Part shown: positions 1-64,000 of the stretch, one piece after another
Numbering within the stretch: position 1 is the first letter of the stretch
Layout: each line of letters starts with the position of its first letter
From: Saccharopolyspora gloriosae
GTDB taxonomy: Bacteria; Actinomycetota; Actinomycetes; Mycobacteriales; Pseudonocardiaceae
Reading direction: 5' to 3'
Length of the DNA stretch: 64,000 nucleotides
Assembly (NCBI RefSeq): GCF_014203325.1
Contig: NZ_JACHIV010000001.1
Span: 6,449,501-6,513,500 of the forward strand
Notes under the pieces: model-generated
The model's database searches: none
The model's input: the letters and a program-made list of their open reading frames with translations, nothing else
What the model was told of the DNA's origin: nothing
Made by a program: the position numbers and the translations under genes

Positions 1-722
1 TGGCCGAGCAGCGAGATGCCGGGCAGCGACACGCTCAGCACGATGTTCAGCGCGATCACGATGAGGACCGGGCGCAGGCTCACCTTCAGCCGCAGCGCGG
101 CCACGGCGATGCCGCCCATCAGCCCGTACACCGCACCGGAGGCGCCCGCGACGGAGCTGTCGAGCCCGTCGAACAGGAACACCGCGGTGCTTCCGCCCAG
201 CAGGGCGAGCAGGTAGACGGCCGTGAAGCGCAGCCGCCCCAGCACCGTCTCCAGGTCCCGCCCGATGACCCACAGGGCCACCATGTTCAGCAGCAGGTGG
301 ATCGGGCCGAAGTGCAGGAATCCCGAGGTGAACAGGCGGATCCACTGCCCGCCCGCCACGCCGACCGGCCACAGCGAGAACTGGTTGAACAGGTCCGAGC
401 TCAGGTAGTTCTGGAAGTGGCCGGACTGGATCGCCGTCACGGCGTAGGCCAGCACGTTGAGCGCGATCAGCACCGGCACCACGATCGGCTTGCCGCCGAT
501 CCGGGCGCCCGCGACGGTCACGGCCTCGCGGCCACCGCGGCTGCTCTGCGCCAGGCAGTCCACGCAGTGGTAACCGACGGAGGCTTCGCGCAAGCACTCC
601 GGGCAGGCGGGGCGTTCGCACCGGGTGCAGCGCAGCCCGGTCGGGCGGTCGGGGTGCCTGGCGCAGACCCGCTGCTGCGCGGCTTCCTCCGGACCGGCGG
701 GTTGACCGGGGGGAACGCTCAT
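1..722 (-). CDS. Rhomboid family intramembrane serine protease, C-terminus cut by window edge
   Basis: About 240 residues are visible from the ATG at 722 and the frame is still open at base 1. Residues 20-56 hold paired cysteines (CTRC, CPEC, CVDC) typical of the small zinc-binding domain placed before actinobacterial rhomboids. Hydrophobic segments follow from about residue 80. The catalytic serine motif GASGAVYGL lies at 193-201 (Ser195), after the H-L-L-L-N-M segment at 142-147. The partner histidine would lie in a later membrane helix beyond the edge. Rhomboids cleave membrane proteins inside the bilayer; the substrate here is unknown. The ATG follows the ppiA stop by one base, so the two genes are very likely co-transcribed and translationally coupled, as in the related mycobacterial neighbourhood. 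Confidence 0.92.
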   Translation of the reverse strand, partial: MSVPPGQPAGPEEAAQQRVCARHPDRPTGLRCTRCERPACPECLREASVGYHCVDCLAQSSRGGREAVTVAGARIGGKPIVVPVLIALNVLAYAVTAIQSGHFQNYLSSDLFNQFSLWPVGVAGGQWIRLFTSGFLHFGPIHLLLNMVALWVIGRDLETVLGRLRFTAVYLLALLGGSTAVFLFDGLDSSVAGASGAVYGLMGGIAVAALRLKVSLRPVLIVIALNIVLSVSLPGISLLG

Positions 723-723
723 G

Positions 724-1278
724 TCACTCGCCGAGCTCCACGGAGACCTTCTCGATCACGACGTCGGTCAGCGGACGGTCCTGCGCGCCGGTCGCGGTGT
801 GCGCGATGGCGTCCACGACCTCGCGGGACTCCTGGTCGGCGACCTCGCCGAAGATCGTGTGCTTGTAGTTCAGGTGCGGCGTGCGCGCCACGGTGATGAA
901 GAACTGCGAACCGTTCATGTTCGGCCGGCCGGGGTTGGCCATGCCCAGCACGTAGGGCTTGTCGAACTGCAGCTCCGGGTGGAACTCGTCGACGAACTCG
1001 TAGCCGGGGCCGCCGCGGCCGGTGCCGGTCGGGTCGCCGGTCTGGATCATGAAGCCGTCGATGACCCGGTGGAAGATCACGCCGTCGAAGAACGGGCCGG
1101 AGCGCTCCCCGCGCGCGTTCGGGTTCGTGTACTCCTTGGTCCCCTCGGCGAGGCCCACGAAGTTGCCGACGGTTTTCGGCGCCTGGTTCGGGAAGAGTTC
1201 GACCCGGATGTCGCCCTGCGAGGTGTGCAGGGTCGCGGTCACGGTCTTCCCGACGAGCGATCCGTTGTCTTCAGCCAC
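724..1278 (-). CDS. ppiA: Cyclophilin-type peptidyl-prolyl cis-trans isomerase
   Basis: The 184-residue protein is a single cyclophilin domain. It shows FHRVIDGFMIQTGDPTGTG, the core catalytic stretch with the arginine of FHR, then GSQFFIT and a HTIFGEV segment, all hallmark cyclophilin motifs. It has no signal peptide and is probably a cytoplasmic prolyl isomerase. I chose the GTG at 1278 because an AGGATGG Shine-Dalgarno lies eight bases upstream; the in-frame ATG at 1287 has AGG directly against it. Length matches mycobacterial PpiA. The gene precedes the rhomboid gene by one base and sits near gyrA, the conserved actinobacterial position. Confidence 0.95.
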   Translation of the reverse strand: MAEDNGSLVGKTVTATLHTSQGDIRVELFPNQAPKTVGNFVGLAEGTKEYTNPNARGERSGPFFDGVIFHRVIDGFMIQTGDPTGTGRGGPGYEFVDEFHPELQFDKPYVLGMANPGRPNMNGSQFFITVARTPHLNYKHTIFGEVADQESREVVDAIAHTATGAQDRPLTDVVIEKVSVELGE

Positions 1279-1404
1279 GCAACCCATCCTGCCATCGGAA
1301 AGCGGGAACCACGTGCCTGGGTGCAGTATTGGTGGTGATCGTCGAATGCCGGTTACCGTCGGCACGGCAGGACGACCGGTGAACGCCGGCCAAGGAGGCA
1401 CACG

Positions 1405-1956
1405 ATGGACGAGGTGGAGGCGATGGCCCGAACTGGTGAGAACGTGGGCAGGGCGGTCGGCACGGGGGTGCGCACCGCGCGCGAAGGTGCCGTCCGAGCG
1501 GGCAAGGCGGGTCGCAGCGCGACCAAGCAGTACATCGCCCGCGCGGAGCAGGAGCTCACCGAGCGCGGGCTCGCGCCGGAGCACCTGCCGGAGCTGCTCG
1601 CCCAGAAGGCCACCGGGCTCTCCCGCGAGGACCTCGCCGCGCGCAGCCGCAAGGCGCGCAAGCAGTGGGAGAAGACCCGCAAGGACTGGGACAAGAAGAC
1701 CGCGAAGTCGCGCAAGCGGCTGGCGAAGAACGCGGAGCAGGCCCGCAAGGAGCTCGCGGCCCGGATCGACCCGACTCCGAAGCCGCGGCGCAAGTGGCCG
1801 TGGGTGCTGCTGGTGCTGGCCGCGCTCGCCGGGGTGGCAGTGGTCGCGCTGTCGCGCCGCCCGGAGGAGCTGCCGATCGCCGAGGCGGAGGACTTCCCGA
1901 CGCACGAGGACGGGCTGTCCCGCAACCCCGGTGCGCGTCCCGACGCGGATCGCTGA
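1405..1956 (+). CDS. Hypothetical single-pass membrane protein with basic helical N-terminal region
   Basis: 183 residues, family not recognised. The first 130 residues are rich in Lys, Arg, Ala and Glu and look mostly helical (repeated RKxRK, KTRKDWDKK type patterns). A single strong transmembrane helix follows, WPWVLLVLAALAGVAVVALS at about 132-151, and then a short acidic tail (EAEDFPTHEDG). A GGAGG-like site precedes the ATG at a good distance (CAAGGAGGCACACG). The gene diverges from ppiA across about 125 bases. The basic region could bind nucleic acid or lipid head groups, but nothing in the sequence decides this. Confidence 0.75.
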   Translation: MDEVEAMARTGENVGRAVGTGVRTAREGAVRAGKAGRSATKQYIARAEQELTERGLAPEHLPELLAQKATGLSREDLAARSRKARKQWEKTRKDWDKKTAKSRKRLAKNAEQARKELAARIDPTPKPRRKWPWVLLVLAALAGVAVVALSRRPEELPIAEAEDFPTHEDGLSRNPGARPDADR

Positions 1957-1964
1957 GCACGAAC

Positions 1965-2000
1965 CGACGCGGCGGCGCCCTCCTGGGTGCCGCCGCGTCG
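1965..2000 (+). terminator. Stem-loop after the hypothetical membrane protein gene
   Basis: Twelve-base arms CGACGCGGCGGC (1965-1976) and GCCGCCGCGTCG (1989-2000) pair perfectly around a 12-base loop, nine bases after the stop codon. There is no U-run, as is common in high-GC actinobacteria. Confidence 0.6.
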
Positions 2001-2040
2001 TCGTCTCCGCCGGGTGCCCGGCGCGCGTAATGTCGATCTA

Positions 2041-2541
2041 GTGACTGATGCGAACGCACCCCAGCTGACTCTGGACCACTCGACCTTCGTCGAGGCCGCC
2101 CCGGAGCAGATCTACCCCTTGATCAGCGACATCACCCGGTTCGGCGAGTGGAGCCCGGAGAGCACCGGCGGCGAGTGGCTGACCGGCGCCCCCGGCGAGG
2201 TGGGCTCCCGGTTCCGCGGGGACAACAGCAACGGCGACCGCACCTGGTCGAGCGAGTGCGAGGTCGTCGCCGCCGAGCCCGGCAAGCGCTTCGCCTTCGG
2301 CGTGCTGACCGGTTCGGAGCGCACCGACAACTCCGTGTGGTCCTTCGAGGTCGAGCCGGAGGGGTCGGGCTCCCGGCTCACCCAGCGGTACGTGCTGCGC
2401 GAGCTGACCGGCCCGATCAAGGAGTTCCTCGCCCAGCAGGAGGACGGTGGCGCGCAGTTCATCGCCACCCGCACCGAGGTGCTCCGCGACGCGCTGCGCC
2501 AGACCGTCGAAGGCGTCAAGAAGAGCGCCGAGCAGAACTGA
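2041..2541 (+). CDS. SRPBCC (START-like) superfamily protein
   Basis: 166 residues forming one polyketide cyclase/dehydrase-like START fold. The N-terminal strand and helix EAAPEQIYPLISDITRFGEWSPE is the classic SRPBCC opening, followed by WSSECEVVAAEPGKRFAFG and a C-terminal amphipathic helix (EVLRDALRQTVEGVKK). Such proteins bind small hydrophobic ligands; the ligand here is unknown. I start at the GTG at 2041 (VTDANAPQ) because the 18 codons upstream are arginine-rich and lack family resemblance, though no good ribosome site is visible for either choice. It converges on the MFS transporter gene. Confidence 0.8.
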   Translation: MTDANAPQLTLDHSTFVEAAPEQIYPLISDITRFGEWSPESTGGEWLTGAPGEVGSRFRGDNSNGDRTWSSECEVVAAEPGKRFAFGVLTGSERTDNSVWSFEVEPEGSGSRLTQRYVLRELTGPIKEFLAQQEDGGAQFIATRTEVLRDALRQTVEGVKKSAEQN

Positions 2542-2549
2542 GCGGCAGC

Positions 2550-2578
2550 CGGTGGCGCCGCTCGGAGCGGCGCCACCG
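2550..2578. terminator. Convergent stem-loop between SRPBCC and MFS genes
   Basis: CGGTGGCGCCGC (2550-2561) and GCGGCGCCACCG (2567-2578) form a perfect 12-bp stem with a five-base loop. It lies between two convergent stops and could serve both genes. Confidence 0.65.
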
Positions 2579-2602
2579 TTCGCTCGCCTGCGCAGGCCGA
2601 GA

Positions 2603-3835
2603 TCAGAGGTCCGCCTCCGCGCGTTGCGGTGTGCGGACCAGCGCGATCCCGACCGCTCCGAGCACGCCGACCGCCGCGTACGCGTAGAAGCCCCACGGGT
2701 AGGCGATCCCCGCGGTGAGCAGCGCGCCGCCGAGCAGCGGCCCGCAGATCGCCCCGATCCGCCCGACCCCCGACGCCCAGCCGAGCCCGGTGGCCCGCGC
2801 TTCCGCCGGGTACGCGCGGCCGATGTAGGCGTAGACGAGCACCTGGGCGCTGAACACGAACGCCCCGGCGAGGAACACCACCACGTACACGCCCGCCCCG
2901 GGCAGCCGGATGCTCAGCGCGGCGAGGAACACGGCGGCCGCCGCGAACCAGACGACCGTCACCGGCCGGATCGAGGCGCGGTCGGCCACGTACCCGGCGA
3001 CGACGAGCCCGACCACGGCGCCCAGGTTCAGCGTGAGCAGCAGTCCGAGGGCCGCGCCGAGCGGATAACCGGCCGCCCGCATGATCTCCGGGAGCCAGGT
3101 GTTGAGGCCGTACACCAGCAGCAGGCCCATGAACGCGGCCATCCAGAACGCGAGGGTGCTGCGCGCGAAGCCGCCGCGGAACAGCGAGGCGACGGTGTCC
3201 AGGCCGCCGCGGAGTCCGGCTCCGGCGGTCGCGGAACGCTCGAACGACTCCGATTCCGGCAGGTAGCGCACCATCAGGGGCACCAGCAGCAGCGCCGGGG
3301 CCGCGCCGAGCAGGAACATCCACCGCCAGCCCAGCGAGGGCAGCACCAGGATGCCGAGCACGGCTGTGAGCACGGCGCCGACGTGGTAGCCGGTCATGAT
3401 CGTGGTGCTGGCACCGCCGTTGCGGCCGGGCCGCGAATGCTCGGTGACGAGCGCGATCGCGGTGGGCACGCAGCCGCCGAGGCCCACCCCGGCGAGGAAG
3501 CGCAGCCCGCCGAAGATCAGTAGCGACGGCGCGGCGGCGCACAGCGCGGTGAGCAGCGAGAAGCTGATCACCGAGAGGATCAGCGCTTTGCGCCGGCCGA
3601 TGACGTCGGTGATGGTGCCGATGGCGAGCGCGCCCAGGACCATGCCCAGCAGTCCCGCCGTGGAGGCGAGCGAGGCGGTCGCGGGGGTCAGGCCCCATTG
3701 GCCGAGGTCCAGCAGCGTCGGCAGCACGCTGCCGAGCACCACCAGGTCGAACCCGTCGAGCAGCACCGCGCTCCAGCACAGCGGCACGACCCACCCGGCG
3801 TGCGCGGCTCGTCCAACGTCGATTCCGATAGCCAC
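2603..3835 (-). CDS. MFS transporter, aromatic acid/proton symporter-like
   Basis: 410 residues with about 12 hydrophobic segments. The first helix region (CWSAVLLDGFDLVVLGSVLP) carries the DGFD motif characteristic of the aromatic acid:H+ symporter branch (PcaK/BenK type). The loop 2-3 signature DVIGRRKALI is present, as is a second half beginning near RSTLAFWMAAF. It probably imports an aromatic or other organic acid across the cytoplasmic membrane; the substrate cannot be read from sequence. The GTG at 3835 has a GGAGG site six bases upstream and is preferred over an upstream ATG at 3955, which would add a 40-residue low-complexity stretch. No catabolic operon lies alongside. Confidence 0.85.
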   Translation of the reverse strand: MAIGIDVGRAAHAGWVVPLCWSAVLLDGFDLVVLGSVLPTLLDLGQWGLTPATASLASTAGLLGMVLGALAIGTITDVIGRRKALILSVISFSLLTALCAAAPSLLIFGGLRFLAGVGLGGCVPTAIALVTEHSRPGRNGGASTTIMTGYHVGAVLTAVLGILVLPSLGWRWMFLLGAAPALLLVPLMVRYLPESESFERSATAGAGLRGGLDTVASLFRGGFARSTLAFWMAAFMGLLLVYGLNTWLPEIMRAAGYPLGAALGLLLTLNLGAVVGLVVAGYVADRASIRPVTVVWFAAAAVFLAALSIRLPGAGVYVVVFLAGAFVFSAQVLVYAYIGRAYPAEARATGLGWASGVGRIGAICGPLLGGALLTAGIAYPWGFYAYAAVGVLGAVGIALVRTPQRAEADL

Positions 3836-4029
3836 GCCCGTCCTCCGTCGAGTCGGTGATCGTTCGCACTCGTTGCCGCCGGATGCTGCCGCTCCGGCCG
3901 CACCCCACCCCCCACTCCCCTTCCGCTCAACGAAAGCCCCGCGCGAACCGCGCACCGGATTCCCCCGGCCGCCACCCGCACCGCCGGGACGCCGACCGCC
4001 GGAGGAGAGCGCCGCTCACCACCTGTATT

Positions 4030-4149
4030 CGATCTTGTCTTTCCAGGTGAGCGGCGTAGTTGGTCGTTGTCTTGTCAGCGGCGAAGCCGCTGAGCAGCGA
4101 CCAGCTTGAGCAACCGGCACCGCAGCGGTTCCGCCACCCGACCCCTACA
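4030..4149 (-). repeat. Dispersed intergenic repeat, copy A (cassette-less form)
   Basis: About 120 bases matching the ends of the repeats at 11.4, 31.8 and 56.2 kb. It contains the backbone hairpin TCAGCGGCGAAGCCGCTGA (4074-4092) and the shared segments GATCTTGTCTTTCCAGGTGAGC and GAGCAACCGGCACCGC (split here for length). The cassette with 17-bp inverted arms found in the other three copies is absent: the flank GGAACC is joined directly to the GCxGCGGTGCCGG side. Strand is given relative to copy D taken as plus. Confidence 0.8.
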
Positions 4150-4174
4150 GCAGGCCGGGGACGAGGGCAGTCGG

Positions 4175-5104
4175 TCAGCGCTGGTGACGTTCGATCAGTT
4201 GGGCGAAGCCGTCGAGGTGCCGGGCCAGTCCGTACTCGAAGAGGGCGTCGACGTCGTCGACCACCGCTTCGGGCATCGTCGCCAGCAGCGGGAACCGGTC
4301 GCCGCCGACCATCCGCCGCGCGCGCGGCCGGTGTGCCGCTCGCCAGTTCTCCAGGGGCACGCCGGTGCTCTGCTCGGCGTCGGTCTCGTCCGCCGCCGAT
4401 GCCGCGGCGGAGAGGACGAAGGCGTGCAGCGTCAGCGCTTCGCGCACCCGCGTCTCCATCGGGAGCCCGAGCCCGTCGAGCGCGCGCAACGTCCACTCGG
4501 TGTGCGCCATCATGTGCGGCGCGAAAGTCGGCCGGGTGAAGGACACGACCCGCGGCAACCAGGGGTGCCGGCGGAACAGCCGCCGCCCCTCCCGGGCGAT
4601 GTGCTCCAGCTTCGCCCGCCACCCCGGTGGCCCGTGCGCGGGCAGCACGATCTCGCCGAACGCGCGGTCCGCCATCCGGAACAGCAGTTCGTCCTTGCCC
4701 GCGACGCTGCGGTAGAGCGACATCGGCCCGACGCCGAGGTGGGCGGCGAGCCGCCGCATGGACACCGCGTCGAGCCCTTCCGCGTCGGCGATGGCGATGG
4801 CCGCGTCGAGCAGCCGCTCCCGTTTCTCGGGGGGCTCGTCGGCGCCGGGTCCGGGTGCGGGCGAGCTCGGCTGCCTGCGCGGGCGCGCGCTGACCACGGT
4901 GCCCGAGCCGCTCCTCGGTTCGACGAGGCCTTCTTCCCGGAGCACCGCGGCGGCCTTGGTCGCGGTCGCGACCGCCACTCCCCAGCGCCGGGCGAGGTGC
5001 CGGATCGACGGCACTCGATCGCCGGGCCCCAGCTCGCCGGATTCGATGCGCTTCCGGATCTCGGCCGCGATCGCGCGGTACGGCGGGCTCGTCCCCGGTG
5101 CCAT
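4175..5104 (-). CDS. Chimeric regulator: GntR winged helix fused to TetR repressor
   Basis: 309 residues with two DNA-binding domains. Residues 6-72 form a GntR-type winged helix (YRAIAAEIRKRIESGELGPG, then PSIRHLARRWGVAVATATKA and a GSGTVV wing). After a Pro/Gly linker, residues 92-140 form a TetR helix-turn-helix (RERLLDAAIAIADAEGLDAV, MRRLAAHLGVGPMSLYRSVAGK). The rest resembles the TetR C-terminal ligand domain. It is transcribed away from the FAD monooxygenase gene at 5304, the usual layout for a ligand-responsive repressor of that enzyme. Two CTAGT direct repeats lie between them. Such GntR-TetR fusions exist in actinobacteria; the ligand is unknown. Confidence 0.87.
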   Translation of the reverse strand: MAPGTSPPYRAIAAEIRKRIESGELGPGDRVPSIRHLARRWGVAVATATKAAAVLREEGLVEPRSGSGTVVSARPRRQPSSPAPGPGADEPPEKRERLLDAAIAIADAEGLDAVSMRRLAAHLGVGPMSLYRSVAGKDELLFRMADRAFGEIVLPAHGPPGWRAKLEHIAREGRRLFRRHPWLPRVVSFTRPTFAPHMMAHTEWTLRALDGLGLPMETRVREALTLHAFVLSAAASAADETDAEQSTGVPLENWRAAHRPRARRMVGGDRFPLLATMPEAVVDDVDALFEYGLARHLDGFAQLIERHQR

Positions 5105-5143
5105 GGCTCCCCCTTCGCGACGACTCCGATCACGGACACCGTA

Positions 5144-5174
5144 CTAGTTCACTTTTCGCGGCGAGCTAGTGCGC
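5144..5174. promoter_or_regulatory. CTAGTKCRC direct repeats, candidate operator of the chimeric regulator
   Basis: CTAGTTCAC (5144-5152) and CTAGTGCGC (5166-5174) are direct repeats whose starts are 22 bases apart, two helical turns. They lie in the shared promoter region between the divergent regulator and monooxygenase genes. Assignment as operator is inference. Confidence 0.45.
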
Positions 5175-5303
5175 TTTCTCCCTTCTCACTGCACAAAACG
5201 GCGATGATCACCGCTACCTTGGCCGTCGAATCGATACGCCGTACGCACTGCTAGCCCGAGCCGACCGGGCGAAGTGCCGACGACGGCAGAACCAGGGGGA
5301 ACC

Positions 5304-6533
5304 ATGACCACCCGCAGCGTCCTCATCTCCGGAGCCGGGATCGCCGGACCGACGCTGGCGCACTGGCTGCGCCGCTACGGGTTCGAACCGACCGTCGTGG
5401 AACGCGCACCCGCCCCGCGCACGGGAGGACACGTCGTCGACATCCGCGGCACCGCGCGGGAGGTGGCCGAGCGGACCGGCATCGTCGCCCGGGTCCGCCA
5501 AGCGCACACCGGCGCGCGGGGCATGGCGTTCGTCGACAGCGCGGGCAACCGGGTCGCGACGCTGGGAACCGACGTGTTCGGCCACTCCGGCGGCCCGGTC
5601 GCCGAGCTGGCCCTGCGCCGGACCGATCTCGCGCGGATCCTGCACGAGACCACCCGCGCCGAGGTCGAGTACGTCTTCGGCGACTCGATCACCGCGGTCG
5701 AGCAGACCTACGGCGGTGTCCGGGCCACCTTCGAATCGGGCGGTGCGCGGGACTTCGACCTCCTGATCGGCGCCGACGGGGTGCGCTCGGAGGTCCGCCG
5801 CCTCGTCTTCGGGCCGCACGAGCGCTACCTGCACGACCTCGGCTGCTCCCTCTCGCTGTTCACGACGCCGACCGAGCTGGACCTCGAGGGCTGGCAGCTG
5901 ATGCACACCGTCGCCGCCCGGAACGGCCGGCCCGGCAGGACGGCGGGCCTCGTGCCGCTGCCCGAACCGGGCAGGTCGCTCGCCGGTTTCTTCTGGCGCG
6001 GCGCCCCCGAAACCCACGACCGGCACGACGTCCAGGCGCAGCAGCGCATCCTCACCCGCCACTTCGAGCAGGACGGCTGGGAAGTGCCGGGGATGTTGTC
6101 CGCGCTGCCGGACGCGCCGGACTTCTACTTCGACCGGGTCAGCCAGGTGCGGGTGAACACCTGGTCACGGCACCGCGTCGCGCTCCTCGGCGACGCCGCC
6201 TGCTGCGCCTCCCCCATGTCGGGCATCGGCACCAGCCTCGCGCTGGTCGGCGCGTACGTGCTGGCCGGGGAGCTCGCCGCGGCCGACGGTGATCACCGCG
6301 TCGCCTTCCCCGCCTACGAGCAGGCGATGCGCCGGTTCGTCGACCGCGCCCAGGAGTTCGCCCGCGGAGCGGGCGACGGCGGGCTGATGCCGGACTCGTC
6401 CCGGCAGCTGCGGAGGCGCAACCGCTCCGTCCGGCTGCTGCCCTACCTGCCGAAACGGCTCGTCGCCCGAGGCATGGAACGCGTCGCCGACACCGTCGAG
6501 CTCAAGGACTACGCGGCACCGGCGCGACTCTGA
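5304..6533 (+). CDS. FAD-dependent monooxygenase (UbiH/PHBH-like)
   Basis: 409 residues of the class A flavin monooxygenase fold. The N-terminal dinucleotide motif GAGIAGPTLAHWLRRYG is at about 8-24, the middle motif GADGVRSEVRRLVFG is present near 155, and the second FAD motif VALLGDAACCASPMSGIGTS (the GD motif) is near 295. Such enzymes hydroxylate small aromatic or polyketide molecules using NAD(P)H and O2; some (TetX-like, rifampicin monooxygenases) inactivate antibiotics. The ATG at 5304 has an AGGGGGA site close upstream. The divergent regulator with a TetR half suggests induction by the substrate, consistent with detoxification, but this is inference. Confidence 0.88.
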   Translation: MTTRSVLISGAGIAGPTLAHWLRRYGFEPTVVERAPAPRTGGHVVDIRGTAREVAERTGIVARVRQAHTGARGMAFVDSAGNRVATLGTDVFGHSGGPVAELALRRTDLARILHETTRAEVEYVFGDSITAVEQTYGGVRATFESGGARDFDLLIGADGVRSEVRRLVFGPHERYLHDLGCSLSLFTTPTELDLEGWQLMHTVAARNGRPGRTAGLVPLPEPGRSLAGFFWRGAPETHDRHDVQAQQRILTRHFEQDGWEVPGMLSALPDAPDFYFDRVSQVRVNTWSRHRVALLGDAACCASPMSGIGTSLALVGAYVLAGELAAADGDHRVAFPAYEQAMRRFVDRAQEFARGAGDGGLMPDSSRQLRRRNRSVRLLPYLPKRLVARGMERVADTVELKDYAAPARL

Positions 6534-6546
6534 GCCGGGCCGCGAT

Positions 6547-6577
6547 CGGGCGGGAGACCACTTCGATCTCCCGCCCG
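6547..6577 (+). terminator. Stem-loop after the monooxygenase gene
   Basis: CGGGCGGGAGA (6547-6557) pairs with TCTCCCGCCCG (6567-6577), 11 bp with a nine-base loop, 13 bases after the stop codon. Confidence 0.6.
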
Positions 6578-6681
6578 GCGAGGGCGCGCGGTGGCTCCTG
6601 CGCCCCGGTGGCGTCACCGGCGCACGGCACCGCGTCGTCGCTCCGGAGCCGCGCTTCCGGAGTGCCCCTGCGCGACGATCT

Positions 6682-6873
6682 TCAGTCGCGCGACCGCGTG
6701 AGAACGATGACGATCTCGTGTGTGTGCCCGCTGCCGAGCGCCGGGGCGATCGTGCCCACCGCCTGCCAGCCGTGGCGCCCGAGTTCGTCGAGCTCCTTCT
6801 CAAGCCCCTCGTAGTCGAAGCCCTTCCAGGTCTGCTTGCACTTCAACACCTTGTGTTCGAACGATGCGCTCAT
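6682..6873 (-). CDS. DUF4177-type small protein
   Basis: 63 residues beginning MSASFEHKVLKCK and ending in a beta strand HEIVIVLTRSRD. The pattern of a first strand, the short helix LEKELDELGRHGWQAVG and a last strand matches the DUF4177 family of small cytoplasmic proteins of unknown function. The ATG at 6873 has AGGAGG six bases upstream, which excludes the ATG nine codons earlier. It stands alone with its own promoter region. Confidence 0.8.
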   Translation of the reverse strand: MSASFEHKVLKCKQTWKGFDYEGLEKELDELGRHGWQAVGTIAPALGSGHTHEIVIVLTRSRD

Positions 6874-7222
6874 GGATCGCCTCCTTGAGCTCCAGGGCAC
6901 ACCGTGACCTCACGTCACACTCAAGGATCAACACCGGTGACATGAGGCACACCAGAGCCATGGCCTCGGACTCCGGCGATCAGAACCAACCGCCACAACG
7001 CCCACCAGGGACGATCATGGCCGCGCCTACGCATCGGCGAGGTCAGCCCATCAGGAAACGCCAAGCCCGACGACGAAGAAAAGACAAGATGCTCTGACCG
7101 GCTATACCCACAGCGGCGACCAAGAAAGCGCACTCGCCCTCGAACCGCTGGTCAAAGAGCAGGCCGGGACCCCTCCCAACAAGAGAAGCCCCACAAACCC
7201 CAGCCACCGCACCGTGGGGGCC
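6874..7222. other. Gene-free stretch upstream of the DUF4177 gene
   Basis: About 350 bases with no coding sequence I can support. The frames open here are short and lack codon bias typical of the neighbours. Base composition is somewhat lower in GC and richer in A than the flanking genes. It should hold the promoter of the 6.9-kb gene but I see no clear -10/-35 pair. Confidence 0.5.
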
Positions 7223-7290
7223 TACGGGGGCTCGGCCCCCGTACGAACAAAAAGGAGCCGGGAAGACGCAAAGCGTCGACCAGACTCCTC
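7223..7290 (-). terminator. Terminator structures behind tRNA-Ala
   Basis: Reading on the minus strand after the tRNA, GGAG pairs with CTCC around an inner GACGC-TTT-GCGTC hairpin and is followed by TTTTTG (7247-7290), a good intrinsic terminator. A second perfect hairpin, TACGGGGGC-TCG-GCCCCCGTA, follows at 7223-7243. Confidence 0.7.
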
Positions 7291-7293
7291 AAG

Positions 7294-7366
7294 TGGAGAC
7301 GAGGGGAATCGAACCCCTAACCCCCGCCTTGCAAAGGCGGTGCTCTGCCAATTGAGCTACGTCCCC
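7294..7366 (-). tRNA. tRNA-Ala(TGC)
   Basis: A 73-base cloverleaf. The acceptor arm GGGGACG pairs with CGTCTCC, the anticodon loop TTTGCAA gives anticodon TGC inside the stem CCGCC/GGCGG, and the T arm reads GGGGTTCGATTCCCC. The CCA end is not encoded. tRNA-Ile lies about 330 bases upstream, the standard actinobacterial arrangement after gyrA. Confidence 0.96.
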
Positions 7367-7504
7367 GTGGGTGCCGGAGCACCCGGCCGCCGGAACTCCA
7401 CCGCTGTCGTACGAGCGTACTCAGGCGACCACATCAGGGTCGGGACAGAGATCCGCGGCCGCAGTGGCTGGTCGGCAGGGCCGACCGGTGAGCCGAAGGT
7501 CGGC

Positions 7505-7624
7505 TCACACCTCGCCGGCGGTGGCCTCGCGCCAGAGGTCGGCCTCGGCCTTGGCAGCGCGGTTGCGGCGGACGACGAACAGAACGGCACCGGCAACGAC
7601 GGCGAGTGCGAGAAGCTTCTTCAT
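7505..7624 (-). CDS. DLW-39 family small protein
   Basis: A 39-residue protein starting MKKLLALAVVAGAVLFVVRR and ending in KAEADLWREATAGEV. The N-terminal hydrophobic stretch can span the membrane and the DLW motif with total length near 39 defines the DLW-39 family, found between the Ile and Ala tRNA genes downstream of gyrA in actinobacteria. An AGGAGG site lies nine bases before the ATG. Function is unknown. It is easily missed because of its size. Confidence 0.88.
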   Translation of the reverse strand: MKKLLALAVVAGAVLFVVRRNRAAKAEADLWREATAGEV

Positions 7625-7694
7625 TTCCGGTCGCCTCCTAGAACGGGGCACCCGCGGACCGCGGGCATCGGGGAAACATCCTTGACAGGAAGGG

Positions 7695-7768
7695 TGGGCC
7701 TAGAAGGACTTGAACCTTCGACCTCTTCGTTATCAGCGAAGCGCTCTAACCGCCTGAGCTATAGGCCC
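7695..7768 (-). tRNA. tRNA-Ile(GAT)
   Basis: A 74-base cloverleaf. The acceptor arm GGGCCTA pairs with TAGGCCC, the anticodon loop CTGATAA contains GAT, and the T arm is GAAGGTTCAAGTCCTTC. The discriminator base is A and CCA is not encoded. Confidence 0.96.
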
Positions 7769-7827
7769 TTGGTGTGACTCGAAGATTACACGACGCCCGG
7801 CGTCCGCCACGAAGGGGGGTCCGGGCT

Positions 7828-7860
7828 CCGGGGCGGCGATCGCGCGGATCGCCGCCCCGG
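7828..7860 (-). terminator. Stem-loop after the DUF3566 gene
   Basis: CCGGGGCGGCGATC (7828-7841) pairs perfectly with GATCGCCGCCCCGG (7847-7860) around GCGCG. It starts just after the stop codon and probably ends the gyrA operon. Confidence 0.65.
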
Positions 7861-7866
7861 AACGGA

Positions 7867-8688
7867 TCACTCCCGCTCGGACAGCGTGACCTCGACGCCA
7901 CCGGCGAAGTCGGCGGCCACGTTGTAGATGAACGCGCTCACCGTCGCCAGCGCCGTGAACAGCACGATGTTGATCGCACCGATGATGGAGGCGACGCCGA
8001 ACACGCGGCCCGCGCTGATCAATTCCTCGCTGGCCGCGTCCTCCGGCGAGGTGAGCTCGGTGAACGTGCCGTTCAGCGAGTCCCACACGCCCATGCCGTC
8101 GAGCACGCCGTAGAGCACGGCGACCGCGATCATCCACACGAAGAACATCGCCACGCTGAGCACCAGTGCCAGCTTCAGCACCGACCACGGGTCGAGCCGC
8201 TTGACCTGCAGGCTCGCCCGCCGCGGTCCCCGGCTGGGCCGGCGAGCGCTGGGCGTCTGCGCGCCCGGACGAGCCGCCGCACCGAAGTTCACCGCGCCGC
8301 GCCCGTCCGAGGAGCCCTGCGAGGGGATCTCGGTGCGGACGGTCTCCTGGTCGTACCCGCTCGTCGGGATGCCCTGGGTCTGCGCGGTGTCGAAGCCCGG
8401 TGTCGCCGGAGCTTCGGCGTGGCCGTCGGCCGCACCGGTTCCGGCGCCGGTGCGCTGCCACGGCGGCGGGGTCTCGGTGCCCTCGAAGGTCTCGGACCCG
8501 TTCGGCTTCGAGGCCGTGTCGCCGTTGGCCCCGTCGGCCGCGGCCGACACCTCGCCGTCGCTCTGCGCGGCGGCGTCGGTCTGCCCGGTCATCACCGAGG
8601 TGTGCTGGGAGTTCTGGCCGGTCGTCTGGTCGGCGTCCTGGTCACCCGGGTGCCCCTCCGGACGCTCCGGCTTCTCGGAAGATGTCAC
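7867..8688 (-). CDS. DUF3566 transmembrane protein downstream of gyrA
   Basis: 273 residues. The first 160 are low-complexity, rich in Gly, Thr, Asp, Pro and Gln, and probably disordered and cytoplasmic. The conserved part starts at LQVKRLDPWSVLKLALVLSV and contains two long hydrophobic helices (LALVLSVAMFFVWMIAVAVL and IGAINIVLFTALATVSAFIY) separated by a short extracytoplasmic loop, the DUF3566 pattern. Orthologues follow gyrA in mycobacteria and relatives. The GTG start has AAGGA seven bases upstream and follows the gyrA stop by 32 bases. A role at the cell pole or in envelope growth is possible, but the sequence alone does not show it. Confidence 0.88.
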   Translation of the reverse strand: MTSSEKPERPEGHPGDQDADQTTGQNSQHTSVMTGQTDAAAQSDGEVSAAADGANGDTASKPNGSETFEGTETPPPWQRTGAGTGAADGHAEAPATPGFDTAQTQGIPTSGYDQETVRTEIPSQGSSDGRGAVNFGAAARPGAQTPSARRPSRGPRRASLQVKRLDPWSVLKLALVLSVAMFFVWMIAVAVLYGVLDGMGVWDSLNGTFTELTSPEDAASEELISAGRVFGVASIIGAINIVLFTALATVSAFIYNVAADFAGGVEVTLSERE

Positions 8689-8720
8689 GAGAGATCCTTC
8701 ATGATCGTCATCGGCGGTCG

Positions 8721-11216
8721 CTACTTCGTCGGCTCAGGCCCGGCGGCGTCCGGATCGGCGGCCTCGTCGGCGCTGCGCGCGATGGCCACCACCGAAGTTC
8801 CGTCGCCCAGGTTCATCAGACGCACCCCCTTCGTCTGCCTGCCTGCCTTGCGAACCTCCTTGGCGGTGGTCCGGATGACGCCGCCGGTGGAAGTGATCGC
8901 ATAGAGCTCATCGTCCAGGTCGACGATGAGCGCCCCGACAAGCCTCCCACGTTTGCGGTCGTACTGAACGGTGAGCACACCCTTGCCGCCACGGCCCTGG
9001 ACCGGGTAGTCGTCGATCTCGGTCCGTTTGGCGTAGCCCCCGTCGGTGGCGACGAGGACGAAGCGACCGGCCCGCACGACGCCCATCGCGAGCAGCTCGT
9101 CACCGGTGTTGAACCGCATGCCGAGCACGCCTGACGTGGCGCGTCCCATGGGGCGCAGCGCCTCGTCGGTGGCGTGGAACCTGATCGACTGGCCCTCGGC
9201 GGAGACCAGCAGCAGGTCGTCCTCCTCGGAGCACAGCACCGCGCCGACCAGCTCGTCCTCGTCCTTCAGGTTCACCCCGATGAGTCCACCCGAACGGTTC
9301 GAGTCGAAGTCGGTGAGGCGGGACTTCTTGACCAGGCCGTTCTTGGTGGCGAGCACCAGGTAGGGCGCGGCGGTGTAGTCCTTGATCTGCATGACCTGGG
9401 CGATGTGCTCGTCGGGCTGGAACGCGAGCAGGTTCGCCACGTGCTGGCCGCGGGCCGTGCGGTTGGCCTCCGGCAGGTCGTAGGCCTTCGCCCGGTACAC
9501 CCGGCCCTTGTTCGTGAAGAACAGCATCCAGTCGTGGGTGGAGCACACGAAGAAGTGCGACACGATGTCGTCCTGCTTGAGCTGCGCGCCCTGCACTCCC
9601 TTGCCGCCGCGCTTCTGCGCCCGGTACAGGTCGGTGCGGGTCCGCTTCGCGTAGCCGGTGCGGGTGATCGTGACGACGACGTCCTCGTCGGCGATGAGGT
9701 CTTCCATGGAGACTTCGCCCTCGTAGGGCACGATCTTGGTGCGGCGGTCCTCGCCGTACTTGTCGACGATCTCCATGAGCTCTTCGCGGATGATCTGCCG
9801 CTGCCGCTCGGGCTTGGCGAGGATGTCCTTGTAGTCCTCGATCTCCAGCTCCAGCTCGGCGAGCCGGTCGACGATCTTCTGCCGCTCCAGCGCGGACAGC
9901 CGCCGCAGCTGCATCTCCAGGATCGCGTCGGCCTGGACCTCGTCCACGTCGAGCAGCGCGATCAGGCCGGTGCGGGCCTCGTCGACGGTGGGCGACCGGC
10001 GGATCAGCGCGATCACCGCGTCCAGCGCGTCCAGCGCCTTGACCAGGCCGCGCAGCACGTGGGCGCGTTCCTCGGCCTTGCGCAGCCGGAACCGGGTGCG
10101 CCGGACGATGACCTCGATCTGGTGGTTGACGTAGTACCGGATCACCTGGTCGATGCGCAGCGTGCGCGGCACGCCCTCGACCAGCGCCAGCATGTTCACG
10201 CCGAACGTGGTCTGCAGCTGGGTGTGCTTGTAGAGGTTGTTGAGCACGACCTTCGGGATCGCGTCGCGCTTCAAGGTGAACACGATCCGCATGCCGCGAC
10301 GGCTGTTGGACTCGTCGGCGATGTCGGAGATCCCGCTGATCTTGCCGTCGCGGTGCATCGCCGCGATGTTCTCGATCAGGTTGTCCGGGTTGACCTGGTA
10401 CGGCAGCTCGGTGACGACCAGCGAGGTGCGGCCCTTGGCGTCCTCCTCGACGGAGACGACCGAGCGCATCTTGATGGAGCCGCGACCGGTGCGGTACGCG
10501 TCGGCGATCGCGTTGGTGCCGAGGATGAGGCCGCGGGTCGGGAAGTCCGGTCCCTTGACCCGGCGGATCAGCTCCTCGAGCAGCGTCTCGTCGTCGACGT
10601 CGGGGTTCTCCAGCAGGTAGACGACGCCGTCGGCGACCTCGCGCAGGTTGTGCGGCGGGATGTTCGTCGCCATCCCGACCGCGATCCCGCTACCACCGTT
10701 GACCAGCAGGTTCGGGATGCGCGCGGGCAGCACGTCCGGTTCCTGCGTGCGGCCGTCGTAGTTGTCGGAGAACTCGACGGTGTCCTCTTCGATGTCGGCG
10801 AGCATGTGCATCGCCAACGGCTTCAGCCGCGACTCGGTGTACCGCATGGCCGCGGCCGGGTCGTTGCCCGGCGAACCGAAGTTGCCCTGACCGTCGATGA
10901 GGGGGTGGCGCATCGCCCACGGCTGCGCCAGGCGGACCAGGGTGTCGTAGATCGCCGAGTCGCCGTGGGGGTGGTAGTTGCCCATCACCTCACCGACGAC
11001 GCGGGAGCACTTCACGTAACCGCGGTCCGGCCGGAAGCCGGAGTCGTACATCGCGTAGAGCACCCGGCGGTGCACCGGCTTGAGCCCGTCGCGCACGTCG
11101 GGCAGCGCCCGCGCGACGATCACGCTCATCGCGTAGTTGATGTAGGAGTTCTGCATCTCCTGCTGGATGTCGACCGGTTCTACGCGGCCGCTCTCCGGCG
11201 GCAGGATGTCCGTCAC
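8721..11216 (-). CDS. gyrA: DNA gyrase subunit A
   Basis: 831 residues, full length. The breakage-reunion domain carries the catalytic tyrosine in [10 protein letters not shown] (Tyr126). The quinolone-determining region reads [17 protein letters not shown] with Ser87 and Asp91 (E. coli 83 and 87), so no classical resistance substitution is present. The C-terminal beta-pinwheel begins with the GyrA box QKRGGKG. With GyrB it introduces negative supercoils using ATP. It follows gyrB in the same direction, but 364 bases separate them because the dispersed repeat copy B lies between. Confidence 0.98.
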
Positions 11217-11379
11217 GAGTGGAGGTTCCTTTCAGGCGAGTTGGGCGGGTTCCTGCGCCGGCGCGACGCGGGAGCGCGAACTCCCGGGGTCGCGGCATGC
11301 CAGGCGCTGCGGCCTGGTCACGGCGCTCGATCCCGTTCGAGCGCGTTCGGACGAGGCGAGCCGTGCGGAAGGATCTTTG

Positions 11380-11545
11380 TTCGGTGTCTTGTCAGCGGCG
11401 AAGCCGCTGAGCGGCGACCACCAGAGCAACCGGCACCGCGGCGGGTTCTCAGTGGTTTCCTCGCGAGGACGGCTTTTTCCCTCGTGGCGGAGCCACTCGG
11501 GAAAAAGATCCCGCAGCGAGGAAACCACTGAGGTTCCGCTGAGTA
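11380..11545 (-). repeat. Dispersed intergenic repeat, copy B, inside the gyrB-gyrA operon
   Basis: Carries the backbone hairpin TCAGCGGCGAAGCCGCTGA (11391-11409) and the full cassette. Cassette arms CTCAGTGGTTTCCTCGC (11448-11464) and GCGAGGAAACCACTGAG (11516-11532) are perfectly complementary over 17 bp. An inner hairpin CTTTTTCCC...GGGAAAAAG sits between them. Orientation is inverted relative to copy D. It occupies most of the gap between gyrB and gyrA. Confidence 0.9.
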
Positions 11546-11580
11546 ACCACCTACGCAGACCATTCCGAGCGGTCCCAGGG

Positions 11581-14586
<3,006 letters not shown>

Positions 14587-14597
<11 letters not shown>

Positions 14598-15762
14598 GGC
14601 TGACCTCCCCGTCCCGAACGTCGAAGCGGGTACCGGCGAGCTCGGCGGGCACGTCCTCCCCCACCGCGGCGGTCACCAGCACCTGCTCGGCGTCCGCGAC
14701 CAGCTCGGCCAGCCGCGAACGCCGCCGCCGGTCCAGCTCGGCGAACACGTCGTCGAGGATCAAGACCGGCTCCGCGCCATCCTCGGCGAGCAGGTGGTAC
14801 GAAGCCAGCCGCAACGCCAGCACGAACGACCACGATTCGCCGTGGCTCGCGTAGCCCTTCGCCGGCAGCTCCCCGAGCACCAGGTCCAGGTCGTCGCGGT
14901 GCGGTCCGACCAGGGACACGCCCCGCTCCAGCTCCTGACCGCGCACCCGCTCCAGCTCCACGAGCAGCGCGGACTCCAGCGCGGCCCGGTCGGCCCGCGG
15001 CCCCATCGGCACGCCGTAGCCCTCCGGGAGCGAGTCGCCGAGGCTGCTGCGGTACCGCAGGTCCGCGACCCGCCCGGCGGGTGCGCTGTCCGTGCCCGTC
15101 TCGGCGACGCTGGCATAAGCGCTGGTCACGTGCGGTGCGATGTCGGCGACGAGGTCGAGCCGCGCCGCCAGCAGGTCCGCGCCGTGCTTGGCGAGGTGGC
15201 CGTCCCAGACCTCCAAGGTCCGCAGGTCCGGCGCCTGACCACCGCGCCGCGCGCCGCCCGCCGACTTCAACAGCGCGCTGCGCTGCCGCAGCACCCGCTC
15301 GTAGTCGGAGCGCACCCCCGCGTACCGCGGCGACCTCGACACCAGCAGCTCGTCCAGGAACCGGCGCCGCTCCCCCGGATCACCGCGCACCACCGCGAGG
15401 TCCTCCGGCGCGAACAGCACCGTCCGCAGGATGCCCAGCACGTCGCGGGGCTTGCCGGGCGCACCGCGGTTGATCCGCGCGCGGTTCGCCTTGCCCGGCG
15501 TGATCTCCAGGTCGACCAGCAGCTCCCGGCCGCCGTTGATCACCGAGGCCCGCACGAACGCCCGCTGCGCCCCGTAGCGCACCAGTGGCGAATCGCTCGA
15601 CACCCGGTGCGACCCGAGGGTGGCGACGTAGCCCAAGGCCTCGACCAGGTTCGTCTTGCCCTGGCCGTTGGAGCCGACCAGCACGGTCGCGCCGGGTTCG
15701 AAGGTCAGGTCGGCCTGCGGCCACGAGCGGAAGTCGGTCACTTGCAGATGTCGGACGTACAA
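14587..15762 (-). CDS. recF: DNA replication and repair protein RecF
   Basis: 391 residues. The Walker A motif [16 protein letters not shown] lies near the N-terminus, and the ABC-type signature region and Walker [19 protein letters not shown] lie near the C-terminus, as in SMC-like RecF. It helps load RecA at single-strand gaps with RecO and RecR. The best start is the TTG at 15762: it gives [14 protein letters not shown], the conserved RecF N-terminus, and has GGGAG six bases upstream. The upstream 35 codons of the open frame have no family resemblance. Confidence 0.95.
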
Positions 15763-15908
15763 AGCGCTCCCACCGGATCGGGTCGCGCGAGCGGGACGCG
15801 CGCGGAACCGGCCGCAGCCGGGGGCGGCCCGGCCGGGCACGTGGTGAGGTGACCCGCGCGGGATCACCTCACCGACATGTCACCGTGTCGACATGGCGAC
15901 TCGGCGAC

Positions 15909-16796
15909 TCAGCCCTCGTTGGTCTCCACCGCGTGCCCGCCGAACTGGTTGCGCAGCGCGGCGACGGCCTTCATCGCGGGCGAGTCGTCCTGCCGGGAGG
16001 CGAACCGCGCGTAGAGCGCGGCGGTCATCACCGGGGTCGGCACGGCGTTGCGCACCGACTCCTCCACCGTCCAGCGGCCCTCGCCGGAGTCCGAGACGTA
16101 CCCGCGCAGCTTCTGCAGCTCCGGGTCCTCGTCCACCGCGCGCACCAGCAGGTCCAGCAGCCAGGAGCGGACGACGGTGCCGCGGCTCCACGCCTTGATC
16201 GTCGCCGGCACGTCGGTGACCACCTCGGAGGCGGCCAGCAGCTCGAAGCCCTCGGCGTAGGCCTGCATCAGGCCGTACTCGATGCCGTTGTGCACCATCT
16301 TCGCGTAGTGCCCGGCGCCGACGGGGCCCGCGTGCGCGAAGCCCTCCTCGCGCGGACCCTCCGGGCGCAGCGCGTCGAAGATCGGCAGCGCGCGCTCGAT
16401 GTCCGCGGCGTCGCCGCCGGCCATCAGCCCGTAGCCGTTCGTCGCGCCCCACACCCCGCCGGACACGCCGACGTCGACGTACTTCACGCCGTGCTCGGCG
16501 AGCAGGGCCGCGTTCGCCTGGTCCTCGGTGAACCTGGAGTTGCCGCCCTCGATCACCAGGTCTCCTTCGGAGAGGACCTCGGCGAGGGCGGTGATGGTCT
16601 GCTTGGTGGGTTCACCGTGCGGAACCATGATCCACACGATGCGCGGGCCGGTCAGCCCGTTCGCCAGGTCGGCGATCGAGGCCACGTCGCTGACCTCTTG
16701 GTTCCGGTCGTAGCCGACGACCTCGTGCCCGGCGGCCCGCAGCCGCTCGCGCATGTTGAAGCCCATTCGGCCGAGACCCACAAGTCCCAGTTGCAC
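15909..16796 (-). CDS. gnd: 6-phosphogluconate dehydrogenase, decarboxylating (short form)
   Basis: 295 residues, the short bacterial class of about 300 rather than the 470-residue form. The Rossmann motif GLVGLGRMGFNM is at the extreme N-terminus, followed by IVWIMVPHGEPT, the substrate segment DVGVSGGVWGATNGYGLMAGG, and the catalytic lysine region GAGHYAKMVHNGIEYG. It converts 6-phosphogluconate to ribulose 5-phosphate. Start is the GTG at 16796, preceded by GGGGAAGA. The dnaN-gnd-recF order is common in actinobacteria. Confidence 0.93.
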   Translation of the reverse strand: MQLGLVGLGRMGFNMRERLRAAGHEVVGYDRNQEVSDVASIADLANGLTGPRIVWIMVPHGEPTKQTITALAEVLSEGDLVIEGGNSRFTEDQANAALLAEHGVKYVDVGVSGGVWGATNGYGLMAGGDAADIERALPIFDALRPEGPREEGFAHAGPVGAGHYAKMVHNGIEYGLMQAYAEGFELLAASEVVTDVPATIKAWSRGTVVRSWLLDLLVRAVDEDPELQKLRGYVSDSGEGRWTVEESVRNAVPTPVMTAALYARFASRQDDSPAMKAVAALRNQFGGHAVETNEG

Positions 16797-16905
16797 CGGA
16801 TCTTCCCCTTCGAGACTGGTTGTTGCCCGAGCCTGCCGTTCCGGCGCGACCCGGTGTCGCACGTGATCGGCGCCCGCGCGGATCGCGGCGAGCGCCGGGA
16901 CCACC

Positions 16906-18030
16906 TCAGCCCGGCAGGCGCACCGGCATCAGCAGGTAGAGGTAGCCCTCGACCACCTCACCATCCTCCCCGACCGGTTTGAGCAACGCGGGGCGGTTGG
17001 ATGTGGTGAACAGCATCTGGGCGCGGTCGGTCTTGAGCGCGCCCAGGCCGTCGAGCAGGTACGTCGGGTTGAACGCGATGGTCAGCGGCTCACCGGCGAG
17101 CTCCACCGGGAGCTCCTCTTCGGCGCTGCCCTCGTCGTCGCCACCGGCGGTCAGGCGCAGGCCGGAGTCGGAGAACTCCAGCCGCACCTGGGTGCCGCGC
17201 TCGGCGACCAGCGACACGCGCTTGATCGCTTCGACGAGCGGGGCCACGTCGATGATCGCGGTCGCGGCGGTCTCGGACGGCAGCAGCTGGCGGTACTTGG
17301 GGAACTCCGCGTCCAGCAGCCGGGTCGTGTTGCGCCGGGTCGTGCCGGACAGGCCGAGCAGGCCGTCGCCGGAGGCCAGCGAGATCTCGACCTTCGCGCC
17401 GGAACCGCCGAGGGTCTTGGCGGACTCGGCCAGGGTCTTGGCCGGGACGAGGATCGCGGTGTCGTTGATCGACTCGTCGGGCTCCCAGGTGAACTCCCGC
17501 ATCGCCAGCCGGAACCGGTCGGTGGCGACCATGGTGAGCCGGTCGGCGTTGATCTCCATGCGGACGCCGGTGAGCATCGGCAGCGTGTCGTCCCGGCCGG
17601 CCGCGACCGCGACCTGGGCGACGGCGGCGGAGAACAGGTCGCCGGGGACCGCGCCGGCCCGCTCCGGCATCGCGGGCAGCTCCGGGTAGTCCTCGACCGG
17701 CATCGTCGGCAGGCTGAACCGGGAACTGCCGCAGGTGATCGTCACGCGCGAACCGTCGACGGTGATCTCGACGGGCCGGTTCGGCAGCGACTTGGTGATG
17801 TCGGCCAGCAACCGCCCGGAGACCAGCGTCTTGCCGGTGGAGTCGATGGAGGCCTCGGTCGTGACCTGGGCGGACACCTCGTAGTCGAAGCCGGAGATGG
17901 TCAGCGCTTCGCCGGAGCTCGCGTCCAGCAGCACCCCGCCCAGCACCGGGACCGGCGGCCGCGACGGCAGGCTGCGCGCGACCCAGGCGACGGCGTCGGC
18001 AAGACCGTCACGTTCCACGCGGATCTTCAT
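16906..18030 (-). CDS. dnaN: DNA polymerase III sliding clamp (beta subunit)
   Basis: 374 residues comprising three repeated clamp domains. Recognisable parts are [15 protein letters not shown] in domain 1, [13 protein letters not shown] at the domain 2/3 junction and the C-terminus [13 protein letters not shown] that forms part of the protein-binding pocket. As a dimer it encircles DNA and tethers the polymerase. The ATG at 18030 has AAAGGAC six bases upstream. oriC lies immediately upstream, between it and dnaA. Confidence 0.97.
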
Positions 18031-18339
18031 CGATGTCCTTTCGGTTTCGGCCGAGGCCGGCTGCCGGGGAGAACGCTGCTGGCGCCGTGGGGGCGGCCAG
18101 CTCCGGGAGTGCTGTTGCTGCGTGCGGGGCTTTCGGAGGTCGGAGTTCCGCGACGTCGCTCGGGTGCGGGCCGCCTGAGACGGGCGGCACCTGGTTCGAG
18201 GCGCTTCGGAACTCGTCCCACGAGATGGCCGGGAGCTCGGGGCTCCGCTTCGCCACGACCATCGCGGGAGTCCCACCGTAGAGCGTTCGGCGTGATCGCC
18301 GCATCCGGGTCCTGGCTCTCGAAGCGGTCGGTTCGGGCC

Positions 18340-18840
18340 GCGGAGCCGAAGTTGTCCACTTGTCCACCGCCCCTCTCTCTTCTTTTTTTCTTCATTCAAA
18401 AGAAAAGAAAAGAGAGCAGTAGTAGTAAGGGTTGTGGGTTGTGGGGATAACCCTTGTTTTGGCAGCTCACGGCACCCGTTCAGCTGTGGATGGGGACTGG
18501 GGGTAACCGGTGGATGGTCTGAACGGGTCGTGGACAACTTGTGACCGCTCCGAGGTTGTCCACATTGAGCCCATGTTGTCCACACCTCCATCCACAGCTG
18601 ACCCCCCAGTTGTACCCAGCCTCTGCGGATGAACCGGTGTTTCGGGCACCTCCACCGATCGGGTTGTGGGCAGATCTGTGGGTTTCCTGTGGCCAACCGG
18701 GGGATCGCCTGTGGGCAGGTCGGGGATCGTTGTGCACAGGGTGTGCATGGATTGGGGAAAACTCCAGGTCATACCTGGGGACAGCCGAGCTGTGGACAGC
18801 TCGGCCGCATCGAGGGTTTTCTGGCGAGGGGTGAGGGCAA
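18340..18840. other. oriC: Chromosomal replication origin, DnaA box cluster
   Basis: Within the 1.5-kb dnaA-dnaN gap there are two perfect TTGTCCACA boxes (18556-18564, 18576-18584, 20 bases apart). Near matches are TTGTCCACT (18352), TTGTCCACC (18360), TTGTCCACG on the minus strand (18529-18537), TTGTGCACA (18730-18738) and CTGTCCACA on the minus strand (18791-18799). Many weaker TGTGG runs occur. Position between dnaA and dnaN matches the mapped origins of Streptomyces and Mycobacterium. GC content drops locally around 18375-18430. Confidence 0.9.
18372..18428. other. Candidate DNA unwinding element with DnaA-trio
   Basis: 18372-18400 is nearly pure pyrimidine and 18397-18416 nearly pure purine (AAAAGAAAAGAAAAGAGAG), the most AT-rich patch in the origin. 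TAGTAGTAA follows at 18420-18428, then GGG and the box-like TTGTGGGGATAAC at 18439-18451. A run of TAG/TAA triplets flanked by a DnaA box matches the DnaA-trio of the bacterial basal unwinding system. Confidence 0.55.
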
Positions 18841-19233
18841 GACCACTTCGCCTGTGCAGAAAAGTCGGCGTCCGCGAACGGCCCGCGTTCAGGTTCGGGC
18901 GCTCGATCCGTCGTGCCGCGTGCGCTGTGCGTCCAGTCGTGCGCGAAGCGTGCTGATTTCGGGTTCTCCACAGGCGCGCGCCGGCCGCCGGTGGCCGCAC
19001 GGGGACCGGCGAGCGGTCGTTCGGGCCCGGTCGACGGTCGGATCTTTCTGCCGGAGCGGGGTGGAGCGACCTCGCAGGCTTGGCAGAAAGGTGCGGCGTC
19101 CGCGCTCGCGTGGGGAGGTCCCGGCGCGATGCCGCGAGCGAACGCCTCGGCGCCGGGGTAGGCGAGCCCGCGGGAGAACGCGACGAATTTTCTGCCGAGG
19201 CGGCCTGGTCGCGACCGGGGGCCCCGACAGAAA
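18817..19233. repeat. Three related 46-base inverted-repeat units between oriC and dnaA
   Basis: Units at 18817-18863, 19045-19089 and 19188-19233 each begin TTTCTG and end CAGAAA after 31-33 bases. Arms are TTTTCTG/CAGAAAA, TTTCTGCC/GGCAGAAA and TTTCTG/CAGAAA. The first two are followed by a GCGGCGTCCGCG-like or TCGGCGTCCGCG segment. No gene is present in 18841-19573. Confidence 0.7.
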
Positions 19234-19573
19234 GATTCGGCGGATCCGGCCGGGAGGATCGGTCGCGGCGGCTCGGCCGGGCAGCACGCCGGCCGCGGCC
19301 ATCCGAACCGCTGCCCGAGCGCTACGAGCGCCGTTCGGGGCGGACGTCGGCGGGCCGACGCCCGGCGACTTGAAGCAGTGACGTGCAGCGACTCAGTGAT
19401 ATCACTGAGACGTGCCGCTCAATGTTCCTCCGGGAGGGCCGCTGATCCGCTCAGACACCGCCTGAAAAGGCTCCTGAGCAGGCATGACGTGGCGAAAGGG
19501 CGATACTCGAACCAGCCGACAGCGCAGCCGCGAAGACCGCGCACCGCGCCGGGCGGGGCCGCGCGACGACGGT

Positions 19574-21466
19574 TCAGCCGCGCGACTGCTGCTTGATGCG
19601 GGAGGTCAGCTCCTGCACCTGGTCGTAGACCCGGCGGCGTTCGGCCATTTCCTTGCGGATCTTCTTGTCCGCGTGCATCACCGTCGTGTGGTCTCGGCCG
19701 CCGAAGCTCTGACCGATCTTCGGCAGCGACGAATCGGTCAGCTCCCGGCACAGGTACATCGCGATCTGCCGCGCCTGCGCCAACGCCTTCGTCTTGCCCG
19801 GACCGCACAGGTCGTCGATGGTGACCGCGAAGTACTCCGCCGTCACGGCCATGATGGTCGGCGCGGTGATCTCCGGGGTCTGCGAATCGGGGATCAGGTC
19901 CCGCAGCACGATCTCCGCGAGCTGCACGTCCACCGGCTGCCGGTTCAACGACGCGAACGCCGTGACCCGGATCAGCGCCCCCTCCAGCTCGCGGATGTTG
20001 CGCTCGATGCGGGCGGCGATGAACTCCAGCACCTCGGCGGGCGCGGCCATCCGGTCCTGCGCGGCCTTCTTGCGCAGAATCGCGATGCGCGTCTCCAGCT
20101 CGGGCGGCTGGATGTCGGTGATCAGGCCCCACTCGAACCGCGTCCGCAGCCGGTCCTCCAGCGTGCGCAGCCCCTTCGGCGGCCGGTCGGAGGACACCAC
20201 GATCTGCTTGTTCGAATTGTGCAGCGTGTTGAAGGTGTGGAAGAACTCCTCCTGAGTTCCTTCCTTGCCCTCCAAGAACTGGATGTCGTCGACCAGCAGC
20301 ACGTCCACGTCGCGGTAGCGGCGCTGGAACGCCACCTGCCGGTCGTCGCGCAGCGAGTTGATGAAGTCGTTGGTGAATTCCTCCGTGGACACGTACCGCA
20401 CGCGCATCCCGGGGAACAGCCGCTGGGTGTAGTGCCCCACGGCGTGCAGCAGGTGGGTCTTGCCCAGCCCGGACTCGCCCCAGATGAACAGCGGGTTGTA
20501 GGCGCGAGCCGGTGCTTCGGCCGCTGCGACCGCCGCCGCGTGGGCGAACCGGTTCGAGGCGCCGATGACGAAGGTGTCGAAGGTGTACTTCGCGTTCAAC
20601 CGGGTCTGCGAGGTCGGCGGCGCGTGCTTCGGCGCGGTGAACGGCTGGCCCGGCGGGTGCTGCTCGGCGTGCTGCCCGCGGCCGAAGGTCGGCCACACGT
20701 TCGCCTCGGTCGGTGTGGAGTCCTCCTGGTCGGCGGACTCCTCCTCCACCTCGTCCTCGTCCTGCTCGGCGACGGGGTCCTGCGCCGTCGGCCACTGCTC
20801 GGCGTAGCGCTCCGGCTCGGCCCGGCCTTCGGTGGAGTACTGCGGCTCGGCCGAGTACTGGGACTCCTGGCCGTACTTCGGCTCGGAGGGGTATTGGGAC
20901 TCCGGCGAGTAGGACGGCTCCGGGCTGTACTTCGGCTCCGGCGCGTACTGCGGTTCCGCGGCGTACGGCGTACCGACCTGCTTCGCGGGAAGCGAACCGC
21001 TGATCGAACCCTGCGCGGAGTTGCCGAACGCCTCCGGCCGGCGGGACTGCGCGGAGTAGGCAGTGGGGCCGCCGGCGATGTACGGCGAGGAGTCGTAGGC
21101 GATGCCGAACCCGGCGGGCCGCTCGGCCGCGGTCTCGGATCCGGTGCGGGCCGGGGTGTCGGGGCGTGCTTCCGGCGCGGCCAGCGGACGGGTCGGCGCG
21201 GGCACCGCGGTGTCGACCTTGACCGCGAGCGAGACCTCCCGGCCCAGCCGGCGCGAGAGCGCATCGGTGATCGGGTCGCGCAGCGCCCGCTCGATCGCTT
21301 CCTTCGCGAAGTCACTGGGAGCGGCCAGCAGTGCCGTACCATCCAGCAGGCCGATCGGCCGGGTCACGCGCATCCAGGCGCGTTGTTGCGGCGACAGCGT
21401 GCCGGAGGACAACTCCAGCACGACCTCGTCCCAGACCCGACCAAGCTCGGTTTGGTGGTCGGACAC
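19574..21466 (-). CDS. dnaA: Chromosomal replication initiator DnaA
   Basis: 630 residues. Domain I occupies about 1-85. Domain II (about 86-285) is long and low-complexity and includes eight hexapeptide repeats at 168-215. The AAA+ domain III has Walker A GESGLGKT (330-337) and Walker [13 protein letters not shown]. Domain IV ends with the DnaA-box reading helix [14 protein letters not shown]. It opens oriC and recruits the helicase. I start at the GTG at 21466 ([16 protein letters not shown]), with GGGGAG upstream; the 16 extra codons to 21514 lack resemblance. Two DnaA boxes lie upstream and suggest autoregulation. Confidence 0.97.
20822..20965 (-). repeat. Eight tandem 18-base (hexapeptide) repeats in dnaA domain II
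   Basis: Residues 168-215 of DnaA read as eight consecutive units of the form Y-x-x-E-x-x, with x mostly Ala, Ser, Pro, Gln or Lys (for example [18 protein letters not shown]). The tyrosines recur every sixth residue without a break. Confidence 0.85.
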
Positions 21467-22056
21467 CCCTGCGCTCCCCTCGCCGGCACGTGACCCGCAC
21501 CGTGACTCCCACACCTGTTGCCAGTGCGGCGCTGCCGGCGCGGGGTGATGATGAACTGGCTCCGCGAACGCCCGGGACAGGTATCCACAGAGTTATCCAC
21601 AACTGTGCATGAAGGTACGGCAGCGAACCTCGGACATCCCCCCTGGGGCCCCGCCGCGGCTGCGATCCAGGTGACGCTCGGTGCCGACAGCTCCCACACC
21701 GCCGGGCGCGCATCGCAGGAGGGACAACCTAACAAGGCCGAGATCACCTCACAAGGCGGGTGTTCGCAGGCGTCGGGAGCCTCGCCGAGCACCCCGGTGA
21801 CCGGGTATCGGAGCAGGCGGCGTAGCCTCGTGCAGTCCCCCGCCGCACGAGCGGGAATGTCGCCGCGCTTGGATTTCGCCAGATCTCCGAGCACAGTGCG
21901 CGGGGCACCACCCGGTGTCACCGCGTGCAGACTCCCCTCGTTAGCGGGGGTGAGCTCGACACGATGGCCGCTACGGCGGGCGGGGACATCTTGACCGAGC
22001 CATCGGGCCGAGCACGTGCCTGTTCCAACGGGCCTGAAGTAACGGGGAGATCCACC
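21467..22056. promoter_or_regulatory. Divergent dnaA/rpmH promoter region
   Basis: 590 bases without a supported gene. It contains the DnaA boxes at 21581-21601 and must hold the divergent promoters of dnaA and rpmH. I see no clear -10/-35 pair. The open frames here are not conserved proteins that I recognise. Confidence 0.6.
21581..21601. promoter_or_regulatory. DnaA boxes upstream of dnaA
   Basis: TTATCCACA (21593-21601) is a perfect DnaA box and GTATCCACA (21581-21589) a near match 12 bases away. They lie 115-135 bases upstream of the dnaA start in the dnaA-rpmH gap, consistent with autoregulation of dnaA by DnaA. Confidence 0.75.
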
Positions 22057-22200
22057 GTGAGCAAGGGCAAGCGCACCTTCCAGCCGAACAACCGTCGCCG
22101 TTCCCGGAAGCACGGGTTCCGGCTTCGCATGCGTACCCGCGCCGGTCGCGCCATCGTGTCCGCGCGTCGCCGCAGGGGCCGCAGCTCGCTGACCGCCTGA
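22057..22200 (+). CDS. rpmH: 50S ribosomal protein L34
   Basis: 47 residues, starting at the GTG at 22057 after GGGGAGA. The sequence [20 protein letters not shown] followed by [21 protein letters not shown] is unmistakable L34. It is the first gene of the conserved rpmH-rnpA-yidD-yidC-jag operon running away from oriC. Confidence 0.98.
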
Positions 22201-22210
22201 TTAGCGGCCA

Positions 22211-22834
22211 GTGCTGCCCGCGGTCGCCCGGCTGACCACTAGCCAGGAGTTTCGCCTGGCGGTCCGTCGTGGCCGCCGTGCGGGTCGTGCCCGGCTGGTG
22301 GTGCACCTGCTGACACCGAACGCGGTGGCTCGGACCGAGGTCCGAGCCACCGCGGCCGGTTCCGCACGTCCTGAGGTCGGCGCGGCGCCGAGCGGGTCGG
22401 ATCGAGATCGCCGGGATTCGGCGGTGGACGACTCCGATCGTGCGGCGCGTCCGGAGCCTGCTCCGGGGCGCTCCACCGAGGCCGCGCTGCCCGACTCGGG
22501 CGGTCCTGGTGCGGAACCAGCGGCGTCGTCCGCGGAGAACTCGCGGCCGACTTCGGACATCGAACCCACTCGGGATACCGGCGAACCGGCCCGCGTGGGT
22601 TTTGTCGTGAGCAAAGCCGTGGGCAACGCGGTGCTGCGGCATCGGGTGACCCGGCGGCTCCGGCACCTGATGCGTGACCGCCTTCCACTGCTGCCCGCTG
22701 GCACACTGGTGGTGGTGCGGGCACTCCCTCCAGCCGCGAACGCACCGAGCCGTGATCTCGGATCGGATCTTGACGCGGCGCTGCGCAAACTGCGCGTGGC
22801 GCAGCCCGGCGGTCCGGTGGCGAGTTCCAGATAG
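22211..22834 (+). CDS. rnpA: Ribonuclease P protein component with a large internal insertion
   Basis: 207 residues against the usual 110-130. The N-terminus [18 protein letters not shown] and the strand ARLVVHLL match RnpA, and the conserved RNR-type helix is at [26 protein letters not shown] (split: [18 protein letters not shown]). Between them, residues about 37-126 are an inserted low-complexity stretch rich in Ala, Pro, Asp, Ser, Arg and Glu. RnpA binds the 5' leader of pre-tRNA together with the RNase P RNA. The reading frame is intact throughout, so this is not a frameshift. The GTG starts ten bases after rpmH ends. Confidence 0.92.
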
Positions 22835-22849
22835 CGGCGGAGGCCCCGG

Positions 22850-23173
22850 ATGTCGGAATCGCATGACCACGGCGGACCAGCACGGCCGAGCCCGGCCGCC
22901 TGGCTGCTGCTGGGGCCGGTGCACGTGTACCGAAAGATCATCTCGCCGCTGCTCCCGCCGACCTGCCGGTTCTACCCGAGCTGCAGCGCCTACGCGGTCG
23001 AAGCGCTGACCGTGCACGGAGCGCTCTACGGCAGTTGGCTCACTGCGCGGCGGTTGTTGCGCTGCGGCCCATGGCACCCCGGCGGCCTCGACTTCGTCCC
23101 ACCTCGGCGGGACCGCGCCGGGCGCTCGGCGGCCGAGCCGGGCGAAGCGCCCCGACCCCCCGCGGAGGACTAG
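22850..23173 (+). CDS. yidD: Membrane protein insertion efficiency factor YidD
   Basis: 107 residues. The conserved core [27 protein letters not shown] carries the family's three cysteines ([11 protein letters not shown], then [11 protein letters not shown]), and the segment [10 protein letters not shown] is present. It is a small amphipathic membrane-associated protein that assists YidC. Its TAG stop overlaps the yidC GTG start by one base, so the two are coupled. Confidence 0.96.
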
Positions 23174-24231
23174 TGCTCGACTTCATCTACTACCCGGTCT
23201 CGGCGATCCTCTGGTTCTGGCACGAGATCTTCGGCTTCGTCCTCGACCCCGCCAGCGGGTACGCCTGGGCGCTGTCGGTGGTGTTCCTCGTCTTCACCTT
23301 GCGAGCGCTGCTGTTCAAGCCGTTCGTGCACCAGGTGCGGTCGATGAAGAAGATGCAGGAGTTCGCCCCGCAGGTCCGCTCCCTGCAGGAGAAGTACGGC
23401 CACGACAAGCAGCGGCTCGCGCAGGAGATGCAGAAGCTCCAGCAGGAGCAGGGGTTCAACCCGATCTCCGGTTGCCTGCCGATGCTGGTGCAGGTGCCGG
23501 TCTTCATCGGCCTGTTCCACGTGCTCAACGGGTTCCGCCCCGGCGCGGAGTCGAACTTCGTGTTCGGCAAGGAGGAGGTCGCCTCCTTCGTGTCCGCCGA
23601 TCTGTTCGGCGCGAAGCTGTCGAACACGATCAGCCAGACGCCCGAGGTGCTCGCGGCCTTCGGCACGGACCGGACGTCGATGCTGATCGTCGGTGTGCCG
23701 CTGATGATCGCGGCGGCGATCGCCACCCACTTCACCTCGCGGCACTCGGTGCAGCGCCAGACCGCTGAGGCGGCGCAGAACCCGCAGACCGAGATCATGA
23801 ACCGCATGGTGCTGTGGGTCTTCCCGATGTTCGCGATCATCGGTGGCCCGTTCCTGCCGCTGGCGATCCTGCTGTACTGGCTCGCCAACAACTTCTGGAC
23901 CTTGGCCCAGCAGCGGATCGTCTACACCCGCATCGACCGCGAAGAGGCCGAGTCCGCGGCTGCGGCGACCGTGATCGACGGGACCGCGGTCACCACGACC
24001 GCCTCGGAGGCGTCGACCACCGCGGCCCCGACGCCGGAGATCGCTCCCGCTCCCGCTCCGGCTCCGGCGAGCGACGCGGAGCGGACGACCGCGGAACCGG
24101 GCGAGCCAGCCCGCGGCGAGGAAGCCGAGGACGCCTCCCCTGCGCCGGCCGCCACCACAGACCAGCCCGGTGATGCCCCCGGGGTGCTCGAAGACCGTTC
24201 CCGCGACAACCGGCCAGGCGAGTCCCGCTGA
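23173..24231 (+). CDS. yidC: Membrane protein insertase YidC/Oxa1
   Basis: 352 residues. The Oxa1 core holds about five membrane segments: an N-terminal FIYYPVSAILWFWHEIFGFV, then ALSVVFLVFTLRALLFKPFV, a cytoplasmic coiled region (MKKMQEFAPQVRSLQEKYG), NPISGCLPMLVQVPVFIGLF, and later VLWVFPMFAIIGGPFLPLAI. It inserts membrane proteins alone or with Sec. The C-terminal 80 residues are Ala/Thr/Pro-rich and acidic. Start is the GTG at 23173 within TAGTG, with GGAGGAC just upstream. Confidence 0.96.
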   Translation: MLDFIYYPVSAILWFWHEIFGFVLDPASGYAWALSVVFLVFTLRALLFKPFVHQVRSMKKMQEFAPQVRSLQEKYGHDKQRLAQEMQKLQQEQGFNPISGCLPMLVQVPVFIGLFHVLNGFRPGAESNFVFGKEEVASFVSADLFGAKLSNTISQTPEVLAAFGTDRTSMLIVGVPLMIAAAIATHFTSRHSVQRQTAEAAQNPQTEIMNRMVLWVFPMFAIIGGPFLPLAILLYWLANNFWTLAQQRIVYTRIDREEAESAAAATVIDGTAVTTTASEASTTAAPTPEIAPAPAPAPASDAERTTAEPGEPARGEEAEDASPAPAATTDQPGDAPGVLEDRSRDNRPGESR

Positions 24232-24265
24232 TCGACGTCGCGTACCCCTGGAGAGGAGACGCCCA

Positions 24266-24814
24266 GTGTCTGAAACCGTGCAGGAACCGACCAAGGTCGA
24301 GGAGTCGGCGGAGTCCACGCCGAACGCCGACCAGGAGCGCAGCAATACCGAGACCCTGCTCGTCCAAGAGGGCGACGTGGCCGGTGACTACCTGGAGCGG
24401 CTGCTCGACCTGCTGGACTACGACGGTGACATCGACCTCGACGTCGAGGCCGGCCGCGCGGTCGTGAGCATCGAGGGCGGCGGCGATCTGGAGAAGCTGG
24501 TCGGCTCGCGCGGCCAGGTCTTGGAGGCGCTGCAGGAGCTGACCCGGCTCGCGGTGCAGCAGGACACCGGGGTGCGCAGCCGGCTCATGCTGGACGTCGC
24601 CGGGTGGCGCGCGGGTCGGCGCGAGGAGCTCAGCACGCTCGGCCGCACCACGGCCGAAGAGGTGCTGGAGTCGGGCAACGAGGCGCGGTTGCGTCCGATG
24701 ACCCCCTTCGAGCGGAAGATCATCCACGACGCGGTCGCAGCGGTGGACGGCGTGCACAGCGAGAGCGAAGGCGAAGAGCCGAGTCGCAAGGTCGTCGTGT
24801 ACAAGTCCAGCTGA
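24266..24814 (+). CDS. jag: Jag/KhpB RNA-binding protein (KH and R3H domains)
   Basis: 182 residues. An acidic N-terminal 35 residues is followed by a KH domain (AGDYLERLLDLLDYDGDIDL to LVGSRGQVLEALQELTRLAV, with GSRG standing for GxxG) and a C-terminal R3H domain (LRPMTPFERKIIHDAVAAVDGV). KhpB binds RNA with KhpA and affects cell elongation and division in other Gram-positives. The GTG start follows GGAGAGGAGAC. It is the last gene of the rpmH operon; a strong terminator follows. Confidence 0.94.
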   Translation: MSETVQEPTKVEESAESTPNADQERSNTETLLVQEGDVAGDYLERLLDLLDYDGDIDLDVEAGRAVVSIEGGGDLEKLVGSRGQVLEALQELTRLAVQQDTGVRSRLMLDVAGWRAGRREELSTLGRTTAEEVLESGNEARLRPMTPFERKIIHDAVAAVDGVHSESEGEEPSRKVVVYKSS

Positions 24815-24850
24815 CCCACTGCCCGCGTGGCGACGCGGGTGCTCGATCAG

Positions 24851-24889
24851 GACGCCCGGCCGGGATCTCCCGGCCGGGCGTCTTCTTGT
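24851..24889 (+). terminator. Intrinsic terminator of the rpmH-jag operon
   Basis: GACGCCCGGCCGGG and CCCGGCCGGGCGTC (24851-24884) form a 14-bp stem with loop ATCT, followed by TTCTTG. Confidence 0.85.
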
Positions 24890-25026
24890 CCGCGACCCGT
24901 TCGCGTGTGAACCGAACCCGTTGTTCGTGGAGCCCGGCGACCACTTCCGGTCGCCGAGTCGTCTCCCGTCACTCCCCCGCCGCCTCGTGTCGTGCCCGCA
25001 TCCGACCGCGCCGTCTGGGCGTCCCG

Positions 25027-25282
25027 GTTTCACGTGAAACGGCGCCATCGCTCCCCCGGGACTGCGTTTCACGTGAAACCGCGGAGCTCCTGTCGGGCGC
25101 GTTTCACGTGAAACCAGGTGCGAGAGCAAGAGCGACTTCGGGCTGAGATGATGAAGGGCGTCGCGCGGACCCCTTGATCCGGTCCCGTGTTTCACGTGAA
25201 ACCAGAGCGCCGCCCGTTGAGCCCGTTCCACGTGAAACAACTCCGTACCGACTTGGTGGACGCGCCCCGTTCCACGTGAAAC
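25027..25282. other. parS: parS centromere cluster upstream of rsmG-parAB
   Basis: Six ParB-binding palindromes in 256 bases. Four are exact GTTTCACGTGAAAC (25027-25040, 25066-25079, 25101-25114, 25189-25202). Two read GTTCCACGTGAAAC (25225-25238, 25269-25282). This is the canonical parS core. The rest of the 490-base gap holds no gene, and the spacing of 35-88 bases is irregular. ParB loads here and spreads for origin segregation. Confidence 0.95.
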
Positions 25283-25304
25283 AACGAGAACAGGATGGAA
25301 GACT

Positions 25305-26015
25305 GTGATCGCAGCAGAAGGTGATCCGATCCCGGTTCCGGCGGCCGCTCAAGCGGTCTTCGGCGATCGTCTTCCGGGAGCGGAGCGGTTCGCCGCGATG
25401 CTCGCCGAGCAAGGTGTGCGACGCGGACTGATCGGCCCACGCGAACTGGACCGACTGTGGGACCGCCATCTGTTGAACTCTGCGGTACTCGCGGAGTTGC
25501 TGCCACCGAATTGCCGTGTCGTGGACGTAGGCTCAGGGGCAGGGTTGCCGGGCATCCCGCTGGCGATCGCTCGCCCCGATATCGAGCTGGTTCTGCTGGA
25601 GCCGATGGCTCGACGAGTGGCATGGCTGCGGGAAGTCGTCGAGGAACTGGATCTCTCCGTAGAGGTGGTGCGTGGGCGTGCCGAGGAAGGCCCGGTGCGT
25701 GATCGGCTCGCCGATCAGGACGTGGTCACCGCTCGGGCCGTGGCACCGATGGAGCGCCTCACCGCGTGGTGCCTTCCCCTGCTGCGTCCCGGCGGGCGGC
25801 TGCTCGCGTTGAAGGGATCCACCGCTGCGGAAGAACTGGAACGCGATGCGGCCGCGATTCAAGCGGCCGGTGGCAGCCACGGTGAAGTGAAGTCGTGTGG
25901 CGATGAAGTGCTCGATGTACCGACGACGGTCGTCGTCGTGGAGCGGGTGTCCCAGAAAGCGCCCGGTCGGCGTCGTGACGGCGGCCGTAGAGCGAGGAAG
26001 GATCGTGGACGGTGA
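25305..26015 (+). CDS. rsmG: 16S rRNA (guanine527-N7)-methyltransferase
   Basis: 236 residues. The SAM motif VVDVGSGAGLPGIPLAI is at about 72-88, preceded by LDRLWDRHLLNSAVLAELLP. The later ALKGSTAAEEL lysine segment is typical of RsmG (GidB). It methylates G527 in the 530 loop of 16S rRNA. The GTG at 25305 follows GGATGGAAGACT. Its TGA stop overlaps the parA start by three bases. The lysine/arginine-rich tail ([15 protein letters not shown]) is specific to this protein. Confidence 0.95.
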   Translation: MIAAEGDPIPVPAAAQAVFGDRLPGAERFAAMLAEQGVRRGLIGPRELDRLWDRHLLNSAVLAELLPPNCRVVDVGSGAGLPGIPLAIARPDIELVLLEPMARRVAWLREVVEELDLSVEVVRGRAEEGPVRDRLADQDVVTARAVAPMERLTAWCLPLLRPGGRLLALKGSTAAEELERDAAAIQAAGGSHGEVKSCGDEVLDVPTTVVVVERVSQKAPGRRRDGGRRARKDRGR

Positions 26016-27016
26016 CGGAGTCGAACGGAGCGGATCGTGTTTCACGTGAAACGAAGGGGCGCGTGATGGGTTCCATGCGTTTTCCTTCGGGAGCGGAAGA
26101 GCGCGTTCAGCAGGTGAATGAAGCATTCCCCGCGGATGGCGTGGGCTGGACTCCGATCATGGAAGAAGCTCAACGGGCCACCCGGGTGCTGCACCCCGAG
26201 ACGATGCAGCTGCCCCGACCGGACCGGCGGCGGATCCTCACGGTCGCCAACCAGAAGGGCGGCGTGGGCAAGACGACGAGCACGGTGAACCTCGCGGCCG
26301 GATTGGCGGTGCAGGGGCTGAAGGTCCTCGTGATCGACCTGGACCCGCAGGGGAACGCGAGCACCGCGCTCGGCGTGGACCACCGGTCCGGCGTCCCCTC
26401 GGTGTACGAGGTGCTGCTCGGCGAGATCAGCATCGCGGACGCGGCGGCCGTGAGCACCGAGTCGCCGAACCTCTACTGCGTCCCGGCGACGCTCGACCTG
26501 GCCGGCTCCGAGATCGAGCTGGTGTCGATGGTCGCGCGGGAGGGGCGTCTCAAGGAGGCGCTCAAGTCCGACGCGATCGAGCAGATCGCCCCCGACTACG
26601 TCTTCATCGACTGCCCGCCGTCGCTCGGCCTGCTCACGGTGAACGCGATGGTCGCGGCGCACGAGGTGCTGATCCCGATCCAGTGCGAGTACTACGCGCT
26701 GGAAGGTCTCGGGCAGCTGCTCCGCAACATCGAGCTGGTGCAGGCGCACCTGAACCCGGCGCTGTGGGTCTCGACGATCCTGCTGACGATGTACGACGGT
26801 CGCACCAAGCTGGCGGATCAGGTGACCAACGAGGTCCGCGGCCACTTCGGCGAGCTGACGCTGCGGACGGTCATCCCGCGCAGCGTGAAGATCTCCGAGG
26901 CGCCGGGCTTCGGGAAGACGGTGCTGAATTACGATCCCGGTTCGCGGGGTTCGATGAGCTACCTGGATGCGGCGAAGGAGATCGCCGAGCGGGGTGTGGA
27001 GAGGAAGACGGCATGA
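26012..27016 (+). CDS. parA: Chromosome partitioning ATPase ParA
   Basis: 334 residues. The deviant Walker A motif [19 protein letters not shown] starts near residue 84, followed by [15 protein letters not shown] and the Walker B region [15 protein letters not shown]. It binds DNA nonspecifically as an ATP dimer and positions ParB-parS complexes. The GTG start overlaps rsmG (GTGA). Residues 10-14 (VSRET) are encoded by an exact parS palindrome at 26039-26052. The N-terminal 70 residues before the ATPase core are longer than in minimal ParA proteins. Confidence 0.97.
26039..26052. other. parS: parS site inside parA
   Basis: An exact GTTTCACGTGAAAC within parA codons 10-14, read as Val-Ser-Arg-Glu-Thr. 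Confidence 0.92.
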
Positions 27017-28038
27017 CCGAACGCAAGGGTGGTTTGGGGCGCGGTCTCGCGGCGCTGATTCCGAGCGGACCTCCTGCCGAAGACGGCGGCTCTTCCACCG
27101 GAGTCACCGTCCGCGGGTCCGGCTTCACGCCACCCTCCTCCCCCATCTCGGGGGATGGTGCGAGCGCGCCGGAGCCGGTTTCACGTGAAACGAGCGGCGG
27201 AACGGTGGCGGGCGCGACGTACCGGGAGATCGTGACCGCGTCGATCACGCCGAACCCCCGGCAGCCGCGGCAGGTCTTCGACGAGGAGGCGCTGGCCGAG
27301 CTGGAGCACTCGATCCGCGAGTTCGGCCTGATGCAGCCGATCGTGGTGCGTGAGGTCGAGCCGGATCAGTTCGAGCTCATCATGGGTGAGCGGCGGTGGC
27401 GCGCTTCGCAGCGCGCCGGCCTGGAGGTCATTCCGGCGATCGTCCGGGAGACCCAGGACGACGCGCTGCTGCGGGACGCGCTGCTGGAGAACATCCACCG
27501 CGTGCAGCTGAACCCGCTGGAGGAAGCGGCGGCGTACCAGCAGCTGCTGGACGAGTTCGACGTGACACACGACGAGCTGGCCGAGCGCATCGGCCGGAGC
27601 CGTCCGGTCATCACGAACACGATCCGCCTGCTGCGGTTGCCGATGCCGGTGCAGCGGCGGGTCGCCGCCGGGGTGCTCTCGGCGGGACATGCTCGCGCGC
27701 TGCTCGCCTTGGACGACTCGGGCGGCCAGGAGGAGTTGGCCTCGCGGATCGTCGCCGAGGGCCTGTCGGTGCGGGCGACCGAGGAGGCGGTGACCCTCAA
27801 GAAGAGTGAGGGCCCCGCGAAGGAGAAGCCGGCTCCGCGCAAGCAGCTGCAGTCCCCCGGCCTCCAGGGGTTGGCGGAGAAGCTCTCGGATCGCTTCGAC
27901 ACGAAGGTCAAAGTGGATCTGGGGAAGCGGAAGGGCCGGATCGTCGTGGAGTTCGGGTCGGTGGACGACCTGGAGCGGCTCGCCGAGTTGTTGTTGCCCG
28001 GAGAGGCCGAAAAGCTCCGTGAGATCCGCGAAGGATGA
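27013..28038 (+). CDS. parB: Chromosome partitioning CTPase ParB
   Basis: 341 residues. The N-terminal [13 protein letters not shown] box (ParA interaction), the CTP-binding motif region [20 protein letters not shown] with the preceding [17 protein letters not shown], and the parS-binding helix-turn-helix [21 protein letters not shown] are all present. The C-terminal dimerisation domain ends [19 protein letters not shown]. The ATG overlaps the parA stop (ATGA). Residues 56-60 are again VSRET, encoded by an exact parS at 27178-27191. Confidence 0.97.
27178..27191. other. parS: parS site inside parB
   Basis: An exact GTTTCACGTGAAAC in parB codons 56-60, in the same reading phase as the site in parA. 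Confidence 0.92.
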
Positions 28039-28237
28039 CACCGGGGCCTTTCGTCACGGTGACGATCAATATTTTGGGTGATATGTCGGTATCTGCGACG
28101 TAGGTCGACCGCGGATCCCGACGGGCCTTCGATGCCGCGAATCGCCGCGGGTCGCTCGCCGATCACGCCGACGACGTTCCGCGTCGGCGCCCCGCCGGTA
28201 GCCGGGTTCGGCTCGGCGGTGGAAACGAACAAAGAAG

Positions 28238-28267
28238 AGCCGCCGATGTAACGAGACATCGGCGGCT
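28238..28267. terminator. Bidirectional terminator between parB and the ligase gene
   Basis: AGCCGCCGATGT and ACATCGGCGGCT form a perfect 12-bp stem with loop AACGAG. TTGCTT follows on the plus strand and TCTTCTTTG on the minus strand. The rest of 28039-28367 holds no gene. It includes an AT-rich patch (CAATATTTTGG) just after parB. Confidence 0.8.
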
Positions 28268-28321
28268 TGCTTCGGAGCGGCTCCGGTCGACCCCGGGCGG
28301 CGACCACTCCCCTGTTGCGTT

Positions 28322-28335
28322 GTTTCACGTGAAAC
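28322..28335. other. parS: parS site between parB and the ligase gene
   Basis: An exact GTTTCACGTGAAAC about 30 bases beyond the ligase stop codon; the outermost of nine sites. Confidence 0.92.
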
Positions 28336-28367
28336 GCGGCGCCGTCGTTCCGGTCGCCGCGCGCGGA

Positions 28368-29318
28368 TCAGTTCCCGCGCGTGATCGCCTTCTCGACGAG
28401 ACCGGCGAACACCTCGCCGAGCGAGCGGTCCGCAGCCTCCACGGCCATCGGGAACAACGACGTCTCCGTCAGGCCGGGCGACACGTTCACCTCCAGGAAG
28501 TGCGGCACCCCGTGCTGGTCGATGATCGCATCGGTCCGGGACACGTCACGCAGCCCGAGCAGCTTGTGCGCCGCGACCGCCAGCTCCCCCGCGCGGGCCG
28601 CGACTTCGGGCGCCAGGTCGGCCGGTGCCTCGTAACTGGTGAGCCCGGCGGTGTAGCGGGCCGTGTAGTCGTACACGCCGTCGGCCGCTTCGATGCGCAC
28701 CGCGGGAAGCGCCTCCGGGCCGTCCGCGGTGTCCACCACGCTCACAGCGACCTCGACGCCTTCGATGAACTGCTCGACGAGCACGGTGTCGCCGTAGGCC
28801 AGCGCGCCCACCATCGCCGAGGGCAGCTCCGAGGCTTCTCGGACCACTCGCGCCCCCAGCGCCGAACCGCCCTGATCCGGCTTGAGCATCAGCGGCAGAC
28901 CCAGCTTGCCGACCAGCGCGTCCAGCACGGCTTGGGCGCCGAGCTCGCGGAACGTGGCGTGCGGCAGCACAACCCAGTCCGGGGTGCTCAGGCCGGCACG
29001 GGCGAGCTCGGCCTTCGCGGTCGGCTTGTCCCAAGCTCGGCGGCACGCCCGCTGGTCGGTGCCGACGTACGGAACGCCGAGCATGTCCAGCACGGACTGC
29101 ACGGCACCGTTCTCACCTTCGCCGCCGTGCAGCGCGATGATCACGGCGTCCGGCCGCTCGTCCTGGATTCGCGTGACCAGCCGGGAATCGGCGTCCCACT
29201 CCCCCACGGTCATGCCGACGGAGCGCAGCGCGGTGGACAGCCGACGTCCGGAGCGCAGCGACACCTCGCGCTCGTGCGACAACCCACCGGACAGCACGGC
29301 GACCCAACGATCGGACAT
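28368..29318 (-). CDS. D-alanine--D-alanine ligase-like ATP-grasp protein
   Basis: 316 residues, slightly short for Ddl. The N-terminal AVLSGGLSHEREVSLRSG is the Ddl opening motif (SxEHxxS type), ALHGGEGENGAVQSVLDMLG is the second, LMLKPDQGGSALGARVV binds ATP, and VNVSPGLTETSLFPMA near the end carries the metal-binding Asn and the PGxT loop. Ddl makes D-Ala-D-Ala for peptidoglycan. Mycobacteria keep their main ddl elsewhere, so this parB-linked copy may be a paralogue with altered substrate. The gene converges on parB. Confidence 0.85.
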   Translation of the reverse strand: MSDRWVAVLSGGLSHEREVSLRSGRRLSTALRSVGMTVGEWDADSRLVTRIQDERPDAVIIALHGGEGENGAVQSVLDMLGVPYVGTDQRACRRAWDKPTAKAELARAGLSTPDWVVLPHATFRELGAQAVLDALVGKLGLPLMLKPDQGGSALGARVVREASELPSAMVGALAYGDTVLVEQFIEGVEVAVSVVDTADGPEALPAVRIEAADGVYDYTARYTAGLTSYEAPADLAPEVAARAGELAVAAHKLLGLRDVSRTDAIIDQHGVPHFLEVNVSPGLTETSLFPMAVEAADRSLGEVFAGLVEKAITRGN

Positions 29319-29343
29319 TGGTCGAACACCCCTGAAAGTAAGA

Positions 29344-29372
29344 GTCCACTGCGCACCAGGTGCGCAGTGGAC
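29344..29372 (-). terminator. Terminator of the aminotransferase gene
   Basis: GTCCACTGCGCACC (29344-29357) and GGTGCGCAGTGGAC (29359-29372) are complementary over 14 bases. TCTTACTTTC follows on the minus strand. Confidence 0.75.
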
Positions 29373-29399
29373 CGATCGAATCGTGCGGCAGGAACGAGG

Positions 29400-30764
29400 T
29401 TACGCCGTGTCCGGAGAGGGAGCTTCGGGGCCGGAGACCGAGCGCTGCGGCACGCTGCCGAAGGTCCGCACCAGCTCCATCTCGTCGGTGAGCGTGTTGG
29501 CGAGCCTGCGGACGCCCTCACGGATGCGCTCCGGCGTCGGATAGCAGTAGGACAGCCGCATCTGCCGCGAGCCCAGCGCGTCCGCGTAGAAGCCGGTGCC
29601 CGAGGCGTAGGCGACCCGCTGGGTCACGGCCCGCGGCAACATCGCCTTGGTGTCCACGCCTTCCGGCGCGGTGAACCACACGTAGAACCCGCCGTCGGGC
29701 TTGGTCCAGCTGCAGCCTTCCGGCATGTGCTGCTCCAGCGCGCTGAGCATCGCGTCGCGGCGTTCCCGGTACTGCTCGCGGAAGGTCTTGATCTGGCCCT
29801 TCCAGTCGTGCGTGCTCAGGTAGCGGGACACGATCATCTGGTTCAGCGTGGGCGGGCACAGCGTCGCCGACTCCGCGGCGAGCACCAGCTTCTCGCGCAC
29901 CGCGTGCGGGGCGAGGACCCAGCCGACGCGCAGTCCGGAGGCGAAGGTCTTGGAGAACGAACCGAGGTAGACCACGTTGTCCGGGTCCAGGCTGCGCAGC
30001 GCCGGGTAGGTCTGGCCGTCGAAGCCCAGCAGCCCGTACGGGTTGTCCTCCAGCACGAGGATGTCGTGGTGGCGGCAGATCTCCAGGATCTCGGCGCGGC
30101 GCTGCACGGCGAGCGTGACGCCGCCGGGGTTGTGGAAGTTCGGGATGGTGTAGAGGAACTTGATCCGCTCACCGCGGCTGGTGACCTCGGAGATCGCGTG
30201 CCGCAGCGCTTCCGGCTGCAACCCGTCGTCGTCCATCGCGACGTGCACGACCTTCGCCTGGTAGGCGTTGAAGGAGCCGAGCGCGCCGACGTAGGAGGGG
30301 CCTTCGGCGAGGACGACGTCGCCCGGGTCGCAGAACAGCCGCGTGACCATGTCCAGGGCCATCTGGGAGCCGACGGTGACCATCACGTCGTCGGGATGCC
30401 CGGTGATGCCTTCCATGGCCATGATCTCGCAGATCTGCTCGCGCAGTTCCGGAACGCCGTGCGCCGAGCCGTACTGCAGCGCGGCCTGCCCGTCGACGGA
30501 GATCAGCCGGGAGACCTCGGTGGCCAGCGAGTCCAGCGGCAGCGCGGCCAGGTTCGGCATGCCGCCGGCCAGCGAGACGACCTCGGGGCGACTCGCCACG
30601 GCGAACAGCGCCCGGATCTCCGATGCGGTCATGCCTGCGGTGCGCTGGGCGTACCGGTCGCGGTGCGCGTCGAGGTTGCGCGCCGCTCCCGCCTGCTGGA
30701 CCGCTGCCTCCTGCTGGGGGCTCGGCTGCGGCTGATCGGTCGGGTTGCTGCCGTGATCGGACAT
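29400..30764 (-). CDS. PLP-dependent class I/II aminotransferase
   Basis: 454 residues, fold type I. Recognisable parts are SLAGGMPNLAALPLD, YGSAHGVPELREQI, the PLP-contact region EGPSYVGALGSFNAYQAKVV, NFHNPGGVTL, LEDNPYGLL and the Schiff-base lysine in GSFSKTFASGLRVGW. It resembles the LysN/2-aminoadipate and multi-substrate aminotransferase group. A Gln/Pro-rich 40-residue N-terminal extension precedes the fold. The ATG at 30764 has GGAG seven bases upstream. It is adjacent to, and in line with, the ligase gene, but a terminator separates them. The substrate cannot be fixed from sequence. Confidence 0.9.
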   Translation of the reverse strand: MSDHGSNPTDQPQPSPQQEAAVQQAGAARNLDAHRDRYAQRTAGMTASEIRALFAVASRPEVVSLAGGMPNLAALPLDSLATEVSRLISVDGQAALQYGSAHGVPELREQICEIMAMEGITGHPDDVMVTVGSQMALDMVTRLFCDPGDVVLAEGPSYVGALGSFNAYQAKVVHVAMDDDGLQPEALRHAISEVTSRGERIKFLYTIPNFHNPGGVTLAVQRRAEILEICRHHDILVLEDNPYGLLGFDGQTYPALRSLDPDNVVYLGSFSKTFASGLRVGWVLAPHAVREKLVLAAESATLCPPTLNQMIVSRYLSTHDWKGQIKTFREQYRERRDAMLSALEQHMPEGCSWTKPDGGFYVWFTAPEGVDTKAMLPRAVTQRVAYASGTGFYADALGSRQMRLSYCYPTPERIREGVRRLANTLTDEMELVRTFGSVPQRSVSGPEAPSPDTA

Positions 30765-31034
30765 TCCGCGCTCCGGTGGATCGGGTGTGCGCTGTAGTGA
30801 TCGTCTCCTGTTACCACGAGGTGACGGTCGCGCGAGTCTATCTGTGCTATCGCGTCCGGCGGTCGCTTGTGTAACGGGCGCCTCGCACAAACCGGCTTGA
30901 CGGTAACCCATCTCACCATTTCGGGGGGCACTGGGAAGGGTGAGGAGCTTCCGGCGGCAGGAGGCGGCGGCTTATCCTGGCCACGAGCCCCACCTGCCAT
31001 GCGTGGGTTCTTGGCGGATTCGCAGGAGGTCAGG

Positions 31035-31655
31035 GTGTCGCGACGCGTCGTAGGCGTCACGCTGGACAACCTCGACCACTTGCCACCGAAGTGTCGTCGC
31101 TGCGTGTTCTGGGAACTCGCGCCGCACATCCGGGAGCAGGCCGAGGAGTTCGGCGAAACCGGCCTCGAAAAAGAGGCCTGGGTGTCCAACGTGCTGCTGG
31201 ACTGGGGATCCTGCGGCCGCGTGCTGTACGTGGACGACGTGCCTGCCGGCTATGCGCTGTACGCCCCGCCCGCCGCGGTGCCGCGCGCCGCCGCGTTCCC
31301 GTCCGGCCCGGTCAGCGCGGACGCGGTGCTGCTCACCGCGTTGCGGGTGATCCCGGAGTTCGAGCACGGCGGGCTGGGCCGGGTGTTGCTGCAGAACGTG
31401 GCGAAGGATCTGACCAAGCGCGGAGTCCGCGCGATCGAGGCGTTCGGCGATCTGCACGAGGACGACGAGGGCTGCCTGGTCCCGGCGGGATTCCTGCAGC
31501 AGGTCGGGTTCAAGACCGTCCGCCAGCACCCGAAGTGGCCGCGCTTGCGGCTGGAGCTGCGCACGGCGATCTCCTGGAAGGAAGACGTCGAAGCGGCTCT
31601 GGAGCGGCTGCTGAGCACGGTCTCGGTGAAGACCGCCGAGCCCGCGCTCGGCTGA
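31035..31655 (+). CDS. GNAT family N-acetyltransferase
   Basis: 206 residues. An N-terminal cysteine pair and tryptophan (LPPKCRRCVFWEL) precede a GNAT core whose acetyl-CoA loop is in LRVIPEFEHGGLGRVLLQNV (E-x-GGLG-R standing for RxxGxG/A). The pattern VLLDWGSCGRVLYVDDVPAGYALYAPP is the usual strand pair. This subgroup lies beside parAB in several actinobacteria; the acceptor is unknown. The GTG at 31035 follows AGGAGG. Divergent from the aminotransferase. Confidence 0.88.
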   Translation: MSRRVVGVTLDNLDHLPPKCRRCVFWELAPHIREQAEEFGETGLEKEAWVSNVLLDWGSCGRVLYVDDVPAGYALYAPPAAVPRAAAFPSGPVSADAVLLTALRVIPEFEHGGLGRVLLQNVAKDLTKRGVRAIEAFGDLHEDDEGCLVPAGFLQQVGFKTVRQHPKWPRLRLELRTAISWKEDVEAALERLLSTVSVKTAEPALG

Positions 31656-31687
31656 CCGTCCTTGTTTGATCTTGGCTTGAGTAGCGG

Positions 31688-31879
31688 GTCGGGCGGCGGA
31701 ACCTCAGCGGCTCCCTCGCTGCGGGATCGATTCCTCATGTATGCCGTACACGGCGAAATCGCTGTCCTCGCGAGGAAGCCGCTGAGAACCCGCCGGTGGT
31801 CGGTTTGCTCTGGCTGGTCGCCGCTCACAGGACAACGACCGACGACGCCGCTCACCTGGAAAGGCAAGATCAAAGACAG
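31688..31879 (+). repeat. Dispersed intergenic repeat, copy C
   Basis: Same order and orientation as copy D. Cassette arms CTCAGCGGCTCCCTCGC (31703-31719) and GCGAGGAAGCCGCTGAG (31770-31786) pair with one mismatch. The inner loop differs from B and D: CGATTCC...GAAATCG replaces TTTTTCCC...GGGAAAAAG. The backbone hairpin is degenerate (CGCCGCTCACAGGACAACG). It ends CTCACCTGGAAAGGCAAGATC, matching copy A. It lies between two convergent genes. Confidence 0.85.
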
Positions 31880-31934
31880 GAAGTGAACCCGCCGGAGCCC
31901 GCGCCGTGCGGCGCAGGCGGGCCAGACGTCGTCC

Positions 31935-33092
31935 TCAGGCGCCTTCGGCTCGGGTGAGTTCGTGGCGCAGCAGGTCGTCGAAGGTGAAGGTGCCCGTCGG
32001 CTGGTCGTCCTTGCCGAGCAGGTAGAGCCGTTTCACGGCGACCAGCAGGCCTTCGGCGATGATGTCCCGGAACGCGGGGTCGAGCAGCCGCCGCCGGTCC
32101 TCGGGGTTGGTGAGGTAACCGATCTCGGTGCGCACCGCGGGCATCCGGGTGAGGCGCAGGACCTCCCACGTCTTCGGGTGGATGCGGCAGTCGAGCATCC
32201 CCGTGCGCGCGACGATCTCGCGCTGCAGGAAGCCGGCCAGCGCCTCCCCCACCGTGGAGGTGGTGCCGTTGCCGGTGCCGAAGTGGAAGCTCGACACGCC
32301 CTGCGCCGCGGGCGCCGAGTTGGCGTCCATGTGCAGCGACAGGAACAGGTCGGCACCCGCTTCGTTGGCGAACCCGGCGCGGTCGGCCTCCGGCGGGCAG
32401 GAGTGCGGCCCGCGCGTGATCAGCGCTTCCATCCCGGTGGCGACCATGCGGCCTTCGAGCCTGCGGACCAGGTCCCAGGCGAGGTCGGCTTCGTTGACGC
32501 CGCCCACGGTCACGCCGCGGTCGGTGCCGCCGTGACCGGGGTCCAGCACGATGCGCTTGCCGCGCAGCAGCGGACCGGAGCGCCGGACCTTCTCCTGCTC
32601 CCGCAGGTAGACGGGGCGACCGCCGCGGACCTTCGGGGCGAGCTGCTTGAGCGCGCGCAGCGTGTTCGGGCCGCAGATGCCGTCGTTGCCGAGCCCGTAG
32701 TCGCGCTGGAAGCTGCGCAGCGCCTGCTCGGTCTGCCACCCGAAGATGCCGTCGGGCCTGCCCGCGTCGAAGCCGAGTTCCAGCAGCCGCTCCTGCAGCG
32801 CGAACACGTCGTCGCCGCTGATGGGCTTGGACACGAGGTAGGCCAGGGACCGGTCGCCCAGGCGCCAGCGCGCGTCGATCAGGGCGCGGTAGGTGGCGGG
32901 GCCGACGACGCCGTCGGTGATCAGGCCACGTCGCTGCTGGAAGACGCGCACCGCGTGTTCCACCGCCGCGTCGAAGTTCGCGGGGCCGGTGGCGGTTCCG
33001 TTTGGGGGGGCCGGTAGGAGACCCAGCGCAGCAAGGGTGTTCCTGATCTCGGCAACGGCCGGACCGACGTCACCGCGGTGGAGCAGCTGCAT
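31935..33092 (-). CDS. cwlM: CwlM-like N-acetylmuramoyl-L-alanine amidase
   Basis: 385 residues. Two N-terminal peptidoglycan-binding repeats (VFQQRRGLITDGVVGPATYR; SFQRDYGLGNDGICGPNTLR) are followed by an Amidase_3 domain. The zinc ligands and catalytic acids expected of Amidase_3 are present: His187 in LDPGHGGTD, Glu201 in NEADLAWD, His254 in SLHMDAN and Glu323 in RTEIGYLTN. No signal peptide is visible. In mycobacteria CwlM is cytoplasmic and regulates MurA. The ATG at 33092 has GAGGAG four bases upstream, preferred to the ATG at 33164. It is downstream of trxA, as in mycobacteria. Confidence 0.92.
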   Translation of the reverse strand: MQLLHRGDVGPAVAEIRNTLAALGLLPAPPNGTATGPANFDAAVEHAVRVFQQRRGLITDGVVGPATYRALIDARWRLGDRSLAYLVSKPISGDDVFALQERLLELGFDAGRPDGIFGWQTEQALRSFQRDYGLGNDGICGPNTLRALKQLAPKVRGGRPVYLREQEKVRRSGPLLRGKRIVLDPGHGGTDRGVTVGGVNEADLAWDLVRRLEGRMVATGMEALITRGPHSCPPEADRAGFANEAGADLFLSLHMDANSAPAAQGVSSFHFGTGNGTTSTVGEALAGFLQREIVARTGMLDCRIHPKTWEVLRLTRMPAVRTEIGYLTNPEDRRRLLDPAFRDIIAEGLLVAVKRLYLLGKDDQPTGTFTFDDLLRHELTRAEGA

Positions 33093-33293
33093 GCACTCCT
33101 CGCTCGATTCAGGCGCCGGTGGTGGATCCGGCGCGTAGGACGGTCGTACTCCCCCGATGTCCACTTCTGGGTGGATGGGTTCGGACGGGAACCCACCGGC
33201 TCATTGTGCCTTGCCTGCAATGCAGCGGCGCTGCGGGCCGCTCGCAGGCGCCCGCGCATGGGATGACCTCCCACGCTTCGCCGAGAACGGCGA

Positions 33294-33335
33294 AACCCCG
33301 CACATCTCCGCGCGGTGGCGGGGATCTGCGGGGTT
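33294..33335 (-). terminator. Stem-loop after trxA
   Basis: AACCCCGCA (33294-33302) pairs with TGCGGGGTT (33327-33335) around a GC-rich 24-base loop, 30 bases beyond the trxA stop. It may limit read-through into cwlM. Confidence 0.55.
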
Positions 33336-33365
33336 CCGGCTCGGTGCGCGGCGGTCAGCGCCGCA

Positions 33366-33689
33366 TCACAGGTAGTCCTTCAGGTCTTCCAGCAGCGCGG
33401 CCTTCGGCTTGGCGCCGACGATCTGCTTGACCGGCTCGCCGCCGGAGAACAGCAGCAGCGTCGGGACGCTCATCACCTGGTAGTCGCGGGCGACCGACGG
33501 GTTCTTGTCGATGTCCAGCTTGGCGATCGTGATGCCCGGGTTCTCGTCGGCGATCTCCTCCAGGACGGGCGCGACCATCTTGCACGGGCCGCACCAGGTC
33601 GCCCAGAAGTCGACCAGGACGGGCTTGTCGCTGCCCAGCACGTCGTCCTTGAACGAGCCGGCGTCCACGGTCACGGTGTTCTCGGCCAT
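33366..33689 (-). CDS. trxA: Thioredoxin
   Basis: 107 residues, a complete thioredoxin fold with the active site FWATWCGPCKM, the cis-proline segment VMSVPTLLLF and the ending LEDLKDYL. It reduces disulphides in cytoplasmic proteins and is recycled by the thioredoxin reductase encoded 38 bases upstream. This is the trxC of mycobacterial nomenclature. Confidence 0.97.
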   Translation of the reverse strand: MAENTVTVDAGSFKDDVLGSDKPVLVDFWATWCGPCKMVAPVLEEIADENPGITIAKLDIDKNPSVARDYQVMSVPTLLLFSGGEPVKQIVGAKPKAALLEDLKDYL

Positions 33690-33727
33690 GTCATCTCCCT
33701 CGGTGTGAATTCAGGTCGGTCCAGCGC

Positions 33728-34735
33728 TCAGCGCGCCGCGGCGGTCTCGGTCGCAGGTGCGTAGCCACCGCCGACGTGTTCGGCCGCGACGTGCGCGGAC
33801 TCGCTCACCTCGTGCTCGGCGAGCCACCGCTCGGCGTCCATCGCCGCCGAGCAGCCGGAACCGGCGGCGGTGATGGCCTGCCGGTAGGTGTGGTCGACGA
33901 GGTCGCCCGCGGCGAACACGCCGGGGATGCCGGTGTGCGTGGTGGGCTGCTGGACGGCGACGTAGCCCTCGTCGTCGACCTCGACCTGGTCGCGCACGAG
34001 TTCGCTGCGCGGGTCGTGGCCGATGGCGACGAACATGCCGGTGACGTCGAGCTGCGAGTCCTCACCGGTCACGGTGTCGTGCAGCTTCAGGCCGGTGACG
34101 GCGTTGTCGCCGAGCACCTCGGTGACCGCGGCGTTGGTGCGCCAGCGGATCTTCTCGTTGGCCTTGGCCCGCTCCAGCATGATCTTGGAGGCGCGGAACT
34201 CGTCGCGGCGGTGGATGATCGTCACCGAGTCCGCGAACTTGGTGAGGAACGTGGCCTCCTCCATCGCGGAGTCGCCACCGCCGATGACGGCGATGTGCTG
34301 CTCGCGGAAGAAGAAGCCGTCGCAGGTCGCGCACGCCGAAACGCCGTGGCCGAGCAGCTTCTCCTCGCCGGGGATGCCCAGGTAGCGGGCCGCCGCGCCC
34401 ATCGCCAGGACGATCGCCTTGGCGCGGTACTCGACGCCGTTGGCGGTGACCTTCTTCACGTCGCCTTCGAGGTCGATGTGCTCGACGTCCTCGGCGCGCA
34501 GCTCACCTCCGAACCGCTTCGCCTGCTCCCGCATCTGCTCCATGAGATCGGGGCCCATGATGCCGTCCCGGAAACCGGGGTAGTTCTCCACGTCGGTGGT
34601 GGTCATCAACGCACCACCGAACTGCGTTCCCTCGAAGACCAAAGGCTGGAGTTCGGCCCGTGCGGCGTACACCGCAGCGGTGTAACCGGCGGGGCCGGAG
34701 CCCACGATGATGAGGTTGCGGACGTCGTCGGTCAC
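33728..34735 (-). CDS. trxB: Thioredoxin-disulfide reductase
   Basis: 335 residues. FAD motif [15 protein letters not shown] at the N-terminus, redox pair in [19 protein letters not shown] motif [13 protein letters not shown], and the final [15 protein letters not shown] are all in order. It transfers electrons from NADPH to thioredoxin. Downstream of the anti-sigma gene and upstream of trxA. Confidence 0.97.
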
Positions 34736-34853
34736 CGCGCCCCTTTCGTTGTCGCGTGCCGCCCGCCGCGCTGAACGCGCGAGCGTACTCGGGTCAACGC
34801 GATCCTAGGCGCGTGTGTTCCCGGCTCCGCCGCGCGTGACGAGCCTGACCCGC

Positions 34854-35654
34854 TCAGCCTCCCAGGGTGCTGTCGGAGATCGTCGCGGGGCGGTCCGGGC
34901 CGCAGTCCTGGCCGACGACGAGGATGCGGAACCGGCCGATCCCGCCGCCTTGCAGCACCAGCGCCCTGGCCGGTTCGCCGTCGATCGTGACTTCGCGGGC
35001 GCCGAGCGGATTTCCGCTGCTCACGCCGTTGGCCTGCAGGCAGCCGAGCAGCTGTTCGGGGTCGGCGAGCGCGCCGTACTGCTCGGAGCCGAGCGCTTCG
35101 CCGAGCCGGTCCGCCGGGAAGGCGTCTCCGCGCAGCGCCAGCGGCGGCGGACCGTCCTGGGGCGGCGGCGCGGCGGCGTTGTCGGTGTCCCCCTGCAGGA
35201 TTCCGCCGGTGCCGAGCACCACGATTCCCGTCACCGCGGCGGCCGCGGTGAGCAGGCCCGCCGTCCAGCCCGCGCGCTTGCGCCTGCGCCGGCGAGCGGC
35301 GGCGAGGTCGAGCACCGGAGCGGGTTCGGGTTCGACGGGCTGACCCGCGGTTCCGGCGGAGTTCGGGTTCTCGCCCTCGGGTGCCATGGCCCAGGAACGC
35401 AGTTCCGCCTCGAGCGCTTCGTCCAGCTTGGCCGCGACGTCGTCGGGCACGGTCGGAGCCGGCAGCTCCGCCAGTTCGGCGCTGGTGGCTTCCAGCGCGG
35501 CGAGCAGTTCGCTCGCCTCCGGGTCGGCCTGGATGCGCGGCAGCAGCTCGTCGGCCACGTCCTGATCGAGCACTCCCGCGTGCAGATCGGCCACCAGATC
35601 CAGCGACCACGGTGGGCCTTGCGGCGTTTCGGGGCGCCGTTGTTCGCCGCTCAT
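34854..35654 (-). CDS. Membrane anti-sigma factor, partner of SigM
   Basis: 266 residues. A cytoplasmic N-terminal domain (about 15-75; DLVADLHAGVLDQDVADELL) of anti-sigma type without the zinc-binding HxxxCxxC motif, one transmembrane helix (AGWTAGLLTAAAAVTGIVVLG at about 132-152), then a Pro-rich extracytoplasmic segment and a small beta-rich domain ending ILVVGQDCGP. The ATG overlaps the sigM stop (ATGA), so equimolar production is expected. It corresponds to the mycobacterial gene between sigM and trxB2. Confidence 0.85.
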   Translation of the reverse strand: MSGEQRRPETPQGPPWSLDLVADLHAGVLDQDVADELLPRIQADPEASELLAALEATSAELAELPAPTVPDDVAAKLDEALEAELRSWAMAPEGENPNSAGTAGQPVEPEPAPVLDLAAARRRRRKRAGWTAGLLTAAAAVTGIVVLGTGGILQGDTDNAAAPPPQDGPPPLALRGDAFPADRLGEALGSEQYGALADPEQLLGCLQANGVSSGNPLGAREVTIDGEPARALVLQGGGIGRFRILVVGQDCGPDRPATISDSTLGG

Positions 35655-36259
35655 CGTCCCTCCCGTCGACGCTTGGCGTTGGCGTCATCTGGGACGTTCG
35701 CATCCGCACTCGGGTTCCGCAGGTGTCCCAGAAGTTTCGCCAGCTTCACCCGGCCGCGGGCGCAGCGGCTCTTCACGGTGCCCTCGGCGACGCCGAGGAT
35801 GGCGGCGGTGTCGGACACCGAATAGCCCTCCACGTCGACCAGCACGATCGGCGCGCGCTGCTCCTCGGGGAGGGCGGCCAGCGCGTCCTGCACGGCCATC
35901 CGGGTGTCCTGCTCCTCGATCGCGTCGCGCGGAACGGCCGGCTCGGCCGGCCCGGTATCGGGCAAGGGCACCGTCGGTCTCGCCTGGCGCCTGCGGATCC
36001 GGTCCAGGCAGGCGTTCACCACGATTCGGTGCAACCAGGTGGTGACCTGGGATTCCGCTCGGAACGATCCGGCGTTGCGGAACGCGGAGATCATCGCATC
36101 CTGCAGCGCGTCGGAAGCGTCCTCGTGATCGCGCATGGTGCGCAACGCGACCGCCCACAACCGATCGCGGTGCCGGCGGAACAACTCGGCGAACGCGTGT
36201 GGGTCACCGCTGGTGTGCGCCGCTATGAGGTCGGCGTCCGATCTGACGGGGGCAGACAC
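35651..36259 (-). CDS. sigM: ECF RNA polymerase sigma factor SigM
   Basis: 202 residues. Region 2 runs from AFAELFRRHRDRLWAVALRT through DALQDAMISAFRNAGSFR and VTTWLHRIVVNACLDRIRR. Region 4 is LPEEQRAPIVLVDVEGYSVS with the helix-turn-helix TAAILGVAEGTVKSRCARGR. It belongs to the SigM subgroup linked to thioredoxin genes. The start is the GTG at 36259. It is coupled to its anti-sigma factor, and the trxB-trxA genes downstream could be part of its regulon, though that is inference. Confidence 0.93.
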   Translation of the reverse strand: MSAPVRSDADLIAAHTSGDPHAFAELFRRHRDRLWAVALRTMRDHEDASDALQDAMISAFRNAGSFRAESQVTTWLHRIVVNACLDRIRRRQARPTVPLPDTGPAEPAVPRDAIEEQDTRMAVQDALAALPEEQRAPIVLVDVEGYSVSDTAAILGVAEGTVKSRCARGRVKLAKLLGHLRNPSADANVPDDANAKRRREGR

Positions 36260-36311
36260 GTCTGAGCACTCTACTGATCGTGAGGTCGCCCACGATCACC
36301 GCGCCGCGGCC

Positions 36312-36345
36312 CGCGCGGGACCAGGACCGGGTTCGGTCCCGCGCG
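36312..36345 (-). terminator. Stem-loop between the pseudokinase gene and sigM
   Basis: CGCGCGGGAC (36312-36321) pairs with GTCCCGCGCG (36336-36345). It probably separates the murJ-pseudokinase transcript from sigM. Confidence 0.6.
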
Positions 36346-36362
36346 AACCGGAGGCGTGCTGC

Positions 36363-37934
36363 TCAGGCCGCCGTGCCGGAGATGCTGATCTCGTTGATCC
36401 GGGTCTGGAACTTGCCGCCCGACGGCGAGATCTGCGTCAGCCACACGATCACGTTCTGGGTGGGCTGCGCCGCGTCGATCGGGATCGTCGTCTTGCCCGC
36501 GGCCAGCGTCTGCTGCCCGAGCAGCGGGCTGGAGTCGAAGTTCGGGCTGGTGCCGTCGGCCGCCCGGATCTCCACCACGGTGCCCGCGCTGGGCGAGTCG
36601 ATGACCACTTCGCGGACGGTCGTCGGCGCCGAGAAGCTGAGCACCGTGCCGGTGCCCGACTTGAACCCGTTGCCGAACTGGTCGTTGTAGGAGTCGGTCG
36701 CCCAGGACGTCGACGGGTCGCCGTCGAACAGGTTGCCGATCTTGCCGGGGCTGTCCGGGGTCTGCTCCTTGACGAACGGGGTCCCGCCGGTGACCTGGAC
36801 CGGGACGGCCTGGTCCGGGGTCGGTGCGGGCTGCTGCGCGTTGTCGTCGCCCAAGGTCACCGACGGGCCTTCGGCCTCCGGGTTGCCCGCGAACATGCCG
36901 ATGAGGTTGGCGACGATCCAGCCGACGACGAGCAGCGTGGCCACCGCCAGGGCGCCGACGCTGATCGCCAGCTTCTTGCGCTTGACCTTGTCCGGCTTGG
37001 GGTCCTGGGTGCTCCAGACCTCGTTGGTCTGCGTCGCGCCGCCCGCGGGTCCGGACTGCACGGCCGAGGACGAGGCCTCGAACGTGGCGTGCTGCTCCAA
37101 CACCCGCAGCACCGCTGCACCGGTGCGGACGCCGCCGGTGGTGCCGTGCGTGTCGGGGCTGCCGAGGGCGCGCAGGGCGACCGTGGACAGCTCCAGCGGC
37201 ACCGTCGGGCGCAGCGTGCGCGGCGCGACGATGGTGCCGTCCGGTCCGGTCGGCGCGGTCGCCAGGCCTTCGGGGGCGGAGTCCAGCGCCCAGCGCCCGG
37301 TCAGCAGCAGGTACAGCGCGGCACCGAGCCCGCGCACGTCGTCGCTGGAGCTCGCGGTGGACAGCGGCCCAGGGAAGGCCATCCGGATGTCGCCTTCCGG
37401 CGTCACCCGGATCCGCTGCGGGTGGTCCGCGCCGAGCACCAGCCCGGCGTGGTGCGCGGCTTCGACAGCGGCGGCCAGCGGTTGCAGCAGCCGCGCCGCG
37501 GTGCCCGGCTGCAGCGGCCCGTCCCCGATCAGCTCGATCAGGTCGGTGCCGTGCGTCCATTCGGCGATGACGACGCCGAGCACGCCCTGCGGGTCACCTG
37601 GTGCTGGTGTCACGACGTCGAGCACCCGCGCGACGCCGACGTGGTTGAAGGTGCTGGCGTGCATCGCGCGTTCCAGCGTGCGCCGCGCGCTCGTCGCCGC
37701 ATCCGATTGGGAGCGGTCCCCGGTCAGGATGGTCAGCGCGACATCGCGTCCGAGCACACCGTCCTTGGCCCGCCACAGCTGCGCGTCGCACCGGGGATCG
37801 GTGCCGACCTTCTCCAGCAGGCGGTATCGGCCGTGGTCGAGTACCGCGCCGGGGGTCAGCTGTTCGGCGTCGTCCGCCGTCGAATCGCCCGCGTCACGTT
37901 CCGGCATCGCTTGCCTGGTCGGTTTGCTGCTCAC
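36363..37934 (-). CDS. Membrane pseudokinase with extracytoplasmic discoidin-like domain
   Basis: 523 residues. A kinase-like domain (about 25-285) lacks key residues: the VAIK lysine is Thr68 (DVALTIL), HRD is replaced by LGADHPQRI near 168-174, and DFG by MAFPGP near 185. One transmembrane helix follows (about 322-347). The outer domain (about 370-523) has the layout of F5/8 type C carbohydrate-binding folds (NLFDGDPSTSWATDSYNDQF, VREVVIDSP). In mycobacteria the same parts are fused to MurJ (MviN). Here the gene follows murJ by 96 bases. GTG at 37934 follows AGAGGG. It probably regulates lipid II export in response to PknB-type kinases. Confidence 0.88.
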   Translation of the reverse strand: MSSKPTRQAMPERDAGDSTADDAEQLTPGAVLDHGRYRLLEKVGTDPRCDAQLWRAKDGVLGRDVALTILTGDRSQSDAATSARRTLERAMHASTFNHVGVARVLDVVTPAPGDPQGVLGVVIAEWTHGTDLIELIGDGPLQPGTAARLLQPLAAAVEAAHHAGLVLGADHPQRIRVTPEGDIRMAFPGPLSTASSSDDVRGLGAALYLLLTGRWALDSAPEGLATAPTGPDGTIVAPRTLRPTVPLELSTVALRALGSPDTHGTTGGVRTGAAVLRVLEQHATFEASSSAVQSGPAGGATQTNEVWSTQDPKPDKVKRKKLAISVGALAVATLLVVGWIVANLIGMFAGNPEAEGPSVTLGDDNAQQPAPTPDQAVPVQVTGGTPFVKEQTPDSPGKIGNLFDGDPSTSWATDSYNDQFGNGFKSGTGTVLSFSAPTTVREVVIDSPSAGTVVEIRAADGTSPNFDSSPLLGQQTLAAGKTTIPIDAAQPTQNVIVWLTQISPSGGKFQTRINEISISGTAA

Positions 37935-38030
37935 CTTCCCTCTCCCGCTCCTCCCGCTCCAGCCGGGGGGCACTGAACACCCCCTCCCCACGGGAGAAGA
38001 CTTCCGCCCCGAGGGTACGTGACGCCAATG

Positions 38031-39971
38031 TCAACGACGACGCAGCAGAGCGGTGAGCCGCCCGATCGCAGGCTCCAGTTCCCGCACCCGGAGCAACGCC
38101 ATCAATCCGAAGATGATCGCGAAGCCCACGATCGTGCCCGCCAGCAGCTGCAACCAGCCCGTTCCGGCGCCAGCGGGACCGGGGATCAACGCGTCCACGC
38201 CCGTCGTGGCGCCCCAGGCCGCGAGCCCGCCGAGCACCGACGCGAGCAGCGTCTTGCCCAGCGTCGCCAAGAACTTCGCGCTGCCCAGCGGACCCAGGCG
38301 CCGCCGCAACCACGCCTCGCCGACGAGCCAGCCGACGACGAAGCTGAAGGAGTTCACGAAGGCCAGGCCGTAGACGACGTCCTGCGGCGACAGCACCAAC
38401 GGCGTGAGCAGCGCCATGACGACCTTGGCCGCGGTCATCACGACCATGATCAGGGTCGGGGTGCGGGCGTCCTTGAGGGCGTTGAACGTCCGCATCTGCA
38501 TCATCGTGATCGCGTACGGCAGCACGCCGAACGACGAGACGGCGATCGCCAGCCCGACGCTGCTCGCGTCCGTCGCGGAGCCCTTGAGGCTGAACAGCGC
38601 CAGCGCCAGCGGCACGCCCAGCACCGTCATCACGGCGCTGATCGGCATCAGCGCGACGGTGGAGAGCCGGTTGCCCAGCGACAGGTCTTGCACGACCCGC
38701 GGGTAGTCGTGGTCGGCGGCGGCCGAGCTCATCCGGGGCAGGATGGCGGTCATCACCGAGAACCCGATCACGCCGTACGGCAGCTGCAGCAGCATCCAGG
38801 AGTACGTGTAGATCGAGTAGGAGCCGGCGTCGGCGGCCGTGGCGACCTTGGTGAGCGCGATCAGACCGACCTGGCTGACGGCGACGTAGCCGACCATCCA
38901 CAGGGTCAGGCCGCCGAACTCGGACAGCCGCGGGTCCCATTCCCAGCGCCAGCGGAACGTGAACCCGGTCCGGCGCAGCGCCGGGATCTGGATCAGCGAC
39001 TGCACGGTGACGCCGAGCGTCACCCCGATCCCGAGGGTGAGCAGGTGCGCGTCGTCCATGCGCACCGGGTCGACGGAGATCCGGCCGGGCAGCGAGGCGT
39101 AGACGCCGAGCGTGGCGAGCACGACGAGGTTGTTCACCACCGGCGCCCAGGCCGGCGGGCTGAAGATCTGCTTCGACTGCAGGATCGCGCCGACCAGCGC
39201 GCTGATCCCGTAGAAGAAGATCTGCGGGATCAGCAGGTAGCTGAACGCGGTGACCAGCGCCGGGTTCGACGAGTCCCCGTCGGAGATGAACAGCCAGGTG
39301 AGGGCGGGCGCGGCGATCACCGAGATCGTGGTGCCGACGATCAGCAGCACCGTGGAGATGGTCAGCAGCCGCTGCACGTATGCCTCGCCGCCGTCGGCGT
39401 CGGACTTGGCGGCCCGGACCAGCACGGGGACGACGACGCTGGTCAGCACCCCGCCGAGCAGCAGCTCGAAGATGCTGTTCGGCAGCGTGTTGGCGACGGT
39501 GAACGAGTCGTTCTCCACGCCGAAGCCGATGATCAGCGCGAGCAGGATCTTCCAGCCGAAGCCGGTGATGCGGCTGATGAGGGTGGCGATGGCCATCGAG
39601 CCGCTGGCGCGCAGCAGGGACTTGCCGCCGCCGGAGCCGCCGGTGGGCCGCAGCACCCGGGTCTGCTCTTCGGCCTGCTCGGCAGCCTGGTCGAGGCCGG
39701 GTTCGGGCAGCACGGCCGGGATGGGCTGCGTCTCGGCGGCGTGCCAGCCGGGCGGCGGCGTGGCGCGGTGCGGCACGGTCCCGCGTTCGGCGGACACCGG
39801 CTGCGCGGCGCGCGGCGCCGGTTGCGAGCGCGGCGGCCCGCCCGGTTCGACGCGCGGGATCTGCTGCGTCCGGTCGTCGGCGGGGGGCATGGGGCCGCCC
39901 GCGCCGGGACCTGCCGCGCCGGGACCTGCCGGCCCCGCCCGCCGTGCTTGCGCGTCGCTGTCTCGGTTCAC
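38031..39971 (-). CDS. murJ: Lipid II flippase MurJ (MviN family)
   Basis: 646 residues. The first 115 are disordered, rich in Pro, Ala, Gly and Arg. The MOP-superfamily core then shows about 14 membrane helices, beginning SMAIATLISRITGFGWKILL with NDSFTVANTLPNSIFELLLG and GVLTSVVVPVLVRA, all typical of MurJ. It ends with a basic tail. MurJ flips the peptidoglycan precursor lipid II to the outer leaflet. Start is the GTG at 39971. Unlike the mycobacterial protein it ends after the transporter, with the pseudokinase encoded separately just downstream. Confidence 0.94.
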   Translation of the reverse strand: MNRDSDAQARRAGPAGPGAAGPGAGGPMPPADDRTQQIPRVEPGGPPRSQPAPRAAQPVSAERGTVPHRATPPPGWHAAETQPIPAVLPEPGLDQAAEQAEEQTRVLRPTGGSGGGKSLLRASGSMAIATLISRITGFGWKILLALIIGFGVENDSFTVANTLPNSIFELLLGGVLTSVVVPVLVRAAKSDADGGEAYVQRLLTISTVLLIVGTTISVIAAPALTWLFISDGDSSNPALVTAFSYLLIPQIFFYGISALVGAILQSKQIFSPPAWAPVVNNLVVLATLGVYASLPGRISVDPVRMDDAHLLTLGIGVTLGVTVQSLIQIPALRRTGFTFRWRWEWDPRLSEFGGLTLWMVGYVAVSQVGLIALTKVATAADAGSYSIYTYSWMLLQLPYGVIGFSVMTAILPRMSSAAADHDYPRVVQDLSLGNRLSTVALMPISAVMTVLGVPLALALFSLKGSATDASSVGLAIAVSSFGVLPYAITMMQMRTFNALKDARTPTLIMVVMTAAKVVMALLTPLVLSPQDVVYGLAFVNSFSFVVGWLVGEAWLRRRLGPLGSAKFLATLGKTLLASVLGGLAAWGATTGVDALIPGPAGAGTGWLQLLAGTIVGFAIIFGLMALLRVRELEPAIGRLTALLRRR

Positions 39972-40043
39972 TGCCTGTGCCCTTCACTCACCGCCTGCGG
40001 CCACGCGCGGGACGTCACTCCCGCGTGTGGCCGGACCAGGATG

Positions 40044-42329
40044 TCAGCTCGGGCCGCGGTCACTTTCGGTGGTGCTGCCGGGAGAGACGGGGAACATCCG
40101 GGGGTTGGTCGTTTCGCTCGCCGACGGAGCCGGAGCGGAGCTCGCCGCGGACTCGCCCGCCCGGCCGCCGCTCGCCGCGGCCAGCCTGCTGCGGCGCGCC
40201 CGCAACCTGCGCAGGATGCGGCGCGCGGACAGGATCACCAGCAGCGCGCTGGCGATGGCGGTGAACCCGACGGTGAACGGGTCGTAGGTGTAGGACTGCA
40301 GCTGGATCCGCTTGGCCGGGCCCAGCTCGGTGCCCGCCTCGGTGACCACGTCCATGTCGACGGTGAACTGCCCGGCGCGGTGCACCTCGGTCTCCAGCCG
40401 GAAGTGCCTGCGGCCCTGCGCAGGCACCCGGATGACGCCGAGGTCGCGGGTCTCGATCCCGGCGGTCGCGGGGATGCGCAGCCGCACCGACACGGTCACC
40501 GGCAGGTCGTTGGTGACGGTCATCGGGATCGGCGCGTTCGACGCCGTGAGCGTGATCTTGCCGGCGAACTCGTCGAGCCGGACGCGGGCGAGCACGCCGT
40601 TGAGGGTGTCGGTGGCGACCCGCACCCAGTGCCGCGCGGCGGCCGGGTTGTCGCGCCAGGCGCTGGAGGCGCCGCGCAGCAGCCCGTTGCGCAGCGGCGT
40701 GGTCAGCGCGGCCGGGTCGAGATCGGCGGCCGGGTCCTTCTGGGTGGAGCGGTAGAGGTCGCCGACCTTGTAGTTCTGCTCCGCGAGCTGGTCGAGCACC
40801 GGCCGCGGGATCTCCTCCGCCGCGTTCTCCTGCGGGTAGTCCAGCCGGGACACCGGCAGCGCGGACTCGCTCTGCTCGGCCTGCCCGGTGGTCTCCGGCA
40901 GCCCGGCGGGCCGCACGTAGCCGGCGTCGGCCAGCCCGCGCATCCCGTCGAGCAGCGCGCGCAGGTCCTCACCGCTGAGGTTCCACCGCCGCGGCGGCGC
41001 CAGCACCGAGGTCGCGCCGCCCTGCGCTCCTGCGGTCGCGCGGAACGCGAGCGCGCCGAGGGTGTTCTGCACGGTGGCGGCACCGTTGCCGTCGGGCGAC
41101 ATCGCCGTGGTCTCCAGCGGGGAACCGTGCATCGGGTCCAGTGCCTCGGACAGCAGCGGGTCGACGGGCACCGCCACCGGCCCGTCCTCGTAGAGCCGGG
41201 ACGGGGCCAGCGAATCGGTGGACATCGCGGACGGCTCCATCAGCATCGTGCCGATGCCGAAGTCCGCGAGCTTGCGGGCGGTGGACTCGTCCAACGCGCC
41301 TTCGATGGGCCACAGCACGCTGCGCCGCGGTTCGACGCCCAGCACCTGCTGCACCACGCCCGCGCCGTCCAGCGAGCCCTTGATCAGGTCGGGCAGGTCG
41401 GCGTGGTCCAGCGCGGCCACGTCCGAGTCGGCGTAGGGCAGCGCCAGCACGCAGCGGCCTTCGGTGGCTTCGCGCAGCTTGTTCAGCCACAGCTGCGCCG
41501 AGGCCGAGCCGGTGCCGTCGCGCAGCCCGCCGTCGGCCTGGCGCACCAGGTAGCCGCGGCTCATGGCCTGCACGGTGGCCAGCAGGTCCGGGTCGATGGC
41601 GAAGCACAGGCCGTTGCCCAGCGGGGATCCGCCGCCCGCGTTGTCCACGACGGACTGCACGAGGTCGTAGAGCCGCCCACCGGGGGTGAGCGAGCCCGCG
41701 AGCGCGTCGTCGGCGAGCACGGCGCGCTGGCCGGGCGTGCCCTCCTGCTGCATCCGCGGGTAGTCGACGATCGGCAGCAGCATCGCGACGGGCGCGGGCT
41801 CCGCGGGTTTCGCGGGCGGAGCGCCGGGCGGCGCGAGCACCGGCAGCAGGAAGTGCGACTCGCCGATGCGGGCGCGGCCCCCGTCGCCGGGCTGGCCGTT
41901 GACGTTGACCAGCAGCGGGAACACGCCGGGTTCGGTGATCTCCAGCGAGTCCGGGCCGTTGACGGGCACCCGCAGCTCGAACGGGGCCTGCTGCCCCGGA
42001 GCGAGGGTGTCGATCATTGGGCGGAAGCTGGTCTCGTTGACAGTGGCGGCGTTGCCGCGCAGCGCGTCCTGCGCGGCCGGGACGGACTGCGTCGGGTAGC
42101 CGCGCTGCACGCGGGCCTCGATGCCGTTGATCGTGGCGCCGGTCGTGTTCGTGATCCGGCCGCTGATCGTCACTTCACCCGGCGCACCCGAGATCACCGA
42201 TGGGGTGACCTTGGTCACTTCGAGTCGGGTCGTGCTCGAATCGCCCTGCGCGCTCGCCGTGCGGGCCGCGGTGATCGGAATCCCGCTGACCAGCAGGACC
42301 GCGACCACAGCGGCTAGCAGACACCTCAC
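40044..42329 (-). CDS. DUF6049 family secreted or membrane protein
   Basis: 761 residues. A signal peptide (about 1-27, ending ITAARTASA) precedes a large extracytoplasmic region, and one C-terminal transmembrane helix ([20 protein letters not shown]) is followed by a basic cytoplasmic tail. The N-terminal part ([20 protein letters not shown]) looks like an Ig-type NEW-domain fold. The family corresponds to the mycobacterial gene just before mviN and is thought to act with MurJ or the envelope; its activity is unknown. The GTG overlaps the nudix stop by GTGA. Confidence 0.9.
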
Positions 42330-42889
42330 CCCGGCTCCGTTCCCGTGTTCCGGGGAGGTTTCCGGCTCCCCGTCTCCGCCTCGCCCGTGCCCGGCAGCGC
42401 ATCGCCGAGCAGCGTCAGCGCGTGCCGCACCAGACGCCGCTCGTCGGCGTAGGCCAGCACTTCGTCCAGTTCACCTAGCGGCACCCAAGCCACCTCGGTG
42501 ACCTCCACGTCCTCGTCCGAAAGTTCTCCGCCGACCGCGTCCAGCAGGAAGTGGTGCACCGTCTTGTGCACGCGCCGGTTACCGGCGACGAACCAGTAGT
42601 CGATCGTGCCGATCGCCACCGTCACCCGTCCGATGATCCCCGTCTCTTCCGCGACCTCGCGCACCGCGGTCTGTTCCGGCGTCTCACCAGGCTCGATGTG
42701 GCCCTTCGGCAACGACCACAGCAGTCGCCCCCTGCGGTCGGACCTACCGATGATCGCAGCGAGCCGTTCGGCGTCGGCGACCACCAGCCCCCCGGCCGAT
42801 GTCTCGTCCACGGTCTGCAGCCGCCGGCGCCGGCGCCGGTTCCGGCGCCCCGGCTGTGCGCCGCCGGAGCGGCCGGGCGACGGAGGCAT
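42326..42889 (-). CDS. Nudix hydrolase, MutT4-like
   Basis: 187 residues. The complete Nudix box [20 protein letters not shown] followed by TGI is at about 63-85. A basic N-terminal stretch (RRNRRRRRR) precedes it. It corresponds in position to mutT4 of mycobacteria, next to pcnA. Nudix enzymes hydrolyse nucleoside diphosphate derivatives; which one is not evident. It is the first gene of the nudix-DUF6049-murJ-pseudokinase run and is divergent from pcnA. Confidence 0.92.
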
Positions 42890-42987
42890 GCGGCCGATGG
42901 TAATGCGATCAGAGCGGGTACCGGCGGTCGAACCGCTGCGGGCCGAGGCCCGGAGATCCTCGGCTGAGCAGCCGATATCCTCCCCCT

Positions 42988-44484
42988 GTGGCCCCTTCGA
43001 CCCGTGATGCCCCCGACGACGCCGACCTGCGCGCCCGCGAACGCGAGGCCCAGCGCAACGCGGTCGTCGAGCTCGTGAAGGTCGCCCCGGTGGCCGAGGA
43101 GCTCGCCGAGCGGTTCGCCGCGGCGGGCCACCGGCTGTACCTGGTCGGCGGCAGCGTCCGGGACGCGCTGCTGGGCAGGCTGGGCACCGACCTCGACTTC
43201 ACCACCGCCGCCCGGCCGCACCAGGTGCGGGAGCTGCTCGACGGGTGGGCGGAGACGATCTGGGACACCGGGATCGACTTCGGCACCCTCGGCGCCTACA
43301 AGCGCGGGACGACCGTGGAGATCACCACGTTCCGCGCCGACAGCTACGACGGCGTGACCCGCAACCCGGAGGTGGCGTTCGGCGACACCATCGAGGGCGA
43401 CGTGCTGCGCCGCGATTTCACGGTGAACGCGATGGCCATCGAACTGGGCGCGCGCGAGTTCGTCGACCTGCACGGCGGCCTGGAGGACGTGGCCGCCGGG
43501 CGGTTGGACACGCCCGCGACGCCGCAGGAGTCGTTCGCCGACGATCCGCTGCGGATGCTGCGGGCCGCCCGGTTCGCCGCGCAGCTCGGGTTCGAACCGG
43601 CCGACCGCGTGCTCGCGGCGATGCGGGAGATGGCCGACGAGCTGGCCCGGATCACCCCGGAGCGGGTGCAGGCGGAGCTCTCGAAGCTGCTGTGCGGGAA
43701 GTTCCCCCGCAAGGGTGTGGAGCTGCTGGTGGAGACCGGGCTGGCCGAGCACGTGCTGCCCGAGGTCTCGGCGATGCGGCTGGAGATCGACGAGCACCAC
43801 CAGCACAAGGACGTCTACGAGCACTCGCTGGTCGTGCTGGAGCAGGCCATCGACCTGGAGCAGGCGGCGGACCCGGACGGCGAGCCGGACCTGGTGCTGC
43901 GGCTGGCCGCGCTGCTGCACGACATCGGCAAGCCCGGCACGCGGCGGTTCGAGCCGGGCGGCGGGGTGAGCTTCCACCACCACGAGGTGGTCGGCGCCAA
44001 GATGGCCCGCAAGCGGCTGCGGGCGCTGCGCTACTCGAAGGAGGTCGTCAGCCAGGTCTGCGACCTGGTGTACCTGCACCTGCGGTTCCACGGTTACGGC
44101 GAGGGCCAGTGGACGGATTCGGCGGTGCGCCGCTACGTGACCGACGCGGGACCGCTGCTGCCCCGGTTGCACAAGCTGGTGCGGGCCGACTGCACGACTC
44201 GGAACAAGCGCAAGGCCAACGCGCTGCAGCGCTCCTACGACGACCTCGAGGAGCGGATCGCGCGGATCGCCGCGGACGAGGACTTGGCGCGGGTGCGGCC
44301 GGACCTGGACGGCAACGAGATCATGCGGCTGCTCGGGGTGCCGCCGGGGCCGCAGGTGGGCCGGGCGTGGAAGCACTTGAAGGACGCCCGGCTGGATCGC
44401 GGTCCGATGGAGCACGAGGAGGCCGTCGCGGAGCTGTACCGCTGGGCCGCCGAACAGGGCATCGAGGTCCCCGGCGAGTCCTGA
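42988..44484 (+). CDS. pcnA: CCA tRNA nucleotidyltransferase
   Basis: 498 residues. The class II nucleotidyltransferase head carries [20 protein letters not shown] with the DxD metal ligands (TDLDF), then the RRxDxT-type strand [11 protein letters not shown], and [13 protein letters not shown]-terminal HD domain shows [18 protein letters not shown] and LLHDIGKP. It adds or repairs the 3' CCA of tRNAs, essential here since both tRNA genes in this window lack encoded CCA. The GTG at 42988 is the start. Confidence 0.95.
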
Positions 44485-44635
44485 TCCGCGGGCCGCGCGG
44501 CGACGGTCGGGCGCGGTTGGCACCGCGTGGCGTTCGCGACTCCGCCGGATCGCGTATCTCGGCCGCGTCGGGCGGCGCAGCGGTGGCAGTCGCGGATTCA
44601 TTTCAGCGTTCTTGCTGATCAGCGCGTTCTATTAA

Positions 44636-44657
44636 TACTCAGGTGGACAACTGAGTA
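44636..44657. promoter_or_regulatory. Inverted repeat upstream of yqgE
   Basis: TACTCAG (44636-44642) and CTGAGTA (44651-44657) are perfect 7-base inverted repeats around GTGGACAA, in an AT-rich stretch (TTCTATTAATACTC). It looks like an operator or a promoter with a regulator site. Confidence 0.4.
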
Positions 44658-44687
44658 CGCGCGAATCGCTGCTCCTAATCGTTGGAC

Positions 44688-45347
44688 ATGAACGTGCGGC
44701 TGCACCGGGCGGAAATCCGCCGCGTTCGCGGCACGGTCACGCCAGGCGGGGCTCCGCTCTGCGATCATGCGGAGGTGGAATCAGACGCGGAGGTGGAGCC
44801 GGGGACGCTGCTGGTGGCTGCTCCGCAGCTGCTCGACATGAACTTCCGCCGGACGGTGGTCTACATCATCCACCACCGGGGCGAGGGCACTCTCGGCGTC
44901 ATCCTGAACCGGCCCAGCGAGGTCGCCGTCAGCGACGTGCTGCCGCAGTGGGCGCCGCACGCCAGCGAGCCGCCATCGCTCTACGTCGGCGGACCCGTGG
45001 AGCAGCGGACCGCGATCTGCCTGGCCGCGCTGCGCGCCGGGGAGGACGTCAAGCGGATCAGCGGCATGGTCGGGGTGCGCGGCCCGGTCGGGCTCGTCGA
45101 CCTCGACGGCGATCCGGACGACCTGGTGCCGAGGGCGCGCGGGCTGCGGTTCTTCGCCGGCTACGCCGGCTGGGACGCCAAGCAGCTCGCCGGGGAGATC
45201 GAACGCGGCGACTGGATCATCGTGCCCGCCCTGCCCGACGACGTGATCGCCGCGCCCGGCGCGGACCTGTGGGGGCGCGTGCTGCGCCGCCAGAGCACCC
45301 CGCTGGCCTTCCTCGCCACCCACCCCGGCGACGTGAAGCTGAACTGA
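44688..45347 (+). CDS. YqgE/AlgH family protein
   Basis: 219 residues from the ATG at 44688. The family core is clear: GTLLVAAPQLLDMNFRRTVV, GTLGVILNRPSEVAVSDVLP, LYVGGPVEQRTAICL and the C-terminal FFAGYAGWDAKQLAGEIERG. It is cytoplasmic and of unknown biochemical function. The start is uncertain: the core begins at about residue 38, no good ribosome site precedes the ATG, and the GTG at 44775 (190 residues) is an alternative. Confidence 0.88.
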   Translation: MNVRLHRAEIRRVRGTVTPGGAPLCDHAEVESDAEVEPGTLLVAAPQLLDMNFRRTVVYIIHHRGEGTLGVILNRPSEVAVSDVLPQWAPHASEPPSLYVGGPVEQRTAICLAALRAGEDVKRISGMVGVRGPVGLVDLDGDPDDLVPRARGLRFFAGYAGWDAKQLAGEIERGDWIIVPALPDDVIAAPGADLWGRVLRRQSTPLAFLATHPGDVKLN

Positions 45348-45367
45348 CGCGAGCCCCGGAACAGCAG

Positions 45368-45397
45368 AACGCCCGCGACCGGGAAGTCGCGGGCGTT
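45368..45397. terminator. Bidirectional terminator after yqgE
   Basis: AACGCCCGCGAC (45368-45379) pairs with GTCGCGGGCGTT (45386-45397), loop CGGGAA, between convergent stops. Confidence 0.8.
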
Positions 45398-45414
45398 CGT
45401 GTCGTGGTCGGGGG

Positions 45415-45843
45415 TCAGCCGCAGCAGCCGCCGGGGCAGCCGCCGCAACCGGCGGTCGCCGGTGCGGGGATCGCCTCGGCCGCCTTGTTGCCGAGGACGC
45501 CGCCGACGACCATCAGCGCGAACGCGCCGGCGATGCCGAGCACCGCGACGACGACCGCGCTGGTCACGGTGGTCAGCAGCGGCTCGGAGACGCCCGCGAG
45601 GATCGCCACCGCGCCCCCGGCCAGCATCGCGGGCGCGCCCACCCGGTTGCCGAGCGCGAACGCCTCCTCGCTGCGCAGCGTCGCGGGCGTGCGGACTCCC
45701 ACGTAGCGGTTCGGCGGCAGCTGGCTTCGCAGTCCGCGCCACCCGATGAACACCAGCGCCGCTCCGAGCACAACGAGCAGCGCGCACAAGATCACCTGCA
45801 CAGCCATCACCTGGACAGGGTACGGCTGCCGCTTTTCCGACAT
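45415..45843 (-). CDS. SdpI/YhfL family membrane protein with Cys-rich tail
   Basis: 142 residues with about three hydrophobic helices. The signature LPPNRYVGVRTPATLRSEEA with LGNRVGAPAMLAGG is the SdpI family loop (the family contains the immunity protein SdpI). The protein ends GCGGCPGGCCG, with four cysteines in the last ten residues, which is unusual and could bind metal or be lipidated. Membrane location is expected; the partner is unknown. Confidence 0.82.
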   Translation of the reverse strand: MSEKRQPYPVQVMAVQVILCALLVVLGAALVFIGWRGLRSQLPPNRYVGVRTPATLRSEEAFALGNRVGAPAMLAGGAVAILAGVSEPLLTTVTSAVVVAVLGIAGAFALMVVGGVLGNKAAEAIPAPATAGCGGCPGGCCG

Positions 45844-45877
45844 CTGTTCGCTACCTGGCTGAGGTTCGCTGGGTCAC

Positions 45878-46990
45878 ATGAGCGCGAACAGGTTCCCCGT
45901 CGCCCTGGCCGCCGCGGTGCTCGCGATGGCGGCCGCACCGGCGGCGTGCGCCGCGCCCGCGAGGCCCGCGCCCCCGGACGGGGTGCGCCTGCTGGGCGAG
46001 CGGACCCTGCCGTGGGCGACGACGTTCCAGGGCACCGCCGTCGGCGGCCTCTCCGGCCTGGACCACGACCCGCGCACCGGCCGGTGGGTGTTCGTCAGCG
46101 ACGACCGCTCGGAGCAGGACCCGGCGCGCTTCTACACCGCCGACGTCGAGGTCCGGGCCGACGGGCTCGGGGCGTGGACCCTCACCGGGACCCACCCGTT
46201 CCGGCGGCCCGACGGCGCCACCTACCCGCCGATCTCCGCCGGTGACGGCACCACCGTCGATCCCGAGGAGATCCGCTTCGACCCGTGGTCGCACGACGTG
46301 TGGTGGACCAGCGAGGGCGAACGGGACCCGCGGTCGATCGACCCGTCGATCCGCTCGGCGGCCCCGGACGGCTCGTTCCGGGCCGAGCTGCCGTTGCCGC
46401 CGAACCTGGTCCACCGCCCGGACTCGGGTCCGCGGCGCAACGAGTCGCTGGAGTCCCTCGCGTTCGCCGACGGCGGTTCGCTGGTGGTCCACGCCGTCGA
46501 GTCCGCGCTGCTGCAGGACGGCGACCCGCCGACGACCGAGCACGGCGCGCTCAGCCGGATCACCGTGCAGGACCGCGGCGGGCGGGTGCTCTCGCAGCAC
46601 GCCTACCCGGTCGACCCGGTGTTCGCCGAGTCCGGCGGCGAGCCCGGCGACAACGGGATCGCCGCCGTGCTCGACGCCGGTGACCGCCTCCTCGTGCTGG
46701 AGCGGGCCTACGTCGAGGGCGCGGGCAACTCCATCCGGATCTACGAGGCGGACCTGCGCGGTTCGGACGACGTCAAGGACGTGCCCTCGTTGCGCGACGC
46801 ACCGGTCCGCCCGGTGCACAAACGACTGCTCGCGGACCTGGCGCAGTTCGACCTCGGCACCGTCGACAACGTCGAAGGCCTCACGTGGGGGCCGCGCCTG
46901 CCCACCGGTGAGCGCACCCTCGCCCTGGTCAGCGACAACAACTTCTCCCCCACCCAGACGACCCGGCTCATCGTGCTGGCGCTGCGGTGA
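45878..46990 (+). CDS. Secreted esterase-like/phytase-like beta-propeller protein
   Basis: 370 residues with an N-terminal signal peptide (to about residue 27, VALAAAVLAMAAAPAACA). The mature part begins with GVRLLGERTLPW and continues AVGGLSGLDHDPRTGRWVFV, DPEEIRFDPW and NESLESLAFADGGSLVVHAV, the esterase-like-activity-of-phytase pattern, probably a beta-propeller. It is secreted, possibly lipid-anchored, although the PAAC site is a poor lipobox. Substrate unknown. It ends four bases from the convergent Abi-like gene. Confidence 0.85.
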   Translation: MSANRFPVALAAAVLAMAAAPAACAAPARPAPPDGVRLLGERTLPWATTFQGTAVGGLSGLDHDPRTGRWVFVSDDRSEQDPARFYTADVEVRADGLGAWTLTGTHPFRRPDGATYPPISAGDGTTVDPEEIRFDPWSHDVWWTSEGERDPRSIDPSIRSAAPDGSFRAELPLPPNLVHRPDSGPRRNESLESLAFADGGSLVVHAVESALLQDGDPPTTEHGALSRITVQDRGGRVLSQHAYPVDPVFAESGGEPGDNGIAAVLDAGDRLLVLERAYVEGAGNSIRIYEADLRGSDDVKDVPSLRDAPVRPVHKRLLADLAQFDLGTVDNVEGLTWGPRLPTGERTLALVSDNNFSPTQTTRLIVLALR

Positions 46991-46994
46991 GCGG

Positions 46995-47648
46995 TCACCG
47001 CGGGCAGAGGTCGCGCGGGCGCTGCTCCCACAGCATCGGGACGCGGTCGTAGCGACCGGCCTGCTCGGGCAGCGTCGGCGACAGGTGGTCCAGCACCCGG
47101 TAGATCTCCGCTCGCCGCGCTGGCAGGTCCAGGTGGAAGATCGGCTCGTGGTGCATGATGCGGTTGCGCAGCTCCAGCAGGCCGGACAGCCGTTCGTGCA
47201 GGTCCCGCCGCGGGCCGCGGAACCGGGGGAACGCGCCGTGCAGGGCGGGCACCCAGAGCGTCCGGTCGTACCCGCGCCCCTTGCTCGTCAGCGACACCCA
47301 GAAGCCCAGCGACAACTTCGCCACCACGTCGTCGGCGGTGAAACCGGCCTGCTTCTGCCGCTTCAGCTTGGCGTGCTCCTTGGTCACCGCTCGCCTGCCG
47401 TAGCCGGTGAGCTGCACGAGCTCCCACCACTGCCCGCTGCCGAAGTGCTCCCGCAACCGCTCGTGCACCCCGTTGCGCAGGCCGATCTCCAGCCAGTGCA
47501 GCGGCGCGTAGAAGGCCGCCGAGACGTCCAGGTTCCACCGGTAGAGCCGCAGGGCGTCTGCGTGCTCGCCGTTCGCGGCGGTCAGGTACCGCTGGAAGCG
47601 AGCCGCGGACAGCGTGCTGTGGATCCAGGCGGGCTGGTCGCCGGACAT
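46995..47648 (-). CDS. Abi-like (Abi_2, HEPN superfamily) protein
   Basis: 217 residues. The N-terminal LSAARFQRYLTAANGEHADAL and FYAPLHWLEIGLRNGVHERL and especially LRNRIMHHEPIF (Arg161, His166, the HEPN Rx4-6H motif) match the AbiD/AbiF-like family. HEPN proteins of this type are predicted RNases; members take part in abortive infection against phages. It is a single gene without an evident antitoxin neighbour. A function in defence is inference from family. Confidence 0.85.
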   Translation of the reverse strand: MSGDQPAWIHSTLSAARFQRYLTAANGEHADALRLYRWNLDVSAAFYAPLHWLEIGLRNGVHERLREHFGSGQWWELVQLTGYGRRAVTKEHAKLKRQKQAGFTADDVVAKLSLGFWVSLTSKGRGYDRTLWVPALHGAFPRFRGPRRDLHERLSGLLELRNRIMHHEPIFHLDLPARRAEIYRVLDHLSPTLPEQAGRYDRVPMLWEQRPRDLCPR

Positions 47649-47695
47649 CGAGGTCCCCCGGGTCGTGGAGTGATCGGGACGCGCCGGATTCGTGC

Positions 47696-47760
47696 TACGG
47701 TGGCGGCGTAAGCCCCAGGTTCGCCTCTGCGATCAGTTCGCACGCCACCTGGGGCGTTTT
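47696..47760 (+). ncRNA. Candidate short leader or small RNA upstream of leuS
   Basis: A TACGGT -10-like hexamer (47696-47701) is followed within ten bases by GCCCCAGGT (47712-47720). That pairs perfectly with ACCTGGGGC (47747-47755) and is followed by GTTTT. A transcript of about 50 bases would end here. The remaining 47761-47953 holds the leuS promoter region and no gene. Confidence 0.45.
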
Positions 47761-47953
47761 GCGTCTGCATCCCGCTGGTGGTGATCAGGTTAGGGAGTGC
47801 CGCGCCCGCGCTGTCGATCCGCGCCCGGTCGCGGTGTTCCCGACCGCCCGGCGGCCCCCGCCTCGGTCAGGGGCGGGCCGCGGAAAACCGGTTGGGGGTG
47901 GGCGGCACACTGGGGGTGTGCGATCCGCGCGGTGAGCAGGGAAGGAAACGCAG

Positions 47954-50890
47954 GTGATGAGCGGCCAGGCAGCAGGCGTGACGAGCGAGCCGACGGGAGA
48001 TCCGTCGACGGGGAGCTCGGCGAACGGGAGTGAGGAGACGCCCCGGTTCCGCTACACCGCGGAGACGGCGGCGCAGGTCGAGCAGCGCTGGCAGCAGCGG
48101 TGGGAAGAGCTCGGCACCTTCCACGCGCCGAACCCGGCCGGTCCGCTGAGCACCGGTTCCGAGCTGGATGCGGCGAACAAGCTGTTCATCCAGGACATGT
48201 TCCCGTACCCGTCCGGTTCGGGGCTGCACGTCGGGCACCCGCTGGGCTTCATCGGCACCGACGTCTACGCCCGCTTCCACCGGATGCTGGGCCGCAACGT
48301 GCTGCACACGATGGGCTTCGACGCCTTCGGACTGCCCGCGGAGCAGTACGCGGTGCAGACCGGCACGCACCCGCGCACCACCACCGAGCAGAACATCGAG
48401 CGCTACCTGCGCCAGATCCGCAGGCTGGGCCTGGGCCACGACGAGCGCCGGCGGGTCGCGACCACCGACGTCGAGTTCTACAAGTGGACGCAGTGGATCT
48501 TCCTGCAGGTCTTCCACGCCTGGTACGACACCGAGGCCGACGGCGGCAAGGGCCGGGCGCGGCCCATCGCCGAGCTGGAGAAGCAGTTCGCCGACGGTGA
48601 GCGCGCCACCCCGGACGGCCGCGCGTGGAGCGAGCTGGGCCGCACCGAGCAGCGCGAGCTGATCGACTCCTACCGGCTGGCGTACCTGTCGGAGGCGCCG
48701 GTGAACTGGGCGCCCGGCCTGGGCACGGTCGTGGCGAACGAGGAGGTCACCGCCGACGGCCTGACCGAGCGTGGCAACTTCCCGGTGTTCCGCCGGAACC
48801 TGAAGCAGTGGATGATGCGGATCACCGCGTACTCCGACCGCCTGGTGGACGACCTGGACCGGCTGGACTGGCCGGACAAGGTCAAGAGCATGCAGCGGAA
48901 CTGGATCGGCCGCTCGCAGGGCGCGAACGTCACGTTCCAGCTGGACGGGTCCGCCGAGCGCGTCGAGGTGTTCACCACCCGGCCGGACACCCTGTTCGGC
49001 GTGACCTACCTGGTGCTGGCCCCGGAGCACCCGCTGGTGGACGAGCTGACCGCCGCCGAGTGGCCCGAGGGCACCCGCGACGGGTGGACCGGCGGCGCGT
49101 CGACCCCGGTGCGGGCGGTCGCGGACTACCGGCGCACCGCGTCGATGAAGTCCGACATGGACCGCCAGGAGAACAAGGACAAGACCGGCGTGTTCACCGG
49201 CGCCTGGGCCACCAACCCGGTCAACGGCAGCCGGATCCCGGTCTTCGTCGCCGACTACGTGCTGATGGGCTACGGCACCGGCGCGATCATGGCGGTGCCC
49301 GGCGAGGACACCCGCGACTGGGACTTCGCGCAGGCCTTCGAGCTGCCGGTGGTGCGCACCGTGCAGCCCACCGACGACCACGTCGACGGCGCGTTCACCG
49401 GCGACGGGCCGCGGATCAACTCCGCGAACCCCGAAGCCGGGCTGGACCTCAACGACCTGGGCCTGGACGAGGCCAAGAGCACCGTCATCGACTGGCTGGC
49501 CGAGCGCGGCCACGGCACCGGCACGGTGCAGTACAAGCTGCGCGACTGGCTGTTCGCCCGGCAGCGCTACTGGGGCGAGCCGTTCCCCATCGTCTACGGC
49601 GAGGACGGCGAGCCGCTGGGCGTGCCGGAGAGCTCGCTGCCGGTGGTGCTGCCGGAGGTCGAGGACTACTCGCCGCGCACCTTCGACCCGGAGGACGCCG
49701 ACAGCCGCCCCGAACCGCCGCTGGCGAAGGCCACCGAGTGGGCCGAGGTGGAGCTGGACCTGGGCGACGGGCTCAAGGACTACCGCCGCGACACCAACGT
49801 GATGCCGCAGTGGGCCGGTTCCTGCTGGTACCAGCTGCGCTACATCGACCCGGTGAACGACTCCGAGTTCGTCGACCCCGCCAACGAGCGCTACTGGATG
49901 GGGCCCCGGCCGCAGTCGCACGGCGCGGACGACCCGGGTGGGCTGGACCTGTACGTCGGCGGCGTGGAGCACGCGGTGCTGCACCTGCTGTACTCCCGCT
50001 TCTGGCACAAGGTGCTGTTCGACCTGGGCTTCCTGAGCTCGGAGGAGCCGTACCGGCGGCTGTACAACCAGGGCTACATCCAGGCGTTCGCCTACACCGA
50101 CTCCCGCGGCGTGTACGTGCCCGCGGACGAGGTCGAGGAGCGCGACGGCAAGTTCTTCTTCGGTGCGGAGGAGGTGCGCCGCGAGTACGGGAAGATGGGC
50201 AAGAGCCTGAAGAACTCCGTCTCCCCGGACGAGATGGCCGACGCCTACGGCGCGGACACGCTGCGGCTCTACGAGATGGCGATGGGCCCGCTGGACACCT
50301 CGCGGCCGTGGGCGACCAAGGACGTCGTCGGCTCGCACCGGTTCCTGCAGCGGTTGTGGCGCAACGTCGTCGACGAGAGCACCGGCGAGCCGCGCGTCAC
50401 CGACGAGCAGCCCGACGAGGAGGTGCTGCGCGCCCTGCACAAGACGATCGACGGGGTGCGCGAGGACTTCGACGCGCTGCGCTTCAACACCGCGGTGGCG
50501 AAGCTGATCGAGCTGAACAACCGCGTCACCAAGGCGTACTCGGGTGCCGCGGGCACGCCGCGCCAGGTCGTGGAGCCGCTGGTGCTGATGGTCGCTCCGC
50601 TGACCCCGCACCTGGCGGAGGAGCTGTGGTCGCGGCTGGGCCACGAGGGCGGCCTGGCCCACGGCCCGTTCCCGGTCGCGCAGCAGGAGTACCTGGTCGA
50701 GGACACGGCCGAGTACCCGATCCAGATCAACGGCAAGGTCCGGTCGCGGGTCGTGGTGCCCGCGTCGGCGTCGCAGGACGAGGTGCGCACCGCGGCGCTG
50801 GCCGACGAGAAGGTGGTGGCCGCGCTGGAGGGCAAGGAGCCGCGCAAGGTCATCGTCGTTCCCGGCCGGCTGGTCAACGTCGTCGCCTGA
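47954..50890 (+). CDS. leuS: Leucyl-tRNA synthetase
   Basis: 978 residues. The class I HIGH motif is HVGH at 92-95 ([11 protein letters not shown]), and the KMSKS motif is KMGKS at 747-751. The editing (CP1) domain is present with [20 protein letters not shown], and the C-terminal anticodon and tRNA-binding regions are intact ([16 protein letters not shown]). A 30-residue polar N-terminal extension precedes the catalytic domain. It charges tRNA-Leu. GTG at 47954 and ATG at 47957 are both possible starts after AAGGAA. Confidence 0.97.
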
Positions 50891-50909
50891 CCTCCCGTTC
50901 CGCCGCGCA

Positions 50910-50944
50910 CGGCCCGCTCCCCGGTTCTTCCGGCGAGCGGGCCG
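50910..50944 (+). terminator. leuS terminator
   Basis: CGGCCCGCTC and GAGCGGGCCG pair across 50910-50944, followed by TTTCG, 20 bases after the stop. Confidence 0.75.
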
Positions 50945-51122
50945 TTTCGCTCGTGGCTCCATGTCGACTTGTCGGCTGGACGACTCGTGCATGGCCCCGC
51001 ACCTCGGTCCTGCGACCTGCGTCGATGCTGGGCTCGGATGGGGCGACTCCCGGCGGTTCCGCGCGAAATTGCGGGGGTGTGGATCTGACGTGGAGGGTGG
51101 CGAGAGAGGTCACATAGCTGAC

Positions 51123-51136
51123 CTACTGGCGAGTAA
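51123..51136. promoter_or_regulatory. TACT-N4-AGTA palindrome upstream of the acyl-CoA dehydrogenase gene
   Basis: CTACTGGCGAGTAA lies 42 bases before the start codon. TACTnnnnAGTA is a common TetR-type operator shape in fatty acid genes of actinobacteria. Regulator not identified. Confidence 0.45.
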
Positions 51137-51177
51137 CTAGGCTCGATCGAGACGGCACCAGACCTGTGGAGGCTGGC

Positions 51178-53142
51178 ATGGACATCCCGAAGACACCCGC
51201 TCGGTTCGACGCGGACGAATTGGCGAACCTGCTCGACGGGCGGTGGGCCGGGGTGCGCGCCAAGGTGCGCGAGGCGCTCGAAGGAACCGCACTGCCACCC
51301 GGTGACCACCTGGACACCGACTCGCACCGCGCGCAGACCCTCGAACAGCTGCACATGCTGGTCAAGAGCGGGATTCCGGAGATCGGCTTCCCCGCCGCGC
51401 AAGGCGGTCAGGGCGACGTCGGCGGCTCCGTCGTCTCGCTGGAGATGCTGGCCGGGAACCTGTCGCTGATGGTCAAGGCCGGCGTGCAGTGGGGCCTGTT
51501 CGGCGGCGCGGTGCAGGCGCTGGGCACCGAACGCCACCACGAGCGCTACCTGCCCTCGATCATGAGCCTGGACCTGCCCGGCTGCTTCGCGATGACCGAG
51601 ACCGGGCACGGCTCCGACGTGCAGCACCTGCGCACCACCGCCGAGTACGACCCGGCGACCGAGGAGTTCGTGGTGCACACGCCGCACGAGTCGGCGCGCA
51701 AGGAGTACATCGGCAACGCCGCCCGCGACGGCCGGATGGCGGTGGTGTTCGCCCAGCTCATCACCGGTGGCGAGCGCCACGGCGTGCACGCGCTGATGGT
51801 GCCGATCCGGAACGAGGACGGCTCCGCCCGGCCCGGCGTGCACCTGTCCGACTGCGGCCGCAAGGCCGGGCTCAACGGCGTCGACAACGGGCGCATCACC
51901 TTCGACCAGGTGCGGGTGCCGCGCGAGGCGCTGCTCAACCGCTACGGCGACGTGGCCGCCGACGGCACCTACAGCAGCCCGATCGAGAGCACCGGCAAGC
52001 GGTTCTTCACCATGCTCGGCACGCTCATCCGCGGCCGGATCTCGGTGGCGGGAACCGCTGGCAGCGCCGCGAAGCTCGCCCTGGAGATCGCGCTGCGCTA
52101 CGGCACGACCCGCAGGCAGTTCGACCGCCCGGGCACCGCCGAGGAGACCGTCGTCCTCGACTACCTCGGCCACCAGCGCAAGCTGCTGCCCGCGCTGGCG
52201 AAGTCCTACGCGCTGCACTTCGCGCAGGAACAGCTGGTGCAGACGCTGCACGAGGTGTCGGGTTCCGGGGACGAGCGCGCGCAGCGGGAGCTGGAGTCGC
52301 GGGCCGCCGGGCTCAAGGCGCTGACCACCTGGCACGCGACGAGCACCATCCAGGCCGCCCGCGAGGCGTGCGGCGGTGCCGGCTACCTGGCGGAGAACCA
52401 GCTGCCGCAGCTGAAGGCCGACACCGACGTGTTCACCACCTTCGAAGGCGACAACACGGTCCTGCTGCAGCTGGTCGCGAAGGGGCTGCTGACCGACTAC
52501 AAGGACCAGTTCGGCGAGCTCGGCACCCTGGAGGTGGCGCGGTTCGTCGCCGACCAGTTCGTCGGCGCGGTCATCGAGCGCACCGCGGCGAAGTCGCTGG
52601 TGCAGCGCCTGGTCGACGCCGCGCAGCGCGACGACGAGGAAGCGGTGTTCGACCGCGGCTGGCAGCTCAAGCTGTTCGACGACCGCGAGCGCCACGTCCT
52701 CGACGGCGTCGCCCGCAGGCTGCGGCGGGCCACCGGCAAGGACGCGGACCCCTTCGAGGTGTTCAACAACGCCCAGGACCACGTGCTGCGCGCGGCCCGG
52801 GTGCACATCGACCGGGTGGTGTTGGAGGCGTTCGTCGCGGGCATCGAGCGCTGCACCGACGGCCCGACCGCGCAGCTGCTGGACCGGGTGTGCGATCTGT
52901 ACGTGCTCGCCACGATCGAGGAGGACCGGGGCTGGTTCCTGGAGCACGAGCGGATCACGCCGCGTCGCGCGAAGGCGGTGACGGAGGCGGTGAACGGCCT
53001 GTGCCAGGGGCTCCGGCCGCACGCGGTGGAGCTGGTGGAGGCGTTCGGGCTGCCGCGCCAGTGGATCACGGCTCCGATCGCGACGGGGGCGGAGGCGGCC
53101 CGGCAGGACGCCCAGCGCGCGCACGACAGGACGCTCGCCTGA
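51178..53142 (+). CDS. Acyl-CoA dehydrogenase family protein (large form)
   Basis: 654 residues. The central ACAD motifs are present: CFAMTETGHGSDVQHLRTTA, then GVDNGRITFDQVRVPREALL, and the C-terminal helical region YGTTRRQFDRPG and GGAGYLAENQLPQLKADTDV, FTTFEGDNTVLLQLVAKGLL. The length and the C-terminal extension of about 200 residues resemble acyl-CoA oxidase-like dehydrogenases. It is expected to oxidise acyl-CoA with FAD in the cytoplasm. ATG at 51178 follows GGAGG by six bases. A monocistronic unit with its own operator-like site. Confidence 0.9.
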   Translation: MDIPKTPARFDADELANLLDGRWAGVRAKVREALEGTALPPGDHLDTDSHRAQTLEQLHMLVKSGIPEIGFPAAQGGQGDVGGSVVSLEMLAGNLSLMVKAGVQWGLFGGAVQALGTERHHERYLPSIMSLDLPGCFAMTETGHGSDVQHLRTTAEYDPATEEFVVHTPHESARKEYIGNAARDGRMAVVFAQLITGGERHGVHALMVPIRNEDGSARPGVHLSDCGRKAGLNGVDNGRITFDQVRVPREALLNRYGDVAADGTYSSPIESTGKRFFTMLGTLIRGRISVAGTAGSAAKLALEIALRYGTTRRQFDRPGTAEETVVLDYLGHQRKLLPALAKSYALHFAQEQLVQTLHEVSGSGDERAQRELESRAAGLKALTTWHATSTIQAAREACGGAGYLAENQLPQLKADTDVFTTFEGDNTVLLQLVAKGLLTDYKDQFGELGTLEVARFVADQFVGAVIERTAAKSLVQRLVDAAQRDDEEAVFDRGWQLKLFDDRERHVLDGVARRLRRATGKDADPFEVFNNAQDHVLRAARVHIDRVVLEAFVAGIERCTDGPTAQLLDRVCDLYVLATIEEDRGWFLEHERITPRRAKAVTEAVNGLCQGLRPHAVELVEAFGLPRQWITAPIATGAEAARQDAQRAHDRTLA

Positions 53143-53157
53143 TCTTCTCCCTGGAAT

Positions 53158-53193
53158 GGCCCGTTCGACCTGATTCATTCGGTCGAACGGGCC
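53158..53193 (+). terminator. Terminator of the acyl-CoA dehydrogenase gene
   Basis: GGCCCGTTCGAC (53158-53169) and GTCGAACGGGCC (53182-53193) form a 12-bp stem followed by GGTTTCTTTC. The rest of the 313-base gap to 53455 is less GC-rich than its surroundings and should hold the CAP gene promoter; nothing else is evident. Confidence 0.85.
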
Positions 53194-53455
53194 GGTTTCT
53201 TTCGCGTCTCGTTCGTGAATGACGAAGTCGATTGATCCGCTCGGTCGAACGCGGAATTCGATCGCCCCGAAAAGGGTGCATCCGCTGCCGGCTCCCGCTT
53301 GATTCGAGACCGCGCCGTCGCGGAAGAGCGCAAAAACCGTTCGCCCGTGTGGGTTAAAAGATCGACAGGAATTTGAGCACGGATAGTGTCTTGATCTGTG
53401 TCGTGAGGCACATATAACGGAACTATCTCACCCGTCGTGGGTAGTTTGCGTCCCC

Positions 53456-53926
53456 ATGGCATGGACCAATTTGCAACGTTCCGTAATCGCGTCGGGGCTC
53501 GCGGCCGTAGCGCTCGGAGCCGGTGTCGCGATCCCGGCGCAGGCCTTCGCGGCCGACAACGGGCAGCAGCAGCGCGTGGTCGAGCTCGTGAACGAGGCCC
53601 GAGCGGGAGCCGGCTGCGAACCGCTCACCTCCGACGAGCGGCTGACCACCGCCGCGAACGGGCACAGCGATGACATGTCCGCCCGCGACTACTTCTCGCA
53701 CACCACGCCCGAGGGCGTGACCTTCGACCAGCGGATCAAGAACGCCGGCCACTCCTCACCCGGTGCGGAGAACATCGCCGCAGGGCAGAGCAGCGCCGAA
53801 CAGGTCATGGACGCCTGGATGAAATCCGCCGGGCACAAGCGCAACATCCTGGACTGCTCGCTCAAGAGCATCGGAGTCGGCGTGCAGACCGACGGCTGGT
53901 ACTGGACCCAGGACTTCGGCCGCTGA
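53456..53926 (+). CDS. Secreted CAP (SCP/PR-1) domain protein
   Basis: 156 residues with a signal peptide (about 1-32, cleavage after AQAFA). The CAP domain shows RVVELVNEARAGAGCEPLTS, AANGHSDDMSARDYFSHTTP, GAENIAAGQSSAEQVMDAWM and SAGHKRNILDCSLKSIGVGV, with the histidines and glutamate of the family. Two cysteines (in AGCEP and LDCS) could form a disulphide. Function of bacterial CAP proteins is mostly unknown; it is exported. Confidence 0.92.
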   Translation: MAWTNLQRSVIASGLAAVALGAGVAIPAQAFAADNGQQQRVVELVNEARAGAGCEPLTSDERLTTAANGHSDDMSARDYFSHTTPEGVTFDQRIKNAGHSSPGAENIAAGQSSAEQVMDAWMKSAGHKRNILDCSLKSIGVGVQTDGWYWTQDFGR

Positions 53927-54038
53927 AACTCCGAGACGAACTGATCCGGCGCGGAATCCGCATCGCCCCGAAGAATGCGGCCGAATCGCGCCGGATCGAG
54001 AAAGACCCGGTCGGGCCGGGAAAATAAGGGGTGTCACA

Positions 54039-54086
54039 CGTGCGGCCAGGGAACCGCTGCTCCCTCTCGCGGGCCCTGGCCGCACG
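54039..54086. terminator. Stem-loop between convergent CAP and DUF4232 genes
   Basis: CGTGCGGCCAGGG (54039-54051) pairs perfectly with CCCTGGCCGCACG (54074-54086) around a 22-base loop. Confidence 0.7.
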
Positions 54087-54103
54087 CTCCCCGCTCCCCC
54101 GGC

Positions 54104-54613
54104 TCAGCTGACCTGCGGTCCGATGTTCCCGATGCGCACCGGGCCGTCGATCTCGCTGCTCGGCCAGGCAACGCTGATCCCGCCGCGCTGCGGCAGGTCG
54201 AACGTGATCGACGAGACCGGCTTCGGGTCGGCCGACTCCGCGGGCGTCGCCAAGTAGGCGACGCCGGGGTGCTGCTCGTCGATCGTGTAGCGCTGCTCCG
54301 AACCCGGCTCCGGGATGACCGTGCTGATGCCCTCCACCGCCTCGTCGCCGTTGAAGAAGGTCAAGGTCGACGGCTCCCCCTCGACGTCGCAGGACACACC
54401 CGGCTTCGCCTCGAAGGTGATCGCGAACAGCCGGCCGTCGTTCGGCGCGTGGCCCTCGGTCACCGACACGTTCAGATCACCGGGAGCGCACCACGGATAG
54501 GGCCCGGCGGGCGCCGCGGTGGCCGCGCCGGCGGTGAGCAGCGCACCCCCGCCGACCAGGGCGCTGAGCGCGGTGGCGGTGGCGGCGCGGCGGAACTTCG
54601 ACGAGATGGCCAT
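54104..54613 (-). CDS. Secreted DUF4232-like protein
   Basis: 169 residues. Signal peptide about 1-34 (ATALSALVGGGALLTAGAAT, then AAPAGP). The mature part begins YPWCAPGDLNVSVTEG with a second cysteine at GVSCDVEGEPSTLTFF, the pattern of the DUF4232 beta-sandwich with one disulphide. ATG at 54613 follows GGGAGAG. No known activity. Confidence 0.82.
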   Translation of the reverse strand: MAISSKFRRAATATALSALVGGGALLTAGAATAAPAGPYPWCAPGDLNVSVTEGHAPNDGRLFAITFEAKPGVSCDVEGEPSTLTFFNGDEAVEGISTVIPEPGSEQRYTIDEQHPGVAYLATPAESADPKPVSSITFDLPQRGGISVAWPSSEIDGPVRIGNIGPQVS

Positions 54614-54759
54614 GGTCTCTCCCAGTGATCGGTGCAACTGCCTGTGATCACTAGGACGCGCTGCGGTGCCGAGGGATGTCCCCCGCCGGGAAGAAGTGAG
54701 ATCCCGGACTCCGAGGCAACCTCGACTCGCCTCGGGCGTCTTCGCCGGGCGATCCCGGT

Positions 54760-55497
54760 TCAGGCGATGCCGATCTCCTTGGCCAGCTCGTCGAGCAGCG
54801 ACTCGTAGAGCAGGTCCGAATCGACCAGGGTGAACGGGAAGCGCCCGAACACCTCCAGCGCCACGTGCCCGTACAACCGCACCCACCAGCGCAGCAGGAC
54901 GAACACCGCGGTGGTGTCCAGGGCTTCCGCGGGCATCTCGATGCCCTCGTCGGAGAAGGCGTGCGCCAGCGCCTGCTGGTTCGACGCGAGCTCGCCGTGC
55001 AGGCCCGCGGGCGCGGCCTCGTGGTTCACCAGGTTCGTGGCCTCCACCATCAGCGGGCCGATGATGCGCATGAACACGCTCGCGAACCGGTCCTCGGAGC
55101 CGTCCGGGTGCGCGGCCCCGCCCTCCGGCTCGGAGGTCTCGTCGGCGCGGGTGGCGAACACCAGCGCGAACTCCTTCGGGTGCGCCAGCGCCCAGCGGCG
55201 GAAGCCGTGGCACACCGAGTTCAGCTTGCCGCGGAAGTCGGCCGGATCCGCGCCGCGCACCCGTTCGGTGAGCTCGGTGACGAGGTCGGTGCAGATGTCG
55301 TCGCCCAGTTGGCGGAGCAGGTCCTCCCGCGAGTCGTAGTAGCGGTACAGCGCCGGGGCGGTGATGCCGAGCTCGCGGGCGATCGCCCGCAGGGTCACGG
55401 CGTCGCGTCCCTTGGTGACGAGGAGGGCGCGAGCGTGCTCGCGGATCTCCATTTCGGTCGCCGCGCGGATGCGTTCGCGCCGAGTGCCCTGGCTCAT
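54760..55497 (-). CDS. TetR family transcriptional regulator
   Basis: 245 residues. The N-terminal helix-turn-helix is REHARALLVTKGRDAVTLRA followed by IARELGITAPALYRYYDSRE. The C-terminal part has the WHG-type features (RRWALAHPKEFALVF, then LLRWWVRLYGHVALEVFGRF). Ligand and targets are unknown. It lies 211 bases from the divergent glutaredoxin gene, so that gene or itself is a likely target. Confidence 0.9.
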   Translation of the reverse strand: MSQGTRRERIRAATEMEIREHARALLVTKGRDAVTLRAIARELGITAPALYRYYDSREDLLRQLGDDICTDLVTELTERVRGADPADFRGKLNSVCHGFRRWALAHPKEFALVFATRADETSEPEGGAAHPDGSEDRFASVFMRIIGPLMVEATNLVNHEAAPAGLHGELASNQQALAHAFSDEGIEMPAEALDTTAVFVLLRWWVRLYGHVALEVFGRFPFTLVDSDLLYESLLDELAKEIGIA

Positions 55498-55708
55498 GGT
55501 GGGTGTGCTCCATCAAGTCTGCCGCCGCACGGGTGGCGCGGATTGACGACGTCGCACGCACCGTAACGGTTCGTAGCGGCCGGATCGCCGGAGTGGCTCC
55601 TTCCCGCTGCACCGGAATAACCCGGTCCGCCGCGGCGTTGGCGCGAGCGAGGGGCAGTGGATCACCGGTGTACCCGCGGTGATCACCCGGAACAGGAAGG
55701 TGTGATCG

Positions 55709-56065
55709 ATGAGCGCGGACGGTGAGCGGACTGACGAGGGCGGGACCGGCGCGGAGCTGATCGTCTACACCAGGCCGGGTTGCCCGTTCTGCACCTCGTT
55801 GCGCGCGGGACTGCGGCGCCAGGACCTGGAGTTCCGGGAGATCGACATCTGGCAGGAGCAGGGCGCGGCCGCCGCGGTGCGCGCGATCGCCGACGGCAAC
55901 GAGACGGTGCCGACGGTCGTGCTGGGCGACTGGTCCGCGGTGAACCCCTCGGCCTCGCAGGTGCTGGACGCGGTGCGCGAGCACGCGCCCGAACTGCTCC
56001 CGGAGAGCAAGCCCGGACTCGTATCCGGAGCCCTCAACGCCTTGGGCCTGCGCCAGACCGACTGA
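55709..56065 (+). CDS. Mycoredoxin-like glutaredoxin
   Basis: 118 residues. A redox motif CPFC (Cys25, Cys28) in YTRPGCPFCTSLRAGLRR, then EIDIWQEQGAAAAVRAIADG and NETVPTVVLGDWSAVNPSA with the cis-proline, is the actinobacterial mycoredoxin pattern. Such proteins reduce mycothiol mixed disulphides. It ends with a 25-residue extension. The repeat copy D follows. Confidence 0.9.
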   Translation: MSADGERTDEGGTGAELIVYTRPGCPFCTSLRAGLRRQDLEFREIDIWQEQGAAAAVRAIADGNETVPTVVLGDWSAVNPSASQVLDAVREHAPELLPESKPGLVSGALNALGLRQTD

Positions 56066-56087
56066 TGGTTTCCGGTCCCGGCCTGCC

Positions 56088-56285
56088 GTAGGGGGCAGGT
56101 CGCGGAACCTCAGCGTTCTTCTCGCTGCGGGATCTTTTTCCCGAGTGGCTCCGCCACGAGGGAAAAAGCTGTCCTCGCGAGAAGAACGCTGAGAACCCGC
56201 GGCGGTGCCGGTGGGCATGGTGGTCGCTGCTCAGCGGCTTCGCCGCTGACAAGACGAATGATCAAGAGCGCTGCTCACCTGGACT
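56088..56285 (+). repeat. Dispersed intergenic repeat, copy D (reference orientation)
   Basis: Complete form. Cassette arms CTCAGCGTTCTTCTCGC (56109-56125) and GCGAGAAGAACGCTGAG (56177-56193) pair perfectly over 17 bp and enclose TTTTTCCC...GGGAAAAAG. The backbone follows: GCGGTGCCGG, the hairpin TCAGCGGCTTCGCCGCTGA (56233-56251) and CTCACCTGGA. It lies after the glutaredoxin gene; the following 56290-56557 shows no gene. Confidence 0.9.
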
Positions 56286-56557
56286 GCAGGTTGAGGCTGG
56301 TGTGAAGTAGACCAGGGCCGGCCGCACGGGGGGCGTCACGGCCGGCGCCTGGGGTTGCGATCGCCGGTGGCGCGATACCGGCGAGCAGCAACTCACCCAG
56401 TTTGACGCGCGTGCACGCCTGGTGGATGCCACTTGGTCAAGAACTACGCCCGAAAGGGTGGGAGCGGCTGGTGTTCGGCGGTCCGCGCTGCACCGAATGC
56501 TCGGCCGGAGTGCGAAGTTCGGCCCGATACGGCGATTTGTCGACATGGCGACATGTG

Positions 56558-56597
56558 CGCTCGCCGACAGATCGACGGGTCGACCTGTCGGCGAGCG
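56558..56597. terminator. Long stem-loop at the end of the DUF2339 gene
   Basis: CGCTCGCCGACAG (56558-56570) pairs perfectly with CTGTCGGCGAGCG (56585-56597). The loop ATCGACGGGTCGAC contains a further TCGAC/GTCGA pairing. It starts five bases after the stop codon on the minus strand. Confidence 0.7.
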
Positions 56598-56601
56598 GTC
56601 C

Positions 56602-58908
56602 TCATGCCTCGCGCGCGTCGCGCTCGGCGATCAACCGCGCGTAGCGCGTGCCCCCGGCCAGCAGGATGAGCCCGGCCGCGAGGAACACCAGCACCCGCAC
56701 CAGCCCGGACAACGCCGCCAGGTCGAACACCAGCAGCTTCGCCAGCGCCACCCCCACCAGCACGAACCCGGCGACGCGCGCGGGCACCGAGTGGATGCCG
56801 CGCAGCAGCGACAGGAACGCCAGCACCATCCAGGAAACGGTGATCAGGGCGTGGCCCGCGAGGAAACCGGTGCGGTCCGGCGCGACCAGCAGGCTCAGCG
56901 TCAGGACCGCACCGCCCCCGCCGTAGAGCAGGCCGGCCGCGGCGGGCAGCACGGCCCGCGGGGTGCGCGCCAGCACGCCCAGCCCGATCGCGGACCAGGT
57001 GGTGGCGGTGGTGCTCGCCCCGATCAGCAGGAACGCCGCCAGCCCGGAGAGCATCGCCGAGATCCCGCCCGACGCGTACGGCTCGGCGGCGAACGCGAGG
57101 AACAGCGTCGGCGGCGCTGGCGAGACCAGCGCGATCAGCACCCCGGCCGCGCCGAACAGCGCTGCGCCCAGCAGCAGTCCCCGGCCGCGCAACCGGTGCG
57201 CGAGCAGCGCCAGCAGCAGCGCTTCCACCAGCAGGCTCAGCGAACGGCCCGAACCACCGGCCACCAGCAGCGTCGCCTGGAAGGCGGTGGCCGCGCCGAC
57301 GCCCCCGGCCACGACGCCGAGCGCGGCGGGCAGGCCGCCCGCGCGGCCCGCGCACCAGACGGCGGAATACAGCGCGGCGACCAGCGCCAGGACTCCCAGC
57401 GCGGCGAAGCGGTCCAGCATCGGCGCGGCCAGCAGCGTCGGGGTCGCGGCGGTGATCAGCAGCGCGATCGCGAGCGGGTCGCGGGGACGGCGGCGCGCGG
57501 TGATCACGGCGAGCGCGAGACCGGTGGCGGTGACCGCGAGCGCGGCGCACGCCGCGGGCCACGGCGCTCCCGTGACCAGCGCGTGCCCGTCGCCCACGAG
57601 GGCGGCGATGATCGCCGGGACGGCGGAGGCCGCGGTGAGCCCGCGCCAGGACCGGCGCACCTGCACCGGCGTCGCGGCGATCTTCAGCACGACCAGGAAC
57701 GCGGTCAGCAGCGCGGTGGCGGCGGGTTCGCGCAGCACCGGGCCGAACAGCAGCGGCGCGCACAGCGCGCAGCCGAGCACCACGCCGACCGCCAGCGCCT
57801 GCGACCGCCAGCGGTCGGCGAGCCACAACCCGAGCGCGCCCAGCACCAGCGCGGTCGCGAGCCCGGCCGGGGCGGGCAGGAAGCCGTAGAGCGCGGTCGC
57901 CGCGAGCACGTCCAGGTACAGCACGGCGATTCCGGTGGCGGCCAGCGCGAAGGCACCGGCGACGGCCGAGCGGTGCCGGACCCGGAACGCGCTGCCGAGC
58001 AGCACCGCGCCGAGCGCGGCACCACCGGCGACCCGTCCGAGCGGGCCGATCCACCCGTTCTGCACCGCCATCACCATCAGCAGCACGACCCCGAGCAGGG
58101 TGATCGCGGCGCCGGACCAGGCGAGCACGCGGGTGCCTTGCCGGGACGTCCAGTTCGCGAGCCGGTCCAGCATCGGTGGTTTCGGCGGGAACAGCGGCGG
58201 CGCGGGTGGCATCGCGGGGCCGGGCGGCGGTGCCTGCTCGCCACCGCCGACGGGCCGGTTCAGCCAGGTCAGGAGGCCGTCGGGCGGCGGCCCGGGGTAC
58301 GCGGCCGCCGCGTGCTGCGGGAACGCGCGCTGCGCGGCGAGATGTTCAGAGCCGGGCGCGCGCGGGTGCGGTGCGGTGCCGGGCAGGGCGTGCGCGGCCT
58401 GCGGCGCGACCGCCGCACCGCCGTCCTGGTGCGCGCGGTCCTGCTGGGCGGGAACGGGCCCCGAATACGGGGCAGCCCCGGCCGCTTGCGCGGCCGGGGT
58501 CTGCGTCGGTTCTGCGAAACTGGTGTCGACGGGCTCGCCGGGGATCGGTGCCGATCCGGTGCGGATCGTCGCCTCCGGGAGCGGGATCCGGTCCGGGACG
58601 GCCGGTCGCGTCCGTCTGCTCCCCGGCGCCGGGCCGGGTGGTGCTGGTCGGTCGGGTGGTGCGGCGGCGGGGCCGCCGTTGCTGGTGCTGCGTTCCCCAG
58701 TGATCACGGTGTCACCCTCGGTGTTCGTCGTGTCTTCCCCAGTGGTTGTTGCGCGCTCCGCGTTCGGCCCGCGAAGCTGCTCCCCGAGCACGCCGAGCTC
58801 AGTGCCCAGTTCCGCGAACATCACGGCGATCCGGTCGATCGGATCGGCGAGCTTGTCGAGGTCGGAAGCGGGGCCTGCGATCGTGCGTGCTGTGCGCTGT
58901 GTTGCCAT
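56602..58908 (-). CDS. DUF2339 multi-pass membrane protein
   Basis: 768 residues. An N-terminal polar region of about 250 residues, rich in Pro, Ala, Gly and Gln, is followed by about 18-20 closely spaced hydrophobic helices (for example TRVLAWSGAAITLLGVVLLM and VAGGAALGAVLLGSAFRVRH), the DUF2339 layout. Short loops and an absence of polar motifs give no clue to activity. The ATG at 58908 is chosen; GTG at 58914 and TTG at 58929 are alternatives and no ribosome site is clear. Two tandem TACTCATCGGT repeats lie about 45 bases upstream. Confidence 0.87.
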   Translation of the reverse strand: MATQRTARTIAGPASDLDKLADPIDRIAVMFAELGTELGVLGEQLRGPNAERATTTGEDTTNTEGDTVITGERSTSNGGPAAAPPDRPAPPGPAPGSRRTRPAVPDRIPLPEATIRTGSAPIPGEPVDTSFAEPTQTPAAQAAGAAPYSGPVPAQQDRAHQDGGAAVAPQAAHALPGTAPHPRAPGSEHLAAQRAFPQHAAAAYPGPPPDGLLTWLNRPVGGGEQAPPPGPAMPPAPPLFPPKPPMLDRLANWTSRQGTRVLAWSGAAITLLGVVLLMVMAVQNGWIGPLGRVAGGAALGAVLLGSAFRVRHRSAVAGAFALAATGIAVLYLDVLAATALYGFLPAPAGLATALVLGALGLWLADRWRSQALAVGVVLGCALCAPLLFGPVLREPAATALLTAFLVVLKIAATPVQVRRSWRGLTAASAVPAIIAALVGDGHALVTGAPWPAACAALAVTATGLALAVITARRRPRDPLAIALLITAATPTLLAAPMLDRFAALGVLALVAALYSAVWCAGRAGGLPAALGVVAGGVGAATAFQATLLVAGGSGRSLSLLVEALLLALLAHRLRGRGLLLGAALFGAAGVLIALVSPAPPTLFLAFAAEPYASGGISAMLSGLAAFLLIGASTTATTWSAIGLGVLARTPRAVLPAAAGLLYGGGGAVLTLSLLVAPDRTGFLAGHALITVSWMVLAFLSLLRGIHSVPARVAGFVLVGVALAKLLVFDLAALSGLVRVLVFLAAGLILLAGGTRYARLIAERDAREA

Positions 58909-58953
58909 GAGCACACTCTGTCGGCCCAAGGGGTCCGGCGGGATCCGTATGGC

Positions 58954-58975
58954 TACTCATCGGTTACTCATCGGT
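58954..58975. promoter_or_regulatory. Tandem 11-base direct repeats upstream of the DUF2339 gene
   Basis: TACTCATCGGT occurs twice without a gap (58954-58964, 58965-58975), one helical turn apart, in the divergent region with ptsI. Candidate activator or response-regulator site. Confidence 0.4.
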
Positions 58976-59107
58976 TAGTGGAATCGCTGGTCCGTACGGG
59001 TACGTACCGGATCGCGATTTCACCTGACGTGCCCGTTCAGGCGGTGCGTTTCCAGGCCGATCGGATGAGCGGTGCCTACGATCGAGGAGAGGCCGCAAGA
59101 GAAGGGT

Positions 59108-59121
59108 ATGGTCTAGACCAT
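59108..59121. promoter_or_regulatory. DasR-type operator (dre) overlapping the ptsI start
   Basis: ATGGTCTAGACCAT is a perfect palindrome and contains TGGTCTAGACCA, the core of the DasR-responsive element known in Streptomyces GlcNAc and PTS genes. It ends on the AT of the ptsI ATG, so bound repressor would also cover the initiation site. Confidence 0.85.
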
Positions 59122-60757
59122 GTCGCTGTTCACTGGTGTCGGAGTGAGTTCCGGCCGAGCATCCGGCCCGGTCGCCAGGGTCGCCGAACCCCTACCCGAA
59201 CCGGCCGCGGCCCCCGCGCCCGCCGACGCCGCAGCGGAGGCGCGCCGCATCCGCCCGGCCGCCGAAGCCGTCGCGAACCGGCTGTTCGAGCGCGCGGGAG
59301 CCGTCGGCGGTGAGGCCAAGGCCGTCCTGGAGACCACGGCCGCCATGGCGCTGGATCCGGCGCTGCTGTCCCAAGCCGAGCAACTCGTCACGAACAACGC
59401 GCTGCCCGCTCCGCGCGCGGTCCACGAGGCCGCGAACGGCTTCGCCGACGCGCTGCGCAACGCGGGCGGCTACCTCGCCGAACGCGTCCGCGACATCCAC
59501 GACGTGCGGGACCGGGTGATCGCCGAGCTGCTCGGCGCGACCCCGCCCGGCGTCCCCGACCTGGACCGGCCGAGCGTGCTGATCGCCCGCGACCTCGCGC
59601 CCGCCGACACCGCGGACCTCGACCCGCGGCTGGTGCTCGCGCTCGTCACCGAAGAAGGCGGGCCGACCAGCCACACCGCGATCCTGGCGCGCGCGCTCGG
59701 CATCCCCGCCGTCGTCGCCGCGCGCGGCATCCTCGCCGCCGCACCCGTCGTCGGCGTCCTCGTCGACGGCGACACCGGCAGCGTCGAGACCTCCGGCGAG
59801 CCCGTGCGCACCCAGGCCGCCGAACGCGACGTGCGGATCGACTGGAACGGCGCCGGCGGCACCGCCGACGGCCACGCCGTGTCCGTGCTCGCCAACGTCG
59901 GCTCCGCCTCGGACGCGCGGCTGGCCGTGGACGCCGGGGCGCAGGGCGTCGGCCTGTTCCGCACCGAGTTCTGCTACCTCGGCGCCGACGAGGAACCGGA
60001 CGTGCGCACCCAGCGCGCCGCCTACACCGAGGTGCTCGCCCCGTTCGCCGGTCGCCCCGTCGTCGTGCGCACCCTCGACGCGGGTGCCGACAAACCGCTG
60101 TCGTTCCTGGACATGGGCGCCGAACCGAACCCGGCGCTCGGGGTGCGCGGGCTGCGGGTGTGCTTCGAACGCCCCGGCGTGCTCGACCGGCAGCTGGAGG
60201 CCATCGCCGGTGCCGAGCAGGACTCCGGCGCGACGGTGTCGGTGATGGCCCCGATGGTCGCCACCGCGGACGAGGCGGCGTGGTTCGCCGACCGGGTCCG
60301 CGCCGCCGGGCTCGGCCGGGCGGGCGCGATGATCGAGGTCCCGGCGGCGGCGCTGACCGCCGACGAGCTGCTCGACGCCGTCGACTTCGTCAGCGTCGGC
60401 ACCAACGACCTCGCGCAGTACGTGTTCGCCGCCGACCGCATGTCGGGCGCGCTGGCCGGGCTCAACGACCCGTGGCAGCCCGCGCTGCTGCGGCTGGTGG
60501 CGCTGATCGGGCAGGCCGGGCACCGCCTCGGCAAGCCCGTCGGCGTCTGCGGCGAGGCGGCCTCGGACCCGCTGCTGGCGGGAGTGCTCGCCGGGCTGGG
60601 CGTCAGCAGCCTGTCGATGGCCGCCGCCGCCGTTCCCGCCGTCGGCTCGGCACTGGCGTCGCACACGCTCGTCGACTACCAGAAGGCGGCGGAAGAGGCC
60701 AAGAACGCCCCCAACGCGGCGCGAGCCCGGGAATCCGCCTTCGCCACCCTCCAGTGA
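59120..60757 (+). CDS. ptsI: Phosphoenolpyruvate-protein phosphotransferase (PTS Enzyme I)
   Basis: 545 residues. The phosphohistidine domain carries EEGGPTSHTAILARALGIPA (His185). The C-terminal PEP-binding barrel shows GLFRTEFCYLG, VVRTLDAGADKPL, AMIEVPAAALTADELL, and FVSVGTNDLAQYVFAADR, then PVGVCGEAASDPLLAGVLAG with the catalytic Cys. It transfers phosphate from PEP to HPr, feeding sugar uptake such as GlcNAc or fructose. A dre operator covers the start, so repression by a DasR orthologue is likely. Neither ptsH nor EII genes are in view. Confidence 0.96.
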   Translation: MSLFTGVGVSSGRASGPVARVAEPLPEPAAAPAPADAAAEARRIRPAAEAVANRLFERAGAVGGEAKAVLETTAAMALDPALLSQAEQLVTNNALPAPRAVHEAANGFADALRNAGGYLAERVRDIHDVRDRVIAELLGATPPGVPDLDRPSVLIARDLAPADTADLDPRLVLALVTEEGGPTSHTAILARALGIPAVVAARGILAAAPVVGVLVDGDTGSVETSGEPVRTQAAERDVRIDWNGAGGTADGHAVSVLANVGSASDARLAVDAGAQGVGLFRTEFCYLGADEEPDVRTQRAAYTEVLAPFAGRPVVVRTLDAGADKPLSFLDMGAEPNPALGVRGLRVCFERPGVLDRQLEAIAGAEQDSGATVSVMAPMVATADEAAWFADRVRAAGLGRAGAMIEVPAAALTADELLDAVDFVSVGTNDLAQYVFAADRMSGALAGLNDPWQPALLRLVALIGQAGHRLGKPVGVCGEAASDPLLAGVLAGLGVSSLSMAAAAVPAVGSALASHTLVDYQKAAEEAKNAPNAARARESAFATLQ

Positions 60758-60798
60758 GGCGCCGCCGAGCGGTGACCGCCCGACCGGGCCTCCCGCGC

Positions 60799-60836
60799 GA
60801 CCGGGGATGAGGTGCCGAGCACCTCACCCCCGGTCA
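60799..60836 (+). terminator. ptsI terminator
   Basis: GACCGGGG-TGAGGTGC pairs with GCACCTCA-CCCCGGTC with one bulge, around CGA, 40 bases after the stop. Confidence 0.7.
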
Positions 60837-60933
60837 CCGGCTGCGTCCCGGCGGGGCAGTACCGGGACGCGGCGGACGGCGAGCTCCATCCCCAGCGGAG
60901 CCCGTCGTCCGCGGATGCCGCGAGGCACCCGCG

Positions 60934-61704
60934 TCAGGCCCGGACGTGGTCGCCGAGCATCGGCCGCACCAGCTCCCGCAGGCGCCGGGACGGTTCGATG
61001 CCCAGCTCCCGGTCCAGCAGCTGCTCGTAGCGCCGGTAGTGGCGCAGCGCCTGCGCCGGGTTCGACTGCTTGAGCAGCACCTCCACCACCGCGCAGTGCG
61101 CGGTCTCGCGGAACGGTTCGACGACGGTCGCCGCCTGCGCGACCTCCAGCGCCGTCGCCAGCTGGCTGGACTGCACCAGCCGCTCCGCGGCGATCTCCAG
61201 CGCGTGCACCTGGAGCTGCTGGAGCCGTTCCCGCTCGGCCAGCACCCAGTCCTCGTACCAACCCGGCAGCAGCGGGTCCTGCTTGGCCAAGGTGTGCCCG
61301 ATCGCGGCCCAGTCCGCGATCGGCTCCACCGGGTCCTCCCGCAGCAGCCGCTCCCCCGTGGACGTCAGCTCGTGCACGTCCACCGAGAGCTGGCCGCCCA
61401 GTTCGACCTCCGCGCCGTTGCCGACGATGGCTCCCGGCACCCGCCTGCGCACCCGCCACAGCGTGGTCCGCAGGTTCGCCAGCGCGCTCTGGTCGTCGTT
61501 GGCCGGCCACAGCGTTCCGGCGACGAGGTCCCGCTGCGTGCGCCCGCGCAGCGCCAGCAGCGCCAGCAGCCGCTGCCCGTTGCTGGAGACGGGCACCCCG
61601 ACGCCGTCGCAGTGCAGCGACCACCCGCCGAGCAGTGCCAGCCGCAACCGCTCCCCGGCGTGCGGCCGTGGGAGCGGGATCGGGCGCGCAGGTCCCTCGC
61701 TCAT
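60934..61704 (-). CDS. SARP-type (AfsR/DnrI/RedD) transcriptional activator
   Basis: 256 residues. An N-terminal OmpR-type winged helix (LRLALLGGWSLHCDGVGVPV, then QRLLALLALRGRTQRDLVAG and ALANLRTTLWRVRRRVPG) is followed by a bacterial transcriptional activation domain made of TPR-like helices (EIAAERLVQSSQLATALEVA, YRRYEQLLDRELGIEPSRRL). Such regulators typically activate natural product clusters. It lies 116 bases downstream of the M50 protease gene in the same direction. ATG at 61704 follows GGGGGA. Confidence 0.9.
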   Translation of the reverse strand: MSEGPARPIPLPRPHAGERLRLALLGGWSLHCDGVGVPVSSNGQRLLALLALRGRTQRDLVAGTLWPANDDQSALANLRTTLWRVRRRVPGAIVGNGAEVELGGQLSVDVHELTSTGERLLREDPVEPIADWAAIGHTLAKQDPLLPGWYEDWVLAERERLQQLQVHALEIAAERLVQSSQLATALEVAQAATVVEPFRETAHCAVVEVLLKQSNPAQALRHYRRYEQLLDRELGIEPSRRLRELVRPMLGDHVRA

Positions 61705-61820
61705 GGTTCCCCCTTCGTCCGGCAAAGACCGGCCGCACCCGAGGCGCGGCCCGTCACCGATGGCGTCGCAGGCGTGACGGCGTGCCGTTACAGGCCTACG
61801 CACCGTGACAGATCCGCAGG

Positions 61821-63317
61821 TCACGAGGTGCGGAGGCCGAATCGGTTGCGGGTGACCGGGGCGCGGTGGCGCGGCACGTGCCGGGGGTGCTTGCGGCGGT
61901 ACCACTGGCCGATCTTGCCCCCGATGCGGATGGCGAACGCGATGCCGCCCATCCACGGCAGCAGCAGCACGAACAGCGACAGGACGGCCACCACCCCGGT
62001 GAGCACGTGGCCCTGCGCGAATCCGTCGAGACCCCAGAGCCAGAACTCGTGCCCGCGTTCCAGCGCCGTGCCCAAGTAGCGGGGGATCCGCACGAACAGC
62101 GTCAGCAACGACAGGAACAGCACCGGCACCACGATCGCCACCCAGCAGGTGACCAGCAGCCGGACCTGGGGGCGCAGACCGGCGCCGACCTGCTCCCCCG
62201 GCTGCTGCTTGCCGAGCAGTTTGCGCACGAACGGCCGCACGTGCGCGAACAGGTTCGGCACCCCCACCAGGTCGCCGAGGATGTAGTAGCCGTCCAGCCG
62301 GATCAGCGGCAGCAGCTGCTGGAGCATCTGCATGTGGCTGAGCACGATGAACACCGCCAGCGGTGCGAAACCCGTCGCCCAGAACAACCCGGCCATGCCG
62401 ATGATGTAGATCGCGTTGAAGTACAGGCCGCCCAGGTCGGTGCGCAACCGGCCGGCCCGGTCGAGCCGGTAGGCGTCGGTGACGTTGGTGTAGAACGCCG
62501 GGAAGATCAGCAGGATGCCGAAGCCGATCGCGCCGGGCCTGCCGCCGCCGTAGTGGCACCCGGCGGCGTGCCCGCTCTCGTGGAACAGGGTGGACGTGAC
62601 GATCAGCAGGATCAGCACGAGCACGTGCGCCGGGTCGCCCACGGACGCGTGGAACGCCGCGTCCAGCGAACCGGAGGCCACCAGCGCCACGTCCGCCACG
62701 ACCATCGCGCACAGCACGGTGACCACGATGACCGGCTGGAACAGCGGGGCCAGCACGGCGGCCAGCACGCGCACCACGCCCGCGGGCAGCAGCACGCCGC
62801 GCATCGCCAGCGAGATCAGCGGGTCCGCCTTCGGCGCCTCCGCCACCGGTTCGTCCAGCTCCGCCACGCCCAGCTTGTGCAGCTTGTCGCCGATCAGGAA
62901 ACCCACCCCGGCCGCGGAGATCTCCGAGCCGCAGGCCGCGGTGACCCGCTCGGCGATCTCGCGCAGGTCCCGGTGCCCGTCGATCTGCGAGGCGACCAGG
63001 TGGAGGAGCTCGGACACCAGGATCATCTGCCCGTCGGCGCGGGCGATGAGGAACCGCGGATCGGTGTACCCGGCGCCTTCGTACCGGCCGCACAACGAGA
63101 CGCCGTCCGCGAGCTGCGGCACGGAGCGCTCGTCCACCTCGGCGATCTGGGCGGGGTCTCCGGCGGTGGTGGCCGCCGGCGCGACCTCCGCGCCGGTGCG
63201 GTCCGCGTCCGGCCGCTCGGGTGCGGCGCCTTGCGCGGGCACGACGGGCAGGGCGGGCTCGGTGGGAAGGTCGGGCTCGGCGGGTGCCGCCCGCCCTACC
63301 TGGGTCGCTTCTGACAT
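61821..63317 (-). CDS. Membrane M50 metalloprotease with N-terminal PqqD-like region
   Basis: 498 residues. After a Pro/Ala-rich 65 residues, 66-155 resembles the PqqD/RRE winged-helix fold seen before peptide zinc metalloproteases (QLADGVSLCGRYEGAGYTDP, GFLIGDKLHKLGVAEL). Then follow several membrane helices with the zinc motif HESGH (246-250) in STLFHESGHAAGCHYGGGRP and a third-ligand region LLPLIRLDGYYILGDL (Asp342). It is thus a site-2-protease-like enzyme. Genes for three related small peptides lie directly upstream. I infer a role in leader processing or export of those peptides. ATG at 63317 follows GGAGGGGA. Confidence 0.88.
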   Translation of the reverse strand: MSEATQVGRAAPAEPDLPTEPALPVVPAQGAAPERPDADRTGAEVAPAATTAGDPAQIAEVDERSVPQLADGVSLCGRYEGAGYTDPRFLIARADGQMILVSELLHLVASQIDGHRDLREIAERVTAACGSEISAAGVGFLIGDKLHKLGVAELDEPVAEAPKADPLISLAMRGVLLPAGVVRVLAAVLAPLFQPVIVVTVLCAMVVADVALVASGSLDAAFHASVGDPAHVLVLILLIVTSTLFHESGHAAGCHYGGGRPGAIGFGILLIFPAFYTNVTDAYRLDRAGRLRTDLGGLYFNAIYIIGMAGLFWATGFAPLAVFIVLSHMQMLQQLLPLIRLDGYYILGDLVGVPNLFAHVRPFVRKLLGKQQPGEQVGAGLRPQVRLLVTCWVAIVVPVLFLSLLTLFVRIPRYLGTALERGHEFWLWGLDGFAQGHVLTGVVAVLSLFVLLLPWMGGIAFAIRIGGKIGQWYRRKHPRHVPRHRAPVTRNRFGLRTS

Positions 63318-63335
63318 GGTTCCCCTCCAGGAAAA

Positions 63336-63371
63336 CCGGCCGGGGACGGAAGAGTTCCCGTCCCCGGCCGG
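63336..63371 (-). terminator. Terminator/attenuator between peptide B and the protease gene
   Basis: On the minus strand CCGGCCGGGGACGG and CCGTCCCCGGCCGG (63358-63371, 63336-63349) form a perfect 14-bp stem with an eight-base loop followed by TTTTCC. Most transcripts from the peptide genes should stop here, and the protease would be expressed at a lower level. Confidence 0.8.
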
Positions 63372-63393
63372 CCGGCACGTCCGATATCCGCTT

Positions 63394-63561
63394 TTACTTT
63401 CCGTATCCGTACTGGTTGGCCAGCGCGAGTGCGTCGCCGCCGACGGCGGTCGCGACGGCGATGTTCACCGGCACGTTGACGTTGACGTTGACGAGGCCGC
63501 CCAGGGCCTCCCGGGCGGGCAGCAGCTCGGCCGGTTGCGCGGCCAGCTCCAAGCGGTCCAT
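63394..63561 (-). CDS. Precursor-like peptide B
   Basis: 55 residues starting MDRLELAAQ. It shares AELLPxREALGG (11-22) with peptide A. The following segment alternates Val and Asn (LVNVNVNVPVNIAVATAV at 23-40), a pattern favouring beta structure, and it ends GGDALALANQYGYGK. It is too short for ordinary gene calling, but the ATG at 63561 has GGAGG six bases upstream and third-position GC is high. I do not recognise the family. Similarity to peptides A and C, which are consecutive, argues that it is real. Confidence 0.82.
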   Translation of the reverse strand: MDRLELAAQPAELLPAREALGGLVNVNVNVPVNIAVATAVGGDALALANQYGYGK

Positions 63562-63580
63562 TCATCCTCCTCAGTGGTGT

Positions 63581-63619
63581 CCGGCCGCGCGCCACTGGTT
63601 TTCAACGGCGCACGGCCGG
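63581..63619 (-). terminator. Stem-loop between peptides A and B
   Basis: CCGGCCGCGCGCC (63581-63593) and GGCGCACGGCCGG (63607-63619) pair over 13 positions with one mismatch that becomes a G-U pair in the minus-strand RNA. It lies just before the peptide B ribosome site. Confidence 0.6.
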
Positions 63620-63637
63620 GAACTCGGTCAGGACAGG

Positions 63638-63823
63638 TCAGTCCTGGCTGAGGTCGACGTGCTGGTTGGCGGTGGCCCCGGCGTCGCCGCCCAGGGCGAC
63701 GGCGGTGGCGGTGTTCTGCGCGGCCACCAGGCCGAAGTACTCGTTGACGTTGAAGCCGCCCAGCGCTTCGCGCTTCGGCAGCAGCTCGGCGGAGACTTGC
63801 AGCTCGGAGATCTCGAACTTCAC
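63638..63823 (-). CDS. Precursor-like peptide A
   Basis: 61 residues, GTG start at 63823 with AGGAG six bases upstream. N-terminus MKFEISELQVS, then AELLPKREALGG (12-23), NVNEYFGLVAAQ, and TATAVALGGDAGATANQHVD followed by LSQD. The shared blocks with peptide B are AELLPxREALGG and a tail GGDAxxxANQ. No cysteine is present in either. I read the first half as a leader ending at Gly-Gly and the rest as a core, which is inference. Family not recognised. Confidence 0.85.
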   Translation of the reverse strand: MKFEISELQVSAELLPKREALGGFNVNEYFGLVAAQNTATAVALGGDAGATANQHVDLSQD

Positions 63824-63860
63824 GATGCGCTCCTACGAAGTAGAGATGGTGAGAACAGGT

Positions 63861-63944
63861 CGCGGCGCCAACGCCGCGGGAAAGGTGCCTCGGGGCAGGG
63901 GCCCCGAGGTCACCCCACGGCCCTGACCACGGAGTCCGTGGTCA
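63861..63944 (-). other. Three consecutive hairpins between peptides C and A
   Basis: CGCGGCG-CCAA-CGCCGCG (63861-63878), CCTCGGGGC-AGGG-GCCCCGAGG (63888-63909, one extra base) and TGACCACGGA-G-TCCGTGGTCA (63924-63944). Three stable stems in 84 bases, all before the peptide A ribosome site. Possible processing or stability elements. Confidence 0.65.
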
Positions 63945-63953
63945 CTGACCAGG

Positions 63954-64000
63954 TCAGCCCTGGTCGAGGTCGATGTCCTGGTGGGCGGTCGCGCCGGCGT
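63954..64000 (-). CDS. Precursor-like peptide C, N-terminus beyond window edge
   Basis: Only the last 15 codons are visible: AGATAHQDIDLDQG before the TGA at 63954. It aligns with the end of peptide A (AGATANQHVDLSQD), so at least a third paralogue lies at the edge. The codon before the visible Ala ends in AC, which would allow the Asp seen in A. Confidence 0.75.
   Translation of the reverse strand, partial: AGATAHQDIDLDQG

Follow-up and report, generated by a model that had tools for sequence, protein, structure and literature searches.

What three tandem small genes encoding related peptides produce, and what matures their products, is the question raised by one end of a 64,000-nt stretch of DNA from the soil actinomycete Saccharopolyspora gloriosae (GCF_014203325.1, NZ_JACHIV010000001.1, positions 6,449,501–6,513,500 of the forward strand; hereafter the window). 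A first-pass annotation had described a trio of small genes followed by genes for a membrane protease (HExxH motif, PqqD-like N-terminal region) and a SARP, and all were found where it had placed them. It had also called for extension to the right in search of further paralogues, and an overlapping genomic stretch, L007, supplied the missing part of the third gene and completed peptide C. The features of the locus are as follows (positions in the window unless stated):

60934–61704, minus strand: SARP-type regulator, 256 aa, BTAD domain at residues 145–247
61821–63317, minus strand: M50/site-2-type membrane metalloprotease, 498 aa, predicted PqqD-like RRE at about residues 95–152, HESGH at 246–250, LDGYY at 341–345
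63318–63393, minus strand: gap between peptide B and protease genes, 17-bp stem-loop, −45.9 kcal/mol, equally stable shuffles 0 of 200
63394–63561, minus strand: putative precursor peptide B, 55 aa, ATG start
63562–63637, minus strand: gap between peptide A and B genes, 17-bp stem-loop, −40.5 kcal/mol, z −4.9
63638–63823, minus strand: putative precursor peptide A, 61 aa, GTG start
63824–63953, minus strand: intergenic stretch between peptide C and A genes, strong stem-loops (folded as 63824–63960), z −3.7, equally stable shuffles 1 of 200
63954–64000, minus strand: 3' end of putative precursor peptide C, 62 aa when whole; full gene at 4455–4643 of L007

The block AELLPxREALGG is common to all three peptides, but the GGDAxxxANQ tail that had been described along with it holds only for A and B, C having GGDAGATAHQ. 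None of the three contains Cys, as had been reported, and their C-terminal residues are D (A), K (B), and G (C). A profile built from 15 precursors of other classes matched peptide B at E = 7e-11, C at 0.002, and A at 0.004, and these were the only matches below E 1 among 689 ORFs of 30–130 aa from the window, L007, and L008 (the part shared by the first two being counted twice), the next ORF scoring E 1.1. The similarity of the three peptides is thus beyond chance, which supports their earlier reading as precursors with a common leader. The core of peptide B, LVNVNVNVPVNIAVATAVGGDALALANQYGYGK, aligns to the family core LVNANVAAPVNAAVAANVLSDGSVAYANAEQ. With peptide B as the query, only the three peptides of this locus scored below E 0.2 in the organism's own genome. 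Three pairwise comparisons of the peptide B gene over 49 codons revealed 20 nucleotide differences, all synonymous, unlike peptides A and C, which had many nonsynonymous ones. Counterparts of peptide C were found in five of five congeners, a count that, like those for the congeners below, represents fewer than five independent cases since two of these genomes (G004 and G005) are near-identical at the locus. Peptides A and B had no Pfam hit even when values of E up to 1 were allowed; against NCBIfam, the sole match for these two peptides was to B, at a chance level (E 0.075).

These peptides belong to an apparently unnamed but widespread precursor family in which one recognition tag precedes very different products; no description of it was found in the open-licence literature, a search outside which most subscription papers fall. 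A profile of 27 training leaders identified tagged ORFs upstream of the protease at 32 of 34 loci, one training leader coming from a tested locus (L020, the same place as L048), and the small genes are thus kept beside the protease in relatives. These 34 loci omit the weak matches L021–L023 (scores 43–56), and L030 yielded no protease. At E up to 0.1, this profile matched 51/238 upstream ORFs, and the control sides gave 2/227 (antisense), 2/146 (downstream), and 0/188 (downstream antisense); a cruder regular expression applied to 64 loci gave 88/423 upstream, 12/280 downstream, and 24/378 antisense. When either method was accepted, 48 of 57 protease genes were preceded on their own strand, at a distance of no more than 3.5 kb, by a gene carrying the leader tag, a count that includes the home loci of many of the 27 training leaders. 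No such gene was called for the remaining nine, among them L109, where the tagged genes lie on the other strand. Several precursors often accompany one protease. Among the cores are Asn/Val/Ala-rich and PGRS-like Gly-rich forms and others of ∼200 aa, and Cys is absent from 59 of 69 distinct cores. A single-protein search of genome contigs with the protease returned one locus, in Saccharopolyspora sp. NFXS83, and viral contigs held no protease relatives.

The fusion of a PqqD-like (RRE) region to an M50-type protease, also proposed in the first-pass annotation, was supported by sequence: in profile comparison, the N-terminal region scored 93.7% against PqqD, and each of four control slices scored under 0.4%. 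PqqD matches, all sub-threshold, were seen in two of five other family proteases scanned, and the best PDB profile match of the window protease was PqqD at a chance level (E 0.066). Because both AlphaFold2 runs were of low confidence (pLDDT 38.9 for the protease from two sequences and 50.6 for peptide B from five), the RRE call rests on sequence profiles; the one helix predicted in peptide B, at residues 33–50, tells weakly against the beta product that had been suggested for it. HExGH is present in all 19 proteases examined, including that of the window, and the LDGY-type motif and other columns are invariant in a 16-row alignment. By sequence, the protein looks like a DapP/MpaP-like RRE-M50 protease. 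Of 21 long proteases, 13 have an extra C-terminal domain whose relatives include small proteins with genes next to those of other proteases in the family, and a few copies of the domain weakly resemble the peptide core. PADLOC matched neither the protease, the SARP, nor peptide A to a defence system.

The annotation had allowed for a maturation partner to the right, where we recognised no maturase. That flank consists of a MacRS pair, a GGDEF protein, an AI-2E-family transporter, two genes without a Pfam match, GT87, a second GGDEF protein, and an inositol-phosphate synthase, and a family scan recognised no RiPP tailoring gene among 11 flanking genes of the window locus. The SARP is identified by its BTAD domain (63.8 bits, cut-off 22.1), and 10 of 54 loci have relatives of it no more than 6 kb from the protease gene. 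A stem occupies the gap between the peptide B and protease genes in five of five congeners (z −1.9 to −3.7), and of 30 loci in which 45–330 nt lie between the precursor and protease genes, 25 have an uninterrupted stem of at least 10 bp there. Only 19 of these 30 stretches folded at z below −2, and at least three of the 30 (L036, L037, and L133) hold a further precursor gene that the motif missed.

Because the right flank has no recognised maturase, and leader-tagged peptides, an RRE-M50 protease, and a SARP are all present, we consider it likely that the locus is a minimal cassette for export of ribosomal peptides. The three precursors, each a leader tag (E-L-L-P-x-R-E-A-L-G-G) followed by a short variable core, would be bound through the tag by the N-terminal PqqD-like RRE, and the membrane-sited protease would cut at the tag or immediately behind it, with Gly-Gly as a possible site, releasing the core outward without any tailoring enzyme encoded by the cassette. 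The stem-loops that follow the precursor genes may keep precursor transcripts in excess over the protease transcript, and the SARP would switch the cassette on. The product is most likely a secreted peptide that acts outside the cell, possibly self-associating at the surface or antagonistic. A more ambitious form of this proposal, which we hold to be rather unlikely, is that the system builds extracellular peptide assemblies, the RRE-M50 protease trimming and exporting tagged subunits, an extra four-Cys domain nucleating or anchoring them, and swapped cores giving different surface materials. On this reading, many members would have the four-Cys domain, either as part of the protease or from an adjacent gene, and its N-x-A-V-A-x-N ... 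A-x-A-x-Q element would resemble one in the subunits. The kinds of core on one tag would here be Asn/Val, PGRS-like Gly-rich, and long repeats.

A RiPP locus is generally marked by short precursor genes that share a leader and adjoin a gene for an RRE-domain protein predicted to bind it, and by sequence this locus has both. According to PMC10036551, daptide clusters likewise encode several short precursors, each bearing a motif at its N-terminus, and DapP/MpaP (NF041824), whose characterised MpaP form acts as the leader-peptide protease, joins an N-terminal RRE to a site-2-type protease. However, the daptide leader given there is ELExMEAP rather than ELLPxREALG, and an invariant C-terminal Thr is described that these peptides lack. 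DapB, the oxidative decarboxylase, the aminotransferase, and the methyltransferase of daptide clusters were also not found on scanning the SARP and 11 flanking genes, two of which have no Pfam match. Since the window protease also falls far below the equivalog level of NF041824 (111.7 of 300 bits), a resemblance only, membership among the daptides was rejected. Work on epipeptides (PMC10885120) describes an M50 membrane protease, EpeP/YydH/LiaK (NF058609), thought to cut and export its peptide, but epipeptide loci place a radical SAM epimerase beside it, which was not found among the flanking genes scanned, and NF058609 reached 48.7 of 225 bits over residues 197–347 only. TmcP of the TMcins, an S2P-clan protease that removes the leader in a similarly small cluster according to a preprint (PMC13252029), is a DUF3267 protein, whereas the protease here has an RRE, and the TmcA product keeps a transmembrane helix. 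Lanthipeptides require a Cys core and a lanthionine synthetase, and the flanks encode no such synthetase. Chaplins and curli resemble these short N/V/A/Q-rich peptides in some respects, but the peptides carry a leader tag rather than a recognisable signal peptide, and identity with a chaplin or curlin repeat protein was rejected given the empty Pfam result for A and B.

The locus could still encode a true RiPP whose modifying enzymes lie elsewhere in the genome, leaving just the final step to the protease, as happens with daptides and epipeptides. The closest resemblance of the protease is indeed to the daptide protease, and the genome has two other places with PqqD domains, both away from the cassette. 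We nonetheless regard this as unlikely, because, besides the scarcity of Cys in the family cores and the lack of such an enzyme in the window flanks, no tailoring enzyme was recognised in the 20 protein groups recurring (at least three loci) within 6 kb of the protease; these are the groups printed, judged by eye and mostly without a family scan, and they comprise regulators, GGDEF proteins, a SufC-like ABC-type ATPase group (5 loci), and the synteny of related genomes. That the cut peptide is instead a signal, one that the MacS kinase next door senses or that acts through the SARP on development or antibiotic genes, would fit the presence of MacRS and the SARP beside the cassette in its own genome, in all five congeners, and in three loci of a second genus, as well as the influence of MacRS on antibiotics and morphology in Streptomyces described in PMC9739842 and PMC10345050. 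However, MacS occurs in 23 of 25 genomes searched of the host's taxonomic family, and in all 21 MacS-positive genomes outside the genus the leader motif is not found within 1.5 kb of it, a span that would miss the protease gene even at the window locus. Separate searches found the protease absent from 16 of these 21 and elsewhere in the genome in five. A pattern for the MacR box had no match in L007 at up to three mismatches and one match with three mismatches in the window, about what chance would give. We thus consider a signalling role quite improbable, and MacRS, being common in this family without the cassette, was rejected as a defining part of it. Site-2 proteases often work by regulated intramembrane proteolysis, in which case the peptides would be degraded substrates or regulators of the protease and nothing would be secreted; this we find very unlikely, as the frequent presence of several precursors per protease, the conserved leader before very different cores, and the RRE are instead those of leader-peptide maturation.

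Under the minimal export cassette that we favour, one short tag and one protease seem to suffice, across Actinomycetota, for maturing peptides as different as 55-residue Asn/Val-rich, PGRS-like, and 200-residue repeat forms. If the predicted binding and cutting hold true, the cassette would represent a simple leader-guided export route that dispenses with tailoring enzymes, the motif and profile would provide a means of finding many unannotated small genes, and the surface or extracellular output of these organisms would become testable.

Tandem small genes, an RRE-like M50-type protease and a SARP-type regulator had been reported in the first-pass annotation, and all were confirmed on the minus strand at the window end, in the order precursor C (truncated by the window edge), A, B, protease and SARP gene. 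The genome is a single 6.83 Mb contig with ∼312 kb from the window end to the contig end, and rightward extension, proposed earlier as a way to find maturases, transporters and more paralogues, completed peptide C and then reached a LuxR-type response regulator and a histidine kinase named MacS by NCBIfam (454.6 bits; cut-off 300), together MacRS. The surrounding genes are as follows.

Further right flank: GGDEF protein, AI-2E-family transporter, two genes without Pfam match, GT87, second GGDEF protein, inositol-phosphate synthase
Left flank: PEP-utilising (PTS enzyme I-like) protein, DUF2339 protein

Neither a tailoring enzyme nor a dedicated transporter was recognized in the cassette, and no maturase was recognized in the extension. 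The earlier interpretation was mostly right: related putative precursors with a common leader do lie beside an RRE-like protease, but where a maturation partner might have lain to the right there are MacRS and unrelated genes.

The catalytic motifs of the protease are conserved in the family alignment. The PqqD profile matches residues ∼95–152 at a probability of 93.7% (single-comparison E = 1.8e-7), as against <0.4% for four other slices of the protease used as a control, and the best PDB profile match is also PqqD, if weak (E = 0.066). The nearest named families are the daptide and epipeptide proteases, but the window protease falls far below both cut-offs. The daptide leader motif and C-terminal Thr are absent and no Dap enzyme was recognized in the flanks, and a daptide identity was rejected.

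Counting the window's own genome, 15 of 60 relatives have a protease match at E ≤0.001 (three of them weak and distant); at E ≤1e-40 the counts are 25 among 396 phylum genomes and 24 among 150 from the family. Larger loci, 56 in number, yielded 57 protease genes. The small ORFs, whose conservation beside the protease the first-pass annotation had singled out as a check, are kept there in relatives: 48 of the 57 proteases have a leader-tagged gene on the same strand ≤3.5 kb upstream (the regular expression detects 45, the profile 46). With a leader profile trained on 27 leaders, one training row of which leaked into the 34-locus test, 51 of 238 upstream ORFs matched at E ≤0.1 (covering 32 of 34 loci) versus 2/227, 2/146 and 0/188 on the control sides; the cruder regular expression gave 88/423 upstream, 12/280 downstream and 24/378 antisense. 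Three of the five congeners (L040, L041, L044) carry an additional second, Gly-rich cassette, and a single protease of the family was found in the window genome. One genome has tandem cassettes (L038, 6065–15161): three consecutive protease genes are each accompanied by tagged genes of their own, and a SARP gene lies on the opposite strand.

A whole-precursor profile built from other classes found only the three window peptides at E <1 among 689 ORFs. Peptide B, a query that may miss precursors with a very different core, recovered the three peptides from its own genome and one more match (E = 0.25) inside a 404-aa frame. The scanned precursors had no Pfam or NCBIfam match beyond chance, and in the open-licence literature we found no description of this precursor family (most subscription papers fall outside that coverage). 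Family cores comprise short Asn/Val/Ala-rich peptides, PGRS-like Gly-rich forms, and ∼200-residue forms adjoining longer proteases. Cys is missing from 59 of the 69 distinct cores. Eight loci (L040, L041, L044, L046, L124–L126, L137) have PGRS-like precursors with the same leader and a related protein with GxDxI-type repeats ≤6 kb from the protease; five others (L045, L141, L144–L146) represent another Gly-rich type, with a recurring protein of ∼196–215 aa near the protease. Across three species, peptide B shows synonymous changes only, and peptides A and C show amino-acid changes too, chiefly within the core. The parallel change of AGATA to AEANA in both A and C of one congener (L033) suggests gene conversion between these paralogues.

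The order kinase, regulator, three peptides, protease, SARP is kept in 5/5 congeners (two of them near-identical here; the protease of Saccharopolyspora sp. NFXS83 is 91% identical to that of the window). The three second-genus loci have the same arrangement with two recognized peptides each, retaining 61–64% identity in the kinase, 87–89% in the regulator, 55–57% in the protease and 65–69% in the SARP. Of 41 relatives, 27 have a kinase match (within the family, 23 of 25), and outside the genus the leader motif lay ≤1.5 kb from the kinase in 0 of 21 genomes, a reach per side beyond which the protease lies even in the window's locus; in these 21 the protease was absent from 16 and distant or on a different contig in 5. 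Because the kinase is common without leader motif or protease nearby, MacRS is only a neighbour, and we rejected it as part of this kind of cassette. Of 56 loci examined, 54 bear a protease, and 10 of these have a SARP relative ≤6 kb from it. They are the loci of the five congeners, the three second-genus loci, a locus with tandem cassettes from a further genus of the family, and a single locus from another class.

The window protease has no C-terminal extension. Protease genes of >510 aa number 21, and by phmmer the extensions of 13 are related to four-Cys proteins, judged by eye to be secreted because their N-termini are signal-like, whose genes adjoin that of the protease at five other loci:

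L109, 5761–6453
L111, 5439–6164
L118, 9169–9855
L042, 624–1496
L038, 10832–11431

A core-only profile (15 rows, two retaining leader residues) run over 659 proteins matched 7 of 57 proteases (E = 0.001 to 0.33), the matched region being the motif P-x-N-x-A-V-A-x-N ... A-L-A-x-Q; two strongly scoring 41-aa ORFs are shortened precursors. Since the extensions share homology with one another, the seven scores count as one signal, and the likeness is weakened because three other proteins rank among those proteases (E = 0.017, 0.036, 0.27) and the separate four-Cys proteins score no better than E = 2.3. The core-like motif is thus one weak signal and possibly a clue to function.

In the likely scheme, the RRE of the window protease would bind the leader tag and the protease would cut and release the core, an action that has been described for MpaP (PMC10036551) and proposed for EpeP (PMC10885120). 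Stem-loops are present 3′ of the precursor genes, and a stem of ≥10 bp separates precursor from protease in 25 of 30 loci (z < −2 in 19 of 30), which suggests that precursor is made in excess of protease. The cassette is probably a new form of leader-guided peptide maturation.
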